Positions 1 to 64,000 of a DNA stretch of 64,000 bases are shown here, one piece after another; position 1 is the first letter of the stretch; every line of letters starts with the position of its first letter. The stretch is from positions 1,482,001 to 1,546,000 of the forward strand of contig NZ_CP015455.1 of NCBI RefSeq assembly GCF_001888165.1, in the 5' to 3' direction. The notes beneath the pieces were generated by a model. The model was given only the letters and a program-made list of their open reading frames with translations. It was not told where the DNA came from and did no database searches. The translations under genes and the position numbers were made by a program. This DNA comes from Syntrophotalea acetylenica (GTDB taxonomy: Bacteria > Desulfobacterota > Desulfuromonadia > Desulfuromonadales > Syntrophotaleaceae).

Positions 1-543
1 AGCGAGAATGACCTGACCCCGGGATTGCGTTTCCCCTCCTTTGCCGACGTTCCGGGCGGCGAGGATTTTCGAGGGGTGCCGGCCATGCAGGAACCTGAAA
101 TGACGTCCGAGGCCGGTCCGGGATCGGACGAAACGCCGGTCGAGATCGCTCTTTACGGCCCTTCGGAGGTGGCAGCGGGAGACTCTTTCGTGGTGCAGGT
201 TGTGGCGTCGAAGGTCCGGGATCTCGTCGCCGCGCGTCTGACGTTGCGCTATCCCGGAACCCTCGCCGAGTTTGCCGGCATTCACCCCGGGCCGCTTATG
301 GGCAAGGAGGAAGAGGAAAGCCGTGCTTTGCTGGCAGGGGTTCCTGCCGGCACCATCGAGGCCCAGGTGAGCAGGGTTGAGGGCATCCCCGGGGTCTCCG
401 GAGAAGGGGCTCTGGCGCTGGTTGCTTTCAAGGTCCTGGCGGCTGGCAGGCTGGAGGTCTCTCTTGAGGCGTGCGAGCTGGTTTCTGCCGACGGCCAGAC
501 TCTGTCCTGCAGTGCCGGGAGCATGACTGCCGAGGCGAGATGA
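1..543 (+). CDS. cohesin-domain protein, 3' part (type II secretion linked)
   Basis: The reading frame is open from the first base, so this is the C-terminal 180 residues of a longer protein whose start lies upstream. After a Pro/Glu-rich linker, residues about 45-175 look like a bacterial cohesin domain: a start like AAGDSFVVQV, a LRYPGTLAEF strand and a VSGEGALALVAFKVLAAG segment typical of the fold. It ends 1 bp before a prepilin gene. In Geobacter-type type II secretion clusters a cohesin domain is often attached to the secretin or an adjacent protein, so GspD is the leading guess. The secretin part is outside the window, so the identity of the N-terminus is inference. Confidence 0.6.
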   Translation, partial: SENDLTPGLRFPSFADVPGGEDFRGVPAMQEPEMTSEAGPGSDETPVEIALYGPSEVAAGDSFVVQVVASKVRDLVAARLTLRYPGTLAEFAGIHPGPLMGKEEEESRALLAGVPAGTIEAQVSRVEGIPGVSGEGALALVAFKVLAAGRLEVSLEACELVSADGQTLSCSAGSMTAEAR

Positions 544-544
544 C

Positions 545-1036
545 ATGATGCGCAGAATGTTTTCCGTCGCCCGAAACCCTGCGGGGATGACGCTGATCGA
601 GGTGGTGATTACGGTCGCCATTGTCGGTATCCTGGCCTCGGCCGTGCTGCCCCTTGCCGAAGTTACGATCAAGCGTACCCAGGAGATGGAACTGCGGCGA
701 TCGCTGCGGGAATTGCGGTCGGCCATCGACCAGTACAAGGCAGATTTCGACAAGGCGGTTCTGGACAAACACATCGTTTCGGATACCGACCAGACCGGCT
801 ATCCGCTCAACCTTGAGGAACTGGTGACGGGCAAAAACTGGGGCGGGCTTTATGCCTTTCCCCGCAAATATCTGCGGCGGATTCCTCGCGATCCCTTCAA
901 TCCCGAGGAAGAGTGGGGGATGCGTGGCTATCGCGATGCGCCGGATTCACCTTCCTGGGACGGTAAGGATGTTTATGATGTGTACAGTCGAAGCGATCAG
1001 ACAGCGCTGGACGGGACCGCCTACAGTTCCTGGTAA
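545..1036 (+). CDS. type II secretion pseudopilin, GspG-like
   Basis: 163 residues with a short basic leader and a prepilin peptidase site at G-MTLIEVV near residue 14, followed by a hydrophobic helix (VITVAIVGILASAVLPLA). The C-terminal part has the GspG-type pattern: a YP-LEEL segment, a YLRRIPRDPFNP loop and a closing DVYSRSDQTALDGTAYSSW. It should be cleaved and N-methylated by the prepilin peptidase and assembled into the periplasmic pseudopilus that drives type II export. It starts 1 bp after the cohesin-domain gene and overlaps the next pseudopilin gene, so the three are almost certainly co-translated. Confidence 0.85.
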   Translation: MMRRMFSVARNPAGMTLIEVVITVAIVGILASAVLPLAEVTIKRTQEMELRRSLRELRSAIDQYKADFDKAVLDKHIVSDTDQTGYPLNLEELVTGKNWGGLYAFPRKYLRRIPRDPFNPEEEWGMRGYRDAPDSPSWDGKDVYDVYSRSDQTALDGTAYSSW

Positions 1037-1445
1037 GACCGTTGCGGAGCTCCGGGTACGGCCCTGTGCCGGTTTTACGCTCATCGAATTGATGATCGTC
1101 ATGACGATCGTGGCGATTCTGGCCGCCATTGCCGTCCCCCATTACCAGCGAAATTTGATTCAGGCACGGGAATCGGTGCTGCGGGAAAACCTGTATCAGA
1201 TGCGCAAGGCTATTGACGGCTTTTTCGCCGATCAGGGGCGATACCCGGAGAGCCTGGAAGAACTGGTCGAAAAGCGTTACTTGCGGGGCATTCCCAAGGA
1301 CCCCTTTACCGGAAGTGCGGAAACATGGTACACCATACCACCAGAAGTACTGGATCTTGGCGCGGGGGATCCTGGCGCTGTCTACGATGTACGCAGCGGC
1401 AGCAACCTGGCAGGACTCAACGGCATTCCTTATCGCGACTGGTAG
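978..1445 (+). CDS. second type II secretion pseudopilin, GspG-like
   Basis: A second prepilin with the site G-FTLIELM, an N-terminal helix (IVMTIVAILAAIAVP), a RYPESLEELV segment and a PKDPFTG loop. It ends DVRSGSNLAGLNGIPYRDW, very like the upstream pseudopilin, so the two are probably tandem paralogues. The chosen start is ATG 978 (ATG 975 is equally possible), because AAGGA lies at 965-969. This makes the gene overlap the end of the previous one by about 59 bp in another frame and gives a leader of about 32 residues, which is long for a pseudopilin. The start is uncertain; the mature part is not. Confidence 0.8.
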   Translation: MCTVEAIRQRWTGPPTVPGKTVAELRVRPCAGFTLIELMIVMTIVAILAAIAVPHYQRNLIQARESVLRENLYQMRKAIDGFFADQGRYPESLEELVEKRYLRGIPKDPFTGSAETWYTIPPEVLDLGAGDPGAVYDVRSGSNLAGLNGIPYRDW

Positions 1446-1452
1446 AGATTTC

Positions 1453-2118
1453 ATGATTCAGCTTTACAATGTCTGCATGTCATATCAGAAAGACGCCAGC
1501 GCCCTGACCGATTTCAGTCTCAAGGTTCCCAAGGGTGATTTTCTCTATCTGACCGGCTCCTCCGGGGCCGGAAAATCCACTCTTCTGAAATTGTTGTACG
1601 GCGCTGAAAAGCCCAGTCGAGGCCAGATTCTGGTCAATGGCATGAACATAACCCGTATGAGATCCTGGCGCATTCCTCTGCTGCGGCGCAAAATCGGCAT
1701 CGTATTTCAGGATTTCAAATTGATATCCACCCGGACCTTGTTTGAGAACGTCGCTTTTCCCCTCGAAGTTCAGGGTAAAAAGCGCTACGAAATCAGCAAC
1801 AAGGTTTATCAGGCCCTCAAACACGTCGGGTTGCAGGGAAAGCTGAACCGTCTGCCTTTGCAACTGTCCGGCGGCGAGCAGCAGCGGGCCGCCATTGCCC
1901 GGGCACTGGTTACGGATCCTTTGATACTGCTGGCCGACGAGCCCACCGGAAATCTCGATGACGACGTTGCCAACGATATCATGGAGCTTTTCAAGGGAGC
2001 CAACGCACGGGGCACGACGGTTGTTTTCGCCACCCATGATCGGGAAATGATTCGGCGCTTTCCGCGACGGATCGTGGTCCTCGACAAGGGCCGGCTCGTC
2101 GAAGACCACACACCCTGA
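1453..2118 (+). CDS. ftsE: cell division ATP-binding protein FtsE
   Basis: 221 residues, the full FtsE length. Walker A is GSSGAGKST (about 35-43), the ABC signature is LSGGEQQR (about 138-145) and Walker B plus switch is LLADEPTGNLD. FtsE hydrolyses ATP on the cytoplasmic face of FtsX and transmits conformational change to periplasmic peptidoglycan hydrolase activators at the division septum. ATG 1453 follows the pseudopilin stop by 7 bp; a longer in-frame extension upstream overlaps the pseudopilin and is not needed. The next genes, ftsX and envC, are its known partners, which confirms FtsE over a generic LolD-type ATPase. Confidence 0.95.
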   Translation: MIQLYNVCMSYQKDASALTDFSLKVPKGDFLYLTGSSGAGKSTLLKLLYGAEKPSRGQILVNGMNITRMRSWRIPLLRRKIGIVFQDFKLISTRTLFENVAFPLEVQGKKRYEISNKVYQALKHVGLQGKLNRLPLQLSGGEQQRAAIARALVTDPLILLADEPTGNLDDDVANDIMELFKGANARGTTVVFATHDREMIRRFPRRIVVLDKGRLVEDHTP

Positions 2119-2183
2119 CCTGTCTGGGCTCTGTCTCCACATTGCTTGATTCATGCACTGTTTTGGACTGAAGGGATCGGAAC

Positions 2184-3080
2184 TTGCTGCAGACCATCGG
2201 ATATTTCATACGACGGGTAGGGCGAAATCTCAGACAGACGCCTGTATTGTGCAGTGCGGCCATCGGCACGGTCGCTGTAGCGCTGATGATCATCGCTTTT
2301 TTCGGCATCGTGGTCATCAACGTGCAGCAGGTTGCCCGGCAGTGGAGCCGTGAAATACAAGTCGTTGCCTATTTTGATCGCGTTCCTGATGCTGGCAAGT
2401 TGCAGGGCTGGAAGGCTTCGCTGAAGAACCTGGAGGAAGTGCAACAGGTTCATTTCGTTTCACGGGAAGAGGCGTTCAAGCGTTTCCAGAAGCGGTTGGG
2501 GGATGATGCCGACCTGCTGGAAGGCGTCGAAAGGGATTTTCTGCCTGCTTCTCTTGAAATCGTTCTGCACGAGAAACGCCGCAACAAGGCCGGGGTCGAG
2601 GCGGTGGTGGCCAGACTGCGGCAGATCGGCGAACTCCAGGATATCAGTTATGAACCGGAATGGCTCGAGCGCTTTGACGCTTTCGTGGGGCTGCTGCGGG
2701 TGGGAGGTTTTGTATTTGGAGGATTTCTGCTGTTCGCCGCTCTGTTCATTGTCTCCAATACCATCAAGCTGACCCTTTACGCCCGGCGTGAGGAGATCGA
2801 AATCATGACGCTGGTTGGCGGTACCCCGCTGTTTATCAAAATGCCTTTTCTTCTTGAAGGTGCATTGCAGGGGCTGGCGGGTGGCCTGCTGGCACTGATC
2901 GGAGCCTGGGCCCTGTTTTCTCTGATGCTGCGGGAAGGACTCCACGGTGTGCTGGTGGTTGCCGGAGTGGACGGAATCCTTTTTTTGTCGGCGACACAAC
3001 AGGCCATCCTGGCCGCGGGCGGTTTGGCTCTGGGTCTGGTCGGAAGCCTGCTTTCCCTGAGAAAATTTGTCAGGATTTAA
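2184..3080 (+). CDS. ftsX: cell division protein FtsX
   Basis: 298 residues with four predicted membrane segments: one near 25-47, then three in the C-terminal half (about 172-195, 222-245 and 270-290). The loop after the first helix (about 50-165) is the periplasmic domain that contacts EnvC. The motif NTIKLTLYARREEIEIMTLV is the FtsX family signature. The start is TTG 2184, supported by AAGGG at 2171-2175; no ATG gives a complete first helix. The 65 bp gap to ftsE shows no terminator, so co-transcription is likely. It ends 2 bp before envC. Confidence 0.93.
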   Translation: MLQTIGYFIRRVGRNLRQTPVLCSAAIGTVAVALMIIAFFGIVVINVQQVARQWSREIQVVAYFDRVPDAGKLQGWKASLKNLEEVQQVHFVSREEAFKRFQKRLGDDADLLEGVERDFLPASLEIVLHEKRRNKAGVEAVVARLRQIGELQDISYEPEWLERFDAFVGLLRVGGFVFGGFLLFAALFIVSNTIKLTLYARREEIEIMTLVGGTPLFIKMPFLLEGALQGLAGGLLALIGAWALFSLMLREGLHGVLVVAGVDGILFLSATQQAILAAGGLALGLVGSLLSLRKFVRI

Positions 3081-3082
3081 CG

Positions 3083-4249
3083 ATGATATGGAATCGGGGT
3101 TTGCGTTTCGCCTGTTTGCTGGCCGTTTCCCTGGTTATCATGCTGGGTGGTGTCTGTCCGGCCAGTGCCGGGGATCTGGCGCGTCAACGGAAGAATCTCA
3201 AGGAAATACAAGGTCGCATCGACAACCTTTCCCGGCAACTTAAAAGCAGCCAGCAGCAGGAGGGGTCGGTTGAACAGGAGTTGCGGAAGCTTGAAAATCA
3301 GCTCGCGACATTGCAAGGCGACTCCAGCCGTTTGCAGGGCCGACTGTCCCGCCTGGAAAAAGATATCGCGGCAAAGGAACAGCACGCCGGTCAATTGAAA
3401 ACGCAGATTACCAAACAGGATCAACAGGTACGGCGGCGTCTACGGGTCTTGTATCGACGGGGCGAAATGCGCCTTTTCAACCTCCTGTTCGAGCAGGCTT
3501 CACCGGCAAAAATCGCCGAAAATTTCTTTTATCTTGCCCGTCTTGTGCGTCGGGACCGTCAACTGCTCAAGCAGTTCCGTGATGATTGGCGCACATTGCA
3601 TGCCACGCTTGGCGAACTGGAACAGCTGCGGAAGGACCAGCGTCAGCGGCTGGACGTGCTTGCCGCCAGCCGGCGTACGCTGGACAAGGGGCGTCAGACC
3701 CGACAGGCCGCGCTCGGGAACCTGCGGGATAACCGTGCGGCCCTGAAGGACGAGCTGTCACAATTGCGCCAGAAGGCCAAACGTCTTCAGAGCCTGCTTA
3801 AAACCCTTGAAACGGAAAAACCGCGCGAGTATAGTGGCGCGTCAGGTCCCTTTGGTCGCAAAAAAGGTTCCTTGCCATGGCCCGGCCCCGGGTCGCTGGC
3901 CGTACGATTCGGCAGTAATTTCAATGCCGAACTCGGCACCCGCTATGAGAGTCAGGGGATCGAACTGGCGCAGGCCGCCGGATCTCCGATCTATGCGGTT
4001 GCCGAGGGTAAGGTTGCCTTCGCCAAAGTCTTTCACGGTTTTGGCAACATGATCATTCTCGATCATGGCGGCGGCTATTTCACCCTTTACGCCCAGGCCA
4101 GCCAATTGCTCAGAAAAGCCGGAGATACGGTTGCCCCGGGGGATAAGATCGGCATGTCCGGTTTTGGTGGCGGCAAGACGCTCTATTTCGAAATAAGAAA
4201 ACGCGGCACGCCTCTGGATCCTCTCCAGTGGCTCAAACCGCGACGTTAA
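3083..4249 (+). CDS. envC: EnvC-type murein hydrolase activator (degenerate LytM)
   Basis: 388 residues: a signal peptide (about 1-29), a long Gln/Arg/Lys-rich coiled coil (about 30-260), then an M23/LytM fold (about 275-385). The zinc ligands of active M23 peptidases are missing. The usual HxGxD site reads SQGIEL and the HLHFE site reads KTLYFEI. This is the EnvC pattern: an inactive LytM domain that activates septal amidases after FtsEX recruits it. Position directly after ftsEX supports this. By family knowledge it acts in the periplasm at the division site. The partner amidase is not in the window. Confidence 0.9.
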   Translation: MIWNRGLRFACLLAVSLVIMLGGVCPASAGDLARQRKNLKEIQGRIDNLSRQLKSSQQQEGSVEQELRKLENQLATLQGDSSRLQGRLSRLEKDIAAKEQHAGQLKTQITKQDQQVRRRLRVLYRRGEMRLFNLLFEQASPAKIAENFFYLARLVRRDRQLLKQFRDDWRTLHATLGELEQLRKDQRQRLDVLAASRRTLDKGRQTRQAALGNLRDNRAALKDELSQLRQKAKRLQSLLKTLETEKPREYSGASGPFGRKKGSLPWPGPGSLAVRFGSNFNAELGTRYESQGIELAQAAGSPIYAVAEGKVAFAKVFHGFGNMIILDHGGGYFTLYAQASQLLRKAGDTVAPGDKIGMSGFGGGKTLYFEIRKRGTPLDPLQWLKPRR

Positions 4250-4271
4250 TATGCTGGAAGGAGATGTCCGG

Positions 4272-5588
4272 ATGACGAAAGGCAAGCGGATTGTCCTGTT
4301 ATCGCTATTGATGCTGGCGGCAGGCTTTGCGGTGGCGAACTATTTTGTCAGCTGCAGCGAGGCAAAAACCGGAACGCCATACAAGGAACTGGAACAGTTT
4401 ACCGATGTGCTGACCATTATTCAAAACAGTTACGTCGAGGAAGTGCCTCTGGAAAAACTCGTCGAAGGCGCCATCAACGGTATGCTGGGCGTGCTCGATC
4501 CGCACTCCTCCTATCTGTCCCCCGAGATGTTTCGGGAGATGCAGATCGATACCACCGGAGAGTTCGGCGGCCTTGGTATCGAAATCACCATCAAGGACGG
4601 CGTGCTGACCATTGTTTCACCCATCGAGGATACGCCGGCGCACCGTGCCGGTCTTGCGGCCGGGGACATGATCGTCAAGATTTCCGACCGTTTCACCAAG
4701 GACCTGACCATCATGGAAGCGGTCAAGCTGATGCGCGGTCCGGCCGGAAGCAGTATCACCATCACCATCATGCGCAATGCCTTCGATAAACCGAAGGAAA
4801 TAACCCTCACCCGGGAAAACATCAAGGTCAAGAGCGTAAAATCCCGTTTGCTCGATGACGGTTTCGGGTATGTGCGTCTTGCCCAGTTTCAGGAGCGCAG
4901 CGCCAGGGACCTGAGAGCGGCGCTCAAGCAGTTGCATGCGCAGAACAAGGGTGGGCTGCAGGGACTGATCCTTGATTTGCGCAACAATCCCGGCGGACTT
5001 CTCGAACAGGCCGCGGAAGTCGCCGACCTGTTTCTGTCCAAGGGGCTCATTGTCTACACCGAGGGCAGAATCGAGGACAGCCGCCTGCGCTTTGAAGCCC
5101 ACCGTCAGGGTACCGAGCCGGACTATCCCATGGTGGTACTGATCAACGGCGGTAGTGCCAGCGCCTCCGAAATCGTCGCCGGCGCCCTGCAGGACAATCG
5201 CCGCGCTATCGTTCTCGGCACCCAGAGTTTCGGTAAAGGTTCGGTGCAGACCGTCATTTCCCTGGAAAACGAATCCGGCCTGAGATTGACCACCGCTCGT
5301 TACTTTACCCCCAACGGCACCTCCATTCAGGCCAAGGGTATTACGCCCGATATCACGGTCCGGCCGATGGAACTGCGGGAAGTCGAAGACGGCCCGACGT
5401 TGAGGGAGAAGGACCTGAGCAATCACATGGAAGAAAACACCGCGGCGGAACCGCCATCGACACCCGGTGCGTCGACCGTGGACGGGAGCCGGCCGGAGGC
5501 TGGTCTGCCGGAAGACTACCAGCTGTTGCGGGCGCTCGATCTGCTTCGTGGCTGGGAATTGCTCAAGGGGCTCAAATCCGCAGCCTGA
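4272..5588 (+). CDS. ctpA: carboxy-terminal processing protease CtpA (S41)
   Basis: 438 residues. An N-terminal membrane or signal segment (about 6-28) is followed by a PDZ domain (about 90-180, with GEFGGLGIEI at its start) and the S41 catalytic core. The Ser/Lys pair is visible: Ser299 in GSASASEI and Lys322 in SFGKGSVQ. ATG 4272 was chosen over ATG 4251 because GGAAGGAG lies at 4256-4263. It is a periplasmic protease that trims C-termini; in several bacteria Ctp enzymes control levels of peptidoglycan hydrolases, which fits its place after ftsEX-envC. The C-terminal tail (about 380-438) is Pro/Glu-rich and less conserved. Confidence 0.92.
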   Translation: MTKGKRIVLLSLLMLAAGFAVANYFVSCSEAKTGTPYKELEQFTDVLTIIQNSYVEEVPLEKLVEGAINGMLGVLDPHSSYLSPEMFREMQIDTTGEFGGLGIEITIKDGVLTIVSPIEDTPAHRAGLAAGDMIVKISDRFTKDLTIMEAVKLMRGPAGSSITITIMRNAFDKPKEITLTRENIKVKSVKSRLLDDGFGYVRLAQFQERSARDLRAALKQLHAQNKGGLQGLILDLRNNPGGLLEQAAEVADLFLSKGLIVYTEGRIEDSRLRFEAHRQGTEPDYPMVVLINGGSASASEIVAGALQDNRRAIVLGTQSFGKGSVQTVISLENESGLRLTTARYFTPNGTSIQAKGITPDITVRPMELREVEDGPTLREKDLSNHMEENTAAEPPSTPGASTVDGSRPEAGLPEDYQLLRALDLLRGWELLKGLKSAA

Positions 5589-5608
5589 AAACATCACCTC
5601 ACGCATGG

Positions 5609-5636
5609 AAGGGGGATGAAACATCCCCCTTTTTTA
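5609..5636 (+). terminator. intrinsic terminator after ctpA
   Basis: GGGGGATG (5611-5618) pairs with CATCCCCC (5622-5629) around an AAA loop, extended by two A-T pairs, and is followed by a run of T. It sits 20 bp after the ctpA stop and only 4 bp before the next start codon, so it separates ctpA from the deacetylase gene or lets part of the transcription through. Confidence 0.85.
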
Positions 5637-5640
5637 AATT

Positions 5641-6870
5641 ATGGCCACCAACAAGAATCCTTCCCGCCGGAAACGGCCGACCTCAAGGCGCAAAACGGAC
5701 CGAACTTTTCAGGTTCTGCTGGCCTCTCTGTTTCTGCTGGTTTTCCTGGTCGCCAGCCTTGCAGTCCTGACGCTGGTGCAGCGCAACCGGCCGCAGGTTG
5801 CCCCTCCGGCCGTAGCCACGGCGCCGTCACCGCCGCAAGTTCCGGCGCCCGAAGTGCCCCCTTGCGCTACGGTGCCGGAGGAAAAAACAGATCATGCCGC
5901 GCTGCAATTGCTTATCGAACGTGCCCTGTGGAAGGGGGGCGTGGCCTTCAGCAACCGGAATGTGGTTCTCGAACAGGGGGTTCTCCATTACCGTTTGTCC
6001 GGCGCCCTGCCGGAAGGCAGTTGGTACAACGATCTGCGTCGCGTGCTGGAGCAGGATTTCCCCTCGGTTTCCCTGGAACAAAGCATTCCGCCGGGGCAAC
6101 GGCTCACCATATCGATGCACAAGGAGCCCCAGGTGGTTTTGCATTTTCAACCGCCGGCGGATTCGCAGGTTATGGTTCCTCCCCGGGGAAAAGTCCCGGG
6201 ACCCAAGGCCAAAATCGCCATTGTGGTCGATGATCTCGGCCGGGACCTTGAGGCGCTGCGGACCTTGCTGTCCCTGGATCTGGACCTGACCATGGCGGTC
6301 ATGCCCGACGAACCGCATACGCGGCAGGCGGCGGAACTGGCGCACCGGGCCGGCCGGGAAGTGCTGGTCCACATGCCCATGGAGCCGGACAGCTATCCGC
6401 GCAATGATCCGGGGCCGGGGGCCTTGCTGCTCGGCCAGGACCCGGTGGAAATCAGACAGCGGGTCTCCGCGATGTTTGAAAAGGTGCCCCATGCCGTCGG
6501 CGGCAACAATCACATGGGATCGCGTTTTACCCAGTATCCCGAAGGGATGCGGGCCGTATTCGAGGTCATGAAGGATCACGGTTTGTTCTTCGTCGACAGT
6601 CGCACCAGCCCCGGTTCCGTGGCTTTTTCAGAGGCCAGGCAGGCAGGAGTCGCCGCGGCCACCAGGGATGTTTTTCTGGATAATTATCAGGATGTCGAGG
6701 CGATTGCACGCCAGTTGCGTGAAACGGTGAAAATTGCCCGTTCGCGGCGCCAGGCGATAGCCATTTGTCATCCCTACCCGGAAACGCTGGCTGCCCTGAA
6801 GCGGGAGGCGGCTTTTTTACGTCAGGCGGATCTGCAGGTGGTTCCGGTATCGCATCTGCTGCAGCGCTGA
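5641..6870 (+). CDS. yibQ: divergent polysaccharide deacetylase, YibQ family
   Basis: 409 residues: a basic N-terminus, one membrane anchor (about 23-48), a Pro/Ala-rich linker, a small domain and then a divergent NodB-like deacetylase domain (about 185-405) with IAIVVDDLGRD, VHMPMEP, GGNNHMGSRFT and FFVDSRTS, the usual YibQ (COG2861) landmarks. In E. coli yibQ lies next to envC, so its place here after envC-ctpA is conserved context for cell-wall work. ATG 5641 is the only plausible start, but no Shine-Dalgarno sequence precedes it: the ctpA terminator hairpin takes that position. Confidence 0.88.
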   Translation: MATNKNPSRRKRPTSRRKTDRTFQVLLASLFLLVFLVASLAVLTLVQRNRPQVAPPAVATAPSPPQVPAPEVPPCATVPEEKTDHAALQLLIERALWKGGVAFSNRNVVLEQGVLHYRLSGALPEGSWYNDLRRVLEQDFPSVSLEQSIPPGQRLTISMHKEPQVVLHFQPPADSQVMVPPRGKVPGPKAKIAIVVDDLGRDLEALRTLLSLDLDLTMAVMPDEPHTRQAAELAHRAGREVLVHMPMEPDSYPRNDPGPGALLLGQDPVEIRQRVSAMFEKVPHAVGGNNHMGSRFTQYPEGMRAVFEVMKDHGLFFVDSRTSPGSVAFSEARQAGVAAATRDVFLDNYQDVEAIARQLRETVKIARSRRQAIAICHPYPETLAALKREAAFLRQADLQVVPVSHLLQR

Positions 6871-6962
6871 ACCGAAACCATGCCCCGCATGCGGGATTGA
6901 TGCCTGCGTAAATTTCAGCCGAATACAGGCGCAGCTGTTTGGTGCCCGACCGGGTGGGTGAA

Positions 6963-8357
6963 TCAGTCAGGTGATACCGGCAGCCGCGCGCCGATGTGGC
7001 GCATGGCTGCATCGAGGCGGTTGAAAGGGTCGTTCAGCAGAATCTCTTCCGGAAACTCGCTGTTGATGCGGCGGATAAAAACAAAACGCTTCCGGACCGG
7101 GGTTTCCCCGTCGAAGAGTGTACGGCAGGCAAGGCTGTAGAGGGCAGAAGGCTCTTTGGGTAAAAAGCGGGATTCGTGTTTCCGCAGCGCAATCGATTTG
7201 CTTGATATTTCAAACCCTTCCTCGTCGAATCGGTGAAACATCAGGCTTGCATCACCGGCGTGACTCAGAACGAAATACGACCGCAGTGCCGATTCTCTGA
7301 ATAGATCGATCAGCGGATCCGCGGGGCTGATTTTCTTCTGGGCGTTGTAGCAGTGGCGGAAAACCAGCGTGGAGAAACACTCTTCATCGAGAAACCCCGC
7401 GATCTCGTGATCGGATGTGATGCAGAAATAGCCGGCCGGCTCCATGGTGTTGTGATGAACCAGCGGCCTTCCGCAAATCAGGCAATCCGGCGCGATTCGG
7501 GCGCGGCGCCCCAGGAAGTCGGCGTCCCGTTTACGTTCCTGATGCTCGATGTCCTGCCGGACCTGTTGCAGACGCCGCTCGGATGCTTCTTTGGCACAGA
7601 TATAGACCTGCCGTGCCAGGTGGGCAAACTGGACATGTACACGGGTGCCGCGGCCGTGCGTCAGCACCGGGTGTATTTTACCTTCGGGATTGGTGTTGAG
7701 GGATTCCACTTTCGGACTTTTGGCAATGTATCCTTCAAGGCATTTGTAGCCGCGATTGATGGCGTATCCTTTAAGCAGCTGATAGGCGTTTTTGAACGGG
7801 CCGTCGAAGCGAACGCGGGAATCGATGAGACACGGCAACAGCCGCAAGGCGCGTTTGGAAAGGCCCTGCTCCTCAAAAAAATCGTAAAGGTGGCGGCAGT
7901 TTTCCAGTGACGGTGTGTCCTTGACCGGGACAATGACACGATCGGCCGCAAACAGGGCGTTCTGGGTGAATATATCAAGGGTCGGCCGGGTGTCGATGAT
8001 GACGATTCCCCGGATGCTCGAACCGGCGAGGGCGCGGGCCAGCAGATCGCGATCCCGTACCTGGTGTGCAACCGCTTCAAGCTTGCGGCTGGAAGGAATG
8101 AACTGAACCCCGTATTCGCCCAGTTCCAGCAACTGGTCGACCGGCCGGCCTGCCAGCAGATCCATTATGTCGCCTTTCGGCGCGCCGCGCCCGATGCGGA
8201 ACATGCGGTCTACCGAAAAGTGATTGTCAAAGCTGAACAGGGTTACGGGCAGTTCTTCATTCAGAGCCTTGAGATAGATGGCCAGATTGGTGGCAAGCGT
8301 GGTTTTGCCGACGCCGCCTTTTTCGCTCGATACGGTTACCACATAGGGTTCAATCAT
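6963..8357 (-). CDS. ParA-family ATPase with Cys-containing C-terminal domain
   Basis: 464 residues from ATG 8357, which has AAAGGA six bases upstream; a longer extension to 8429 has no support. Residues about 8-20 form the deviant Walker A of ParA/MinD proteins (SEKGGVGKTT), with IIDTRP as Walker B. The ATPase part ends near residue 270. The remaining 190 residues have a PDCLICGRPL segment and further Cys and His (GYFCITSDHE, EECFSTL, FRHCYN) that could bind a metal. No parB, parS or flagellar partner is adjacent; it is divergent from xseA and convergent with yibQ. Its cargo or role is unknown to me. Confidence 0.75.
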   Translation of the reverse strand: MIEPYVVTVSSEKGGVGKTTLATNLAIYLKALNEELPVTLFSFDNHFSVDRMFRIGRGAPKGDIMDLLAGRPVDQLLELGEYGVQFIPSSRKLEAVAHQVRDRDLLARALAGSSIRGIVIIDTRPTLDIFTQNALFAADRVIVPVKDTPSLENCRHLYDFFEEQGLSKRALRLLPCLIDSRVRFDGPFKNAYQLLKGYAINRGYKCLEGYIAKSPKVESLNTNPEGKIHPVLTHGRGTRVHVQFAHLARQVYICAKEASERRLQQVRQDIEHQERKRDADFLGRRARIAPDCLICGRPLVHHNTMEPAGYFCITSDHEIAGFLDEECFSTLVFRHCYNAQKKISPADPLIDLFRESALRSYFVLSHAGDASLMFHRFDEEGFEISSKSIALRKHESRFLPKEPSALYSLACRTLFDGETPVRKRFVFIRRINSEFPEEILLNDPFNRLDAAMRHIGARLPVSPD

Positions 8358-8459
8358 GCCGTGTCCTTTGTCGGGAAGTGATCCAGGGCAATTTATAAGG
8401 AAACCCATCCGGGAAGTCAACATCCCCACAGATAATCATCGAAATCAAGGTTGCCGCTT

Positions 8460-9689
8460 ATGCATGCCAACGACGGAACCCTTTCGGTTTCACGTCTCGT
8501 TTCCCTGCTCAGGGATCTGGTCGAGGAAAATTTCATTCAGGTTGTCGTCACCGGGGAGATTGCCAACTTTTCCGCGCCATCTTCCGGCCATTTGTATTTT
8601 GCACTGAAGGACGATCTGGCGCAACTGCGCGGAGTCATGTTTCGCACCGCGAATCGCCTGTTGAATTTTATGCCCGAGAACGGTGTTCAGGTTGTCTGCT
8701 GGGGGCGCGTGTCCCTGTATCCGCAGCGGGGCGAACTGCAGCTGGTGGTCGAGCGCATGGAGGCGCTGGGGGTCGGCAGCTGGCAGCTGGCATTTGAAAA
8801 ACTCAAACGGCGACTCGGTGCCGAGGGGCTGTTCGACGCTGCCCGCAAGCGCAGGCTGCCGCCTTTCCCCCGCACTATCGGCGTGGTTACCTCGCCGACC
8901 GGGGCAGCGATTCACGACATCCTCAATGTGCTGCGCCGGCGCGGGGCCGGATTGCGGGTGCTGCTTTGCCCGGTAAGGGTTCAGGGAGACGGATCCGCGC
9001 AGGAGGTTGCCCGGGGCATTGCCGATCTTAATCGCAACGGCCAGGCGGACGTTATTATCGTCGGACGGGGCGGGGGATCTCCCGAGGATCTTTGGGCGTT
9101 TAACGAAGAGATTGTTGCGCGGGCCGTTTTCGAATCCGCCATTCCCGTCATTTCCGCCGTCGGTCATGAAGTCGATGTGACCATAGCCGATCTGGTTGCC
9201 GATCTGCGGGCCCCGACGCCGAGCGCGGCAGCCGAGCTGGTGGTGCAGGGACGCCAGGACCTGGAACGGCATGTCGATCACCTTATCCTGCGCCTGAGCG
9301 GCCAGATGCAGGGACGACTGCAACTGCTGGCGGAGCGGGTGGCCGGGCTGCGCCGGCGCCTGCGTTCGCCGGTCGAGGATGTGCGCAAGCAGCGCACTGC
9401 CCTCGACCAGAGTCGGCTGCGCCTGCAGCGCGGCATGCAAGGGGCCCTGCAGCGCTGTACGCATCGTCTCGGCGTGGCGGCCAGCCGGCTGCATGACCTG
9501 TCGCCACTAGCTACTCTGGATCGTGGCTATGCGATTGTTTTTGCCGACAGGACAGGGCAGGTGGTGCGCAGTTCCACAGCACTGAAAAAAGGCGACCGGG
9601 TTTCGATCCGGCTGGCTGAGGGAGAGGTGGCGGCCATTGTGGAAAAAACCGATCATGAGCCGCGCCTTCCTCCGCCCGCCCGTCGCTGA
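8460..9689 (+). CDS. xseA: exodeoxyribonuclease VII large subunit
   Basis: 409 residues with an N-terminal OB fold (FIQVVVTGEIANFS, SGHLYFALKDD), then the XseA catalytic core with GVVTSPTGAAIHDIL, VGRGGGSPEDLWAFNEE, ISAVGHEVDVTIADLVAD and RAPTPSAAAEL, and a coiled-coil tail. With XseB it degrades single-stranded DNA to oligonucleotides from both ends. ATG 8460 follows AAGG at 8447-8450; TTG 8451 is the alternative. The small subunit gene xseB lies 134 bp downstream, after its own promoter-like sequence. Confidence 0.95.
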   Translation: MHANDGTLSVSRLVSLLRDLVEENFIQVVVTGEIANFSAPSSGHLYFALKDDLAQLRGVMFRTANRLLNFMPENGVQVVCWGRVSLYPQRGELQLVVERMEALGVGSWQLAFEKLKRRLGAEGLFDAARKRRLPPFPRTIGVVTSPTGAAIHDILNVLRRRGAGLRVLLCPVRVQGDGSAQEVARGIADLNRNGQADVIIVGRGGGSPEDLWAFNEEIVARAVFESAIPVISAVGHEVDVTIADLVADLRAPTPSAAAELVVQGRQDLERHVDHLILRLSGQMQGRLQLLAERVAGLRRRLRSPVEDVRKQRTALDQSRLRLQRGMQGALQRCTHRLGVAASRLHDLSPLATLDRGYAIVFADRTGQVVRSSTALKKGDRVSIRLAEGEVAAIVEKTDHEPRLPPPARR

Positions 9690-9767
9690 AAACCGCGAAA
9701 GGTGTCGCCGTTCAAAAGGTTACGAGGGGCTTTTGCGATACCGACGAACGGCCCGCCGGGAAATGTC

Positions 9768-9797
9768 TTGACTCGCTTTGCTTCCGATGGGGATAAT
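9768..9797 (+). promoter_or_regulatory. sigma-70-type promoter for xseB-ispA-dxs
   Basis: TTGACT at 9768-9773 and GATAAT at 9792-9797 with an 18 bp spacer, just upstream of xseB. Predicted from sequence only. Confidence 0.5.
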
Positions 9798-9823
9798 CAG
9801 CAGCAATCTTTGTGAGGATGTGT

Positions 9824-10048
9824 ATGGAAGAAACGAAAACCTTTGAAGATGCCTTGAGGGCTCTCGAAGCGGTGGTGGAGAAACTCGAGGCGGGGGACCT
9901 TCCTCTGGAGGAGGCGCTGGCTTCCTTTGAAGTCGGGGTCAAGTGCGCGAACCGCTGCCAGGAACTGCTCAAGGCAGTCGAGACGCAAGTGGAAACCCTG
10001 CTGAGAAAACCTGATGGATCCATGGTTATTGGTAATTTTGAAGAATGA
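9824..10048 (+). CDS. xseB: exodeoxyribonuclease VII small subunit
   Basis: 74 residues with the family pattern TFEDALRALEAVVEKLEAGD, LPLEEALASFEVGV and CQELLKAVE. It forms the helical arms that bind XseA. ATG 9824 was chosen because GAGGA lies at 9814-9818; GTG 9812 would overlap that site. The gene sits ahead of ispA and dxs, an arrangement seen in many proteobacteria. Confidence 0.93.
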   Translation: MEETKTFEDALRALEAVVEKLEAGDLPLEEALASFEVGVKCANRCQELLKAVETQVETLLRKPDGSMVIGNFEE

Positions 10049-10091
10049 CGATTTGATACCCTTTTTACCTGCCAATCGTAGTGGAGGATAA

Positions 10092-10982
10092 ATGGATTTG
10101 GATGCCTATCTTAAGGACTGCCGGGCAAGGGTGGATAAAGCTCTCGACAGCTACCTTCCGGCAGAAGAGATGCTGCCCGCAAAGCTTCATAAAGCGATGC
10201 GCTATTCTATATTCGCCGCCGGCAAGCGGATCCGTCCCATTCTGATGATGGCCGCCTGCGAAGCCGTCGGCGGAGCGCCGGATGCGGTTATGCCCGCGGC
10301 TTGCGCCATGGAAATGATTCATACTTATTCCCTGATCCATGATGACCTTCCGGCCATGGACGACGATGATTTTCGGCGCGGCCGGCCGACCTGTCACAAG
10401 GTTTTCGGCGAGGCGCTGGCCATCCTGGCCGGGGATGCATTGCTGACGGAAGCTTTTATCCTGCTGTCGCGCATGGGAGAGGATGACCGGATTGCTCTTG
10501 ATACGGGGCGCCGCGTGACCTCTCTTATCGCTCGCTGCGCCGGTTCCATGGGCATGGTCGGAGGGCAGGTGGTCGATATGGAATCGGAGGGCAAGGAAAT
10601 TGATCTCGCCACCCTCGAATATATCCACACCCGCAAGACCGGAGCCCTGATTCTGGCTTCTGTACAGTCCGGTGCATTGGTCGGAGGCGCCAGCGAATTG
10701 CAGGTCGAGGCACTCGGTCGCTATGCCAAGGCTGCCGGCCTTGCCTTTCAGGTGGCTGACGACATTCTGGATATTGTCGGCGATCAGGCTCTGCTCGGCA
10801 AGGATGTCGGCAGCGACCAGCAGCGCGGCAAGGCAACCTATCCGGCACTGCTGGGCCTCGAAGCGGCCCGGACCAGGGCCCGCGAATTGCGGGACCTGGC
10901 TCTGGAGAGTCTTTCCGGATTTGACGAAAAAGCGGAACCCCTGCGGCGCATCGCTCACTATATCGTGGATCGATCCTTCTGA
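10092..10982 (+). CDS. ispA: farnesyl/geranylgeranyl diphosphate synthase
   Basis: 296 residues, the usual length of short-chain trans-prenyl transferases. The first Asp-rich motif, [10 protein letters not shown], starts at Asp84, preceded by [11 protein letters not shown]; the second, DDILD, is at 223-227. KRIRP near residue 45 binds diphosphate. The enzyme condenses isopentenyl diphosphate onto allylic diphosphates in the cytoplasm. Chain length (C15 or C20) cannot be told safely from sequence. Context xseB-ispA-dxs is the standard isoprenoid cluster. Confidence 0.93.
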
Positions 10983-11002
10983 GGACAACGGAGGTTTTTG
11001 GA

Positions 11003-12910
11003 GTGAGTATGTTGAAAAAACTTCGAACTCCCGATGAGTTAAAGAGCTTTTCGGTGAAACAGCTTGAAGTTCTTGCGGGAGAGATTCGTGAAAAGATCAT
11101 CGATACCGTATCCCGAACCGGCGGACATCTGGCCAGCTCTCTCGGGGTGGTGGAGTTGACCATTGCCCTGCACCGGGTGCTGAACACGCCTGCGGATAAA
11201 ATTGTCTGGGATGTCGGGCACCAGGCTTACGCGCACAAACTGTTGACCGGACGTCTCGAACAGTTCGATACCCTGCGGCAACTGGGGGGGATCAGCGGCT
11301 TTCCGAAACGCGATGAGAGCCCTTACGACGCCTTCGATGTCGGGCATTCCAGCACCTCCATTTCGGCGGCCCTGGGTATGGCAGCGGCTCGCGACTGTCA
11401 CGGAAGCCAGGAAAAGGTTGTTGCTGTCATCGGGGACGGCTCCCTGACGGGAGGTATGGCCTTCGAGGCCCTCAACCAGGCCGGGGATCAGCAAAAGAAT
11501 CTGATCGTGGTGCTTAACGACAATGAAATGTCGATTTCGCCGAATGTCGGGGCGCTTTCATCGCTGATCAACCGTAAAATGACCTCCGAACTGGTGGTGC
11601 GCATCAAAAAGGAAGCGGAAAATTTTCTCAGCCATGTTCCGCGCATCGGCAAGGACCTGCTCAAGGTCGCCCGCAAGGCAGAGGACTCGCTCAAGGGGTT
11701 CTTTACGCCCGGCATGCTGTTCGAGGCCTTCGGGTTCGATTATGTAGGACCTCTCAACGGACACCGCCTGGAAACCTTGATTCCGGCCCTGGAAAACGTC
11801 GCCAACCTGGAAGGTCCGGTGCTGGTGCATGTCGTTACCCGCAAGGGCAAGGGCTTTGAGCCCGCGGAACGCAATCCCAGCCTGTTCCACGGGGTCGGGC
11901 CGTTTGACAAGGCGACCGGCGAGGTCCGTGGCGGCAAAGGCGGTCCCGCGAGCTTCACAGGTGTCTTCGGTAAAACCCTGACGGCCATGGCGGAAAAGGA
12001 TGAACGCATCGTTGCCATTACCGCGGCCATGCTCGAAGGGACCGGACTCAAGGAATTTTCGCAGCGGTTCCCGCAGCGCTTTTTTGACGTCGGCATCGCC
12101 GAACAGCACGCCGTTACCTTTGCCGCCGGTCTTGCCTGTCAGGGCATGCGTCCGGTGGTTGCCCTGTATTCGACGTTTCTGCAGCGCGCTTACGACAACG
12201 TGGTGCATGATGTGGCGCTGCAGCGGTTGCCGGTGACCTTCGCCATCGACCGGGCGGGTCTGGTCGGCGCGGATGGACCGACACACCATGGCGTGTTCGA
12301 TTTTTCCTTCCTGCGGCACATTCCCAACATGGTCGTGATGGCCCCGCGAGACGAAATCGAGTTGCAACGCGCCATGCTGACCGCGACCCTGCATGATGGT
12401 CCGGTGGCTTACCGCTATCCCCGTGGCCAGGCATTCGGTCTGCCATTGCCCGACGCCATCGAGCCGTTTGCCGTGGGCCGGGGGGAAAAACTGCGGGATG
12501 GCAACGATGCCGTGATCTTTGCCCTGGGCACCGTCTGCCGGGAGGCGCTGCTTGCCGCCGATATGCTGGCAGGCGAGGGGCTATCCGTCGGGGTGGTCGA
12601 CCCGCGGTTTCTCAAACCCCTGGATAAGGAATTGCTGATCGCCGAAGCCAGACGCACCGGGGTCGTCGTTACCGTCGAGGAAAACGTGCGTCAGGGCGGC
12701 TTCGGGTCGGCGGTGCTGGAAATGCTCGGTGATGAAGGCATCGCCGCGCGGGTGCTGCGTATCGGTCTGCCGGACCGGTTTGTAGAGCAGGGAACGCAAC
12801 CGCAGCTGCATGCCCGTTATGGCCTCGATGCCGAAGGCATTGCGGCCGGCGTGCGCAATTTCATCCATGGGCAGACGACGAACCCTCAAAGCCGGGCATC
12901 AGGTGCATAG
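11003..12910 (+). CDS. dxs: 1-deoxy-D-xylulose-5-phosphate synthase
   Basis: 635 residues, full length. Visible landmarks are [13 protein letters not shown], the [17 protein letters not shown] segment, the thiamine diphosphate motif [15 protein letters not shown], and a pyrimidine domain with [17 protein letters not shown] and [15 protein letters not shown]. It makes DXP from pyruvate and glyceraldehyde 3-phosphate, the first step of the MEP pathway, and so feeds the IspA enzyme encoded upstream. GTG 11003 is the start because GGAGG at 10990-10994 is 8 bp away; ATG 11009 is the alternative. A strong terminator follows. Confidence 0.96.
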
Positions 12911-12937
12911 GGCCATTCTGCCGGCAGGGATATGGGA

Positions 12938-12965
12938 CCGCCTGTCCTTTCGACAGGCGGTTTTT
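12938..12965 (+). terminator. intrinsic terminator after dxs
   Basis: CCGCCTGTC (12938-12946) pairs perfectly with GACAGGCGG (12952-12960), loop CTTTC, followed by five T. It ends the xseB-ispA-dxs unit and lies upstream of the Crp/Fnr gene. Confidence 0.9.
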
Positions 12966-12997
12966 GTCAGGACCGCCAGATACAGAGGTGTTCGTGG

Positions 12998-13672
12998 ATG
13001 AATGATCGCGATGCCATAAAAAGCTGTCCCTTGTTTTCCGGCGTGACGGATCGCGATCTCGACGATTTGACGCGCATTGCCCGGCGGCAGGTTTTCGTCA
13101 AGGGGCAGATGGTTTTTTCCGAAGGGGATGAGGCCACGGGTTTTTACGTTCCGGTGGAGGGCAAAATCAAGCTCTTCAAGCTGTCACCGGAGGGAAAGGA
13201 ACGTATTTTGCGCATCGCGCATCCGGGGCGCACCGTTGCCGAAGCGGCCATTTTCGATATCGGACTTTTCCCGGCGTGCGCTCAGGCCCTTGAGCCCTCA
13301 GTGCTCTTGTTTTTTCCCAAACAGGCCATTCTGGATTTGCTGCACCACAATGCGCAGCTTGCCATAAACATGATCGGAGGAATCTCGCGGATTCTGCGGG
13401 AAATGATGGATCATGTCGAGTCCCTGACATTCAGGGATGTTCCGTCCCGGCTGGCGCGTTATCTGCTCGATTTGTCGGATATGCAAAAGCGGCACGTGCA
13501 TCTGCCTGTTTCCAAAACGCAACTGGCCGCCAACCTGAATACCGCCGGCGAGACGCTGTCACGCACCCTGCGGAAAATGTCCGACGACAACCTGCTCCGG
13601 GTGCGGGGCCGGACCATCGAAATCATTGATTTTCAGGGGCTTGTCGATTTGTCCGAACGTTACAAGGAATAA
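12998..13672 (+). CDS. Crp/Fnr-family transcriptional regulator
   Basis: 224 residues: a cyclic-nucleotide-binding fold (about 10-125, with VFSEGDEATGFYVPVEGKIKLF) and a C-terminal winged helix (about 145-215) whose recognition helix is in LPVSKTQLAANLNTAGETLS. The N-terminal cysteine cluster of oxygen-sensing FNR is absent, so it is not a classical iron-sulfur FNR. The pattern resembles the Dnr/HcpR side of the family; the ligand and targets are unknown. ATG 12998 is preferred to a longer reading that would run through the dxs terminator. YbgC follows 17 bp downstream. Confidence 0.82.
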   Translation: MNDRDAIKSCPLFSGVTDRDLDDLTRIARRQVFVKGQMVFSEGDEATGFYVPVEGKIKLFKLSPEGKERILRIAHPGRTVAEAAIFDIGLFPACAQALEPSVLLFFPKQAILDLLHHNAQLAINMIGGISRILREMMDHVESLTFRDVPSRLARYLLDLSDMQKRHVHLPVSKTQLAANLNTAGETLSRTLRKMSDDNLLRVRGRTIEIIDFQGLVDLSERYKE

Positions 13673-13689
13673 AACCGGGAGCTTGCGAC

Positions 13690-14091
13690 ATGATTACCAG
13701 CACCAATCTCATCGCGCGCTACGCCGAAACCGATGCTCAGGGCGTCGTGCACCATGCCAGCTACCTGGTGTGGTTCGAGGAAGCGCGCTCCGACTTTCTG
13801 CGCCAGCGTGGTCTGGCCTACAGCGACATGGAGCGGGACGGTTTTTTCGTCATGGTGACAGGCGTGGAAGTATCCTATCGCGCTCCGGCCTTTTTTGAAG
13901 ACCGAATCACCGTCGAGACAACCCTGGAAAAAGCGCGCAGCCGCATGCTGGAGTTCAGCTACAAAATTCGCAACCAGGAAAACAGACTGCTTGTCGAAGG
14001 GCGCACCCGGCATCTGGTGGTCGGAGCTGATCGCAAGCCTCATGGCCTGCCAAAAGCGGTGCTGGACAAACTGACGCCATCTTCGTGCTGA
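13690..14091 (+). CDS. acyl-CoA thioesterase, YbgC/4-hydroxybenzoyl-CoA family
   Basis: 133 residues, a single hotdog domain. The signature ETDAQGVVHHASYLVWFEEAR (split here as TDAQGVVHH and YLVWFEEAR) holds the catalytic Asp near residue 16. GGGAG lies 8 bp before ATG 13690. YbgC proteins hydrolyse acyl-CoA or acyl-ACP esters in the cytoplasm; in E. coli the gene is tied to the Tol-Pal locus, but here it follows a Crp/Fnr regulator instead. Substrate unknown. Confidence 0.85.
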   Translation: MITSTNLIARYAETDAQGVVHHASYLVWFEEARSDFLRQRGLAYSDMERDGFFVMVTGVEVSYRAPAFFEDRITVETTLEKARSRMLEFSYKIRNQENRLLVEGRTRHLVVGADRKPHGLPKAVLDKLTPSSC

Positions 14092-14206
14092 AGGCTATCC
14101 CCGGCGGCGACAGCCCGTTTCCAGCCGATTCCCTGAAAAGCGCAAGAGCTGGTTGGCTTTGTTCGTGAAGACCGCGTCGCAACCCTTCGGCAACCGAAAT
14201 ATTTTG

Positions 14207-14235
14207 TTGACTTGATCACAGGCGCTTGATATAAG
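14207..14235 (+). promoter_or_regulatory. sigma-70-type promoter for tRNA-Val
   Basis: TTGACT (14207-14212) and TATAAG (14230-14235) with a 17 bp spacer, 12 bp before the tRNA. Confidence 0.75.
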
Positions 14236-14247
14236 TTCAAGCACATC

Positions 14248-14322
14248 GGGCGTTTAGCTCAGCGGGAGAGCACTGCCTTCACACGGCAGGGGTCCACAGT
14301 TCGATCCTGTGAACGCCCACCA
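14248..14322 (+). tRNA. tRNA-Val (CAC)
   Basis: 75 nt cloverleaf. The acceptor stem GGGCGTT pairs with AACGCCC, the anticodon stem CTGCC/GGCAG encloses the loop TTCACAC (anticodon CAC), and the T arm contains GTTCGATCC. The 3' CCA is encoded. It has its own promoter upstream and terminator downstream. Confidence 0.96.
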
Positions 14323-14334
14323 ATTCACAAACAA

Positions 14335-14369
14335 AGGGGTCTGCGATTTTTTTCGCGGACCCCTTTTTT
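14335..14369 (+). terminator. intrinsic terminator after tRNA-Val
   Basis: An AAGGGGTCTGCGA arm pairs with TCGCGGACCCCTT (one G-T pair) around a T-rich loop and runs into a T tract. It lies 13 bp after the tRNA. Confidence 0.88.
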
Positions 14370-14494
14370 CGATCGTCAATGCTTGTCACATATCATTGGA
14401 ATTTTTGACCATGAGGGTTGCGTGCGGAGGGTGACGAAGCGGCTGACTTCGTTTCCCCTTTCTGGTTTTCACGGTCTCATGCGCTGCTGGCGTT

Positions 14495-15286
14495 TCACTC
14501 CCGGATCTTGCCATGGCCGCTGCCGATACCGCGCTTGGAGGCGCGGATAAAATCGATCAGCATGCGTACGTCGGGCGTTGTGGCCGGGGCGGTGTCCAGT
14601 TCGTTGACGGCATCTTCCAGGCGCATGCCGGAGCGGAAGATCTTTTTGAAGGCCCTTTTGACGGCCAGGATGCGGTCGGTGTCGAAGCCGTTGCGGCGCA
14701 GGCCGATGAGGTTGACGGCCCGGATCCAGCTCATTTCGTCGTTAATGCAGAAGGGCGGGACATCCTTGGTGGCGCCGGAGCCGCCCCGCATCATGGCATA
14801 ATCGCCGATGCGCACAAACTGATGCACCTGGCAGTTGCCGGAGATGATGGCGCGATGGCCGACCTCGACATGCCCGGCGAGTAGCGCGCCGTTGACAATG
14901 ATGACGTGGTCGCCGATGCGGCAGTTGTGGGCGACATGGCTGTTGACCATGAAATAGTTGTTGTTGCCGATGATGGTCGAGGTGTTCTCCCGATTACCGC
15001 GGTGCACGGTAACCCCTTCCCGAAAAATGTTGTTGTCTCCGATGACCGTGTACGCTTCTTCGCCATGATAGCCGATATCCTGGGGGGACTGCCCGATGAC
15101 GGCACCCGGGAAGACCTGGTTGCCCTTGCCCAGGGTTGTCCAGCGGCCGATGTGGGCGCCGTGCATGAGACGGCTGCCCGCGCCGATGGCGACATCCGCA
15201 TCGATGAAAACATGGGGGCCGATTTCAACGTCGTCCGCCAGATGTACCGATGGATCAACGATTGCGGTGGGATGGATAATGGCCAT
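14495..15286 (-). CDS. lpxA: UDP-N-acetylglucosamine acyltransferase LpxA
   Basis: 263 residues, a left-handed beta-helix of hexapeptide repeats followed by a helical C-terminus. The SHVAHNCRIGDHVIIVNGA stretch contains the catalytic His (equivalent to His125 of E. coli LpxA), and GNCQVHQFVRIGDYAMM and NLIGLRRNGF are LpxA-specific. It transfers a 3-hydroxyacyl chain from ACP to UDP-GlcNAc, the first step of lipid A synthesis. GAGGAG lies before ATG 15286. The usual neighbours lpxD, fabZ and lpxB are absent, so this is a stand-alone copy, perhaps one of two as in Geobacter. Confidence 0.9.
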   Translation of the reverse strand: MAIIHPTAIVDPSVHLADDVEIGPHVFIDADVAIGAGSRLMHGAHIGRWTTLGKGNQVFPGAVIGQSPQDIGYHGEEAYTVIGDNNIFREGVTVHRGNRENTSTIIGNNNYFMVNSHVAHNCRIGDHVIIVNGALLAGHVEVGHRAIISGNCQVHQFVRIGDYAMMRGGSGATKDVPPFCINDEMSWIRAVNLIGLRRNGFDTDRILAVKRAFKKIFRSGMRLEDAVNELDTAPATTPDVRMLIDFIRASKRGIGSGHGKIRE

Positions 15287-15510
15287 GGAAACTCCTCGAA
15301 GTTGAATAATGCAGATGCGTCACCGATTGCATGATCGCACCTATACTGCCCCAGATGTGGCCGGCTTTCAAGATATTTTGGCGTGCAGGCTCGCACGGCG
15401 GTTTTCTTGAAAGGGCAGGGGTATCTGCTAAGCTGGAAGTGTTCAACAGGTTTCGATTTCAAGGCCTCGGACGCGGTTCGGGCATTGCTCTTCCGGCGGG
15501 AGTCAGGATC

Positions 15511-17001
15511 ATGACAACAATTCGCAATCTTATCGGCGGCCATTGGGTTGCGCCGGCAAACGGTGCATACGGTCAGAGTGTAAACCCTGCCCATGATATG
15601 GAAATCGTGGCGCGCTATCCTTTGAGTGAAAAGGAGGATGTCGACCGCGCCGTCGCGGCGGCTGCCGAAGCTTTCCCGCGATGGCGGAGCATGCCGGCAC
15701 CGCGACGGGCGGAGATTCTGTTCAAGGCGGCGGAAATTCTCAGCCGGCGCAAGCACGAGCTCGGGGAACTGGTGACGCGGGAAATGGGCAAGGTGCTGCC
15801 GGAAGGTTTGGGCGATGTGCAGGAGGCCATCGATATGGCCTATTTCATGGCCGGCGAGGGGCGCCGGCTGCAAGGGGAAACGGTGCCCTGCGAACTGCCG
15901 AACAAGGATGGCAAGTCGATCCGGGTTCCTCTGGGGGTTTTCGCTCTTATCACCCCCTGGAATTTCCCGATCGCCATTCCTTCCTGGAAGGTGTTTGCCG
16001 CCCTGATCTGCGGCAACACCGTGGTACTCAAGCCTTCCTCCGATACGCCCCTGTGCGCCGTAACTTTTGCGGAGGCGTTGCAGCAGGCCGGCCTTCCGGA
16101 CGGCGTTTTGAACCTGATCACCGGTTCCGGAGATACCGTCGGCAAAGCGCTGGCGACCCATCCGGACGTGCAGGGCATATCCTTTACCGGCTCCTGTGCC
16201 GTTGGCGAGTCGCTGGCCGGTGCAGCGGCCGAACTGCATCGTCCCATCGCCATGGAGATGGGCGGCAAGAACGCTATCCTCATCATGGACGACGCAGATC
16301 TCGATCTGGCCCTGGAGGGGGTGCTGTGGGGAGCTTTCGGTACCACCGGGCAACGCTGCACGGCGGCCAGTCGCGTCATTGTTCATGAACGGGTGCACGA
16401 TGCCTTTCTTGAGCGCCTGGCGCGGGCCAGCGCCAATCTGTCGTTGGGCGACGGCCTGGATAAGGGCACCGATGTCGGGCCGCTGATCAACAGGCGCGCG
16501 GTGAACAAGGTTCTCAACTACATACGCATCGGGGTCGAGGAGGGGGCCTGTCTGCATTGCGGCGGCAAGCAGGCCTCCGACGGTGCGCTTGCCGAAGGTT
16601 ATTTCGTCGAGCCGACAATTTTTTCAGAAGTTCTGCCAGGCATGCGCATTGCCCAGGAAGAGATTTTCGGGCCGGTGGTAGCTGTCATGAAATGCGGCTC
16701 CTTCGAGGAGGGGGTCGCCATTGTCAATGGCAGCCGTTTCGGCCTGTCGGCGTCGGTTTACACCCGCAATGTCAACCTCGCGGCATGCGCCGAAAGGGAT
16801 CTGGAAACGGGCCTGGTCTATATCAATGCCAGCACCATCGGCGCCGAAATTCAACTGCCTTTCGGCGGCTTCAAGCATTCGGGCTCCGGCCACCCCGAGG
16901 CAGGCGGGCGGATGGGGGCTATCGATTTCTTTTCGCGAATCAAGGTCGTTTACCGCGATTTCAGCGGCAGGCTGCAAAGGGCCCAGATTGACATTTCCTG
17001 A
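15511..17001 (+). CDS. NAD(P)-dependent aldehyde dehydrogenase
   Basis: 496 residues of the ALDH superfamily. The cofactor-binding segment ITPWNFPIAIPSWKVFAAL, the catalytic Glu in MEMGGKNAIL and the catalytic Cys in GTTGQRCTAAS are all present, as is EEIFGPVVAV. It oxidises an aldehyde to the acid. The substrate cannot be read; the closest feel is to the ALDH7 or semialdehyde dehydrogenase groups. ATG 15511 is used; the longer frame upstream runs through the lpxA divergent region and lacks homology. It ends 14 bp before the COG2403 GTPase gene, suggesting one transcript. Confidence 0.87.
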   Translation: MTTIRNLIGGHWVAPANGAYGQSVNPAHDMEIVARYPLSEKEDVDRAVAAAAEAFPRWRSMPAPRRAEILFKAAEILSRRKHELGELVTREMGKVLPEGLGDVQEAIDMAYFMAGEGRRLQGETVPCELPNKDGKSIRVPLGVFALITPWNFPIAIPSWKVFAALICGNTVVLKPSSDTPLCAVTFAEALQQAGLPDGVLNLITGSGDTVGKALATHPDVQGISFTGSCAVGESLAGAAAELHRPIAMEMGGKNAILIMDDADLDLALEGVLWGAFGTTGQRCTAASRVIVHERVHDAFLERLARASANLSLGDGLDKGTDVGPLINRRAVNKVLNYIRIGVEEGACLHCGGKQASDGALAEGYFVEPTIFSEVLPGMRIAQEEIFGPVVAVMKCGSFEEGVAIVNGSRFGLSASVYTRNVNLAACAERDLETGLVYINASTIGAEIQLPFGGFKHSGSGHPEAGGRMGAIDFFSRIKVVYRDFSGRLQRAQIDIS

Positions 17002-17015
17002 AATCGGAAAAATTT

Positions 17016-18359
17016 ATGAGGCGTCGGCGCATATTGATCCTTGGGGCGGGGGGGCGGGATTTTCACAATTTCAATCTCCTTTACCGGCATCGGCAGGATT
17101 GCGAGGTGCTGGCCTTCACCGCGTCCCAGATTCCGTTTCAGCAGGGCCGGGTGTATCCTGCCGCGCTGGCCGGTGCCCTCTACCCCGACGGTATCCCGAT
17201 TATCGGCGAGGAACCTTTCGGGGAACTGGTACGTCGCCTCGCCATCGACGAGGCGGTTTTCTCCTTCAGCGACGTATCCCATCAAAGGTTGATGGAGATT
17301 GCCTCCCCGATTCTCGCCACGCCATGTGATTTCAGGCTGGTTGGCGCCGAACATACCATGCTTAAAGCTTCGCTGCCCGTCATATCGGTGTGTGCGGTAC
17401 GTACCGGATGCGGCAAGAGCCCGGTTACACGTTACATCTGCCGGCACTTGCTGGAAGCCGGTCAGCGCCCGGTGGTTGTGCGTCACCCCATGGCCTACGG
17501 CCGCCTCGAACATCGCGCCGTGCAGTCGTTCCGTCACCTTGACGATCTCGATGCCCATCAGTGCACCCTTGAGGAGCGTGAAGAATACGAGCCGCTGCTG
17601 CGCCTCGGTGTGCCGCTTTTGGCCGGTATCGATTACGAGGCGGTGCTGCGGGCTGCCGAACCGGCGGGCAATATCCTGATCTGGGACGGCGGCAACAATG
17701 ACACGCCATTTTTCTTTCCGGATCTTGACATCGTGCTGGTTGATCCTTTCAGGGCGGGCGACGAATTGTCCTATTACCCGGGCTATGTGAATCTGCGCCG
17801 CGCCCATCTGATTGTCGTCAGCAAACGCTCCGAAGTGCCCGAGGCAAACCTCGACCGCCTGCGCCGGAATCTGCAGAGCTCGGTGCCCGAAACGCCGCTG
17901 GTGCAGGGCGACCTCCAGGTTTCGGTGGCGTCGCCCGAGGCAGTGGCCGGCTGTCGCGTGCTGGTCGTCGAGGACGGTCCCACCATTTCCCACGGAGGCA
18001 TGGCCTTCGGAGCCGGCGTCGTTGCCGCACGGCGTTTCGGGGCCGGGGAAATTGTCGACCCGCGACCTTATGCGGTGGGCAGTCTTGCCCGGGTCTATGC
18101 GGAATACCCCCATATCGGTGCGGTGGTGCCCGCCATGGGCTACAGCGCTGCGCAACTGGACGATCTGCGGCAAACCCTGGCGGCGGTGCCATGTGATCTT
18201 GTTTTGTCGGCTACCCCCGTCGACCTGGCCCGGCTTCTGGTTATCGACAGGCCTGTTCTGCGCGTTTCCTATGAGTTCTGCGATGCTTCTTCCGGCACCC
18301 TGCGATCGGCGGTAAACGCTATGCTGCACCGTTTGGGCATAACCTCGACGAATCGCTGA
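17016..18359 (+). CDS. COG2403 GTPase, cyclic 2,3-diphosphoglycerate synthetase-like
   Basis: 447 residues. The N-terminus RRRILILGAGGRDFHNFN, a VCAVRTGCGKSPVTRYI phosphate-binding loop near residue 130 and WDGGNNDTPFF are the features of COG2403, predicted GTPases related to archaeal cyclic 2,3-diphosphoglycerate synthetase. The reaction in bacteria is not established. GGAAAAA lies just before ATG 17016. Its pairing with an aldehyde dehydrogenase upstream and a DUF2148 protein downstream may be functional but is not proven. Confidence 0.8.
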   Translation: MRRRRILILGAGGRDFHNFNLLYRHRQDCEVLAFTASQIPFQQGRVYPAALAGALYPDGIPIIGEEPFGELVRRLAIDEAVFSFSDVSHQRLMEIASPILATPCDFRLVGAEHTMLKASLPVISVCAVRTGCGKSPVTRYICRHLLEAGQRPVVVRHPMAYGRLEHRAVQSFRHLDDLDAHQCTLEEREEYEPLLRLGVPLLAGIDYEAVLRAAEPAGNILIWDGGNNDTPFFFPDLDIVLVDPFRAGDELSYYPGYVNLRRAHLIVVSKRSEVPEANLDRLRRNLQSSVPETPLVQGDLQVSVASPEAVAGCRVLVVEDGPTISHGGMAFGAGVVAARRFGAGEIVDPRPYAVGSLARVYAEYPHIGAVVPAMGYSAAQLDDLRQTLAAVPCDLVLSATPVDLARLLVIDRPVLRVSYEFCDASSGTLRSAVNAMLHRLGITSTNR

Positions 18360-18516
18360 GAGTTGCCAGACTTTGGCCACGGAAGATTTTCTGTTTAACA
18401 CCAGTTCATTCCTGTGTAGGATAGCTCCGATCGCAAACCTGCGGCCATTGTCTGCGCCTGATCCCCGCCGCAACGGGTTTGCATAAATTCCTGCCACACC
18501 TGCAGAAGGAGAAACG

Positions 18517-19041
18517 ATGCTGGTTTTTGACGATGAAAAGAATGGCATGCTGCATATGGCCCGCATGATCTGTGCCGCCGCGCGGACCGCCCCTAAGGCA
18601 CGCAGCATCGACCTGCTGACCACGGCGATTCTGGACGGAGAAGAAAAGAACAGGCTTGCGGAGCATATGCGTCTTATTGCGGAGCGTGACGGGGTGGCCT
18701 TTTTTGCTCGCGATGCCGGCAATGTCTGTCAGGCCCCCCTGATCATAATGTTTGCCAGTAAAAATCAGCCGCTGGGCCTTCCTCATTGCGGCTATTGCGG
18801 GTTTGAAAATTGTCAGGCATTGCAGCGCGCCGGTGGTGTTTGCGCCTTCAACAGCGGTGATCTCGGCATCGCCATCGGTTCCGCCGTGAGCCGCGCCGCC
18901 GACCTGCGTCTCGACAACCGGATTCTCTACAGTGCGGGCAAGGCCGCGCTCGAGCTTGGATTGATGGGCAAGGATGCTGCTCTGGCTTACGGGCTGCCTC
19001 TTTCCATGACCGGCAAAAACCCGTTTTTCGACAGAAAGTAG
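18517..19041 (+). CDS. DUF2148 ferredoxin-like protein
   Basis: 174 residues. A Cys-rich patch, LPHCGYCGFENCQAL followed by GGVCAF, is the signature of DUF2148 (COG4739) and suggests an iron-sulfur cluster like that of four-Cys ferredoxin folds. AGAAGGAG precedes ATG 18517. It is separated from the upstream GTPase by 157 bp and from the Nudix gene by 9 bp. Its function is unknown; these proteins are common in strict anaerobes. Confidence 0.82.
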   Translation: MLVFDDEKNGMLHMARMICAAARTAPKARSIDLLTTAILDGEEKNRLAEHMRLIAERDGVAFFARDAGNVCQAPLIIMFASKNQPLGLPHCGYCGFENCQALQRAGGVCAFNSGDLGIAIGSAVSRAADLRLDNRILYSAGKAALELGLMGKDAALAYGLPLSMTGKNPFFDRK

Positions 19042-19050
19042 GGTGTGCGG

Positions 19051-19563
19051 ATGGCGGCGGAAGAGTGGTTTGATATCGTGGATGAGCAGGATCGGGTGGT
19101 GGGGCGGGCGCTGCGCTCCGAGTGCCATGGCAACCCCGGTCTGATTCATCGTGTCGCCCATGTCCTGGTTATTGATGGACAGGGGCGGTTGCTGCTTCAG
19201 AAACGGTCCTTGTGCAAGGATGTGCAACCCGGGCGCTGGGATACCAGCGTCGGCGGTCATCTTGACCCGGGTGAGGGGTATTACGAAGCGGCATTGAGGG
19301 AAATGCGCGAGGAGTTGGGGATTGATAATGTTGCCATACGGTTTTTATACCACTCCCGGCTTCGCAACGCCTTTGAATCGGAAAATGTTGCGACCTATCT
19401 GGCCCGGTATGACGGGGACATCCGGTTCGATCCGGTAGAAATCGACGCCGTGCGCTTTTTCTCCCCCGAGGAGATAGCAGCCCGGCTGGGCGAGGGTTTT
19501 TTTACCCCCAATTTCGAGCAGGAGTGGCATATGTTCAATGATTGGAGACATCAGTCCTTTTAA
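19051..19563 (+). CDS. Nudix hydrolase
   Basis: 170 residues. The Nudix box reads GGHLDPGEGYYEAALREM then REELGI, matching G-x5-E-x7-REUxEExGU exactly. The front part (EEWFDIVDEQDRVVGRALRSE, RLLLQKRS) and the WDTSVGGH element recall the Idi-like branch of Nudix proteins (YfcD type). It should hydrolyse a nucleoside diphosphate linked to another moiety; the substrate is unknown. ATG 19051 with TAGGG upstream is chosen over GTG 19045. It follows the DUF2148 gene by 9 bp. Confidence 0.87.
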   Translation: MAAEEWFDIVDEQDRVVGRALRSECHGNPGLIHRVAHVLVIDGQGRLLLQKRSLCKDVQPGRWDTSVGGHLDPGEGYYEAALREMREELGIDNVAIRFLYHSRLRNAFESENVATYLARYDGDIRFDPVEIDAVRFFSPEEIAARLGEGFFTPNFEQEWHMFNDWRHQSF

Positions 19564-20243
<680 letters not shown>

Positions 20244-20311
20244 GCCGACATGGGTTTTCGGAGCTTACGGTTATTTATTTCAACCGAGGTCAGTAAAAAG
20301 GAGCAATCGCA

Positions 20312-21721
20312 ATGACACCGAAACAGGTAATGGAATTTATCAAGGAAAACAACATCCAGATGGTGGATTACAAGTTCCTTGATTTCGTGGGCGTCTGGCA
20401 GCACGTATCGGTTCCTATCTGCGAATTCAGCGAAGATGTGTTTGAAGAAGGCCTGGGGTTCGACGGTTCTTCGATCCGCGGTTGGCAGCCTATTCATAAC
20501 AGCGACATGGCTATCATCCCCGACCCCAACACCGCCAAACGGGATCCTTTCATCAAGGTTCCGACCCTGAGCCTGATCTGCTGCATTTTCGATCCCATTA
20601 CCAAGGAAGGCTACAGCCGCGACCCGCGTTTCATCGCGCAAAAGGCCGAAGCCTATCTGAAATCCACGGGTATCGGCGATACCGCCTATTTCGGTCCCGA
20701 ACCCGAGTTTTTCATTTTTGACGATGTGCGTTTCAACTCCACCTGCAACGAGTCTTTCTATTGCGTCGATTCCAGCGAAGGTATCTGGAATACCGGCCGT
20801 GAAGAATTCCCCAACCTCGGCTACAAACCCCGCCACAAGGAAGGCTATTTCCCCTGCGCTCCCACCGACTCTCTGGTGGATCTGCGCAACGAGATGGTGC
20901 AGGTATGCCAGGAAGTCGGCATTCATATCGAGGCATCGCACCACGAAGTCGCTACCGGCGGCCAGTGCGAGATCGACTTTAAATTCGATTCGCTGCTGAA
21001 TAACGGCGATACCCTGCAGTGGTTCAAGTACATCATCAAAAACGTTGCCGTGCGCAATGGCAAAACCGTGACCTTCATGCCGAAGCCCCTGTTCGGTGAT
21101 AACGGCAGCGGCATGCACTGCCACGTCTCTATCTGGAAAGATGGCGTCAATACCTTTGCCGGCGATGGCTATTCCGGCCTGTCCAAGAACGCCCTGTACT
21201 TCATCGGCGGCATCATCAAGCACGCCAAGGCTCTTTGCGCTTTCACCAATCCCACCACCAACTCCTACAAGCGCCTGGTGCCCGGCTATGAAGCACCCGT
21301 CAATCTGGCCTATTCGGGTCGCAACCGCTCTGCCGCCTTGCGTATTCCCCAGGGCAACAGCCCCAAGGCCAAGCGCGTCGAATACCGTACTCCCGACCCG
21401 GCAGCCAACGGTTATCTGTGTTTCTCCGCTATCCTGATGGCCGGTCTTGACGGCATCGAAAACAAGATCGATCCGGGCGAACCGCTGGACAAGGACATCT
21501 ACGGGCTTCCCCCCGAGGAACTGGCCACCATCCCCAGCGTTGCCGGCAGCCTGCTTGAGGCTCTTGAGGCTCTCAAGGAAGATCATGCCTTCCTGCTCAA
21601 AGGCGACGTTTTCACCGAAGACGTTATCGAAAAGTGGATCGAGTACAAAACCCAGGCCGAAGTGGATCCCGTCCGCATGCGCCCGGTGCCCCTCGAATTC
21701 GCTCTGTACTACGATTGCTGA
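20312..21721 (+). CDS. glnA: glutamine synthetase, type I
   Basis: 469 residues, the full GSI length. Landmarks are FDGSSIRGW, the ATP/metal site [11 protein letters not shown], the [14 protein letters not shown] motif and [19 protein letters not shown]. Tyr397 in [10 protein letters not shown] aligns with the adenylylation site of the E. coli enzyme, so control by GlnE-type adenylylation is expected (GSI-beta class). It fixes ammonia into glutamine with ATP. It forms a unit with glnB, and a strong terminator follows the stop codon. Confidence 0.97.
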
Positions 21722-21737
21722 GTTTTCGATCTGCAAC

Positions 21738-21768
21738 AAAAAAGCCCCCGCTGTGTCGGGGGCTTTTT
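21738..21768 (+). terminator. intrinsic terminator after glnA
   Basis: AAAAAAGCCCCCG pairs with CGGGGGCTTTTTT around CTGTGT, giving a strong hairpin with a T tract on both strands' logic, 17 bp after glnA. Confidence 0.92.
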
Positions 21769-21828
21769 TGTTGCACTCGGCGCCATCCGCACGATGCGCC
21801 GGAGCATAAAAAGGAATTCATTTTAAAA
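21748..21828 (+). repeat. 81 bp direct repeat, copy 1 (glnA terminator region)
   Basis: This stretch from the right half of the glnA terminator through CCGGAGCATAAAAAGG and ATTCATTTTAAAA recurs at 25051-25130 with a handful of differences. Shared runs include CGGGGGCTTTTT, TTGCACTCG and CGCCGGAGCATAAAAAG. Confidence 0.9.
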
Positions 21829-21935
21829 TGCTTCGTCCACAACGTCACAGTGGGTCGCCACCCCATGCCCGGAGTGGCTCAGGTTACCAGGGCGACCCTG
21901 CGGTTGTACTAGTTCTGTCCATACCTACCTTCCTT

Positions 21936-22339
21936 TCACTTGGTTGCCCGATACTGCTCGTCGCTGACATGTTCCAGCCATTTCACCGATTTGCCGTCGA
22001 ATTCCTCCTGAATCGCAATATGGGTCATGGATGTGATCGGCCCAGCGCCATGCCAGTGCTTCTCGCCGGGGGGAACCAGACCACGTCACCGGGCCGAATC
22101 TTTTCGATCGGCCCACCCTCGCGCTGCACCAGGCCGCTACCGGCGGTGACGATCAGGGTCTGGCCCAGCGGATGGGTGTGCCAGGCCGTCCGGGCACCGG
22201 GTTTAAAGACGACGTAAGCACCCGTGGTGCGCGCCGGTTCTTGCGGCTTGAGAAACAGCGGGTCGATGCGTACCGTGCCGGTGAACCAGGCGGCCGGTCC
22301 CTGGATCGAAGCCTGTGAACCGTTTCGTTGTATTTCCAT
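21936..22339 (-). pseudogene. cupin-domain protein, frameshifted
   Basis: From ATG 22339 the frame encodes a single-domain cupin with [18 protein letters not shown] and PGDVVWFPP, and then leaves the cupin pattern, stopping at 22025. The other frame continues it: [20 protein letters not shown] and so on to a stop at 21936. The switch is at a run of six G on the plus strand (22068-22073); one more base would restore the protein (about 134 residues). The metal-binding His residues lie on both sides of the break. It is divergent from an AraC regulator. Such small cupins are often called carboxymuconolactone or tetrahydromethanopterin-type proteins, but the role here is unknown. Confidence 0.8.
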
Positions 22340-22491
22340 TTTCTGTTCCCTTCGTGGTTTTTTTGACAGACCCTCATCTCGTTCAATCGTTGGAACTCCT
22401 TTACGGTTATAAGGCTACTCCCCGGAGGAACAATCCGGATAGACTGATCCTTTTTAATTCTTGCCCGAACCTCCAAAAATAATCTGAAATA

Positions 22492-22520
22492 TTGCCTGAT
22501 GAAGAAGGGGTTGGTATTAT
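22492..22520 (+). promoter_or_regulatory. sigma-70-type promoter of the araC-family gene
   Basis: TTGCCT (22492-22497) and TATTAT (22515-22520) with a 17 bp spacer, 27 bp before ATG 22548. Predicted from sequence. Confidence 0.55.
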
Positions 22521-22547
22521 CAAGACAACCGAAGCGAGGAAAATAGA

Positions 22548-23492
22548 ATGCAAAAACAAGATGTTGGTGATGCCGGACTTGCATTGGATAAGAGCGAACC
22601 GCTCAATGTGCTGGTGGCAGACATTGCCCGATGGACCACAGATTGTGATGAATTTCAAACACCTGTCCCGGGCTTGACCTTTTATCGCCATAATAAACCG
22701 ACCGAACCGAAACCCGGCCTGGCCGAACCCAGTATCTGCCTGATTGCGCAAGGGGCCAAGAGGATACATCTCGCGGACGAAATATTTGACTATGATGCCC
22801 ACAGGTACCTGCTTGCATCCGTTTATCTGCCGAGCTCGTATCAGGTCATTTCCGCCAGCCCCGAGGAGCCGTATCTTGGACTCGTACTGAAATTCGATAT
22901 GCGCGAGCTGTCGCGCCTGATGATCGACAGCAATCTTCCCGCACCGCGCAACAGGGCTATCGATCGATGCATGTCGACAGGCGAGGTCACCTTGCCCCTG
23001 CTGAGCGCTTTTCAAAGGATTGTCGCTCTGATTGACGAACCGGAAGATATCCCGATACTCGCCCCGATGCTGCACCGGGAAATCCTCTATCGCCTGCTGG
23101 TGGGCGATCAAGGGGACAGGCTTCGCCACATCGCCTCCAACGGTAGCCGCAGCCACCGGGTGGCGCGGGCCATCGAGTGGCTGAAAACCCATTTTGCCCA
23201 GCAATTGCGGGTCGACGAGCTGGCCGGAATCGCCAATATGAGCGCATCGAGTTTCCACAGCCACTTTCGCGCCATGACCTCCCTGAGTCCGCTGCAATAC
23301 CAGAAGCACCTGCGCCTGCAGGAGGCGCGGCGGCTGATGCTGGCGGAAGATCTGGATGCGACCAGGGCGGCCTTCCAGGTTGGGTACGAAAGCTCGTCTC
23401 AGTTCAGTCGTGAATACAGTCGGTTATTCGGGGCGCCGCCATTGCGGGATGTGATTAATCTGCGACAGGCGGCGGTTGGTGGGGAAGGGTGA
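22548..23492 (+). CDS. AraC-family regulator, YqhC-like
   Basis: 314 residues. The N-terminal half matches the AraC_N type sensor domain (LTFYRHNKPTEPKPGLAEPS, ICLIAQGAKRI). The C-terminal 100 residues have the two AraC helix-turn-helix motifs (LRVDELAGIANMSASSFHSH and RAAFQVGYESSSQFSREYSR). It sits between a divergent cupin gene and an iron alcohol dehydrogenase, the layout of E. coli yqhC-yqhD, where the regulator senses aldehydes. It probably activates the dehydrogenase gene. Evidence of the inducer is lacking. Confidence 0.85.
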   Translation: MQKQDVGDAGLALDKSEPLNVLVADIARWTTDCDEFQTPVPGLTFYRHNKPTEPKPGLAEPSICLIAQGAKRIHLADEIFDYDAHRYLLASVYLPSSYQVISASPEEPYLGLVLKFDMRELSRLMIDSNLPAPRNRAIDRCMSTGEVTLPLLSAFQRIVALIDEPEDIPILAPMLHREILYRLLVGDQGDRLRHIASNGSRSHRVARAIEWLKTHFAQQLRVDELAGIANMSASSFHSHFRAMTSLSPLQYQKHLRLQEARRLMLAEDLDATRAAFQVGYESSSQFSREYSRLFGAPPLRDVINLRQAAVGGEG

Positions 23493-23639
23493 GCGAATGA
23501 AAGGTTGCGCAAAACACCAAAGCAAGTAGGATCGGGCAAAAATCGAAGAGTTCCATGTATTTCTTGCTTCGCTGTAAGCCATTAATATTGGGGAAAGAAA
23601 AAAGCAAACTCCAAAACCACTTACAAATAAGGAGGCACC

Positions 23640-24788
23640 ATGCGCGACTTTACATTTTTCAACCCAACGAGAATCGAATTCGGCAAGGGCAAAGAAGCCA
23701 ATATCGGGCTATACCTTAAAGAGTTTGGCGTCGACAGCGCTTTGATTCTGTACGGGTCGGAGCGGGTGAAGAAGAACGGGCTGTTCGACCGCGTGGCCGC
23801 CTCCCTGGGAGAGCAGGGCATTGCCTTTGTCGAGTTGGGCGGGGTAATCAGCAATCCGCTGATCAGCCGCGTGCGCGATGCCGTCAAAATCGCCAAGGAA
23901 AAAGACCTGCAGGCCGTCGTGGCGGTGGGCGGTGGCTCGGTGCTGGATTCCGCCAAGGCCGTTGCCGCCGGCGCGAAATACGTCAACGACGTGTGGGATT
24001 TTTTTGTCGGCAAAGCCGTGGTCGAAGCGGCCCTTCCCGTATTCTCGATCATGACCCTGGCCGCTACCGGCAGCGAGATGAACATGGCCGGCGTCGTGAC
24101 CAATGATGAAACCCGGCAGAAATACGCCATCGTCTCCCCCCTGTTGTTTCCCAAGGTATCCGTCATCAATCCCGAACTGATGGCCAGCGTCCCCCGGGAC
24201 TATCTGGCCTATTCAGCTGTGGATGTTTTTTCTCACTGCCTCGATCTGTATTTCTCCGCCAGCTACCTTCCAGAATTCAGCGCCGAACTCATCGAGGCTA
24301 TCCTGAAAACCGTCATGCGCACCACGGATGCGTTGCTGAAAAATTCCAACGATTACGATGCGCGGGGCGAGTTCGCCTGGGCGGCAACCATGGCGCTGAA
24401 TGGCAATACCTTCGTCGGCGTCGAGGGCAACACCTACGACACCCACATGATCGAGCATGCCATGTCGGCGCTGTACAATGTGCCGCACGGTGCCGGGCTG
24501 GCGGTGGTGCTGCCCGCCTGGCTGAAGGACATCAAAAATCAGATGCCGGAGCGGTTTGAGCGATTCGCCGACAAGGTGTTCGGCGCCTCCGGCGTCGATG
24601 CCGGCATCGACAAGCTGACTGAATGGTTCAGCACCATCGGTGCCCCTGTCACCTTCGCCCAGGCGGGGCTCTCCGAGGACGCTGTCGATCCCATCGCCGA
24701 AAATGCTTTTGGCAATGCCAAACTCTGGAAGATGGATACGATGTACCCCCAGGAGCGAATCTCCAAAATTCTGAAATTGGCCGTCTAG
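23640..24788 (+). CDS. iron-containing alcohol dehydrogenase, YqhD/BDH-like
   Basis: 382 residues of the Fe-ADH family. The nucleotide-binding motif is VGGGSVLDSAKA; metal ligands are visible as an Asp and His in SAVDVFSHCLD, a His in HMIEHAMSA and a His in PHGAGLAVV. The start FTFFNPTRIEFGKG is typical of NADPH-dependent aldehyde reductase or butanol dehydrogenase members. AAGGAGG lies just before ATG 23640. It reduces short aldehydes to alcohols, probably under control of the AraC regulator upstream. Substrate range is inference. Confidence 0.9.
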   Translation: MRDFTFFNPTRIEFGKGKEANIGLYLKEFGVDSALILYGSERVKKNGLFDRVAASLGEQGIAFVELGGVISNPLISRVRDAVKIAKEKDLQAVVAVGGGSVLDSAKAVAAGAKYVNDVWDFFVGKAVVEAALPVFSIMTLAATGSEMNMAGVVTNDETRQKYAIVSPLLFPKVSVINPELMASVPRDYLAYSAVDVFSHCLDLYFSASYLPEFSAELIEAILKTVMRTTDALLKNSNDYDARGEFAWAATMALNGNTFVGVEGNTYDTHMIEHAMSALYNVPHGAGLAVVLPAWLKDIKNQMPERFERFADKVFGASGVDAGIDKLTEWFSTIGAPVTFAQAGLSEDAVDPIAENAFGNAKLWKMDTMYPQERISKILKLAV

Positions 24789-24853
24789 CCCGCATGAATC
24801 AAGCGGGCGAAGGGATTTGGAGTGAACGAAAACATCCATTGTTTTTCAACAGG

Positions 24854-25043
24854 TTAACTAGTATCCATCCGGAAACTCCGGATGGATACAGCGTAGTTTT
24901 CATATGGGAAACGAGCAATTTTTTGTTGTGGCAAGGAAATCAAGGGGTTGCGCGGAGGCGTACATCGGTACGCCGCACAAGCAAGCCTGCGGATTGACGC
25001 CGCCATGGCGGAAAAGGGCCGTTTCCGGATGAAAACTAACTAA
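24854..25043 (+). mobile_element. 190 bp MITE-like element
   Basis: It starts TTAACTAGTATCCATCCGG and ends CCGGATGAAAACTAACTAA. The outer 23 bp of the two ends are inverted repeats (19 of 23 match). The ends also match the ends of the insertion sequence at 28147-29843, but the interior (a GC-rich stretch with GGCGTACATCGGTACGCC) encodes no protein. It is best read as a non-autonomous element mobilised by that IS family. Confidence 0.75.
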
Positions 25044-25050
25044 TTGGCTT

Positions 25051-25130
25051 GCGCTGTGTCGGGGGCTTTTTGTTGCACTCGCCGCCATCCGCATGGTACG
25101 CCGGAGCATAAAAAGTGATTCATTTTAAAA
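25051..25130 (+). repeat. direct repeat, copy 2 (truncated glnA terminator copy)
   Basis: Matches 21748-21828 at about nine in ten positions, with one T fewer in the T tract. The left arm of the terminator hairpin is missing, so this copy should not terminate. It begins 7 bp after the right end of the MITE. Confidence 0.88.
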
Positions 25131-25164
25131 ACGGCCGGATTGTCCTTTTGAAGCGACCATCGGG

Positions 25165-25192
25165 TTGACAGGTCAGCACCTGGTGTTATCTG
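25165..25192 (+). promoter_or_regulatory. possible promoter of the moaD-like gene
   Basis: TTGACA (25165-25170) and TATCTG (25187-25192) with a 16 bp spacer, 83 bp ahead of the gene. Modest match. Confidence 0.4.
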
Positions 25193-25275
25193 GTTAAACA
25201 GTATCATCCGTAGGTCTTGGTTCCGTTTGCCTTGGGTCTGTCTGATCCGGCTGGGGGGAGAGGGAGAGGTGATTT

Positions 25276-25512
25276 ATGAAAGTGAACATCAAGTGCTTTT
25301 CGGGTCTGTCCCAGGAAAATGTTTGCGATCATCATGGCAGTAAAGCTTATGAAATCGGGGAGATGGCTACGGTCCTGGACCTGGTGAAGAGTCTTGAGTT
25401 CAATCCCGAGGATATCAAGATTGTTTTCGTTAATCACAAGGAAGTGGAGATGGATCATGTTTTGAAAGAAGGAGACCAGGTGGCTCTGTCGCCAAAAACC
25501 GGCGGTATGTGA
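25276..25512 (+). CDS. MoaD/ThiS-like sulfur-carrier protein
   Basis: 78 residues with a ubiquitin-like beta-grasp pattern: MKVNIKCFSGL at the front, EFNPEDIKIVFVNHKEVEMD in the middle, LKEGDQVALSPKTGGM at the end. The C-terminal GG of MoaD/ThiS is followed by one extra Met, which would have to be removed before adenylation. GAGAGG precedes ATG 25276. MoaD-type carriers supply sulfur to molybdopterin or other cofactors. No moaE or thiF gene is adjacent, though modD lies 1 kb away; a role in tungsten/molybdenum cofactor supply is a guess. Confidence 0.75.
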   Translation: MKVNIKCFSGLSQENVCDHHGSKAYEIGEMATVLDLVKSLEFNPEDIKIVFVNHKEVEMDHVLKEGDQVALSPKTGGM

Positions 25513-25635
25513 TCACTGCGGCGAAGGGCCTGAGAACAGTTTTTTTGCGATGAACCTGCAAGGCAACCGGGATTGCCGGCATTTCCGTAACAGGGCAGTG
25601 CCGGCAAGTTTCATAATTTAACAGAAAGGGTTGCG

Positions 25636-26478
25636 GTGGCCATGGTATCGTCCTTCAATTTCCGGCACATTTTCGGAACCGAAAAACCCATCATCGGCAT
25701 GATACACCTCAGGCCTCTGCCGGGGGCTCCGGGGTATCGGCCCGAGGCGGGCATGCCGGACATCATCGAGGCCGCGGAAGCCGACGCCCGGCGTTTGATC
25801 GAGGGCGGCATCGATGGCGTCCAGATTGAAAACCAGGGGGATCGGCCATTTCTCAAGCCTGCGCAGATCGGATTTGAAACCGTCGCCGCAGTGACCGCCG
25901 TGGTGTCGCATCTGCGCCAGCGGTTTCAGGTGCCCATGGGGGTGAACATTCATCTCAACGGCGTGAACCAGGCCCTGGCGATTGCCGCAGCGACAGGCTG
26001 CCAGTGGGTCAGGGCCTTCGAGTTGGCCAATGCCTATATCGCCGAGGCAGGGGTAATCGAAGCTGCCGGGCCCCAGGCGCTGCGCTATCGAAGGTTTCTG
26101 CAGGCGGAAAACCGGATCATGATTCTCGGCGATTTTCACGTCAAGCACGGCAGCCATCAGATCACTGCCGATAAAAGTTTGATTGCCCAGGCACAGGATG
26201 TGGAAGCCGCCCTGGCCGATGGTCTAATCCTGACCGGACATCAGACCGGCAGCCCGCCCCGAAGCGAGGATCTTGACGTGCTTCGCAAAACCATCAAGAT
26301 CCCCATGCTCATCGGCAGCGGACTCTCGCGGCAAAACATTCAGGATTTGCTGCCCCTGGCGGATGGCGCTATTGTCGGCAGCAGTTTCAAGCTGCAAGGC
26401 GATTTGCGAAATCCCGTTGACGGTTCTCTGGTCGAAAGCTTCATGAAAACCGCAAGGATCGTGCGGGGTGACGCCTGA
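25636..26478 (+). CDS. BtpA/SgcQ-family TIM-barrel protein
   Basis: 280 residues. IIGMIHLRPLPGAPGY at the start, DGVQIENQGDRPF, and the closing IGSGLSRQNIQ and DGAIVGSSFK strands match the BtpA (COG0434, SgcQ) family, a TIM barrel. In cyanobacteria BtpA is needed for photosystem I stability; elsewhere the members are unassigned and related to phosphate-binding barrels. The start is GTG 25636 with AAAGGG at 25625-25630; ATG 25642 is possible. It is convergent with modD. No function can be assigned here. Confidence 0.82.
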   Translation: MAMVSSFNFRHIFGTEKPIIGMIHLRPLPGAPGYRPEAGMPDIIEAAEADARRLIEGGIDGVQIENQGDRPFLKPAQIGFETVAAVTAVVSHLRQRFQVPMGVNIHLNGVNQALAIAAATGCQWVRAFELANAYIAEAGVIEAAGPQALRYRRFLQAENRIMILGDFHVKHGSHQITADKSLIAQAQDVEAALADGLILTGHQTGSPPRSEDLDVLRKTIKIPMLIGSGLSRQNIQDLLPLADGAIVGSSFKLQGDLRNPVDGSLVESFMKTARIVRGDA

Positions 26479-26515
26479 ATGTCGGTCGGCGTTTTTCCTG
26501 AAACTTGTGCCGCTT

Positions 26516-27367
26516 TTACGCCAGTGGCATGATACGCGCGCCGATGTCGCTGGTTTTGCCGGCAAAGACGGAAGACAGCACCAGGATATCGGCCCCTGTC
26601 GCTGCGTATTCCGATGCGTTTTTTTCGTTGATGCCGCCCGCCGCTGCTATTTTTATGGCCGGATAATCCTTTCGTACCTTGTCGATGACTGTTTTGAGCG
26701 TCTCCACGGGCATTTTGTCCAACTGGATGATATCGACGCCGGCCTGGGCAGCGCGCATGGCTTCCGCTTCATTTTCGACTTCCAGGGTCAGTTTTTTACC
26801 CGGGATTTCATTGCGTATCCGATCGAGTGCTGCCCAGAAGCTCTTTTGGCTTTCCATGAATACCTGGTGATGCCTGAAAACCAGCAGGGATTCGGACAGC
26901 CCCAGTCGGTGGGGGTGCGCTCCGCCGCACAACACGGCCTTGATGGTGACTTTCTTTCCGCCGGGAAACGACTTTCTGGAGGTTTCTACGGAAATCAGCG
27001 GATTGACTTTTTGTGCAAGATCGACAATTTTTCGGGTGCGTGTGGCGATGCCGGAGACGTGTTCAAGAAGACTCAGGCAGACCCGCCAACCGGCATGCAG
27101 AGTTCGCGCATTGCCTTCGGCCTCGAAAAAATCGGTATTGGGAGACAGGACGGTGCCGCTGGCGGTAATACGATTGATTTGCGCTCCCAGTTTTTTAAAA
27201 ATGCGCGCCGCCTCCTCGGTGCCGCAGATAACGGTCGGTTCCCGGGTGGAAAATACGATTTTACCGGGTTTGTCGCCGATGCCGAGGGATTCGGTGGTCA
27301 GATCCCCATAGGGAATGTCGTCCTCAATGATTTGATCGAGCCATGCTTCGGAAAAATATGTCGGCAT
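26516..27367 (-). CDS. modD: ModD-like nicotinate-nucleotide pyrophosphorylase homologue
   Basis: 283 residues. The sequence from MPTYFSEAWLDQIIEDDIPYG follows the ModD type of the NadC (quinolinate phosphoribosyltransferase) fold: EDDIPYGDLTTE, a VETSRKSFPGGK loop and AAAGGINEKNA near the end. ModD genes usually accompany molybdate ABC transporters, and their reaction is unproven. ATG 27367 has AAAGG about 8 bp upstream; the longer frame has no support. The nearby MoaD-like gene hints at molybdenum or tungsten metabolism. NadC itself is the alternative, but the ASGTVLSPNTDFFEAEG region fits ModD better. Confidence 0.78.
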   Translation of the reverse strand: MPTYFSEAWLDQIIEDDIPYGDLTTESLGIGDKPGKIVFSTREPTVICGTEEAARIFKKLGAQINRITASGTVLSPNTDFFEAEGNARTLHAGWRVCLSLLEHVSGIATRTRKIVDLAQKVNPLISVETSRKSFPGGKKVTIKAVLCGGAHPHRLGLSESLLVFRHHQVFMESQKSFWAALDRIRNEIPGKKLTLEVENEAEAMRAAQAGVDIIQLDKMPVETLKTVIDKVRKDYPAIKIAAAGGINEKNASEYAATGADILVLSSVFAGKTSDIGARIMPLA

Positions 27368-27483
27368 TGTAACACCTTTCTGGAAAATACCGGCAGAGTG
27401 GCGATCCTGGGGGATATGCCCCTGGTTGCCGGTTGTGAAAAATAAATCCTGCGCTGCATTACGTCCGGACGCCGGTTTGTTCC

Positions 27484-27497
27484 GCACGATATCGTGC
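27484..27497. promoter_or_regulatory. 14 bp palindrome between modD and the macrodomain gene
   Basis: GCACGATATCGTGC is a perfect palindrome in the 206 bp between two divergent genes. It may be an operator; no regulator is linked to it. Confidence 0.4.
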
Positions 27498-27573
27498 AGG
27501 ATATATAGCGCCTGCAAAAAAGGCAACACCGTTGACGGCAGATCCTCCGCCTTTTGACTCTCAGGGATGCCAC

Positions 27574-28104
27574 ATGGATGCCATGGACAGGGTTTTTCTG
27601 ATCTGGGACGATATTACCCGTCTCGAAGTCGACGCGATTGTCAACGCCGCGAACGGTTCCCTGCTCGGCGGGGCCGGCGTTGACGGCGCGGTGCACTGGG
27701 CGGCCGGGCCGGGATTGACGGAGGCCTGTCGCCGTCTTGGCGGCTGCCCGGCGGGCGAGGCCCGCATAACCGGCGGCTACCGGTTACCGGCCCGCTATGT
27801 GATTCATGCCGTAGGGCCGGTCTACGGCCTCGACCCTGAACCCGGGCGACTGCTGGCCAGCTGCTATGAGAACTGCCTCAAACTTGCGGTGGCCCATGGC
27901 ATACGGACGCTTGCATTTCCGGCAATAAGCTGCGGCGCCTACCGTTTTCCCGCGGAACAAGCCTGTCGCATCGCCCTTGCAACCATCTTTGGTTTTCTGC
28001 GGCAGGAAGCTTCCATCCACAAGGTCTATCTGGTAGTTTATTCAGCGGATCATTTCAGAATATATCAGGAATGCATGGCTGCATGGCGCGCTGCGCATGC
28101 CTGA
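27574..28104 (+). CDS. macrodomain (ADP-ribose-binding) protein
   Basis: 176 residues. The macrodomain signature is clear: DAIVNAANGSLLGGAGVDGAVHWAAG, then CPAGEARITGGYRLPARYVIHAVGP and LAFPAISCGAYRFP. It matches the YmdB/MacroD branch that removes ADP-ribose from proteins or hydrolyses O-acetyl-ADP-ribose. AGGGA at 27562-27566 sets ATG 27574. It is transcribed alone, divergent from modD and just upstream of the insertion sequence. No ADP-ribosyltransferase partner is seen, so it is not obviously a toxin-antitoxin system. Confidence 0.9.
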   Translation: MDAMDRVFLIWDDITRLEVDAIVNAANGSLLGGAGVDGAVHWAAGPGLTEACRRLGGCPAGEARITGGYRLPARYVIHAVGPVYGLDPEPGRLLASCYENCLKLAVAHGIRTLAFPAISCGAYRFPAEQACRIALATIFGFLRQEASIHKVYLVVYSADHFRIYQECMAAWRAAHA

Positions 28105-28146
28105 ATCCCCTGGTTTTCCTGCCTGTCCCTTTGCCCGGTCTGATTG

Positions 28147-29843
28147 TTAACTAGTGTCCATCCGGAAACCCCGGTTTTTGTCAGGCGTGGCCACTCTGGC
28201 GGCAAGACAAATGCCAGATCCGCAGGGTTTCGAAATTGTTGAGTCTCATAGCACCCCCGATTTATCCCAAAAGTGCGGCATAAGGACGCACGATTCCTGT
28301 CGGGGGCGAGTTTTACAGCCTTTTTTGTCGCGTTAGCCCTGGGCCAGTTCGATGCGTGCCAGAACCAGCAGGTTGTACGAGACGACATTGCTCCAGACAT
28401 AGCGCCTGAATCCGCGCCATCCGCTCCAGGTACAGCGGGTCAGGCCAAAGCGCCGTTTCAGGGCGGAAATATTGGCCTCGATCCCGGCGCGAAAGTGCTT
28501 CAGGCGCTTGTAGACCCAATTGCTCTTGGCCATGTCGAGCACCCCAAGGCCGCGCCGCTTGGAGAAGACGGCATCCTTGACCTGATGCTCTTTGGCAAAC
28601 GACAGATTATCCCTGGAGGCAAAGCCCCCATCGGCGCTGGCCTGGCGCGGCATGGTGCCGAAACGTTGCTGATGGCGCTCCAGCATGTCGATGTATTGAT
28701 CGCTGTCGGCGGGATTGCCGCGGGCGATCACGCAGTCCAGAATCAGATTGGAGGCGCCACCGGTAAAAAAGACCTTGTGACCGTACTCGGTTTCGCGGCG
28801 CGACTTGACGATGATGTCGCTGTGGCTCTCGAAAAAGGAGATGATTTTCTCCGAGGCCGGAACCTTTTCGTCGCGAAAAACACGCCGCTCGGTCTGGTCG
28901 ATGACCTTTTCGAGAATGCGCAGGGCGCGCTCCAGCTGCTGTGCCAGAAGGTGCGCGGTGCAGCCGTCTTGGAAGCTGCCGCCCTGGTAGGCGCCCAGAA
29001 CGGGGATCGCCTCCCGGGCATAGCCGCAGACCTTGCGGGCTACCTCCACCAGGTCGCGGTAAGCGGCCACGCGGGTTTCCTGCTTGCGGGCATTGAGGAT
29101 GGTTAGGGCGCGCTTTTTGGCTACCCGGCGATGATCGGAAAATGGGTAATCCGGACGAGGCCTGAGCTGATGGCCCTCGACCATCCAACGGGTCATGATC
29201 CGAATACCGTCCCACAGCAGCGAGGAGTCGGTGGGATGATGGATGTTGGTCTCAATGGCGGTGGAGTCGATGCGCACCTTCTTGCCCGTCTCGATTCTCG
29301 TCCCGGCGGCGTAGCCGAGGATCAGGTGGTGCAAGGCCTCCCAGGTTGACTCCGTCAAGCTCTTGATACTGTCCTGGAGGATCGACTTGCGGGGATAAAC
29401 GCCCATCTCAAGGCGAGCAAAAGAGCGGAAGGCGACGGAATCTTCCAGGTAGAAGGCCAGTTCCTCATAGGTCAGCTCGCGATACTGTTTGAGAACGGCG
29501 CAGCGCAGCACCTGGTCAGCCGTCAGCCCGCAGCGCCCGGTATCCTCGCGCCGACCCTGAAGCAGATCGCGGTGAACAGCATCGAGGATATCCGGCGTGT
29601 GATCCAGAATCTGCGAAATGCAGCGCAGCTCTTTGGCGATGGCGCTGGTATGCATGAGCTCGAAGATGGACATTTGTCGATTGATTTTTCGCCTCACAAG
29701 CCCTCCTGACCGTATTGAAGTTGAATAAATTCAACGAGTTAGAGGGTTATATTGTCATGCCACGCTCAAGAATTCAAGTACAAAAACGTGTATTTTGTTC
29801 GTAATTACAACAGCTTATGACTTTCCGGATAGACACTAACTAA
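28147..29843 (-). mobile_element. insertion sequence, ISNCY-like, about 1.7 kb
   Basis: Bounded by TTAACTAGTGTCCATCCGG on the left and CCGGATAGACACTAACTAA on the right, inverted repeats matching in 19 of 22 positions, and carrying one transposase gene on the minus strand. No clean target duplication is visible just outside the ends. It lies between the macrodomain gene and bioW. The exact outer borders are uncertain by a few bases. Confidence 0.8.
28333..29697 (-). CDS. DDE transposase, ISNCY-like
   Basis: 454 residues. The N-terminal half (QMSIFELMHTS, IAKELRCISQILD, TADQVLRCAVLKQYRELTYE) is a DNA-binding region typical of this group. The catalytic triad is plausible as Asp in KVRIDSTAIETNIHHP, Asp in QASADGGFAS and Glu in GIEANISALKRRFG. 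The frame is complete with no stops, so the element may be active. Family assignment (ISNCY/IS5 group) is from the overall sequence feel, not a search. Confidence 0.88.
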   Translation of the reverse strand: MRRKINRQMSIFELMHTSAIAKELRCISQILDHTPDILDAVHRDLLQGRREDTGRCGLTADQVLRCAVLKQYRELTYEELAFYLEDSVAFRSFARLEMGVYPRKSILQDSIKSLTESTWEALHHLILGYAAGTRIETGKKVRIDSTAIETNIHHPTDSSLLWDGIRIMTRWMVEGHQLRPRPDYPFSDHRRVAKKRALTILNARKQETRVAAYRDLVEVARKVCGYAREAIPVLGAYQGGSFQDGCTAHLLAQQLERALRILEKVIDQTERRVFRDEKVPASEKIISFFESHSDIIVKSRRETEYGHKVFFTGGASNLILDCVIARGNPADSDQYIDMLERHQQRFGTMPRQASADGGFASRDNLSFAKEHQVKDAVFSKRRGLGVLDMAKSNWVYKRLKHFRAGIEANISALKRRFGLTRCTWSGWRGFRRYVWSNVVSYNLLVLARIELAQG

Positions 29844-29857
29844 GCACGCTTTGGATG

Positions 29858-29886
29858 TTGACAATCCCGTTGTTCACTGTTAATTT
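29858..29886 (+). promoter_or_regulatory. promoter of the bio operon
   Basis: TTGACA (29858-29863), 17 bp spacer, TAATTT (29881-29886). The -10 ends only 8 bp before ATG 29895, so transcription would start at or next to the bioW start codon. It begins 15 bp after the right end of the insertion sequence. Confidence 0.6.
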
Positions 29887-29894
29887 TCCTTTCC

Positions 29895-30698
29895 ATGAAA
29901 GAACCTCTTTTCAGTATTCGCATGCGTGCCGCCCGTGGAGACCGGCATATTTCCGGGGCCGAAAGACTGGCTGGCGCCGACTGTCTGGATGGCCTCGCGG
30001 CCGGCATGGTGAAACGGGCGCTCGGCCATCCCAAGGGGCTGCCTGACAGCATTTCCCTGACCATCGAGGAAATTGACCTCTCGAGGCTGATGCGTATCGG
30101 ATTGCCGGATATACGCACTGTCGGCGTCGACTCGGTGGCGCAGGGCAGAAACGCTGCACTGGCCGGACTGCTTCGCGCGGGGATTTCCGAACAGGCGGCA
30201 CGTAGTGCCATGCAGGCCTTGGCCGGGGGGGCTGCTCCGAATGGGGAAAGTATGCGAGGGGCGATGCTGGTCGACGCCCTCGACGGGCGGCGTCTTGAAT
30301 TCGACGCGGCGCGCGGCGTGCGGGTGTCGCGCATGGATCTCGAAGAACGCGCCGCTGCCGTGCTTGCCAGGGAGCTGCAAGCCATCGGATTGAACAACAC
30401 GCATGTTCAAGAGGCGTTGGTGCTGGCGGCCAAAGTGCTGCATGCCCCTGGAGTGCTGGCCGAGCTTTGCTGGTCGGATGATCCCGATTACACGGCAGGT
30501 TATGTTGCCGCGCCTTGTCTGGGCTACGTGCGTTTTCCGCTGCTCAAGCCTCGGGGTGAGGATCGTGGCGGCAGAGCTTTTTTTCTCGCCCCGGGCACCG
30601 ATGTGACCGGTTTGTACCGTTTTCTCGAAAAACAGGCGGTTCTGGTCGATCGGGTTGGCCGGATGCTGCCCGATGAAAGGTGGAGGGCATGTCCCTGA
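29895..30698 (+). CDS. bioW: 6-carboxyhexanoate-CoA ligase (pimeloyl-CoA synthetase)
   Basis: 267 residues. FSIRMRAARGDRHISGAERL, GHPKGLPDSISLTIEE and GAMLVDALDGRRLE are typical of BioW, which activates pimelate to pimeloyl-CoA with ATP and CoA. The product feeds BioF, encoded next. No Shine-Dalgarno is visible before ATG 29895 (the preceding bases are T- and C-rich), which fits a leaderless or nearly leaderless transcript from the promoter just upstream. The gene overlaps bioF by 10 bp. Confidence 0.9.
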   Translation: MKEPLFSIRMRAARGDRHISGAERLAGADCLDGLAAGMVKRALGHPKGLPDSISLTIEEIDLSRLMRIGLPDIRTVGVDSVAQGRNAALAGLLRAGISEQAARSAMQALAGGAAPNGESMRGAMLVDALDGRRLEFDAARGVRVSRMDLEERAAAVLARELQAIGLNNTHVQEALVLAAKVLHAPGVLAELCWSDDPDYTAGYVAAPCLGYVRFPLLKPRGEDRGGRAFFLAPGTDVTGLYRFLEKQAVLVDRVGRMLPDERWRACP

Positions 30699-31861
30699 AA
30701 AGCTGGCAGGATGCTCTGGCGGCGCTGGCGTCTTGCGGCATGCTGCGCCGCCTGCAGACCGTGACCGGTCCGCAACGCGCCCATGTTCACATGCAGGGGC
30801 GCGAGATGTTGCTGCTTTGTTCCAACAACTACCTTGGGCTGGCCGATCATCCGGCGCTGGTCGAGGCCCAGAGCCGGGCCGCGGCACATTATGGCACCGG
30901 CAGCGGTGGCAGCCGGCTTATTTCCGGCAGCATGGAACTTCACGAGCAGCTCGAAACCCGGCTGGCCTGTTTCAAGGGCACGCAGCGAGCCTTGTTGTTC
31001 AATTCCGGTTACGCAGCGAATACGGGCATTCTTCAGGGGTTGATGGGGCCGGAGGATATCATCTTTTCCGACCGGCTCAACCATGCGTCGATCATCGACG
31101 GTTGCCGTCTGAGCCGCGCGCGGACTCTGGTCTATCCCCATCGGGACGTGGCGGCCCTTGAGCGGCTCATGGCCGGAGAGGCTGCGGGGCGCAAGGGGCA
31201 GTGGCTGATCGTCACGGATGGTGTTTTCAGCATGGACGGCGACCTGGCGCCGCTGCCGGAACTGGTTGCCCTGAAAAACCGCTACGATTGTCTGTTGATG
31301 GTGGATGATGCGCATGGAACCGGTGTGCTGGGCGCAGGCGGCAAAGGTACCGGGGAATATTTCGGATGCCTTGCCAACATCGATCTGCATATGGGGACGA
31401 TGGGCAAGGCGCTGGGAGGCTTCGGTGCTTTTGTGGCCGGACCGGATGTTTTGATCCAAACCCTGTTGAACCGCGCCCGTTCCTTTATTTTTTCGACCAG
31501 TCTGCCACCGGCAGTGGTCGGCGCCGGGCTGGCGGCTCTGGATATCGTGCAGAGCGAGGAAGGACGATCCCTGCGCTTGCGGCTGGAACAGCTCAGAGCA
31601 CTTGTTACTCAACATCTCGGCCCGGATATCTGCACCGGTTTTGACGGCAACACGCCGATTTTGCCGATCATTACCGGCGAACCGCAGGCCACGGTGCGCG
31701 CCAGCGCCTGGTTGCAGCAGCAGGGAATCTTCCTGCAGGGCATCCGTCCGCCGACGGTACCCGAAGGCAGCTGCCGTTTGCGCATGACCCTCATGGCCAC
31801 CCATCAACCCGGCGAACTGCTGCAGGCGGCTGACCTGATCCGGAAAGCGTTGTCGGCATGA
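30689..31861 (+). CDS. bioF: 8-amino-7-oxononanoate synthase
   Basis: 390 residues, a PLP-dependent alpha-oxoamine synthase. Visible landmarks are LLLCSNNYLGLADHP, YGTGSGGSRLISG, NHASIIDG, VDDAHGTGVLG and the Lys-containing MGTMGKALGG that binds PLP. It condenses pimeloyl-thioester with alanine. AAAGG at 30676-30680 sets ATG 30689; GTG 30680 would destroy that site. It overlaps bioW at the front and bioH by 4 bp (ATGA) at the end, so the operon is translationally coupled. Confidence 0.93.
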   Translation: MSLKSWQDALAALASCGMLRRLQTVTGPQRAHVHMQGREMLLLCSNNYLGLADHPALVEAQSRAAAHYGTGSGGSRLISGSMELHEQLETRLACFKGTQRALLFNSGYAANTGILQGLMGPEDIIFSDRLNHASIIDGCRLSRARTLVYPHRDVAALERLMAGEAAGRKGQWLIVTDGVFSMDGDLAPLPELVALKNRYDCLLMVDDAHGTGVLGAGGKGTGEYFGCLANIDLHMGTMGKALGGFGAFVAGPDVLIQTLLNRARSFIFSTSLPPAVVGAGLAALDIVQSEEGRSLRLRLEQLRALVTQHLGPDICTGFDGNTPILPIITGEPQATVRASAWLQQQGIFLQGIRPPTVPEGSCRLRMTLMATHQPGELLQAADLIRKALSA

Positions 31862-32667
31862 TCATTCATAAATTCTGCCGTCTTGACGACGGACGCTCCG
31901 TCAGTTACCGAGCAGGGGGCGATGGCCCCGTGCTTGTCCTGCTGCATGGCTGGGGGATGTCTTCCCTGGTGTTTTCGCCCCTCATGCAGCGTCTGTCCTG
32001 TTGCCGTCGCATTATCGCTCCTGACCTGCGAGGGCACGGGCATTCCCATGGCGGGCCAGGCTATGCGCTGGGGGATTTCGCGGCGGATATCGAACAATGC
32101 CTGAACCTGGCGGGGGCCGAGGAAATCGCCCTGCTTGGCTGGTCCCTTGGCGGCATGGTGGCCCTCGAGATGGTCGAACGACTCGGCGAACGGCTTAAAA
32201 AACTTATACTGGTTTCGACAACGCCCTGCTTCGTGCAACGCGACGGTTGGCCGCACGGCCAGCCGGCATCTCGGGTAAATGCACTGTCCAGGCGCTTCCG
32301 TCGCGATCCCGCAGCGGCTCTGGAAGGGTTCTTCCTGCAGCAGTTCGATGGCGAGACAAAACAGGGGCCTCTCATTCAGACATGCAAGCATGAACTGTTC
32401 GATCTTGCTCCCCTGCCTCTGGCATCGGCAGGTCTGGGCGGGTTGAGCACCCTGTGTGACGCGGACCTGCGCGAGCTCTCCCCACGATGCTTGCCGACCC
32501 TGATCATGCATGGAAGATGCGATGCCATCATCCCTCCGGCTGCCGGTGAGTATCTGGCCCGCCGCTTGCCTGAGGCGCAATGGAAGCTTTTGGATGGTGT
32601 CGGACATGCTCCCTTCATCGGCAGGCTGGACTTTTGCGCGGATATCCTGGCGGATTTTTTGATATGA
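31858..32667 (+). CDS. bioH: pimeloyl-ACP methyl ester esterase BioH-like
   Basis: 269 residues of the alpha/beta hydrolase fold. The nucleophile elbow is GWSLGG, the oxyanion segment LLHGWGMSS, the Asp lies in HGRCDAIIP and the His in GVGHAPFIG. Its place between bioF and bioC and the 4 bp overlaps with both make it the BioH-type esterase that frees pimeloyl-ACP from its methyl ester. Sequence alone cannot exclude another hydrolase, but context is strong. Confidence 0.85.
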   Translation: MIIHKFCRLDDGRSVSYRAGGDGPVLVLLHGWGMSSLVFSPLMQRLSCCRRIIAPDLRGHGHSHGGPGYALGDFAADIEQCLNLAGAEEIALLGWSLGGMVALEMVERLGERLKKLILVSTTPCFVQRDGWPHGQPASRVNALSRRFRRDPAAALEGFFLQQFDGETKQGPLIQTCKHELFDLAPLPLASAGLGGLSTLCDADLRELSPRCLPTLIMHGRCDAIIPPAAGEYLARRLPEAQWKLLDGVGHAPFIGRLDFCADILADFLI

Positions 32668-33470
32668 ACGCTATCGACCGTCGTCAGGTTCAACGCCATT
32701 TTTCAGCCAGCGCCTGCAGTTATGATGATTGTGCCGATGTTCAGAAACGGGTTGCGCGCAAGGTCGCGAACCTTGTACAGGTTGAGGGGGCCGCGAAGGG
32801 ACCGATGCTGGAAGTCGGCACCGGTACAGGATATCTTGCCGAACTTATCGCGGCAAGATATCCGGGCTTGCGGCTCCTGGTGTCGGATCTCGCCCATGCC
32901 ATGACGCGCGCCGCAAGCCAGCGGTTGCCAGGGGCCTGGGCCATGGATCTCGATGCCGCGGCCTTGCCGCTGGCTACGGAAACCATGGCGTATGTCTGCA
33001 GCGCGTCGGCTTACCAGTGGGTGGAAAACCTGCCCCGGGCCTTCGGAGAATGTCATCGGGTTCTGCAAAAAGGCGGGAGTTTCATCTTTGCCCTGTTCGG
33101 AGACGGAACGCTTGACGAACTCAGGGGTGCTTACCGGGAAGCTCTGCTGTGCGAGGGGCGGGAATCCCCCGATTACCTGGTGCCGATGCCATCGAAACAT
33201 CGGGTTGATGCATCACTTGCCGCCGCCGGCTTTGAAATTTTCCGGGTTTGGGAGGAAGTCGAGAGGGAGTATCACGGTTCTCTGGCTTCGTTGCTGCGGT
33301 GCCTCAAGGGGGTAGGGGCGCATAACGCTTCCCGATGCCGTCCCCGAGGGCTGGCTTCGCGACAGGTCATGAAACGCCTCGAAGGAAATTATATCCAAAG
33401 GTTTGCCGACGGTGGGAGGCTGCCGGCTACCTATCGGGTAATTTACGGGATTGCCGGCAAGAGCGGGTAA
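32664..33470 (+). CDS. bioC: malonyl-ACP O-methyltransferase BioC
   Basis: 268 residues. RRQVQRHFSASACSYDDCADVQ is the BioC start and LEVGTGTGYLAELIA the SAM-binding motif I, with SASAYQWV and FALFGDGTL further on. It methylates malonyl-ACP to prime pimelate synthesis on the fatty acid machinery. ATG 32664 overlaps the bioH stop by 4 bp. With bioH it forms the de novo pimelate route, which coexists here with BioW. The gene ends 17 bp before convergent rlmI. Confidence 0.88.
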   Translation: MNAIDRRQVQRHFSASACSYDDCADVQKRVARKVANLVQVEGAAKGPMLEVGTGTGYLAELIAARYPGLRLLVSDLAHAMTRAASQRLPGAWAMDLDAAALPLATETMAYVCSASAYQWVENLPRAFGECHRVLQKGGSFIFALFGDGTLDELRGAYREALLCEGRESPDYLVPMPSKHRVDASLAAAGFEIFRVWEEVEREYHGSLASLLRCLKGVGAHNASRCRPRGLASRQVMKRLEGNYIQRFADGGRLPATYRVIYGIAGKSG

Positions 33471-33487
33471 AACTGGCGGAGAATGGA

Positions 33488-34666
33488 TCAGTCGCAGGCC
33501 TGCATCACGACACATTTCAAATATTCGGTCTCCGGGCAGGAGCAGAGCACCGGGTGGTCATAGGACTGCCCGCGAACTTCCAGCAGGCGCATTTCCCGTT
33601 TTGCCAGAAAAGCCGCCTGCCGCAGGGTATCGAGGAAGGTTTCCCGGTCCATGTGGTGGGAACAGGTGCAGGTAAACAGAAAACCTCCCGGTTCCAGCAA
33701 TTCCATCGCGCGCCGGTTGATGGTCAGGTAGCCCTTGATCCCTTCGCGCAAACGCTTGCGGTTTTTTATGAACGCTGGAGGATCGAGGATAATCCCGCCA
33801 AATCGCTCGTTTCCGGAATTAAATTGGCGCAGACTGTCGAAGACGTCCGATGTCACAAACCGGCAGGTGTCGTCTTTGAAATTCAATCGTGCGTTTTCTT
33901 CCGCAAGTGCCACGGCCGCCGGTGAAATGTCGATGCCGATAACCTCGGCGGCGCCAAAACGGGCGGCGTGTATGGCCCAGCTTCCCGAATAGCAGAACAG
34001 ATCGAGCATACGCTTGCCGGCGGCCCGGTCCCGCAGGGCGAGATGGTTTTCCTTCTGATCCAGGAAGTGACCGGTTTTTTGCCCCTGAAGAACATCGACT
34101 TTGAAGCGCAGACCGTTTTCAGTTATTTCGACGCGGTCGGGAAGCTGCCCGTGAAGGATTTCAACCTGGCGCGGAAGGTTCTCCAGGTCGCGCACCGCGA
34201 CATTGTTACGGGCGACGATCGCCTCGGGGTCACAGATGTCCTGCAGGGCTTGCAGGATGAAGTGTTGTCTGCAATCGATGCCCCGGGTCAGAAACTGAAC
34301 CGACAGCACCCGGTCGTAGCGATCGACCACAAGCCCCGGCAGGTGATCGCCTTCGCCGTGAACCAGGCGCACAGCGGTGGTACCGTTGTAGATTGCCTCG
34401 CGCATGGCGAAGGCGGCTTGCAGGCGGTTGCGGTAGAAGTCCACGCAATCGATACACTGCCTCTGCCGGGAAAGAATGCGCGCTGCGATCAGTGAATGGG
34501 GGTTGTAGTAACCGGTCCCGAGGAATTCGCCGCCGGCCGTCACTATCTCCACGGCCTGGCCTGGCAGCGTGTCCTGGCTCGGGGGCTGGATTTCATTGCT
34601 GAATACCCAGGGGTGGCCGCGACGGACGCGGCGCTCGTGTCCGGGGCGCAGAACGAGCTGTATCAT
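33488..34666 (-). CDS. rlmI: 23S rRNA (cytosine) methyltransferase, RlmI-like
   Basis: 392 residues: an N-terminal PUA domain (LVLRPGHERRVRRGHPWVFSNEI), a central RNA-binding part, and a Rossmann methyltransferase (LDLFCYSGSWAIHAARFGA as SAM motif). LDPPAFIKN is the amino-group/cytosine catalytic loop and CTCSHHM contains the Cys of m5C enzymes. RlmI methylates C1962 of 23S rRNA in E. coli. It shares a 4 bp overlap with the ArsR gene upstream, so the two are co-transcribed. Confidence 0.9.
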   Translation of the reverse strand: MIQLVLRPGHERRVRRGHPWVFSNEIQPPSQDTLPGQAVEIVTAGGEFLGTGYYNPHSLIAARILSRQRQCIDCVDFYRNRLQAAFAMREAIYNGTTAVRLVHGEGDHLPGLVVDRYDRVLSVQFLTRGIDCRQHFILQALQDICDPEAIVARNNVAVRDLENLPRQVEILHGQLPDRVEITENGLRFKVDVLQGQKTGHFLDQKENHLALRDRAAGKRMLDLFCYSGSWAIHAARFGAAEVIGIDISPAAVALAEENARLNFKDDTCRFVTSDVFDSLRQFNSGNERFGGIILDPPAFIKNRKRLREGIKGYLTINRRAMELLEPGGFLFTCTCSHHMDRETFLDTLRQAAFLAKREMRLLEVRGQSYDHPVLCSCPETEYLKCVVMQACD

Positions 34667-34956
34667 GCCTGCGTACTCAGGTCAAAAACGGCTTTTACGA
34701 TACGGCGGGCTTCATCGGAGGTGACGGCATAGTACACTTCGACGCCGGTACGATGCCCTTCGATGATTCCCTTGTTCTTGAGCAGCGCCAGATGCTGGGA
34801 TACGGTGGCCTGAGGCAGTCCGAGGCACTCCCAGATCTTCTTGACATTGCAGGTCTCCGAGAGCAGTCCGGCGACGATTTTAAGACGGATGGGGTGGCCA
34901 AGGACTTTGAGGATTTCTGCTTCGCGTTCGTAATTTTGGGTCTTGTCAAAAACCAT
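34663..34956 (-). CDS. ArsR-family repressor
   Basis: 97 residues from ATG 34956, the usual small winged-helix length. LKVLGHPIRLKIVAGLL and CLGLPQATVSQHLALLKN are the ArsR signature with the recognition helix. Cys residues occur in SETCNVKKIWECLG, eight residues apart, positions that could sense a metal or a persulfide; this is speculative. A longer frame starting at 35094 lacks homology. The start codon is followed by no obvious strong ribosome-binding site. It is translationally coupled to rlmI. Confidence 0.87.
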   Translation of the reverse strand: MVFDKTQNYEREAEILKVLGHPIRLKIVAGLLSETCNVKKIWECLGLPQATVSQHLALLKNKGIIEGHRTGVEVYYAVTSDEARRIVKAVFDLSTQA

Positions 34957-35192
34957 CGTTCCGATATTCTCTGCCGCAAATAGGTATATTCCGCCCGTTG
35001 TCCACCTGGGGGGCGAACGGGTTTTCTGGTATGATGTACGCGCATGGTAGTGGCGTAGGGGGTGCATGTCAAGAAATATGCTTCCGCATGTCATGGCTAT
35101 GGACTTTTCCCATGTTCCTTATTAGACTGCCGCACCTCTGGCCAGGATGGCCGGCGTCCATCGCGAATATGTGCTCTCACGGGAGAAAAACA

Positions 35193-36032
35193 GTGAAAAC
35201 CCTGGTGTGGATTCTTGCAATCCTTGGTTTGTGCCTGCCGGTCGACGCCAATGCCGGCGCCAACTCTTCGGATCCAACAGGTAAATCTTTTTCAAGACAA
35301 ACCCTGGATCCTTTGTGTGGTGAAAAATTGTCTTACGATATCGCTTTTTTGTGGTTTGACCGATTGGCCGTGGGGGATTTTATTCTTGAAAAAACCGAAC
35401 AACCCCAAACCTATCGAGCCACTCTTGAAGCCAGGACCATGGGGGCTGCCGCCTGGCTGACCGGAAACCGGGTTCAGAGGTATGTTTCGACATTGCGCCT
35501 GTCCGATGAGGGTGGCCTGCGACCTGTGAGTTTTGATGCAGACATGTACAGACGCAGTGGCGACAAGGTAAAAAGTCGCCTCAAACATTGGGCTTTCGAT
35601 TATCCGCGTCGGCTTGTTATTGAAAAGGTCACGCGTAATGGCCGAAAGTCTCCGCTCAAAAGGCATGCAATGGGTTCTGGCCCGTATCCCTACGATATCC
35701 TTTCGGCCTTTTATAATTTCCGGGCCGGGCTTTGGGGGCCCCTAGAGGTCGGTACCTCCTGTAAGGTGCCGACGTTCGCCAAGGGGGCTCCTTCCGCAAT
35801 CGATATATCAGTCCTTGCGAACAAGGATCGTCCCAAAGAGGGCGGATTTCCGACAGGAGGTTTGGTGGTCAAGGTTGTGGTTGATCCGGAGGTTTTCGAC
35901 ACGGGGGATGGGACCCTTTATATATGGTTCGATAAGGCCATGCGTCCCGACCGGGTGTTGGTGAAAAATGTCATTGGCATGGGAGATGTGCGTGCCAATT
36001 TACGATCCGCAGGGAAAGAATCCGGAAAATGA
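35193..36032 (+). CDS. DUF3108 periplasmic protein
   Basis: 279 residues with a signal peptide (MKTLVWILAILGLCLPVDANA) and a beta-rich DUF3108 domain: CGEKLSYDIAFLWFDRLAVGDF, RAMGAAAWLTGNRV-like turns, YPYDILSAFYNFRAG. GTG 35193 follows GGGAG at 35181-35185; a longer frame from 34998 is poorly supported. Function unknown; the family may be envelope-associated. It overlaps ppaC by 4 bp (ATGA). Confidence 0.82.
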   Translation: MKTLVWILAILGLCLPVDANAGANSSDPTGKSFSRQTLDPLCGEKLSYDIAFLWFDRLAVGDFILEKTEQPQTYRATLEARTMGAAAWLTGNRVQRYVSTLRLSDEGGLRPVSFDADMYRRSGDKVKSRLKHWAFDYPRRLVIEKVTRNGRKSPLKRHAMGSGPYPYDILSAFYNFRAGLWGPLEVGTSCKVPTFAKGAPSAIDISVLANKDRPKEGGFPTGGLVVKVVVDPEVFDTGDGTLYIWFDKAMRPDRVLVKNVIGMGDVRANLRSAGKESGK

Positions 36033-37675
36033 ATGACACCATCTTTGTTGTGGGTCACCGCAATCCCGATACCGATTCCGTCTGCAGTGCGCTGGCATAT
36101 GCCCGTTTGCGCAGCAGGCAAGGGCTCGAAGGGGTCGTGGCGGCCAGGGCCGGCTATCTCAACCGGCAGACCGAATTTGTCCTTGAACAGCTTGGCGCGG
36201 AAACGCCGCAGCTGGTTTCCGATGTTGTGCCGAGGGTTGGGGATGTCGTCAAGCAACCGGCCGTGACGATTCAGAGTGGTGCTCCGCTGGTCTGGGCTCT
36301 CGACCTTTTTCATCGTTACGATATCGGTCTGCTGCCGATCGTGGATTCCGGCGGCATCGCTCTGGGGATGCTCTCGCTGCGCCAGGTCGCCGATAAATTC
36401 CTGGTTGGCGGACAGGAGCAGAGCATGCGCCGGATCCTGACATCACCTGCGGTTCTGGCCCGCTGCCTGCACGCCGAGCGGTTCACGGCCGATCTCTGCG
36501 GCGAGGTTCAGGATTTTGATCTTTATGTCGGGGCCATGGCTTTTAAAAGCTTTTGCGAGCGTATGGCTGGGCTTGATTCAAAACGGTTGCTGGTGATTAC
36601 CGGAGACCGTGACGACATCCAGCTGCACGCAGCGAAACTGGGGGTGCGGTTGCTGGTGGTAACCGGCGGCCAACCGCTGAGTCCCGAGGTTATCGATACC
36701 GCCAGGCAGAATGGGGTCACGGTGCTGGCCACCAGTTTCGACACCGCCACCACCGCATCCCTGGCAAGGCTCTCCACGCCGGTGGACAGCCTTATGATCA
36801 CCGATTTTCCCATGGCGGCGATGGGAGAATCTTTGGAAACGTTGCGTTATCGGCTGCTGGATTCCAGCCAGCCCGGGGTGCTGGTGCTTGACGACAGCGG
36901 CAAGGTGCTTGCCGTCGCTACCAAAAGTACCCTGCTGCAACCCCCGCCCATCAAGCTCATTCTTGTGGATCATAATGAACTTGGTCAGGCCGTTCCGGGG
37001 GCCGACCGCGTGGAAATCCTTGAAATTATCGACCATCATCGACTCGGCAATCTGCATACCGATGCTCCGATCCGGTTTATCAACCAACCGCTGGGCAGCA
37101 CCTGCTCGGTCGTTGCGGGCCTGTATAAAAGCGCCGGTATCGTTCCGGATGCACAAACCGCCGGATTGCTGCTGGCGGGGTTGCTTTCCGATACCGTTAT
37201 GCTTAAATCTCCCACAGCTACGGAATGCGACCGCGACCTCTGTGGCTGGCTGGCGGCACTGGCCCATCTTGACCCGCAGGAATTCGGGCGCCGCATGTTC
37301 CGCGCCGGAAGTGCATTGGCCGCCTACGGCAGCATGACAGAGTTGATCCTTGCGGATTTCAAGGAGTATTCCCAGGAAGGCAGGCAGTTCGGCATCGGTC
37401 AGGTGGAGGTGGTCAGTTTCGACGAATTTTACGAAAAACGGGCGCGGATCGCCACCAGCCTGATGGAACTTTGTCGAGACCGCGCCCTTGACCTTGCCGG
37501 GTTGCTGGTTACGGACATTGTGCGTGCCACGAGTCTGTTGTTGTTGGCCGGCAATTCGGAATTGATGGTCAGGATCGGTTATCCGCGTCTGGATGACGGC
37601 CTGTTTGAACTCAAGGGCGTACTCTCAAGAAAAAAGCAGTTGTTGCCGCATGTTCTGAAGATCCTCAAAGCGTAA
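36029..37675 (+). CDS. ppaC: family II inorganic pyrophosphatase with CBS and DRTGG domains
   Basis: 548 residues. The DHH phosphoesterase parts are at both ends: VVGHRNPDTDSVCSALAYA and, later, EIIDHHRLGNLHTD, with a Mn2+-binding DHH motif. Between them (about 65-295) sit a CBS pair and a DRTGG domain, the insert that lets adenine nucleotides control this class of pyrophosphatase. It splits pyrophosphate in the cytoplasm. The start overlaps the DUF3108 stop by 4 bp. The insert is intact, so nucleotide regulation is expected. Confidence 0.92.
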   Translation: MNDTIFVVGHRNPDTDSVCSALAYARLRSRQGLEGVVAARAGYLNRQTEFVLEQLGAETPQLVSDVVPRVGDVVKQPAVTIQSGAPLVWALDLFHRYDIGLLPIVDSGGIALGMLSLRQVADKFLVGGQEQSMRRILTSPAVLARCLHAERFTADLCGEVQDFDLYVGAMAFKSFCERMAGLDSKRLLVITGDRDDIQLHAAKLGVRLLVVTGGQPLSPEVIDTARQNGVTVLATSFDTATTASLARLSTPVDSLMITDFPMAAMGESLETLRYRLLDSSQPGVLVLDDSGKVLAVATKSTLLQPPPIKLILVDHNELGQAVPGADRVEILEIIDHHRLGNLHTDAPIRFINQPLGSTCSVVAGLYKSAGIVPDAQTAGLLLAGLLSDTVMLKSPTATECDRDLCGWLAALAHLDPQEFGRRMFRAGSALAAYGSMTELILADFKEYSQEGRQFGIGQVEVVSFDEFYEKRARIATSLMELCRDRALDLAGLLVTDIVRATSLLLLAGNSELMVRIGYPRLDDGLFELKGVLSRKKQLLPHVLKILKA

Positions 37676-37756
37676 GAGTTACCCCTGCCGGCCCGGACTG
37701 GACATCTTGCGTCGATGTGAAGGTGTATACAGGAAAAAACTGCTTGCCATATCTAA

Positions 37757-37785
37757 TAATTCGTATTATATGAATATACGAATTA
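37757..37785. promoter_or_regulatory. operator-like palindrome upstream of the persulfide reductase
   Basis: TAATTCGTAT (37757-37766) and its perfect reverse complement ATACGAATTA (37776-37785) are separated by 9 bp. The AT-rich, centre-spaced design resembles operators of ArsR-family repressors such as BigR/SqrR. It lies 72 bp before the gene. Confidence 0.65.
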
Positions 37786-37857
37786 ACCAGGTCGAAATGA
37801 CCTGTTTGCGACCTGGCATGTTTTCCCTCAACCTTACCACATAAAGGAGGCATCTCA

Positions 37858-39558
37858 ATGAAGGAGAGGAAGCGAATTGTTGTTATCGGCGGATCTGCGG
37901 CAGGTCCCAAGGCGGCTGCGAGGGCCAAGCGCCTCGACCCCGATGCCGAAGTCACAATCATTCAAAAAGCGCCGGAAATGTCCATGGCTTCCTGCGGTTA
38001 CCCTTACTATGTGGGCGGGGTTTTCGATAACCGTAACGCCTTGCTGAGCACGCCGTACGGAGAAGTTCGGGACCCGCATTTTTTTGTTCACACCAAGGGC
38101 GTGAAGGCCCGCACCTTGACCGAAGCCGTGTCTATTGATCGGGAAGGTCGCACGGTTCGCTGTCGCGATCTGCACAGTGGCGATCTGGATGATGTGCCCT
38201 ACGACAAGCTGATTCTCGCCACCGGAGCCAGACCGCGAAAGCCTCCGATCCCGGGAGTCGATCTTGTCGGCGTGACCACCTTGCAATCGATGAAAGACGC
38301 CGATTTTCTGAGAAGGATTCGGGACGACAAGTCCATTACCAAGGCCGTGGTTATCGGCGGAGGTCTCATCGGCATCGAAACCTGTGAAGCCCTGCAGTTG
38401 TCCGGCATCGATATAACCGTCATCGAGATGTTGCCCCAGATTCTGATGTTTCTCGATTGGGAACTGGCCAAGATCCTTGAAAACCATGTCCGCAGTAATG
38501 CCGCCAACGTCATCACCGATGTCAAGGTTGCGGGGTTTGTCGGGGAGAATGGCCAACTGACCGGCGTAAAACTCGAGAACGGCACTGAACTGCCCTGTCA
38601 CCTGGCGGTACTTGCCATTGGCGTCATTCCCAATACCGACCTGGCGCGAGATGCCGGTCTGGATATCGGACAGACCGGCGGCATTGCTGTCGATGATTTT
38701 ATGCAGACATCCGACCCGCATATCTATGCGGTTGGCGATTGCGTTGAACTCGTGCATCGCATCACCGGCAAGAAAACCCGCGCTCCGTTTGGCGACCTGG
38801 CCAATCTGGAGGGGCGCGTGGCCGGTGAAAATGCGGTGTTGGGCAATCAGGTCACGTTTCCCGGGACATTGCATACCGGCATCTGCAAGGTTTTCGATTT
38901 TTCAGCCGGTTCGACCGGCTTGTCCGAATTGCGAGCCCGCCAGGAAGGGTATGAAAATGTGGTCACGGTCATCAATGCCAGCCTGGACAAGCCCGAATTC
39001 ATGGGCGCCAAGCTTCTGATATCCAAGATGGTGGTTGATGGAAATACAGGCAAAATTCTCGGGGTCCAGTGCGTTGGACCCGGCGATGTTGCCAAACAGA
39101 TCGCGACGGCCGCCATGGCTCTGCATGGGAAACTGACCGTCGCCGATGTCGTCAATGCGGATTTGCCGTATGCGCCGCCGTTTTCATTGCCGATCGACCA
39201 TTTCATCGCCACCGCGCATTTGATGGAAAACAAGCTCAAGGGCCGATTGAAGAGCATGTCTCCAATTGAACTGAAAAAAAACCTGGATGCCGGTAAAGAT
39301 CCTTTTATCCTCGACGTGCGGACTCCCGATGAGTTCGAGGCCGTGCGCATCGGCATTGGAGAAACCCTGATTCCCATAGGCGAGCTCAGGCATCGGTTCG
39401 AGGATTTACCGGAAGACAGAGACAGGGAAATCGTTTGTTTCTGCAAGATCTCCCTGCGTGGCTACGAGGCGGCCCTGGTGCTGGAGTCCGCGGGTTGGCG
39501 CAATGTCAAAGTGCTGGAAGGGGGCGTTATGGCCTGGCCTTTCGGCCGCGAAAAATAG
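37858..39558 (+). CDS. CoA-disulfide/persulfide reductase with rhodanese domain
   Basis: 566 residues. Residues about 8-440 are a two-dinucleotide-fold flavoprotein: FAD motif VVIGGSAAGPKAA, the active Cys in MASCGYPYYVGG, NADH motif VVIGGGLIGIETCEAL and IYAVGDCVE. Residues about 460-560 are a rhodanese domain (FILDVRTPDEFEAVRIG) whose catalytic Cys is in IVCFCKISLRG. The arrangement is that of CoA-disulfide reductase/NADH-dependent persulfide reductase, which handles CoA-persulfide and polysulfide. AAAGGAGG lies before ATG 37858. Substrate assignment by family only. Confidence 0.88.
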   Translation: MKERKRIVVIGGSAAGPKAAARAKRLDPDAEVTIIQKAPEMSMASCGYPYYVGGVFDNRNALLSTPYGEVRDPHFFVHTKGVKARTLTEAVSIDREGRTVRCRDLHSGDLDDVPYDKLILATGARPRKPPIPGVDLVGVTTLQSMKDADFLRRIRDDKSITKAVVIGGGLIGIETCEALQLSGIDITVIEMLPQILMFLDWELAKILENHVRSNAANVITDVKVAGFVGENGQLTGVKLENGTELPCHLAVLAIGVIPNTDLARDAGLDIGQTGGIAVDDFMQTSDPHIYAVGDCVELVHRITGKKTRAPFGDLANLEGRVAGENAVLGNQVTFPGTLHTGICKVFDFSAGSTGLSELRARQEGYENVVTVINASLDKPEFMGAKLLISKMVVDGNTGKILGVQCVGPGDVAKQIATAAMALHGKLTVADVVNADLPYAPPFSLPIDHFIATAHLMENKLKGRLKSMSPIELKKNLDAGKDPFILDVRTPDEFEAVRIGIGETLIPIGELRHRFEDLPEDRDREIVCFCKISLRGYEAALVLESAGWRNVKVLEGGVMAWPFGREK

Positions 39559-39590
39559 TGAATGTCCGTCCGGAAGCAACTCCGGATGAT
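39559..39590 (+). repeat. remnant of the MITE/IS terminal repeat
   Basis: TGAATGTCCGTCCGGAAG and ACTCCGGATGATG resemble the TGTCCATCCGGAAAC...CCGGATGGA hairpin seen at the left end of the MITE at 24854, directly after the persulfide reductase stop. Confidence 0.5.
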
Positions 39591-39602
39591 GCAAGTTGCC
39601 CT

Positions 39603-39633
39603 GGGCAGCGGCTGTCCGCAGCGGCCGCTGCCC
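39603..39633. repeat. hairpin, 10 bp perfect stem
   Basis: GGGCAGCGGC pairs with GCCGCTGCCC over an 11 nt loop. No T tract follows, so it is not a classic terminator. Confidence 0.5.
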
Positions 39634-40068
39634 GATTCCATCGCACCTGGCCGGGGATGCCCACCTGAATATATCGCGGCCTGAGTGCAGCGGATGAGCG
39701 TTTCTGTCTTTCCTTTCTCCGATATTATTTGAGCCGGCCCCTGTTCCGATCAGAACCATTCCCCCCCATGTTCATAACGACTCCCCTTGCTTGCAACGGG
39801 TACCGGTGTGTTATATGCAGAACTGGTCGGTTGCACTCCACGGGGCATGCGATGTATGGTATGTTGCAAAGATAAAAACCATGCCGTGTCCAGGCCGGTT
39901 GTCGGATAGGGCGTGGTTGTCCCGTGGGGATTTTTCATAGTGCCTGCCTGCCATGATGCGTCGGTTCCGCCGAAATTTTGATGATATTTCAAGGCGTTGC
40001 ATCATGGGAAGTAATTATCTGTCATGGGGTTGTTTCCATCGTTTGGCTTTTCCGGAAGAGGAAAAAGA

Positions 40069-42213
40069 ATGAAATATAAAAAATCCTGGTTTTGTCTGCT
40101 TGCGGCTGTGCTGTTGTTTGCTGTCACCATGTCCTGGTCAGGCCTGGCATCCCAGCAGATTTCTCCCGATGCCGGTCATTTGAGAGGCAAGCTTTTAACC
40201 CATTTGATCCGGCAGCAGATGACTGTCAATCATTTCAGCCATAAACCCCTGGATGACAAAATTTCTCAGGCGGCCTTCGATCTTTACATTCAGCAGCTTG
40301 ATTTTCAGAAAAGGTTTCTGTTGGAATCGGATATTCAGCAGCTGTCCTTGTACCGCAACAGGATCGACGATGATATAGTACGTGGAAATCTTGAGCTTCA
40401 TAAAACCGGTGCTCGTCTTCTGAGGATAAGAGTTAATTTCGTCATGAATATGATTGACGATCTTTTAAATAAAAAATTTGATTTCAACAAAAAAGATCAA
40501 ATTGAAACAGACCCTGAGAAAATCGATTACGCTAAAAATTCTGTCGATCTCAAGAGACGCTGGGAAAAAATCCTGAAATATCAGGTATTGATGCGCTACG
40601 TACAATTGCTGGAAGAGCGCACTGGATCTGGAAAAAATACGGCTGCGAACGAAGGGAAGGTCGATAAGATCCTTCTGAATGAAGCCGTTCAGAAGGTGCG
40701 GCGAAGCACCCATCATCTTCTGGGCAGGCTACTGGAAGAAACCGAGCAGGATCATTTCGAACGTTTTCTCAATGCTTATGTCCGCGCTTACGACCCCCAC
40801 TCGGCCTATCTGGCACCCGATGCCCTCGAGGATTTTGAAATCTACATGAAGGGTTCGCTGGAAGGCATCGGCGCCACCCTGCGGGAGGACGATGGATTCA
40901 TCCGGGTGGTTGAGATCATCCCGGGCAGTCCCGCCGCCAGACAGGGACAACTCGCGGCGGAGGATATCATTCTTAAAGTCGGAGAGGGTGACCGGGAACC
41001 GGTGGACGTCACGGAAACGCGGTTGCGCGACGCGGTGCGTCTGATACGCGGCAAAAAGGGCACGGTGGTTCGCCTCACCGTTCGCAAGCCGACCGGACGG
41101 GAACAGATTATCCGCCTTGTCCGTGATGTCGTGGAAATCGAAGAAGGATTTGCCAAGAGCACTACGCTTCCCGTCCCGGGTAAAACCGGAAAACACTATG
41201 GTTACTTGCGCATTCCTTCGTTCTATCGCGACTTTTCCGAAACCCGCGACGGCCAGTCCGCCCGCAACGTTACCGATGACGTGCGCAGGGAACTTCAGCT
41301 CCTGGTTAAAAAGGGGATCGATGGACTGGTTCTGGATTTGCGTGACAATGGCGGCGGGTCCCTGTCGGATGCCATTGACATTGCAGGTCTTTTTATACCC
41401 AAGGGTCCCGTGGTGCAGGTCAAGGACAGTGAAGGGGAGGTGCGGGTTTATGAAGACGAGGACCCCGGTATCGTTTACGGCGGGCCGCTTGTGGTGCTGG
41501 TCAATCGCTTCAGTGCTTCGGCTTCGGAAATTCTCGCGGGCGCCATTCAGGATTATGGCCGTGGGGTTATCGTCGGCGGCGGCGGGACCCACGGTAAAGG
41601 CACCGTTCAGGCCATTTTTGATATGGATCAGCCATTGGCCTATGGTCCCCTGCAAAAGCTTGCGCCTCTTGGGGCCTTGAAGGTGACTGTGCAGAAATTC
41701 TACCGTATCAGCGGCGGATCCACCCAGGTGAAGGGGGTGGTGCCGGATATCCAGTTGCCGGACCGCCTGGCGTTTCTGGAAACAGGGGAAAAGTTCATCG
41801 AGTATGCACTGCCCTGGGATACGACCCGGCGGGTCTCCTTCAAACGCTGGGCCCAGGCTCCCGAGGTTGCCACGCTCCGCCATTTAAGCGCTCAGCGGGT
41901 CGAAAAAGGGCACCGTTTCGATGCCGTTGTCGCTGAAACCCGGCGCAATGCACAGCGGAGCAGGGCGACCTTGCGCTCGCTCAATCTCAACAGCGTTCTT
42001 CGGGAACGAACGGCGTTGCAGGAGCGTGGGCTTGAAGCCGAAACGGCGGACCATGAGGTGGAGGCCCCGCTCGAACATTTTTCCGGAAAGCATCTTGAAG
42101 AGAAGGTCGCGCAGGATCTGTACGTTCAGGAGAGTATCGCGGTGCTCGGCGATCTGCACAACCAGCTTGCCGGGCACGATTGTACCTTGGCTGGTGCCCT
42201 GTCTTCCCGATGA
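40069..42213 (+). CDS. prc: tail-specific protease Prc/Tsp (S41)
   Basis: 714 residues, longer than CtpA and with the Prc architecture: signal peptide (about 8-30), an N-terminal helical domain (about 40-250), a PDZ domain (LEGIGATLREDDGFIRVVEI), the catalytic core with Ser in FSASASEILAGAI and Lys in HGKGTVQAIF, and a C-terminal domain with TQVKGVVPDIQLP. It is periplasmic and degrades or trims proteins by C-terminal recognition. AGAGG before ATG 40069 fixes the start. It is a second S41 protease besides ctpA; it directly precedes the TolQ-type cluster, but the 208 bp gap makes a shared transcript uncertain. Confidence 0.92.
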   Translation: MKYKKSWFCLLAAVLLFAVTMSWSGLASQQISPDAGHLRGKLLTHLIRQQMTVNHFSHKPLDDKISQAAFDLYIQQLDFQKRFLLESDIQQLSLYRNRIDDDIVRGNLELHKTGARLLRIRVNFVMNMIDDLLNKKFDFNKKDQIETDPEKIDYAKNSVDLKRRWEKILKYQVLMRYVQLLEERTGSGKNTAANEGKVDKILLNEAVQKVRRSTHHLLGRLLEETEQDHFERFLNAYVRAYDPHSAYLAPDALEDFEIYMKGSLEGIGATLREDDGFIRVVEIIPGSPAARQGQLAAEDIILKVGEGDREPVDVTETRLRDAVRLIRGKKGTVVRLTVRKPTGREQIIRLVRDVVEIEEGFAKSTTLPVPGKTGKHYGYLRIPSFYRDFSETRDGQSARNVTDDVRRELQLLVKKGIDGLVLDLRDNGGGSLSDAIDIAGLFIPKGPVVQVKDSEGEVRVYEDEDPGIVYGGPLVVLVNRFSASASEILAGAIQDYGRGVIVGGGGTHGKGTVQAIFDMDQPLAYGPLQKLAPLGALKVTVQKFYRISGGSTQVKGVVPDIQLPDRLAFLETGEKFIEYALPWDTTRRVSFKRWAQAPEVATLRHLSAQRVEKGHRFDAVVAETRRNAQRSRATLRSLNLNSVLRERTALQERGLEAETADHEVEAPLEHFSGKHLEEKVAQDLYVQESIAVLGDLHNQLAGHDCTLAGALSSR

Positions 42214-42421
42214 TGCTTTCATGTCGCTGAAGAGATGTCGACGTTCCTGGTGTAACGCCCGGGTGGTCTGATTATTGCTTGGCTTGATGATATGAAATGG
42301 ATACCGGCCGGGTCGCGCCTGCGTGGATCGGCCGGCGACAGATTTTCTGCAGGCTTAAAGTGGAAATATCGAGGGAATCTGATTTACTTCTGTCATATGT
42401 GAAATTTTCAAGGAGGCATGC

Positions 42422-42964
42422 ATGAGAAAAATTACCCTTTATCTGACTGTAACCGTCCTCGCCGCCGCACTTTCCGGGTGCTGTGCCTGCAATAAGGCCG
42501 ATTGGCCCCAGGAGCCGATTCTCGGGCACATGAGCGTGCCCCAGAAAAAAGCCTATCTGAAAAACGTCAGGCAGAATCTCAAGGTTTTTCGTCTTACCGC
42601 CAAGGAACTGGACACCCACAGGAGACTGACTCCGCAAGAGGCGCAATCCCCCTGCGAAGGCCAGGAATTCCGTTGTGAAGTTCAGAAGTACATTGAAGTT
42701 TACGCGATGCCCGTCATTCAGGACGAGGAGGCCCGCGAGCATGTGGAAACGCGCCTTGAAGTAGCGAAAGTCAATCTTCTGAGCGCTTATGCCTATGAGG
42801 AAACAGGGCAGGACAGTCGCGCCCGCGGCCTTCTGCGGATCTTCAACAAGCGCTATAAAACGGATCCTGCCATTCAGAATGCGGTCGTCGATCCGACGGA
42901 AATGGGTTTCTCCCGTCTGACCGAGGGCGCTTCCAAGCTTGAAGCCAAATTGTTCGCGCCCTGA
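42422..42964 (+). CDS. lipoprotein of unknown function
   Basis: 180 residues. The lipobox is AALSGC at about residues 14-19 after a hydrophobic signal; CCACNKADWPQ follows the lipidated Cys. The mature part is charged and largely helical with a Cys pair (SPCEGQEFRCEV). I do not recognise a domain. AAGGAGG precedes ATG 42422 by 5 bp. It starts the cluster with TolQ-, TolR- and TonB-like genes and ends 47 bp before the TolQ-like gene, so it is probably its outer-membrane or periplasm-facing partner. Confidence 0.72.
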   Translation: MRKITLYLTVTVLAAALSGCCACNKADWPQEPILGHMSVPQKKAYLKNVRQNLKVFRLTAKELDTHRRLTPQEAQSPCEGQEFRCEVQKYIEVYAMPVIQDEEAREHVETRLEVAKVNLLSAYAYEETGQDSRARGLLRIFNKRYKTDPAIQNAVVDPTEMGFSRLTEGASKLEAKLFAP

Positions 42965-43011
42965 TATCACTGGGTTTGGATCAATCGAGAATTCTTTTAG
43001 AGGTGATTTTT

Positions 43012-43689
43012 ATGGCAGGCCAAGAGAGTATTTTTAACGTCGTATCCAATGGCATCATCGATGTTCTTACCTATATTATCAACAGCTATTCCGGCCTGTT
43101 GCAGATTCTGGTGTATTTGATAATGGCCAGTATTTTCGGTTTTGCCCTGGTCAAATCCTATCAATCCTTCAGGGCGCTTTCCTTCTATGATTTCAGCAAA
43201 GTGAAAAGCCGACGTTCCCTGCATCATTTGACAGCCGACATAAAGATGCCGCTGGCCTTGCTCGCCGCTTCATTTTTTGTCCGCACCAAATTACATTACG
43301 AGCAGGAACAGCAACGCGGCACCGTGGACAAGGTTATCCCCCCCGATGCCTTTATCCGCGATGCGGCGTTTCAGTTCAGTGAACGCTATTTTGAGGAAAA
43401 ATTTCTCGAGCCCGTGGCGATGATGGCCAATCTGATGCCGCCCATGGGGTTCATCGGCACCATTATCGGCATGGTCGTGCACTTTCTCGCAAATTCCGGA
43501 ACCCTCAATACGGAAATAACCGTAGCCGGCATTGCGACGGCTCTTTATACCACCTTTATTGCTCTGATCTGTTTTACCTTTCTGGAATTCCTGCGCAAAG
43601 TATTTTATGCCCTGGCGCATCGGCGCATCGATGAAGGTCTGTCTGCCATAACTCTTTTGGCGGATGATGTTCCTGGCGACCGGGGCTAG
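43012..43689 (+). CDS. TolQ/ExbB/MotA-like proton channel protein
   Basis: 225 residues with three membrane helices: one near 30-50, then two late ones containing MPPMGFIGTIIGMVVHFLA and GIATALYTTFIALICFTFLEF. These are the TolQ/ExbB core sequences lining the ion channel. The cytoplasmic loop between helix 1 and 2 is about 95 residues. TAGAGGTGA lies 8 bp before ATG 43012. With the TolR-like protein next door it should form an inner-membrane motor that uses the proton gradient. It is not a match to a standard tolQ-tolR-tolA-tolB-pal or exbB-exbD set. Confidence 0.85.
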   Translation: MAGQESIFNVVSNGIIDVLTYIINSYSGLLQILVYLIMASIFGFALVKSYQSFRALSFYDFSKVKSRRSLHHLTADIKMPLALLAASFFVRTKLHYEQEQQRGTVDKVIPPDAFIRDAAFQFSERYFEEKFLEPVAMMANLMPPMGFIGTIIGMVVHFLANSGTLNTEITVAGIATALYTTFIALICFTFLEFLRKVFYALAHRRIDEGLSAITLLADDVPGDRG

Positions 43690-43698
43690 GTGGCTGTC

Positions 43699-44175
43699 AT
43701 GAAAATGAAAAACGGTCATACCTGGCTCTTTTCCTTCACCGATCTGGCGTTTCTGCTTTTGATCAGCCTGAGCCTGATTCCAAGCGCACCGGACAATATC
43801 ACCATTAAGCTGGCGGAAATGGATGTGCCCAGTGTGCCGGAACACGAGCAGATGGCCCCCCTGGCAAATGTTCGGGAACTCTGGGAGCTGCAGGTGTATG
43901 CGGTGTCTGACCAACGTCCTGTCCCGTATCGTCTTGTCAGGGCAGGGGTTGGCAAGAGCGCTTCCGCCCAGGATGTAAAGGTGCTGACCCGCGAAGAGCT
44001 GCTGCCGGCCATCGAGGCCCTCAAACAACGCAATTTGCGGCCGATTCTTCTGCCTGAAAAGAACTCTCTGAGTCAGGATTTTCTTTATGCCGCCGGTGTT
44101 ATCGCCAAAGTCTGGACGAACGGAAGTCGAACCATCGTGCAGGTCGATCCTGACGAGGAAGACGCGTTGCCATGA
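43699..44175 (+). CDS. TolR/ExbD-like protein
   Basis: 158 residues with one N-terminal membrane helix, FSFTDLAFLLLISLSLIP. The Asp near its start is in the position of the channel Asp of TolR/ExbD. The periplasmic remainder is short and does not look like a complete ExbD domain. ATG 43699 with AGGTGG upstream is preferred over GTG 43690, which abuts the TolQ-like stop. The stop overlaps the next gene by 4 bp (ATGA). Confidence 0.78.
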   Translation: MKMKNGHTWLFSFTDLAFLLLISLSLIPSAPDNITIKLAEMDVPSVPEHEQMAPLANVRELWELQVYAVSDQRPVPYRLVRAGVGKSASAQDVKVLTREELLPAIEALKQRNLRPILLPEKNSLSQDFLYAAGVIAKVWTNGSRTIVQVDPDEEDALP

Positions 44176-45551
44176 TGATTCTGAAGGAAAGTCTCTATGG
44201 ATGGGGAGTGTGCAACATCCCCCAACCGCGTGCCACGCTGGATGTTTTTGCCGATCGCAGAAACAACGCAGCCGCCGCGCCGGTCGAGCGTCGCAGCCCG
44301 GGATCGGCAACGGGGTTCTGGTCTATATGGGTTGAGTTGGCAAGGCGTGATTTTCCCCTTGGGCAACTTGCCGGGGTGATCGGAGGGGCGCTCGCCATGA
44401 TTCTTTTTATGGCCTGGGCCAGTTTTTATCTGCCTGTTGCCGAACCGATCCCGCAGCCCTCCGTCGAGATCCTCGCCAGAGTGCCCGAGATGCCCGTGGC
44501 TCCGCAGGAGCGCGCTCCCGATGCGCCTGTGCCTCCGCCGGCAAGTCGCGACCGTGTGCTGGCCGCGACTCCGCCCGTGCCACAGGTTGCCCCACCGCCG
44601 AAGGCCGTGGTGCCGCCCCGCAAAGTCGCTCTTTCCGCGCCCCCCAAGGTGAACATCATACCGAGAAAGGTGTCCCGGGAGCCGGTTCTGCCCGGTCCTG
44701 AAAAAGTGGTCCGTTCCTATCGCGACGCCGCCGTTGCTGCGGGGCCCATGCCGTCTTCGCAGCCCGCCACCCGTTTTGAAATGACGTCTCGCCAAGGGCC
44801 GCTCGTTGCATCCACCGATGTGGGTGAGCGATATCGGGGAGATTCACCAGCAAAGTCTTCGGCCATGCCCGTTTCACGCCGGGCGCGTTTATCTGCCGGT
44901 AACACCACGGAGGTCGATCTTCCTCAAACCGCCATGGCCACCCGCAATTTCAGCATGACGCGTTCTTCTCAAACTCTCAGGGGCAGCGGCAGTTCAAGCT
45001 CCTTTGCGCCCCGTGGCCATGCCGATGACATATCCCTCGGCTCGCATTCCGGCATTCGAGGGGGGGGAAGGGCAAATGTAGCGCCGTCATCCGGATTTGA
45101 AGGATTGCCTTCGGGAGCATCCCGCAATGCGAGTTCAAGGATCGGTACTATGGGTGGCGGCAAGGATGTCGATATCCCGGTGCTTGCCGGCCTGGGGGCG
45201 GCTTCCGGATTGCCCGGAGGGAACGCAGTTTCGTCTGTTGCCCCCGCGGGTGACGGGAATGCTTCGAGCGGGCTGAAGTTTGATGGTGTCGGCGACGGTC
45301 ATTATGATCCGGCGCGCATGATCAGCCTGAATCAGCTCAAGGCCTGTATCGATCCCGATGCGGAATTCAATCTCAAGGCATCCCTGGCGACCGCCCTGGA
45401 CACCGATGGACGCTGTGCTGTCCGAAATATGGTGTTCTTTTTCAAACATCCTGAAAACGGTTATACCCTGCAAGTCGATGTATATAATCCCGATAATTTT
45501 GTCGATCGATGCGACGCTCTTCGCGCGGCCATCCGATGCGTAAATCCTTAG
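44172..45551 (+). CDS. TonB-like protein with novel C-terminal domain
   Basis: 459 residues. About 70 N-terminal residues lie on the cytoplasmic side, then one helix (GVIGGALAMILFMAWASFYL), then a Pro-rich stretch (about 95-190), a long Ser/Gly-rich low-complexity region (to about 375) and a compact C-terminal domain of about 80 residues with four Cys (KACIDPD, TDGRCAV, VDRCDA, IRCVNP). The layout is that of TonB/TolA energy transducers, but the C-terminal domain is not TonB_C as I know it. It overlaps the TolR-like gene by 4 bp and precedes a large periplasmic protein by 16 bp. Confidence 0.72.
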   Translation: MMILKESLYGWGVCNIPQPRATLDVFADRRNNAAAAPVERRSPGSATGFWSIWVELARRDFPLGQLAGVIGGALAMILFMAWASFYLPVAEPIPQPSVEILARVPEMPVAPQERAPDAPVPPPASRDRVLAATPPVPQVAPPPKAVVPPRKVALSAPPKVNIIPRKVSREPVLPGPEKVVRSYRDAAVAAGPMPSSQPATRFEMTSRQGPLVASTDVGERYRGDSPAKSSAMPVSRRARLSAGNTTEVDLPQTAMATRNFSMTRSSQTLRGSGSSSSFAPRGHADDISLGSHSGIRGGGRANVAPSSGFEGLPSGASRNASSRIGTMGGGKDVDIPVLAGLGAASGLPGGNAVSSVAPAGDGNASSGLKFDGVGDGHYDPARMISLNQLKACIDPDAEFNLKASLATALDTDGRCAVRNMVFFFKHPENGYTLQVDVYNPDNFVDRCDALRAAIRCVNP

Positions 45552-45567
45552 TAGCGAGGCTAGCTCA

Positions 45568-47591
45568 ATGAAATCAATCAAATCTGCAATCGTTGTCGGA
45601 GTGCTGTTGTTGCTGCCAGCCATGGCCGGCGCAACGCAGTGGGGAAACCTGCTGGATGTTGCCTACCGTTTCAGTTGGTACCCAAAAAGCGACCTGCAAG
45701 GCCTGTTACAGGAAAAAGGCAGGGAGCACGGTCAAGATCTGAAAAGTTACCGAGATGGCCTGTTGGACAGCCTCACGACCGGCACGGGGCCCGACGGGCG
45801 TCTGCGGCAGGACGCTCTGCTCACGGCAAAACCCCTGGCCGATTACTATCGTCTCGCCCTGGCGGAATTCTGTCTCTATCTGGCCAGCGACAATATGGTG
45901 CATCTGGACAATGCCGAAATGGTACTGTCCGTCTATCCCGAAAAACAACCCAGGGGTGAAGTTGTTTTCTGGAAGCATCTGATTGCCGCCTACCGGGACA
46001 TGACGGCTAAAGACAGCCGCCAGTTTGTTTCGTCGGTGTTTGCCTTATGGGAGAATGTTCTGTTGAAACAGGAAGTTGACGATATCCTGATGAACAATTC
46101 CTATGCCAAGGTCGGTTTTGTCAGGGAGTTGCCTCATCTGTACGAGAATATCGTGCATCTGGTGGTGCGCCGTGCCATTATCGAGCAGCAAATGCCCGAC
46201 CTTGCTCCATTGGGAACCATCATTCTTGCCCTGGAAGACAAACTCACTCTGGATAACGGCTACAAAAACCTTGTCCGAGCCATCGTCGAACGCATGGATG
46301 GTGTTTCCTCGGACAACTACAATCTCAATTTTGCCGTTGCTTTTCTGGAGGCCACGGCGAATCGCAATGACTTTGAAGCGGCCACCGACGCGGATACCCT
46401 GGTTGCCAAATTCAACGATGCGCGTAAGTATTATCAACTTGCCTACAGTTGGGCCGATACCAATAAGGGACGTGCCACCATCATCAGCAATACCATGGGA
46501 TTTTTGACCTACGTGACCCGCCGCATGGCCGATCCCGACGATGCCGTGGCCAACAGCCGGTTTTTCAAACAGATTCCCGGCATGGCCGTTGCCTATCTTG
46601 ACGAGGGCATTGAACTTTTCGACAATCTCGCTGTTGCTTCCGGTCAAGCCAGGGATCTTGCTTCCAGCGGATATTACACTCGTACCAATTATCTGACCTC
46701 CATGCATCGTTTGTGGGATGCCACCGGGAAGCTTGCCATCATGCTTGCCGATTTGTACAAATCGCAGCGTAAAGCCCACGAAGTAGAAACGCTTTTCCCG
46801 GTGGAAAGCCCCTTACTCAAATACTGCGCTCTTTTTAAGCGGCATGCCCGTGTTGATCAGGACATCGTTCCGGACAATGCCTTTTTTCTGGCGGCTTACG
46901 CGGCGAGGGAACTTGCCGATCTTTATCAGCGCCTTTCCGAATTCAATACCGGGGTGGATGCTGACGCGCTGTTTTTTGCCTACCAGTTGCAGGCTGTCGA
47001 GCTGTTTCCTCTCGATGTTGCCAACATTCTGCAATTGGCTTATCAGGCCAATCTCGATGGGCGGGTTGAGAGTTATTTCCGGTATATGACCCCTTGGCCA
47101 GGCGCCTGGAACAATCCAGGATTGTCGATATGTGGTTGAGCAACCACCAGACCCCGTTCAACGCCATGATCGGGCATGCCGGTAAAGAAATACCAGGCGT
47201 CATGCTCAACGCCTACACCCATCTCAATGCGATTCGCGAGGCGGAAGGCACGGAGGATGGTTTTTATAAAAAAGTCATCGTCCTGGAAAAAGTCTATGAT
47301 GAAAGGGTCACTGAAGATGCCGATATGGACGGCATTATGAGTACCCTTGGGCGGTCCGACTTTTCTTCATCGAAACCGGTCTTATTGGCGTCAAACCCGG
47401 GTGTTTCCGGAATATCCATCAAAAAAATCGACCGTATTGTCAATTCCGGGCAGCTGTATCCGTTTTCGCGACTTAAAAATACGCTTTTCGGATCGCTTGA
47501 CGGTCCTGAACATGACTTTTTGCGAGCTCTTTTCTATGAAGTTCCCTATGAACAGCATCAATATGTACAGTTGTTCAGCAACCTGCCATAA
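45568..47591 (+). pseudogene. large periplasmic helical protein, frameshifted
   Basis: The first frame (45568-47139) has a signal peptide (MKSIKSAIVVGVLLLLPAMAGA) and long helical repeats without a recognised domain, then ends in an unrelated tail. The second frame (47094-47591) continues it. At 47090-47093 a run of four C should be five: the restored reading YMTPLARRLEQSRIVDMW is smooth. Intact it would have about 674 residues. It is the last gene of the TolQ-like cluster and presumably the periplasmic effector. The helical, TPR/HEAT-like feel is only a visual impression. It may be an assembly error rather than a real lesion. Confidence 0.7.
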
Positions 47592-47638
47592 CAGAAGGTG
47601 CGCTTTGTTTTATGGTTGAATGTCATGTTTTTTTACGC

Positions 47639-47668
47639 TTGACACCCGGTGGGACGATCTGATATCAA
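47639..47668 (+). promoter_or_regulatory. sigma-70-type promoter for tRNA-Cys
   Basis: TTGACA (47639-47644) and TATCAA (47663-47668), 18 bp apart, 21 bp before the tRNA. Confidence 0.6.
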
Positions 47669-47689
47669 TATCGGGCTTTTGCGATGAAA

Positions 47690-47760
<71 letters not shown>

Positions 47761-47763
<3 letters not shown>

Positions 47764-47815
47764 GATAACAAAAAAAGAGCCGGCGATGAACTCGCCGGCT
47801 CTTTTTTGTTATCTG
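47761..47815 (+). terminator. long intrinsic terminator after tRNA-Cys
   Basis: An extended inverted repeat, CCAGATAACA to TGTTATCTGG, encloses AGAGCCGGCGA/TCGCCGGCTCT with loop TGAAC and T/A tracts. The stem starts within the encoded CCA of the tRNA. The A tract on the other side could allow bidirectional use. Confidence 0.9.
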
Positions 47816-47912
47816 GATTTAGCTGAGAATCAATTGCCAAATACGGGAATCATGCTAAGATTGATTTTTGTCAGTCGCAATTGCCCCTGACGATTGTTGC
47901 AAGGGAGTTCCT

Positions 47913-48716
47913 ATGCGTCGCATGCCAGCCGTTGCAGGTCATTTTTATCCCGCCGATGCCGAGAGTCTGCGTTCGATGGTAAGCGGGTTTATTGGCAAAT
48001 CCGCACCATCCAGACCGGCAATAGGAGTCATGGTTCCTCATGCGGGATATGTGTTCTCGGGAAGCTTTGCCGGCAAAACATTCGGGCAGGTGGATGTCCC
48101 GCCGAAGGTTCTTATCATCGGACCCAATCATACCGGCTACGGACAATCCCTGGCGGTGTTTTGCCGGGGCAGTTGGGTAACGCCTTTGGGGGAAGTGGCC
48201 GTCGAAGAATCCCTGGCCGATAAAATTGTCCGGTCCTACCCGCGGCTATGCGCCGATGATCTTGCTCATCGTTTTGAGCATTCTCTGGAGGTCCAACTTC
48301 CTTTTATTCAGATCAAGAACCCCCAGGCCCGGATAGTGCCCATCTGCCTTGCCCCCGTCCCGCTGCATGAACTGTTATTGCTCGGTGAGGCCATAGGGAA
48401 GGTACTGGCAGAGGAGCCGGATCCCGTTCTGCTGGTGGCCAGTTCTGATATGACCCATTACGAACCCGGACAGCTCGCCAGGCAAAAAGATCGGATGGCG
48501 CTTGAAAAAATCTGTCGACTGGATCCGGAAGGTTTGTATCGAACGGTAAGCGATGAACACATCAGCATGTGCGGGGTTGTTTCAATGGTGGTGATGCTTG
48601 CGGCTGCCAAATGTCTCGGAGCCCTCAAGGGTGAGGTTGTCTGCTACGGCAATTCCGGCGAAGTGACCGGCGATCAGTCCGAAGTGGTCGGCTATGCCGG
48701 AGTTGTCGTCGAATAA
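47913..48716 (+). CDS. amrB: AmmeMemoRadiSam system protein B (MEMO1 family)
   Basis: 267 residues. RMPAVAGHFYPADAESL, VMVPHAGYVFSGSFAGKTF and IIGPNHTGYG with SSDMTHYE further on are characteristic of the MEMO1/AmmB family, related to extradiol dioxygenases but of unproven reaction. In bacteria it usually accompanies AMMECR1 and a radical SAM protein; neither is adjacent here. AAGGGAG at 47900-47906 sets ATG 47913. Confidence 0.88.
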   Translation: MRRMPAVAGHFYPADAESLRSMVSGFIGKSAPSRPAIGVMVPHAGYVFSGSFAGKTFGQVDVPPKVLIIGPNHTGYGQSLAVFCRGSWVTPLGEVAVEESLADKIVRSYPRLCADDLAHRFEHSLEVQLPFIQIKNPQARIVPICLAPVPLHELLLLGEAIGKVLAEEPDPVLLVASSDMTHYEPGQLARQKDRMALEKICRLDPEGLYRTVSDEHISMCGVVSMVVMLAAAKCLGALKGEVVCYGNSGEVTGDQSEVVGYAGVVVE

Positions 48717-48764
48717 CAGAGCGTGCTTCCTCCCTGTTGTCCATCAGTCCTGGGATCCGCTAAA

Positions 48765-49673
48765 TCAGGCGACGTCACAGGTAACCCGGTTGCGTCCTTC
48801 CTGCTTGCTCTGGTACATAAGGCGGTCAGCGCGTTTGATCAGGCTGCCCGAGGAATCATCCATTTTCCCCAATGTGGCCCCGATACTGATGGTTACGCCG
48901 ATGCGCTCGCCATTGTGCATGGTAAAGGATTCCTCGACCAGCATGCGGATTCGCTCGGCAACCTCACACAGTGTTGTGGCATCGACATTGCGCAGCAGGC
49001 CGACAAATTCTTCGCCACCCCATCGGCAAAAGGTGTCGAAGGGACGGCAGTTGCTCTTCAGGGTGTTGCCTACAAGCCTGAGTACCTCATCCCCTAAATC
49101 GTGTCCGTACGTATCGTTGATCTGCTTGAAATGGTCGATGTCGAAAAACAGCACTCCAAGCGGCCAGTCATAGCGATAACGTTCCTGAAGGCGGACTTCC
49201 ATTTCCCGTTCCAGTCCCGTGCGGTTGATCAGGCCGGTCAAGGGGTCGATCAGGGCCAGGCGGCGCAATTCTTCCAGTTGCAGCAGAATGCCGGTTTTTT
49301 CGCTCAGATCGGAGAACAGCTCCGTCGCGCCCACAACCGTGCCGCTGGCATCATGGACCGGGCAGATGCGCACCCTTACCGGCAGACGGTGCCCGGCCTG
49401 GTGGTGGAGATAGACATCGGCCTCGACGCACCGGTTTTCCTCCATGGCCTTGACCAGGGGGCACCGCTCCGTGCAGAGATGAATTCCTTCGCCATCCACG
49501 TGTCTGAGAAGATTGTCCTGGCAGTGCGTGCCGAGCATTTGCGTGGCATTAAACCCGGTAATGCGGGTCGCGGTGCGATTCCAGAAGCAAATTGTTCTCT
49601 GACGGTCGACATAATAAAATCCGTCCGACAGGCTGTCCAGCAGATGCTGTAAATCGGGCGTGAATCGAAGCAA
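48765..49673 (-). CDS. diguanylate cyclase with PAS domain (GGDEF)
   Basis: 302 residues. Residues about 5-120 are a PAS domain (GFYYVDRQRTICFWNRTATRITG, then a Cys-rich HLCTERCPLVKA insert seen in some of these sensors). Residues about 140-300 are a GGDEF domain with the active GGEEF site (WGGEEFVGLL) and an RxxD inhibitory site (RPFD) 5 residues earlier, so it should make c-di-GMP and be feedback-inhibited. The only starts are TTG; TTG 49673 has AAAGGA 8 bp upstream, TTG 49730 is the alternative. No ATG exists before the PAS core. Confidence 0.9.
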   Translation of the reverse strand: MLRFTPDLQHLLDSLSDGFYYVDRQRTICFWNRTATRITGFNATQMLGTHCQDNLLRHVDGEGIHLCTERCPLVKAMEENRCVEADVYLHHQAGHRLPVRVRICPVHDASGTVVGATELFSDLSEKTGILLQLEELRRLALIDPLTGLINRTGLEREMEVRLQERYRYDWPLGVLFFDIDHFKQINDTYGHDLGDEVLRLVGNTLKSNCRPFDTFCRWGGEEFVGLLRNVDATTLCEVAERIRMLVEESFTMHNGERIGVTISIGATLGKMDDSSGSLIKRADRLMYQSKQEGRNRVTCDVA

Positions 49674-49846
49674 AAGAGATGTCCTTTCCCGGGAATATGA
49701 GCATCGGTATAAAAGCGTCGGGTCCGGCAAAACTGCCGCACGACAACCGGTATGTGCGGTACCCTCAGGGCAATATATTTGAAATGGCTGAATTTTTCAA
49801 AAGCATATTTCAAGGTGTCGGCCGCTTTCCGGTCGCAAATAACCGC

Positions 49847-49875
49847 TTGTCAAGCCTGTTTCTTTGCAGTATAAA
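49847..49875 (+). promoter_or_regulatory. sigma-70-type promoter of gltX
   Basis: TTGTCA (49847-49852), 17 bp spacer, TATAAA (49870-49875). The start of transcription is predicted near 49882. Confidence 0.75.
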
Positions 49876-49880
49876 AGTGT

Positions 49881-49913
49881 GGGCTGTCAAAAAGACAGCC
49901 CGTTTTTATTTTT
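49881..49913 (+). terminator. hairpin with T tract at the 5' end of the gltX transcript
   Basis: GGGCTGTC (49881-49888) pairs with GACAGCCC (49894-49901), loop AAAAA, followed by GTTTTTATTTTT. It is built like a terminator but begins at the predicted transcription start, so it may act as an attenuator or a 5' mRNA stabiliser rather than end another gene. Confidence 0.7.
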
Positions 49914-49932
49914 ACGCTTACAGGAGAATGTG

Positions 49933-51333
49933 ATGTCCAGATTGCGTGTCCGTTTTGCGCCCAGCCCGACGGGCTATCTGCATATTGGCGGTGCCCGAAC
50001 TGCCCTGTTCAATTATCTGCTGGCTCGCCGGGAAAAGGGCGTATTTGTACTCCGGATTGAGGATACGGATGTTGCCCGCTCAACCCAGGAATCCGTGGAT
50101 GCTATCTTGCAGGCCATGGACTGGCTGGGAATGCATTGCGACGAGGGGCCTGTTTATCAGTCGGACCGCTTCGATCTGTACCGGGCTAAAATTGATCAAC
50201 TGCTGACCGAAGGCAAGGCTTACCGCTGCTACTGTTCGGCAGATGATCTCGAACGCAAACGGGAAGACGCACTCAAGGAAGGGCGCAAGCCCAAATACGA
50301 CGGAACCTGCCGTGAAGGGCAGCAGGGGACAGCTGAAGACCGTCCCTTTGTCGTACGTTTCAAAGCGCCCCAGGAAGGAGAGACGACCTTTGTCGATCGC
50401 ATCAAGGGGAGCATTACCTTCCAGAACGATGAGCTGGACGATTTAATCATTCAGCGTACCGACGGAACGCCAACCTACAATTTTGTGGTTGTTGTGGACG
50501 ACGCGGAGATGGGAATCAATCTGGTTCTGCGTGGCGACGACCATATCAACAACACGCCGAGGCAGATAATGCTGTATGAAGCCCTTGGCTACCCCGTACC
50601 CGACTTTGCCCATGTGCCGATGATTCTCGGAGCGGACAAAAGCCGGCTGTCCAAACGGCATGGCGCTACATCGGTGATGGCTTATAAAGAGATGGGATAT
50701 CTGCCCGAAGCACTGGTCAATTACCTGGTGCGGTTGGGCTGGTCTCATGGCGACCAGGAAATTTTTTCCATGGATGAGCTGATCCAGTTGTTCAACCTTG
50801 AAAATATCGGAAAATCGGCCAGCGTTTTCAATCCTGAAAAACTGTTATGGCTCAACAGTCACTATATCAAGACCGGTGATCCGGAACGCCTGGCGGATCT
50901 GCTCAGGGAGCACCTTGCCTTTGAAGGAATCGCGGTTGGCGAGGACCGGCCGTTAACGTCCATCGTTACGGCACTTCAGGACCGCAGTAAAACCCTCATT
51001 GAAATGGCCCGGCAAGCGGTGTGCTTTCTGGTCGACGAGGTCAATTTTGACGAAGCTGCGGTGGCAAAATTCCTGGGAGAGGAAAGTCGCCTTCCTTTAA
51101 AAGGTCTTCTGAACGATCTTGAAACATGTTCAGATTGGCGGGAGGAGGCTCTGGATCCGGTCTTTAAAAAGGTGCTGGAGTCTCAGGGGCTCAAATTTGC
51201 AAAGCTCGCCCAACCTGCCAGGGTCGCGTTGACGGGAAGCACCAACGGGCCAGGCATCTGTCAGATCATGCAGATCCTTGGAAAGGAAAAAACCCTCGAT
51301 CGCCTGCGGAATGTTCTTTCCCGACCGGCTTAA
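49933..51333 (+). CDS. gltX: glutamyl-tRNA synthetase
   Basis: 466 residues, a class I synthetase. The HIGH motif is in [20 protein letters not shown] and the KMSKS-type loop in [15 protein letters not shown]. It charges tRNA-Glu, and in many deltaproteobacteria also tRNA-Gln before amidation. Whether it is discriminating cannot be read with confidence. AGGAGA precedes ATG 49933; the longer frame upstream runs through the promoter and hairpin. Confidence 0.95.
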
Positions 51334-51490
51334 AACTGTCGCTCAGGGGCGGTAACTCATTTTATGGCATTGACAGGGTGTTTTGCCGAGGCACAACAGG
51401 CAGGGCACCCTGTTCTGCATGGTCTGCGCATGCGCTTCGAGGTTTGGTCGGCCTGCGGTTTTATTTTTTTTAAGGGGAACAGGTTCCGTT

Positions 51491-54168
51491 ATGTCGGAAA
51501 CTCATCGCAAAGCAGTCTGGCTGAAAGATTACACGCCGCCGGCGTTTGTGGTCGATGCTGCAAAAATAAATTTTATCCTTGGCGAAGAAGTTGTTGAGGT
51601 GCACACGGAGTTGCAGGTGCGGCGGAACCCCGCTGTGAGCCTTGGGTCGGGAGGCTTTTTTCTTGACGGCAAGGACCTTGCGCTGCGCTGCCTGAAAATG
51701 GATGGCCGGCGTGTTGCCCCCCACGGTTTCACCGTGGATCAACATGGTTTGCGGATCCATGGTGTTCCCGACCGTTTTACCCTGGAAACCGTGGTGGCAA
51801 TTCGTCCGCAGGATAATACGGCCCTGGAGGGGCTGTACCGTTCAGGCGCCATGTTCTGTACCCAGTGTGAACCCGAAGGCTTTCGACGCATCACTTTTTT
51901 CCCGGATCGTCCCGATGTGCTGACCCGGTTCACCACCACGATCACCGCCGACCTTGATCGCTACCCGGTACTGCTTTCCAATGGTAATCCTGTCTCGACG
52001 GAAACCCTCCCGCAGGGGCGGCATCGTGTCGTCTGGCAGGATCCGTTTCCCAAACCCTCCTATCTGTTCGCCATGGTTGCGGGTGATCTGGCCGTCGAAG
52101 AAGACTTTTACGTGACACGTTCGGGACGTCAGGTTCAGTTGCGGATTTATCTGGAAAAGCATAACCGTGGCCGGGGAAAGCATGCCCTTGGAGCTTTGAA
52201 AAAAGCCATGCGCTGGGATGAGGAGGTCTATGGACTCGAATACGATCTGGATCTCTATATGATAGTCGCCGCCGATGACTTCAATATGGGCGCCATGGAA
52301 AACAAGGGTCTGAATATTTTCAATTCGAAATATGTGCTGGCTGACAGTGACATGGCTACCGATGCCGATTTTCAGGCTATCGAGGAGGTTGTCGCTCATG
52401 AGTATTTTCATAACTGGACCGGGAACCGGGTTACCTGCAGGGACTGGTTCCAGCTCAGTCTCAAGGAAGGCCTTACGGTTTTCAGGGATCAGGAATTTTC
52501 GGCTGATCTGGTAGCCATGTCGCTGAAGCGGATTCATGATGTGCGGTTGCTGCGCACGGTCCAGTTCGCCGAGGATTCCGGTCCTCTGGCTCATCCAGTG
52601 CGCCCGGAATCCTACCAGGAGATCAACAATTTTTATACCGCAACCGTCTACGAAAAGGGAGCCGAAATCGTTCGCATGCTTCGAAACTTGATTGGTGCGC
52701 GAGGATTTCGCCGGGGTCTTGATCTTTATTTCGAACGATACGACGGGCAGGCGGTTACAATCGAGGATTTTTTGCGTTCGATGGAGGATGCCGCCAATAT
52801 CGATTTATCGCAGTTCCGGTTGTGGTACAGCCAATCGGGGACGCCCAAAGTTGTCGTTTCCGACAGTTATGATGCCAACCGCAGGGAGTACAGCCTTACG
52901 CTTCGCCAACAGTGTCAGCCGACACCGGGACAACCTGAAAAAAGGCCGCTTCACATCCCCGTAGCCCTGGCTTTATTCGACAACACCGGCGGGCAAATTC
53001 CCCTTTGTCTGCCGGGTGCCCCAGACCCTGATCTCGGCCCCAGCACCGTGGTGTCGCTGTGCCAAAAAGAGCAGACATTCCGTTTTGGCAATGTGCCCTG
53101 CCGGCCCGTACCCTCTCTGCTGAGAGGTTTTTCCGCGCCCGTCAGGCTCGACTACGACTATTCGGATGCGGATCTGCGATTTTTGATGGTGCACGACTCG
53201 GATGCTTTCAATCGATGGGACGCCGCACAGAAACTCGCTTGCCGGATCATTTTGCGCTGTGTCGATCAATTGCGAACAGGAGCGGATTTTGCCCTCGACC
53301 CGATTTTGTCACAGGCCTTCACTGAAGTGCTTGATGGCGATCTCGGGGATAAAGGGCTTGCCGCCCAGATGTTGATGTTGCCCAGTGAAAATTTTCTCGC
53401 GGAACAACAAGACTGCATCGATATCGATGCCATCTGCCAGGCACGTCAGAAGGTTCGGCAAGCCCTGGGGGGCAGCTGAGGGAAGCCTTGCTGGCGAGGT
53501 GGCAATTCTGTCAGGGTGAAGATGCTGTCGCTTTCAATTTTTCTCCGGAGGATGCTGGCCGCCGCGCCTTGAAGAACACGTGTCTGGGATATCTTGCCGC
53601 GCAGCCGTGCAGTGATTTCTGGAGCTGGCTCGCCGACCTCTATGGGCAAACTTCCAACATGACCGATCGTCTGGCTATTCTTGCCATTTTTGCCGAGCGG
53701 GAATCGCCGGAAAGCCAGGCCGTGCTGGCGTCGTTTTATGATCAGTCCAGGCATAATTCCCTGGTCCTGGATAAATGGTTCGCCGCGCAGGCTGCCGCAC
53801 GAAATCCTTCCATTATTGAAAAAATGCGTCTTCTGTTATCGCATCGGGATTTCACACTACGCAACCCGAATCGCGTCCGCTCTGTTTTGCATAGCTTTGC
53901 CCGCGGCAATCCCGGCGGATTTCATGCTGCGAACGGCGAAGGGTATCACCTGGTCGGTGAGCAGGTCATACAACTTGACCGGATCAATCCCCAGGTAGCA
54001 GCATCACTTGCCGGGGCGTTCAGTGCCTGGCAACGCTATGACCGGAGGCGGCGCCTCCTGATGAAAGCCCAGCTGGAAAACATTGCCGCTCAGCAATGCC
54101 TTTCATCCGACCTGGAAGAAATTGTGCATCGCTGCCTGCATCAGGATATGACACCGGCTCAAGACTGA
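51491..54168 (+). pseudogene. pepN: aminopeptidase N, frameshifted near the C-terminus
   Basis: The first frame (51491-53479) holds the M1 catalytic part: the exopeptidase motif GAMENKGLNIF and the zinc site VVAHEYFHNWTGNR with the Glu of the downstream helix. It ends early, while the frame of 53488-54168 continues the helical C-terminal domain. The break is at six G (53467-53472); one more G gives ALGGQLREALLARW and a protein of about 892 residues, close to the 870 of E. coli PepN. The enzyme would trim N-terminal residues from peptides in the cytoplasm. May be a sequence error. ATG 51491 is preferred to an upstream in-frame extension. Confidence 0.88.
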
Positions 54169-54180
54169 TTTTCATTCAAA

Positions 54181-54196
54181 GTTTCCGGATGGACAC
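54181..54196 (+). repeat. solo copy of the IS/MITE terminal repeat
   Basis: GTTTCCGGATGGACAC matches the right terminal repeat of the elements at 24854-25043 and 28147-29843. It lies 13 bp after the pepN stop with no partner repeat nearby. Confidence 0.6.
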
Positions 54197-54252
54197 AAAA
54201 CCGGCGGCGGGTTAAGAAATTCGACGATTTTTTAAAAATTCTGTTTTTGGCC

Positions 54253-54281
54253 TTGACACCAGGCTGCAGCTTTGCTAAAAA
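54253..54281 (+). promoter_or_regulatory. sigma-70-type promoter for tRNA-Gln
   Basis: TTGACA (54253-54258), 17 bp spacer, TAAAAA (54276-54281), 12 bp before the tRNA. Confidence 0.65.
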
Positions 54282-54293
54282 GTCACTCGCTTT

Positions 54294-54367
54294 TGGGAGA
54301 TCGTCTAGCGGCAGGACTACGGACTCTGACTCCGTCAACCAAGGTTCGAATCCTTGTCTCCCAGCCA
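54294..54367 (+). tRNA. tRNA-Gln (CTG)
   Basis: 74 nt. TGGGAGA pairs with TCTCCCA, ACGGA/TCCGT encloses CTCTGAC (anticodon CTG), and the T arm has GTTCGAATC. CCA is encoded at 54365-54367. Confidence 0.95.
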
Positions 54368-54427
54368 AATCAAACACGCCGGCAGGCGTGCCGTCATAGG
54401 ATTGGGGCTGTCCCGAGGGGCGGCCAG

Positions 54428-54456
54428 AAGGTGGAGTTTTTCTCCACCTTTTTTTT
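54428..54456 (+). terminator. intrinsic terminator after tRNA-Gln
   Basis: AAGGTGGAG pairs with CTCCACCTT around a TTTTT loop and is followed by six more T. It lies 60 bp after the tRNA. Confidence 0.88.
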
Positions 54457-54545
54457 GGGTCGGGTTTTATCTTGTCGATCTTCAATGAAAATTATCTTTA
54501 ATAGCCGTTGACCGCCGGTGTGCTTGCCTTTGATTGCCCGGAATG

Positions 54546-54574
54546 TTGACCTGCGCCATGACGCAGTGTAAAAC
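54546..54574 (+). promoter_or_regulatory. possible promoter of the acuC-like gene
   Basis: TTGACC (54546-54551) and TAAAAC (54569-54574), 17 bp apart; the spacer contains the inverted repeat CTGCG/CGCAG. Modest match. Confidence 0.45.
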
Positions 54575-54591
54575 AGATACCGGGGGCTATC

Positions 54592-55754
54592 ATGTCTGAA
54601 AATTGTGCCTTTATATATTCAAATCGTTTTGGCGATTTCTGCTTTGGCGGGAACCATCCCTTTAAAGTGGAACGTTTCGCCCTGACCCATCGCTTGCTGT
54701 GTGGTCTCGACTTGTTGTCTGCTCCCGAGGTTCGGATCGTAGAGGCGCAACTAGCCGATGAATCTGATCTTCATTCCTTCCATCATCTTGATTATCTTGA
54801 AAAACTCAAAGAATTCAGTGAGGCCGAAGGCCGCCGGGCCGATTTTCGATTCGGCCTCGGTGACCATGAAAATCCGGTTTTCCCCGGGGTGTTTGACTGG
54901 GTCCGCCTATGCTGCGGTGCAACCCTGGAAGCTGTACGCCAGGTGCTCGATGAAGGGTGCCACTGCGCATTCAACATGGCAGGCGGATGGCATCATGCTC
55001 ATGCGGCGAGGGCTTCGGGGTTCAGTTATCTCAATGATGCGGTCATTGCCATAAACGCCATGGTGAACCGTGGCCTGAGGGTTGCATATATCGACCTTGA
55101 CGCTCATCATGGAGATGGCGTTCAGGAGGCATTTTATCGGACGGACCGGGTTCTTACCATATCCCTGCATGAGACCGGAAAGGATTTTTTCCCCTATTCG
55201 GGTTTTGTCAGGGAATTAGGCGCGGGAGCCGGATATGGGTACACGGTAAACCTTCCCTTTGCCCCGCATTCCGACGATCTGGTTTTCGAGCAGGCCCTGC
55301 GACGCGTGGTCATGCCGTTGCTGCATGCCTATCAACCCGATGTACTGGTTTCGCAGATGGGAATGGATATTTTGAGAACCGATCCGTTGACAAGGCTCGA
55401 AATGACCACCGGATCCGTTGAGCTGGCCGCTCGTCTGCTGCGGCGGACGGGACTGCCCTGGGTTGCTCTCGGTGGCGGAGGCTATGACAGACTCAATACG
55501 GCACGGGGTGGACATTGCTTTGGGCCGTGATGAGCGATCAAAAAGTTGCGGATGATCTGCCCGAGGAGATTCTTTCGACTTTGAAGACGCTTGGCTATGC
55601 GACAACGGCCTTGCGCGATGAGCCGCATCTTGCCCATCCCGATGACTTCTGCCGTGCTCAGGAACAGTTTGACAGAAATCTGGCTTTTCTGGAAAGACGG
55701 CTATTCCCGCTTCATGGCATGACCATATTCGGCAGGGGAGGAGGTTTTTCTTGA
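54592..55754 (+). pseudogene. acuC: AcuC/histone deacetylase family protein, frameshifted
   Basis: The first frame (54592-55530) carries the deacetylase active site: NMAGGWHHAHAARASGFSYL (His pair), YIDLDAHHGDGVQEAF (zinc Asp and His) and GGGGYD. It then runs into a stop. The frame of 55515-55754 continues the family pattern (LLWAVMSDQKVADDLPEEI). Four G at 55505-55508 need one more base to join them as TARGWTLLWAV, giving about 387 residues. It would be a zinc-dependent amidohydrolase, like the acetoin utilisation protein AcuC. Probably a sequence error or recent lesion. Confidence 0.85.
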
Positions 55755-56551
55755 ACTTTTCATGGAAAACAACCGGATCCCTCGGCTCCCTCAGGAATCT
55801 CAACAATACCAGTGCCGCGCGAAGGGAAGCGATTTATCGAACCCTGATTCCGGCGTCGATTCTGCAGGATCCCCGCTGGAGGGCCGCGGGGCGCAATGGG
55901 CCGCTTATTCGCTACATCTGCCCGGAAAATCTGGGTTTGGTCCGGATCGAAGTGCGCAGGTCCGAGGCAGATCGCGATTGCCTGTTTTTCATGCAGGCCG
56001 CAGATACGCCCTATGGGCAACTTGAACTGACATTGTGTATTATCAATAATATCGATGGACGAAGATACGACATCGACCGCGATGCCGAGGGGCGGGACAA
56101 TTGCCTGGGCACCCTGACTCGCAACATACCTGAAGAAATAGACGCAATGCGCGCAGGCCTCTGCCCCCACCAGGTGCTCCCCGGACTCGGTCTGTTCCGG
56201 GAGTTTTTTTGTTTGTTTGAACAATTTGCCGAAGATCTCGGCATCGACACCATCGTTGCCGAACCCCTTTCGTATAATACGGCGCTTCTGTATGAGGAGA
56301 TGGGGTTCGGTTATCTCTGCGGCTATAACCTTATGCGGCGCATCGATGCCGGCTTTCGTGACGATGGAGATCTTACCCAAAAACTCGATGGATCCAGTGC
56401 CTTTCGACAACCGGGGATGAACCGGACCGTCCGCGGGCGCAGCTGGGCCATTCATGACGGCATTCTCGAGTGTTCCTGGGACGGCATCCGGATTTACAAA
56501 GTCATCGGACAGGACGCCGGCATTCGGACGTTTTCCGGGCTGGAGTGGTAA
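55751..56551 (+). CDS. GNAT-like acetyltransferase-related protein
   Basis: 266 residues, not firmly recognised. The stretch EPLSYNTALLYEEMGFGYLCG looks like the end of a GNAT domain, where an Asn and Tyr stack on the acyl group; the N-terminal 100 residues resemble nothing I can name. TTG 55751 overlaps the acuC stop (TTGA) and has AGGAGG about 7 bp upstream, which makes a coupled pair with the deacetylase convincing. A deacetylase and an acetyltransferase in one unit would be a modification and removal pair, but this is inference. Confidence 0.6.
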   Translation: MNFSWKTTGSLGSLRNLNNTSAARREAIYRTLIPASILQDPRWRAAGRNGPLIRYICPENLGLVRIEVRRSEADRDCLFFMQAADTPYGQLELTLCIINNIDGRRYDIDRDAEGRDNCLGTLTRNIPEEIDAMRAGLCPHQVLPGLGLFREFFCLFEQFAEDLGIDTIVAEPLSYNTALLYEEMGFGYLCGYNLMRRIDAGFRDDGDLTQKLDGSSAFRQPGMNRTVRGRSWAIHDGILECSWDGIRIYKVIGQDAGIRTFSGLEW

Positions 56552-56804
56552 ATCCATCCGACACTCGAACTGCTTGCGGGCAGGGAGTATATTTACGTTG
56601 AAAAAAACATTCTTTCCTGATTTAATGCGCACCGCCGACAGGGGCAAACAGTCGCTCGGCCTTCAAATCATCCAAGCCCGCAGACCTGTGGTGCTGCATG
56701 TCTCGGCTCCGATCACCCTGATTTTTTAACTGCAAACCTGCCAGCCGATGCAGATTCTTCCGAATACGGCTGGTTTAAAAGCCTGAACCTGGGGAGGAAA
56801 AACC

Positions 56805-58109
56805 GTGAATCCGCTGGCGCTCGCCTTGAACAAGCAGTTGGAAGAGGAATGTTCCTCGGCTCTTGACCTGCTTTCTCGGCTGGGGAAAGAACTCTATTTT
56901 CCCAAAGGAATTTTGACACAATCCGCTGAGGCAAAAACCAAGGCCCATAAATTCAACGCCACGATCGGGATTGCCACCGAGAACGGCGAACCTATGTATC
57001 TGCCCTGTATTCATGAAAAATTGTCCGCCTTCAAGCCTTCGGACCTTTATGGTTATGCCCCCCCTGCCGGGAAACCGGAACTCCGCAACCTGTGGCGTGA
57101 AAAGATGTTGCGGGAAAATCCTTCTCTGACGGGAAAATATTTCGGCACGCCGATTGTTACCAGCGCGCTTACCCATGGTCTTTCCATTGTGGCCGACCTT
57201 TTCGTCGACGAAGGCGACCAGGTCATCATGGCAGATATGATGTGGGGTAACTACAACCTTACTTTTGGGGTTCGCCGGGGCGGGGTAATACGCAAGCATA
57301 CCACCTTTACCGAAAGCGGCGCTTATCACATAGAAGCCTTCCGACAGGTCTTACAAAGTGTCGCCCGGGAAAAAGGCAAGGCCGTGGTTGTCTTGAACTT
57401 TCCGAACAATCCCAGCGGCTATACGCCAAGCGTCGCAGAAGGCGACGCTCTGCTGGAGGTTCTGCGTCAGGAAGCCGATAATGGCTGCAATATCGTCGCG
57501 GTTACGGATGACGCCTACTTCGGGCTTTTTTATCAGGATTGTCTCAAGGAATCCCTGTTTGGCAAATTGGTGGATCTGCATCCGCGTATTCTTGCCGTCA
57601 AAATTGACGGAGCAACCAAAGAGGAATTTGTCTGGGGATTCCGGGTCGGATTCATAACTTTTGGTGGTTGTGCAGCAACAGCAGCATCCAATGTCATTCA
57701 GGTACTGGAGAATAAAACTCTCGGCATTATCCGCGGAACCATCTCCAATTGTCCTCATCCGTCGCAAACCTTTGTGATTGAAGGTCTCAGATCGTCCGAT
57801 TACGAAACTCAAAAACAGCAGAAATTCGAAATCATGAAAAGTCGCGCCCTGAAAACGCGACAGGTTCTGGAGAGCGGGCGTTACGATGATGCATGGAGTT
57901 TTTATCCATTCAATTCAGGCTATTTCATGTGTCTCAAGCTCAAAAACGTTGATGCGGAGAGTTTGAGGCTGCACCTGCTGGATCATTACGGAATCGGCAC
58001 CATCGCCATCAATCGGACAGATCTTCGCATCGCCTTCAGTTGTATCGAGGAAGAGCATCTCCCTGAATTGTTTGACCTGATATACCAGGCGGCCGGTGAC
58101 CTTTCCTGA
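56805..58109 (+). CDS. class I/II aminotransferase
   Basis: 434 residues, PLP fold type I. SALTHGLSIVADLFVDEGDQ is the region after the substrate loop, NFPNNPSGYTP carries the conserved Asn, TDDAYFGLFY the Asp/Tyr pair, and DGATKEEFVWGFRVGF the PLP-binding Lys followed by the conserved Arg. Substrate unknown; the end EEEHLPELFDLIYQA is common to the Asp/Ala aminotransferase branch. GTG 56805 has GGGGAGGA about 8 bp upstream. 253 bp without a gene separate it from the GNAT-like gene. Confidence 0.85.
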   Translation: MNPLALALNKQLEEECSSALDLLSRLGKELYFPKGILTQSAEAKTKAHKFNATIGIATENGEPMYLPCIHEKLSAFKPSDLYGYAPPAGKPELRNLWREKMLRENPSLTGKYFGTPIVTSALTHGLSIVADLFVDEGDQVIMADMMWGNYNLTFGVRRGGVIRKHTTFTESGAYHIEAFRQVLQSVAREKGKAVVVLNFPNNPSGYTPSVAEGDALLEVLRQEADNGCNIVAVTDDAYFGLFYQDCLKESLFGKLVDLHPRILAVKIDGATKEEFVWGFRVGFITFGGCAATAASNVIQVLENKTLGIIRGTISNCPHPSQTFVIEGLRSSDYETQKQQKFEIMKSRALKTRQVLESGRYDDAWSFYPFNSGYFMCLKLKNVDAESLRLHLLDHYGIGTIAINRTDLRIAFSCIEEEHLPELFDLIYQAAGDLS

Positions 58110-58114
58110 TGTAG

Positions 58115-58149
58115 TATGGCAAAGCCCGCTTACAGCGGGCTTTGCCATA
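58115..58149. repeat. 16 bp perfect inverted repeat after the aminotransferase
   Basis: TATGGCAAAGCCCGCT pairs exactly with AGCGGGCTTTGCCATA over a 3 nt loop. It starts 6 bp after the aminotransferase stop and probably terminates it, although only three T lie in the right arm. Confidence 0.75.
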
Positions 58150-58177
58150 TGCGTCGCTTTCCGGAAAGCGTGATGTC

Positions 58178-59482
58178 ATGAGATCAGTCAATCAGGTCTG
58201 TGATGAACTGAACGGGCTTTTCCCCTTTGCGCAGCTTGCAAAACTGCTGCCCGACGCTGCGCCATTCTATCTGGTAGGCGGCGCGCTTCGCGATCTTTTC
58301 CTCGGCAGAGCCTGCAGCGATCTGGATTTTGCTGCAGCCTTTGATCCTACCGCTCTGGCCAGAACCCTTGCCCGCAATTTCGGTGGTCGCTGGTTTTTTC
58401 TGGATGAATCGCGTCGGCAAAGCCGCATCCTTCTGCCTTTTAATGATACTCAGGTTTCCTGTGATTTTGCACCCCTGCGGTCCCCCGGTCTCCTGGAGGA
58501 CCTGAAATTGCGGGATTTTACCATCAATGCCATGACAATGCGCGTCCGTGGAGAGACGCAAGGGGAGGATTTTTATGATCCCCTGTGCGGGCTTGGTGAC
58601 TTGGGTTCGGGCAGATTGCGGATCTGCTCCCGCGACGTGTTGAAGGACGACCCGCTTCGCATCCTGAAGGGGTTGCGTCACTGGACAAACATGGGGGTCG
58701 AACCCTGTCCGGATACCTTGTCCGCCATGCGCGCCGCGGCGTGCGGCATCGCCGGCGTTGCCGCCGAGCGGATTCGCAGGGAAACAGGCTTGCTGTTCGA
58801 CCATGTCAGGCCGGCCCTTGTCTACCGCCGTCTGGTCTCCATTGGTCTGCACCGATATTTTTTCGGAGAAGTCCATGCCTGCAAAAACAATGAGATTGTG
58901 GCGGCGCTGGAAATGCTGGGACGCAACATTCAGGACATGCAAACGAATTTGTTTTTTCAGACCAGTATTGGGCATTCGCTGGAAGAGGGCATGACCCGCA
59001 GAGCGGCGTTCAACCTGACGATGATACTGCGCGCCATCGAACCTGCTGCGGCAAAGACCTTTCTCTTAAACCAGAAATTCAGCCGAACGGCCAGCAGGGC
59101 GATCCGCGGCTACCTGGAATTGGCTTTTTCCCGATTGTCGGATGTGCAGCGATTGTGCTGTGGGGCTCGCGGCCGATACTGGTGGACTGCGGACCTCGGC
59201 CACGATGCCGTAGGATGTCTGCTGTTTCTGGCCGCGGCCGGTTGGCATCAAAACCGCCGCGCCGCCCTGGAAGCGATTGCCATGGCCCGGGAGTTTACCG
59301 TTGCGGCGCCACTTCGGGATCTGGTGGATGGTCGTTGTCTGCTGCAGCGATTTGGCGTGGAACCCGGACCGGAGACAGGGCGCGCCTTGCGTGCTCTGCG
59401 ACGGGAAGAAATCGCAGGAAGGGTCTGCAACATCAGGCAGGCCTATACCTTTTTGGAGAAAAGGTGTCAAAAAACCCATTGA
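58178..59482 (+). CDS. tRNA nucleotidyltransferase / poly(A) polymerase family
   Basis: 434 residues, class II nucleotidyltransferase. YLVGGALRDLFLGRACSDLDF is the family head (GG and DxD), with RDFTINAM in the middle and DPLRILKGLRH following. Members add CCA, only C, only A, or poly(A) to RNA; in Geobacter sulfurreducens these activities are split between separate enzymes, so which one this is cannot be told from the sequence. ATG 58178 is used. The stop codon overlaps the -35 box of the tRNA-Gly promoter. Confidence 0.85.
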   Translation: MRSVNQVCDELNGLFPFAQLAKLLPDAAPFYLVGGALRDLFLGRACSDLDFAAAFDPTALARTLARNFGGRWFFLDESRRQSRILLPFNDTQVSCDFAPLRSPGLLEDLKLRDFTINAMTMRVRGETQGEDFYDPLCGLGDLGSGRLRICSRDVLKDDPLRILKGLRHWTNMGVEPCPDTLSAMRAAACGIAGVAAERIRRETGLLFDHVRPALVYRRLVSIGLHRYFFGEVHACKNNEIVAALEMLGRNIQDMQTNLFFQTSIGHSLEEGMTRRAAFNLTMILRAIEPAAAKTFLLNQKFSRTASRAIRGYLELAFSRLSDVQRLCCGARGRYWWTADLGHDAVGCLLFLAAAGWHQNRRAALEAIAMAREFTVAAPLRDLVDGRCLLQRFGVEPGPETGRALRALRREEIAGRVCNIRQAYTFLEKRCQKTH

Positions 59483-59507
59483 CAATGCCGGGGGCCGCTC
59501 CTATAAT
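59479..59507 (+). promoter_or_regulatory. consensus sigma-70 promoter for tRNA-Gly
   Basis: TTGACA (59479-59484), 17 bp spacer, TATAAT (59502-59507): both boxes are exact consensus. The -35 overlaps the stop codon of the nucleotidyltransferase gene. Confidence 0.88.
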
Positions 59508-59521
59508 TCGGCTCTCATCAG

Positions 59522-59596
<75 letters not shown>

Positions 59597-59608
59597 ATAG
59601 CTTGATTC

Positions 59609-59638
59609 GGGGTCAGGTATCGTGCCTGGCCCTTTTTT
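59609..59638 (+). terminator. intrinsic terminator after tRNA-Gly
   Basis: GGGTCAGG pairs with CCTGGCCC (one G-T pair), loop TATCGTG, followed by six T. Confidence 0.85.
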
Positions 59639-59734
59639 CATTCCGGCGGCTTTGGATTGTCACACCAGTTGACGGTATGCTATTAATATCCGTGCACGAA
59701 TCATATTCAAACTCCAGATGCGGATTGGCTCAGG

Positions 59735-59953
59735 ATGGACCCGAAAAACCCACGACAATTCAAATGCCCCCGCTGCGGCGTGCCGACACGCTGGGAGGAT
59801 AATCCCTGGCGTCCCTTCTGTTCCCGTCGATGCCGCATGGTCGACCTCGGGGCGTGGATCGATGAGGAGTATCGTGTTCCAGTGACATCCGACATTTCCG
59901 AAGCGGATGCTTCCTGCGAAACAACATACGACAATACAGATAAATGGAGCTGA
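59735..59953 (+). CDS. yacG: DNA gyrase inhibitor YacG
   Basis: 72 residues with the four-Cys zinc site KCPRCG and [20 protein letters not shown], which is YacG throughout. In E. coli YacG binds GyrB and blocks DNA binding by gyrase. It ends 7 bp before queD. No strong ribosome-binding site is apparent. Confidence 0.92.
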
Positions 59954-59960
59954 AAAGTTA

Positions 59961-60329
59961 ATGTATCGCTTGATGATTAGCACTTATTTTGCGGCAGCTC
60001 ACAATCTCATGCATTATCAGGGGGATTGCGAAAACCTGCACGGTCATAACTGGAAGGTTGAAGTCACGGTTGCGACGCGGCAACTCGATAAGTCCGGACT
60101 GGGTATCGACTTCAAGGTTCTCAAAAAGGAAACGAAACGCATTCTTGGTCTTCTCGACCACAAATACCTTAACGAGTTGCCATTTTTTAAAGACATAAGC
60201 CCTTCATCGGAAAACATTGCGCGATTTGTTTTCGAGGAACTGCAGCAGGTATTCAACGAGGCTGTGGTTATTGAAAGCGTTTGTATCTGGGAATCCGAAA
60301 ATGCCTGTGCAAGTTATGCCCTGCAATGA
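59961..60329 (+). CDS. queD: 6-carboxy-5,6,7,8-tetrahydropterin synthase QueD
   Basis: 122 residues. FAAAHNLMHYQGDCENLHGHNWKVEV contains the catalytic Cys and the zinc His residues of the PTPS/QueD family; the ending SVCIWESENACASY holds the Glu that anchors the pterin. It converts 7,8-dihydroneopterin triphosphate to carboxytetrahydropterin in the queuosine pathway. It overlaps queE by 29 bp, which confirms the pathway. Confidence 0.93.
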   Translation: MYRLMISTYFAAAHNLMHYQGDCENLHGHNWKVEVTVATRQLDKSGLGIDFKVLKKETKRILGLLDHKYLNELPFFKDISPSSENIARFVFEELQQVFNEAVVIESVCIWESENACASYALQ

Positions 60330-61062
60330 TGCTCAGCTGCTTGAAGTATTTTCGTCTATCCAGGGCGAAGCGGAACTGGTCGGGTATCGGCAGATATTCA
60401 TTCGACTGGCAGGCTGTAATCTGCATTGCGCTTATTGCGATACCGATTACTCGCTTCGGGAGCATTGCCGCGTCGAGGATGCTCCCGGGTCGGGGCAGTT
60501 TCGTGGCATCGCCAATCCCGTATCTCTGGAAGTCATAGCCTCTTTGGTGAGCGCTTGGGTGGACGCATCTCCCGGCATGCACCATTCCATAAGCCTCACC
60601 GGCGGCGAACCCCTGCTTCAGGCGCCGGTCTTGCTGAACTGGGCCCCGGTCCTGCGGGAAATTCTGCCTTTGCACCTTGAAACCAACGGCACCTGTGCCG
60701 CGGCCCTGGAGCCGCTGGTGCCCCACCTGGATATGATATCCATGGATGTCAAACTTTCTTCCGTAACCGGTGTTGCCACACCCTGGAAGCTGCACCGGGC
60801 TTTTTTGGAAATAGCCAGCAGAACCAAAGTTTGTGTGAAGGCTGTTGTGGGCGAGGAGACGCCTGTCGAAGAAATGATCGATCTGGGTCGGATGGTGCGC
60901 CAGATGTCCCCTGACACCAGTGTCTATTTGCAACCCGTCACCCAGCAGGGAAAGATCGGCATGTCGTCAAACCATCTCCTCTGTCTGCAGGCGGCGGTGG
61001 CAAAACAGCATGCCAATGTCAGGGTTGTCCCGCAAATGCATGTTTTTATGAACCTGTTATAA
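60301..61062 (+). CDS. queE: 7-carboxy-7-deazaguanine synthase QueE
   Basis: 253 residues, a radical SAM enzyme. LEVFSSIQGEAELVGYRQIF is the QueE start, CNLHCAYCDTDY the Cx3Cx2C cluster motif, SLTGGEPLLQ the SAM-binding GGE, and LETNGT follows. It turns carboxytetrahydropterin into CDG, the step after QueD. ATG 60301 (with GGGAA upstream) overlaps queD; ATG 60316 is the alternative. Confidence 0.93.
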   Translation: MPVQVMPCNDAQLLEVFSSIQGEAELVGYRQIFIRLAGCNLHCAYCDTDYSLREHCRVEDAPGSGQFRGIANPVSLEVIASLVSAWVDASPGMHHSISLTGGEPLLQAPVLLNWAPVLREILPLHLETNGTCAAALEPLVPHLDMISMDVKLSSVTGVATPWKLHRAFLEIASRTKVCVKAVVGEETPVEEMIDLGRMVRQMSPDTSVYLQPVTQQGKIGMSSNHLLCLQAAVAKQHANVRVVPQMHVFMNLL

Positions 61063-61098
61063 TCGCTACACGTCTTCCGTGCCTCCTGGAGTCTTTTT

Positions 61099-61818
61099 AT
61101 GATCATTGAAGACATGACCATGCCGGAATTTGTCGCCGGACTGGAAAAAACCCGCACGGTCTACATCCCCATCGGGTCAACGGAAGAGCATGGCCCGCAT
61201 CTTCCCCTGTCGACCGACACCTTGCAGGCGGTGTCCGTGGGACGGCGGTTAGCCGAACGGCGCTGCATATTTGTCGCGCCCGCCATACCCTACGGGGTTT
61301 GCCGGTCCACCTGCTGTCACCCCGGGACCTTGAGCATCACGACGCAAACCCTGAAGGCGCTTGTTCGCGATGTTGTGGTTTCCCTTTACAGGCACGGCTT
61401 GCGGAATTTCATTCTGCTTACCGGGCATGCCGGAGGAACCCACAGTGCCGCCCTGATCGATGCCGGCGAGGAATTGCTGGAACGTTTCAACGATCTCAAA
61501 ATCGCTGTATTGACCGAATATCAACTGGCCGCGGAAGAGGGCAGGGGGCTGATAGAAACGGAAGGCGATTCCCACGCCGGGGAGATTGAAACATCACGCA
61601 TGCTTCATTCTCATCCGCATCTGGTCAGAGGTGATGCCGCAAGGGAGTTTCCGCGCTTCCCCAAAGGCATTCTGGTCAGGGATAAGCGGAAGTTCTGGCA
61701 GGGCGGTGTCTGGGGAGATCCAGGCAAGGCTTCAGCGGAAAAAGGTTTGAGGATTGAAGAGCTGGTGGTAAGTGCCCTGGATCGTTTTGTCGACCATCTC
61801 GAAAGCTGGGTAGAGTAG
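61099..61818 (+). CDS. creatininase-family amidohydrolase
   Basis: 239 residues. IPIGSTEEHGPHLPLSTDTLQA is the N-terminal metal site and TEGDSHAGEIETSRML the second one; TGHAGGTH lies between. The family includes creatininase, MftE and FAPy deformylases, so the substrate is open. It starts 36 bp after queE, which hints at a link to deazapurine or pterin chemistry, but this is unproven. Confidence 0.85.
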   Translation: MIIEDMTMPEFVAGLEKTRTVYIPIGSTEEHGPHLPLSTDTLQAVSVGRRLAERRCIFVAPAIPYGVCRSTCCHPGTLSITTQTLKALVRDVVVSLYRHGLRNFILLTGHAGGTHSAALIDAGEELLERFNDLKIAVLTEYQLAAEEGRGLIETEGDSHAGEIETSRMLHSHPHLVRGDAAREFPRFPKGILVRDKRKFWQGGVWGDPGKASAEKGLRIEELVVSALDRFVDHLESWVE

Positions 61819-61844
61819 GGGGCCAGGCTCCCCTGAGCCGGCTT

Positions 61845-61892
61845 GCCAACCCCACCCGAAAGGCTTCCTGCAGGTGATCCGTCGGGGTTGGC
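61845..61892. repeat. inverted repeat between convergent genes
   Basis: GCCAACCCC (61845-61853) and GGGGTTGGC (61884-61892) flank about 30 nt. It may help end both converging transcripts, but the loop is long and T tracts are weak. Confidence 0.4.
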
Positions 61893-61905
61893 AGGCCGCT
61901 TTTGG

Positions 61906-62394
61906 CTATTCCTGAAAAAACTTGTTTTTCAGGGCGTTTTTAACGCAAAGGGGCACGAACTCATCGATATCGCCTCCCCAGGAGGCGACCTCTTTGACAA
62001 TTGAGGAGCTGAGATAACCGTAGGAAACGGAAGTCATCATGAAAAGGGTTTCAAGCTCGCTGTTCATGGTATGGTTCATTTGAGCCAGCTGGAATTCATT
62101 CTCGAAATCCGAAACCGCCCGCAAACCTCTCAATACGATTCTGGCCCCCTGCCGTGTCATGTAGTCCACCAGCAAACCCTGGAAGGTGTCGACCCGAACC
62201 TGTGGGTAATCCTTGACGCTTTCCCGGATCAATGCCAGCCTTTCATCAATGGAAAACAGGGCTTTTTTGGAGACATTGTGAGCAATTGCCACAATCAACT
62301 CGTCAAATATCTGAAGACCCCGATGGATTATATCCAGATGGCCGTTGGTGATGGGATCGAAGGAGCCGGGATAAACCGCAATACGTTTTTTCAT
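61906..62394 (-). CDS. coaD: phosphopantetheine adenylyltransferase
   Basis: 162 residues, the full CoaD length. YPGSFDPITNGHLDIIHRG carries the TxGH nucleotidyl-transfer motif, and SVSYGYLSSSIVKEVASWGG the ISSTxxR-like segment. It makes dephospho-CoA from phosphopantetheine and ATP. It overlaps rsmD by 4 bp. Confidence 0.95.
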   Translation of the reverse strand: MKKRIAVYPGSFDPITNGHLDIIHRGLQIFDELIVAIAHNVSKKALFSIDERLALIRESVKDYPQVRVDTFQGLLVDYMTRQGARIVLRGLRAVSDFENEFQLAQMNHTMNSELETLFMMTSVSYGYLSSSIVKEVASWGGDIDEFVPLCVKNALKNKFFQE

Positions 62395-62969
62395 CGGGAG
62401 GTTGCCTCTGGGATGGAGAGGGAAAGAAAAGTCACGACAGTTGCACCATATTCCTTGCGATTCATTGTGACGACTTCGAGGACATCCACCGGCACTTGTT
62501 CGTCACGCGCCGATTCGACGCACACGACACCTTTTTCGGACAGCAGACTGTTTTTTATGATTCCGCGTAAGGCTGGTCCAATCAAACCCTGGTTGTAGGG
62601 CGGGTCGAGAAATATGATATCGAACGGGGCATATCGTACCAGCCTGTCAAAAATCTTGTCTGCCGAAGCTCTGAAAAAATCGGCACGTTCGGCCATGCCA
62701 CAGGAGCGTATGTTGTCGGCGATGATATCTGCGGCCTGTGGGCTCTGATCGACAAGAACCGCCTTTGCGGCCCCGCGGCTGAGCGCCTCGATGCCGAGCG
62801 CCCCAGTACCGGCGAAAAGATCCAGTATTTTCAGTCCTTCAAATGTCCCGAAGCGACTCTGGAGACTGCTGAATACAGCTTCCCGAACCCGGTCTCCCGT
62901 AGGACGGATGCGCTGGCCCTTGAACTGTTTGAGTTTTCTCCCTTTTGCAGTTCCGCTTATAATGCGCAC
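62391..62969 (-). CDS. rsmD: 16S rRNA (guanine966-N2)-methyltransferase RsmD
   Basis: 192 residues. RIISGTAKGRKLK, RPTGDRVREAVFSSL, LDLFAGTGALGIEALSRGA (SAM motif) and IIFLDPPYNQGL (catalytic DPPY) define RsmD. rsmD-coaD is a very common gene pair. It is divergent from dgt with 167 bp between. Confidence 0.95.
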   Translation of the reverse strand: MRIISGTAKGRKLKQFKGQRIRPTGDRVREAVFSSLQSRFGTFEGLKILDLFAGTGALGIEALSRGAAKAVLVDQSPQAADIIADNIRSCGMAERADFFRASADKIFDRLVRYAPFDIIFLDPPYNQGLIGPALRGIIKNSLLSEKGVVCVESARDEQVPVDVLEVVTMNRKEYGATVVTFLSLSIPEATSR

Positions 62970-63136
62970 CCGAACGCTCCTTCATTCTGATTAAATCGGT
63001 GACGCCGTAAAAATTGCGCCATGCAGCCCTGCGGCCCCGCAAGGCGAGCCTTCGATGATTTCATCAAAAATTTGGCGAAAAATCTAGCATAGCGCACCCA
63101 TTCGGTCAAGAAGACCCCTATAATTTGGAGGTATAC

Positions 63137-64000
63137 GTGGAACGCCCAGACCTTGCTCCATATGCCGCCCGCAGCAATCAAAGCCGTGGGAGACGCTACC
63201 AGGAGGTGTTTCGAGATGAGCGAACGGCATTCAGTCGTGATCGTGACCGGATTATCCATTGCGCAGCCTTCAGGCGGCTCGAGTACAAAACACAGGTTTT
63301 TGTAAACCACGAGGGTGATTATTTTCGCACTCGGCTTACACATTCACTTGAAGTTGCGCAGATTGCCCGTGGTATAGCGCGTCGTCTGTCCCTTAATGAA
63401 GACCTCGTCGAAGCCGTGGCCCTGGCGCACGATCTCGGCCACACGCCTTTCGGTCATACCGGTGAAGAGGTACTCAACCGCCTTATGGAGGGCTATGGCG
63501 GCTTTGAACACAACCATCAATGTCTGCGCATTGTCGAGCTTCTGGAAGAGCGCTACCCGGATTTCTGCGGCTTGAACCTTACCTGGGAAACCCGGGAGGG
63601 CATCGTCAAGCACTCCGGCAAGAACCGTCTGGTCTGGCCGGAGGCCGAAGAATATTCTCCCGGGGTACCACCCACTCTGGAGGCGCAAATCATTGATCTG
63701 GCCGATGAGATTGCGTACAATAACCACGATATCGACGATGGTCTCAATGCGGGGTACATTACCCTCGACGCCTTGAAGAGCGTCCCTTTATGGAGGGAGA
63801 CGTTTGCCGATGTCGGCCAGAGATATCCCCTGCTGAATGAAACACGTCATGTCTATCAGACTATCAGCACCCTGATAGGCCGGCTTATCGGCGACGTTGT
63901 CCACACGGCCCAGGACAACATCGCCATGTGCAATGTGCAAAGCATGCCGGACGTGCGGCGACAGGAGGGCCGCCTTGTTTCTTTCAGCCCCGCCGTCGCG
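63137..64000 (+). CDS. dgt: deoxyguanosinetriphosphate triphosphohydrolase-like protein, 5' part
   Basis: The window ends inside this gene; 288 codons are visible with no stop. The start is GTG 63137 with GGAGG 5 bp upstream. HD-domain landmarks are CAAFRRLEYKTQVFVN, RTRLTHSLEVAQIARGIA, VALAHDLGHTPFGHTGEEVL (HD pair), GGFEHNHQ and LADEIAYNNHDIDDGL. dGTPases cleave dNTPs to nucleosides and triphosphate and need an HD-bound metal. Confidence 0.93.
   Translation, partial: MERPDLAPYAARSNQSRGRRYQEVFRDERTAFSRDRDRIIHCAAFRRLEYKTQVFVNHEGDYFRTRLTHSLEVAQIARGIARRLSLNEDLVEAVALAHDLGHTPFGHTGEEVLNRLMEGYGGFEHNHQCLRIVELLEERYPDFCGLNLTWETREGIVKHSGKNRLVWPEAEEYSPGVPPTLEAQIIDLADEIAYNNHDIDDGLNAGYITLDALKSVPLWRETFADVGQRYPLLNETRHVYQTISTLIGRLIGDVVHTAQDNIAMCNVQSMPDVRRQEGRLVSFSPAVA

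Follow-up and report, generated by a model that had tools for sequence, protein, structure and literature searches.

The window, a 64,000-nucleotide stretch of the Syntrophotalea acetylenica genome (NZ_CP015455.1, positions 1,482,001 to 1,546,000), contains four plus-strand open reading frames that read as bioW-bioF-bioH-bioC at 29895-33470. An insertion sequence, absent from the first-pass annotation of this DNA, lies just upstream, in the operator. The features are as follows:

28148-28153, no strand: left copy of a target-site duplication, TAACTA; ends placed from the element's other copies
28154-29836, minus strand: ISNCY-family insertion sequence (NF033593, 483.1 bits; cut-off 325)
28333-29697, minus strand: transposase gene of the insertion sequence (open reading frame, NF033593)
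29837-29842, no strand: right copy of the target-site duplication, TAACTA (sequence comparison)
29837-29864, plus strand: remnant BirA operator (comparison with the boxes of relatives)
29858-29886, plus strand: predicted promoter (layout common to 66/71 loci)
29895-30698, plus strand: bioW, putative pimeloyl-CoA synthetase (6-carboxyhexanoate--CoA ligase), 267 aa (open reading frame, family models, residues)
30689-31861, plus strand: bioF, 390 aa from ATG (open reading frame, family model)
31858-32667, plus strand: bioH-like, putative pimeloyl-ACP methyl ester esterase (alpha/beta hydrolase), 269 aa (open reading frame, best model, triad)
32664-33470, plus strand: bioC-like, putative malonyl-ACP O-methyltransferase, 268 aa from ATG (open reading frame, best model)

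The gene order and, given the chosen starts, successive overlaps of 10, 4 and 4 bp had been recorded in the first-pass annotation and were confirmed by open reading frame calls and family matches. A GTG at 30680 is a possible alternative start for bioF, and a further in-frame ATG for bioC lies at 32580. The genes bioA, bioD and bioB had been noted as lying outside the window; all three were located elsewhere in the same genome, bioB at L048 7391-8383, bioD at L048 8370-9095 and bioA at L048 11044-12402, about 150 kb ahead of the window.

The window BioW matches PF03744 with 248.9 bits (cut-off 25) and NF002360 with 239.5 bits (cut-off 226), and scores 179.2 bits against TIGR01204, under its cut-off of 193.55. 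According to the accessible text of PMC9544090, the distal carboxylate of pimelate is bound by Tyr199, Tyr211 and Arg213 (BsBioW numbering), and solved BioW structures come from Aquifex and B. subtilis. All three residues are kept in the window protein by alignment and almost throughout the BioW proteins of the order Desulfuromonadales (Y199 in 70/70, Y211 in 69/70 and R213 in 70/70). The window protein belongs to the same family as the solved structures (PDB 5TV5 and 5FLG groups), with the same Tyr/Tyr/Arg pimelate-recognition set. Judged from its sequence, it might be an ATP- and CoA-dependent pimelate-activating enzyme, and because Y199 and Y211 are kept, a narrow specificity for pimelate would be expected. 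The coupling of BioW to BioF is common to the window and the BioWF fusions described for Desulfosporosinus and Corynebacterium in the available part of PMC9544090, whereas the window bioW and bioF are separate overlapping genes.

BioF exceeds its family cut-off (TIGR00858, 456.9 bits; cut-off 426.45). BioH (TIGR01738, 147.3 bits) and BioC (TIGR02072, 150.1 bits) fall under the curated cut-offs of 206.95 and 184.95, yet these are still the best-scoring NCBIfam models for them; we therefore file the two proteins as BioH-like and BioC-like, the cut-offs being those of curated equivalog models. The next match to TIGR02072 in this genome after the window BioC reaches 62.2 bits. The Ser-Asp-His residues at E. 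coli BioH S82, D207 and H235, which we take to be the catalytic triad, are present in 70/70 loci including the window. At E. coli cap arginines 138, 142, 155 and 159, presumably the ACP-touching positions, the window BioH has A, G, G and Q in an uncertain cap alignment. For BioC, 30 residues are identical to E. coli in at least 66 of the 70 loci. The E. coli BioC-BioH route consists of the same families by best model and shares the BioH triad, with identities to the window proteins of 24.7% (BioC) and 28.6% (BioH); in contrast to E. coli, the window bioH sits within the operon. E. coli, the control genome in the BioW search, gave no BioW match. At L145, in one genome of the order (G019), bioH appears as two overlapping pieces.

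The four genes occur in the same order and on the same strand at 70/79 BioW places of the order; of the other nine, six run into a contig edge, and the remaining three hold divergent BioW proteins that stand alone (family f11). A chance fusion confined to this strain, which the first-pass annotation had named as a possible refutation, is ruled out by this identical gene order in relatives. That BioW and BioC-BioH are usually alternatives holds outside the order, where none of 35 named BioW loci has both bioC and bioH adjacent, at least 2.9 kb of downstream DNA being present for 30 of them. When 29 of these outside-order BioW genomes were searched for BioC, one match was over the cut-off and the others reached at most 98.1 bits, although the window BioC (150 bits) would fail the same cut-off. 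In unrooted trees, the 70 BioF proteins split from 35 outside-order sequences plus E. coli with a support of 0.98, and the 70 BioW plus the three f11 proteins split from 35 outside-order sequences with a support of 0.947. Distance correlations were lower between BioW and the BioF, BioH and BioC proteins (0.64-0.66) than among the latter three (0.77-0.83), a gap that transfers within the order might account for.

Both routes look intact by the BioW residues and the BioH triad, in partial support of the first-pass interpretation. One of them (BioC/BioH or BioW) might nevertheless be an inactive, decaying relic in this strain, as the scores of BioH and BioC under the curated cut-offs and the insertion upstream of the operon could suggest. 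We consider this unlikely, as the four frames are open, the active residues are intact, and the window genes show dN/dS of 0.09-0.28 against four genus-mates (16 comparisons, 2 without dS), values that are weak evidence for the strain itself because the synonymous distances are mostly near saturation. Across the order, 14 close pairs of loci gave dN/dS values under 0.45 for each of the four genes; six of these pairs draw on the same four or five loci and are not independent, and two contain a BioW truncated at a contig end (L085, L107). Given its residues and dN/dS, a decayed BioW in particular is unlikely.

We searched for a BirA operator ahead of the first gene with the pattern TTGTNAACC-N13..15-GGTTNACAA. 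From the 79 loci, 71 were retained after dropping the three divergent f11 loci, one without a usable BioW match, three with fewer than 150 bases upstream and one with a run of N. A box overlapping the -35 element before bioW was found with at most 3 mismatches in 68/71 loci, compared with 7/1420 sequences shuffled by single bases. The three failures were the window (6 mismatches), L100 (4) and L116 (5); by eye, L116 does carry a box, its spacer being 16 bases long. This placement bears on the idea that BioW mainly serves another pathway, such as dicarboxylic acid catabolism, and merely lies in a biotin operon. Re-use of the fold is conceivable from the stand-alone f11 relatives, in which the Arg213 position is lost and of which at least one (L112) adjoins oxalate-oxidoreductase-like genes. 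For the window BioW we find such a role very unlikely, because bioW heads four adjacent bio genes at 70/79 places, follows a BirA box in 68/71 loci and keeps the pimelate-binding residues. A second f11 locus, L113, also appears to lie beside oxalate-oxidoreductase-like genes, judged by the look of the sequences.

The predicted promoter consists of a -35 element, TTGACA (29858-29863), a 17-nt spacer and an extended -10 element, TGT-TAATTT (hexamer 29881-29886). The window bioW ATG lies 8 nt past the -10 element, and a near-leaderless mRNA is therefore predicted; the distance is 6-10 nt in 66/71 loci, a count made without a shuffle control. It is on this common layout that the promoter assignment is based. 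A generic sigma-70 scan of 29600-33700 gave 0 sites, with 1.2 expected in shuffled sequences, and missed the promoter because TAATTT fits TATAAT at only 3/6 positions.

The region upstream of the window bioW has no BirA box within 3 mismatches, and its best place, with 6 mismatches, is the worst of the 71. The ISNCY element splits the left half of the box and spares the promoter. TTGT at 28144-28147 corresponds to the outer part of the left half-site, and beyond the element remain TAACT of the left half-site (29837-29841), the 14-base spacer (29842-29855) and the right half-site TGTTGACAA (29856-29864). The split operator itself has 6 mismatches when counted by hand; the rejoined empty site has 2. 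Searched genome-wide with the spacer set at 14 bases and no more than 2 mismatches allowed, the pattern hits only the bioB box; its backwards version, used as a control, matches 6 times on each strand. The assignment to ISNCY draws on a transposase score over the cut-off, TAACTA at both sides and several copies in the genome (five other near-full and one partial). Because the insertion splits an operator half and leaves the promoter in place, the operon is probably less tightly repressed by biotin in this strain. The birA gene reads as frameshifted in this genome at a C-run, possibly through a sequencing error; if the frameshift is real, BirA control would be moot.

The locus is probably the order's standard biotin 'early' operon, in which de novo synthesis and BioW supply BioF in parallel from one BirA-controlled promoter. 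BioC would methylate malonyl-ACP, fatty-acid synthesis would extend the product, and BioH, acting as an esterase, would strip the methyl group to give pimeloyl-ACP. Free pimelate, imported or released in the cell, would be salvaged or recaptured by BioW as pimeloyl-CoA. The same BioF might take both thioesters, and bioA, bioD and bioB elsewhere would complete biotin. A single promoter, with the operator overlapping its -35 element, would drive all four genes. This reading draws on the shared gene order, the trees, the low dN/dS, the kept residues, the box and promoter layout of relatives and the published Desulfuromonas gene sets; the low BioH and BioC scores, the replaced cap arginines and the looser distance correlation of BioW speak against it.

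The two routes might instead work in series, if pimelate were freed from BioC/BioH-made pimeloyl-ACP by a thioesterase or by BioH and remade by BioW into the CoA ester, the sole substrate of BioF. In B. subtilis, fatty acid synthesis reportedly assembles pimelate as a free acid. According to the accessible part of PMC11089781, which describes the route to free pimelate in BioW organisms as unknown, pimeloyl-ACP is not a substrate of B. subtilis BioF. Dual acceptance by the window BioF is therefore not guaranteed. A serial order would also fit the presence of bioH and bioC at every BioW place of the order with downstream DNA, the three f11 places excepted and the six incomplete ones ending at a contig edge; if it were true, the operon would both generate free pimelate and consume it. 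We regard it as highly improbable, because one genome (G082, 99% complete) has no PF03744 match and still keeps the BirA box, bioF, bioH and bioC, plus bioB (392.8 bits), which suggests that BioF, BioH and BioC may feed the biotin pathway alone. No known acyl-ACP thioesterase is found among the four operon genes. In two further genomes, G013 and G094, bioF stands alone at apparently the same place; bioB is present in G013, and none is over the cut-off in G094.

The novelty of the dual gene set is not borne out. The combination of bioC-bioH and bioW in Desulfuromonas is already known from Rodionov et al. 2004 (PMC545781), whose accessible text also gives predicted BirA sites before bioW (-63) and bioB (-94). 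Those loci resemble the window in having both gene sets in one genome and a BirA site ahead of bioW, whereas the operator of the bioW operon in the window is split by an insertion sequence; the leaderless layout and the order-wide count are not among the points reported in that accessible text (PMC545781). No description of the insertion or the leaderless layout was found in a literature search aimed at other points, with most subscription papers outside its reach. The details put forward here are the BirA box over the -35 element, the predicted leaderless mRNA and the splitting of the operator.

Two precursor supplies behind one biotin-controlled promoter, conserved across the order, might offer a clean system for asking why BioW persists beside BioC-BioH and which thioester BioF takes. 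The insertion in the operator of this strain would be a natural test of BirA control, predicting less repression by biotin than in its relatives.

The four genes lie on the forward strand of the window as one overlapping operon, consecutive genes sharing 10, 4 and 4 bp, and this confirms the first-pass annotation, which had placed both routes to pimelate in it.

Genes of the bioWFHC operon (window coordinates)
29895-30698, + strand, bioW
30689-31861, + strand, bioF
31858-32667, + strand, bioH, BioH-like in strict terms
32664-33470, + strand, bioC, BioC-like in strict terms

BioW exceeds the curated cut-offs of PF03744 and NF002360 and falls 14 bits short of that of TIGR01204; BioF exceeds the cut-off of TIGR00858. 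The best models for BioH (TIGR01738) and BioC (TIGR02072) score 60 and 35 bits below their cut-offs, and therefore the two proteins are strictly BioH-like and BioC-like. The window's BioC scores 149.8 bits, compared with 62.2 for the runner-up BioC match in the same genome. The remaining pathway genes are found elsewhere in the genome, on the stretch L048.

Other biotin genes (L048 coordinates)
7391-9095, bioB and bioD, overlapping
11044-12402, bioA

About 11 tandem copies of the heptanucleotide GTGAGAG (L048 7311-7388) lie immediately 5' of bioB, and about 33 copies of CTTACAA (L048 10800-11027) end 16 nt upstream of bioA; the bioD-bioA gap of about 1.9 kb appears repeat-rich by eye. No tandem arrays were found in the 64-kb window.

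Relatives, where the first-pass annotation had suggested looking, carry the same operon. The search covered 121 genomes from the order Desulfuromonadales, each at least 80% complete, of which 79 gave a PF03744 match. At 70 of these 79 BioW places, bioW, bioF, bioH and bioC follow in this order on one strand. Six of the other nine places end at a contig edge (L083, L096, L105, L108, L122, L126), and three hold a divergent BioW on its own (family f11, L112-L114). A second sample comprised 80 named loci from GTDB genomes, 45 assigned to the order (overlapping with the 79 places) and 35 outside it. BioH and BioC adjoin BioW in 38 of the 45, the other seven having too little downstream DNA. Both were beside BioW in none of the 35 outside loci (Nitrospirae, Negativicutes, other Bacillota and archaea), 30 of which include at least 2.9 kb downstream of BioW. 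A whole-genome BioC search in 29 of these 35 exceeded the cut-off in one, Pelosinus fermentans JBW45, and gave no match above 98.1 bits in the others, the window's own BioC also being below the cut-off. Since BioC-BioH is rarely found with BioW outside the order, the two routes look like alternatives there, as had been proposed, and this order departs from that pattern.

The 70 BioF proteins form a group apart from the rest in unrooted trees (support 0.98), as do the 70 BioW proteins together with the three f11 proteins (support 0.947). Distance correlations of BioW with the other three genes (0.64-0.66) are lower than those among the three (0.77-0.83).

In B. subtilis BioW, Tyr199, Tyr211 and Arg213 are described in PMC9544090 as holding the far carboxylate of pimelate. 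The active-site check on the window's BioW found all three, which are kept in 70, 69 and 70 of the 70 loci, respectively. The f11 relatives (L112 7927-8703, L113 864-1640, L114 880-1659), two of them 40 and 38% identical to that of L113, have lost Arg213 in all three cases, and Tyr211 too. The L112 gene has on one side an oxalate-oxidoreductase-like beta gene and on the other a regulator of ArsR type that resembles one near the window's biotin operon, and L113 looks likewise by its sequence; these are possibly re-used BioW proteins. In family f60 of the same phylum (L251-L254), BioW matches form part of open frames 659-707 codons long, which may be BioWF fusions. The catalytic Ser, Asp and His of BioH, by E. 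coli numbering, are kept in 70/70 loci; in an uncertain alignment of the cap, the window's protein lacks four arginines that the E. coli enzyme has there. Thirty BioC residues match E. coli in at least 66 of the 70 loci. For all four genes dN/dS was below 0.45 (BioW, 0.09-0.38) in 14 close locus pairs, several of which have loci in common and are thus not independent. It is unlikely that one route is a relic in this strain.

A predicted BirA box, TTGTNAACC-N13..15-GGTTNACAA with at most three mismatches, lies upstream of bioW in 68 of 71 loci, compared with 7 of 1420 shuffled sequences. The -35 TTGACA falls inside its right half, and in 66 of the 71 (drawn from L049-L127) a conserved extended -10, TGnTAnnnT, follows 17-18 nt from the -35, with an in-frame ATG 6-10 nt further on. 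A transcription start at the usual distance from this -10 would leave almost no leader, which predicts a leaderless bioW mRNA. For Desulfuromonas, a 2004 study (PMC545781) recorded bioW as well as bioC-bioH and placed predicted BirA sites ahead of bioW and bioB; because it gave both gene sets, the core finding is already known.

Among the 42 order genomes with no BioW match, bioF is over the cut-off in seven and slightly under in two more. G082 (L137) has the BirA box, bioF, bioH, bioC and a bioB, with no bioW between box and bioF; G046, G081, G047 and G029 have a different cluster type with bioF, bioD and bioA; G013 (L142) and G094 (L141), natural losses like G082, have bioF alone at the locus. 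Where downstream DNA was covered, no BioW place lacked BioH and BioC, f11 excepted. Because G082 keeps the other three genes without bioW and the reverse loss was not found, we take BioC/BioH to be the principal source and BioW an auxiliary one, on this one clear case. Both routes would probably supply one BioF in parallel. That they run in series through free pimelate is quite improbable, and that BioW serves mainly another pathway is slightly more so. The first-pass annotation was correct in its observation and partly right in its interpretation; the core is already published.

In this strain, the operator is interrupted by an insertion sequence.

ISNCY copies and birA
Window 28154-29836, ISNCY element with TAACTA target duplication on both sides, within the BirA operator that precedes bioW
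G000:C1 (the same genome) 1216778, 1220215, 1367036, 2669358, 2794464, five other near-full copies, that at 1220215 directly followed by one partial match
G000:C1 about 1876267-1877200 (L234 / L236), - strand, birA, the HTH in a frame of 158 codons, the rest continuing in another frame near a C-run

The window's box is the worst of the 71 loci (six mismatches). With the flanks joined without the element, it reads TTGTTAACT-N14-TGTTGACAA, at two mismatches. The insertion put TTGT, the outer end of the half-site on the left, 1.7 kb away and did not touch the right half-site, -35, -10 and ATG of bioW. A genome search (fixed 14-base spacer, at most two mismatches) found its sole box before bioB, a search that alone would prove little, the pattern read backwards as a control giving six matches per strand. 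Biotin is predicted to repress bioWFHC less strongly in this strain.

The genome's only ligase-family match, birA, reads as two pieces in different frames, its HTH part scoring 62.2 bits (cut-off 70). The gene forms a single 330-codon frame in each of five congeneric genomes compared. Because biotin ligase should be essential, the split probably stems from a sequencing error in the C-run; a real change is less likely. What is new in this strain is regulatory and modest, the element in the operator, and a real birA change, if true, would also affect repression.
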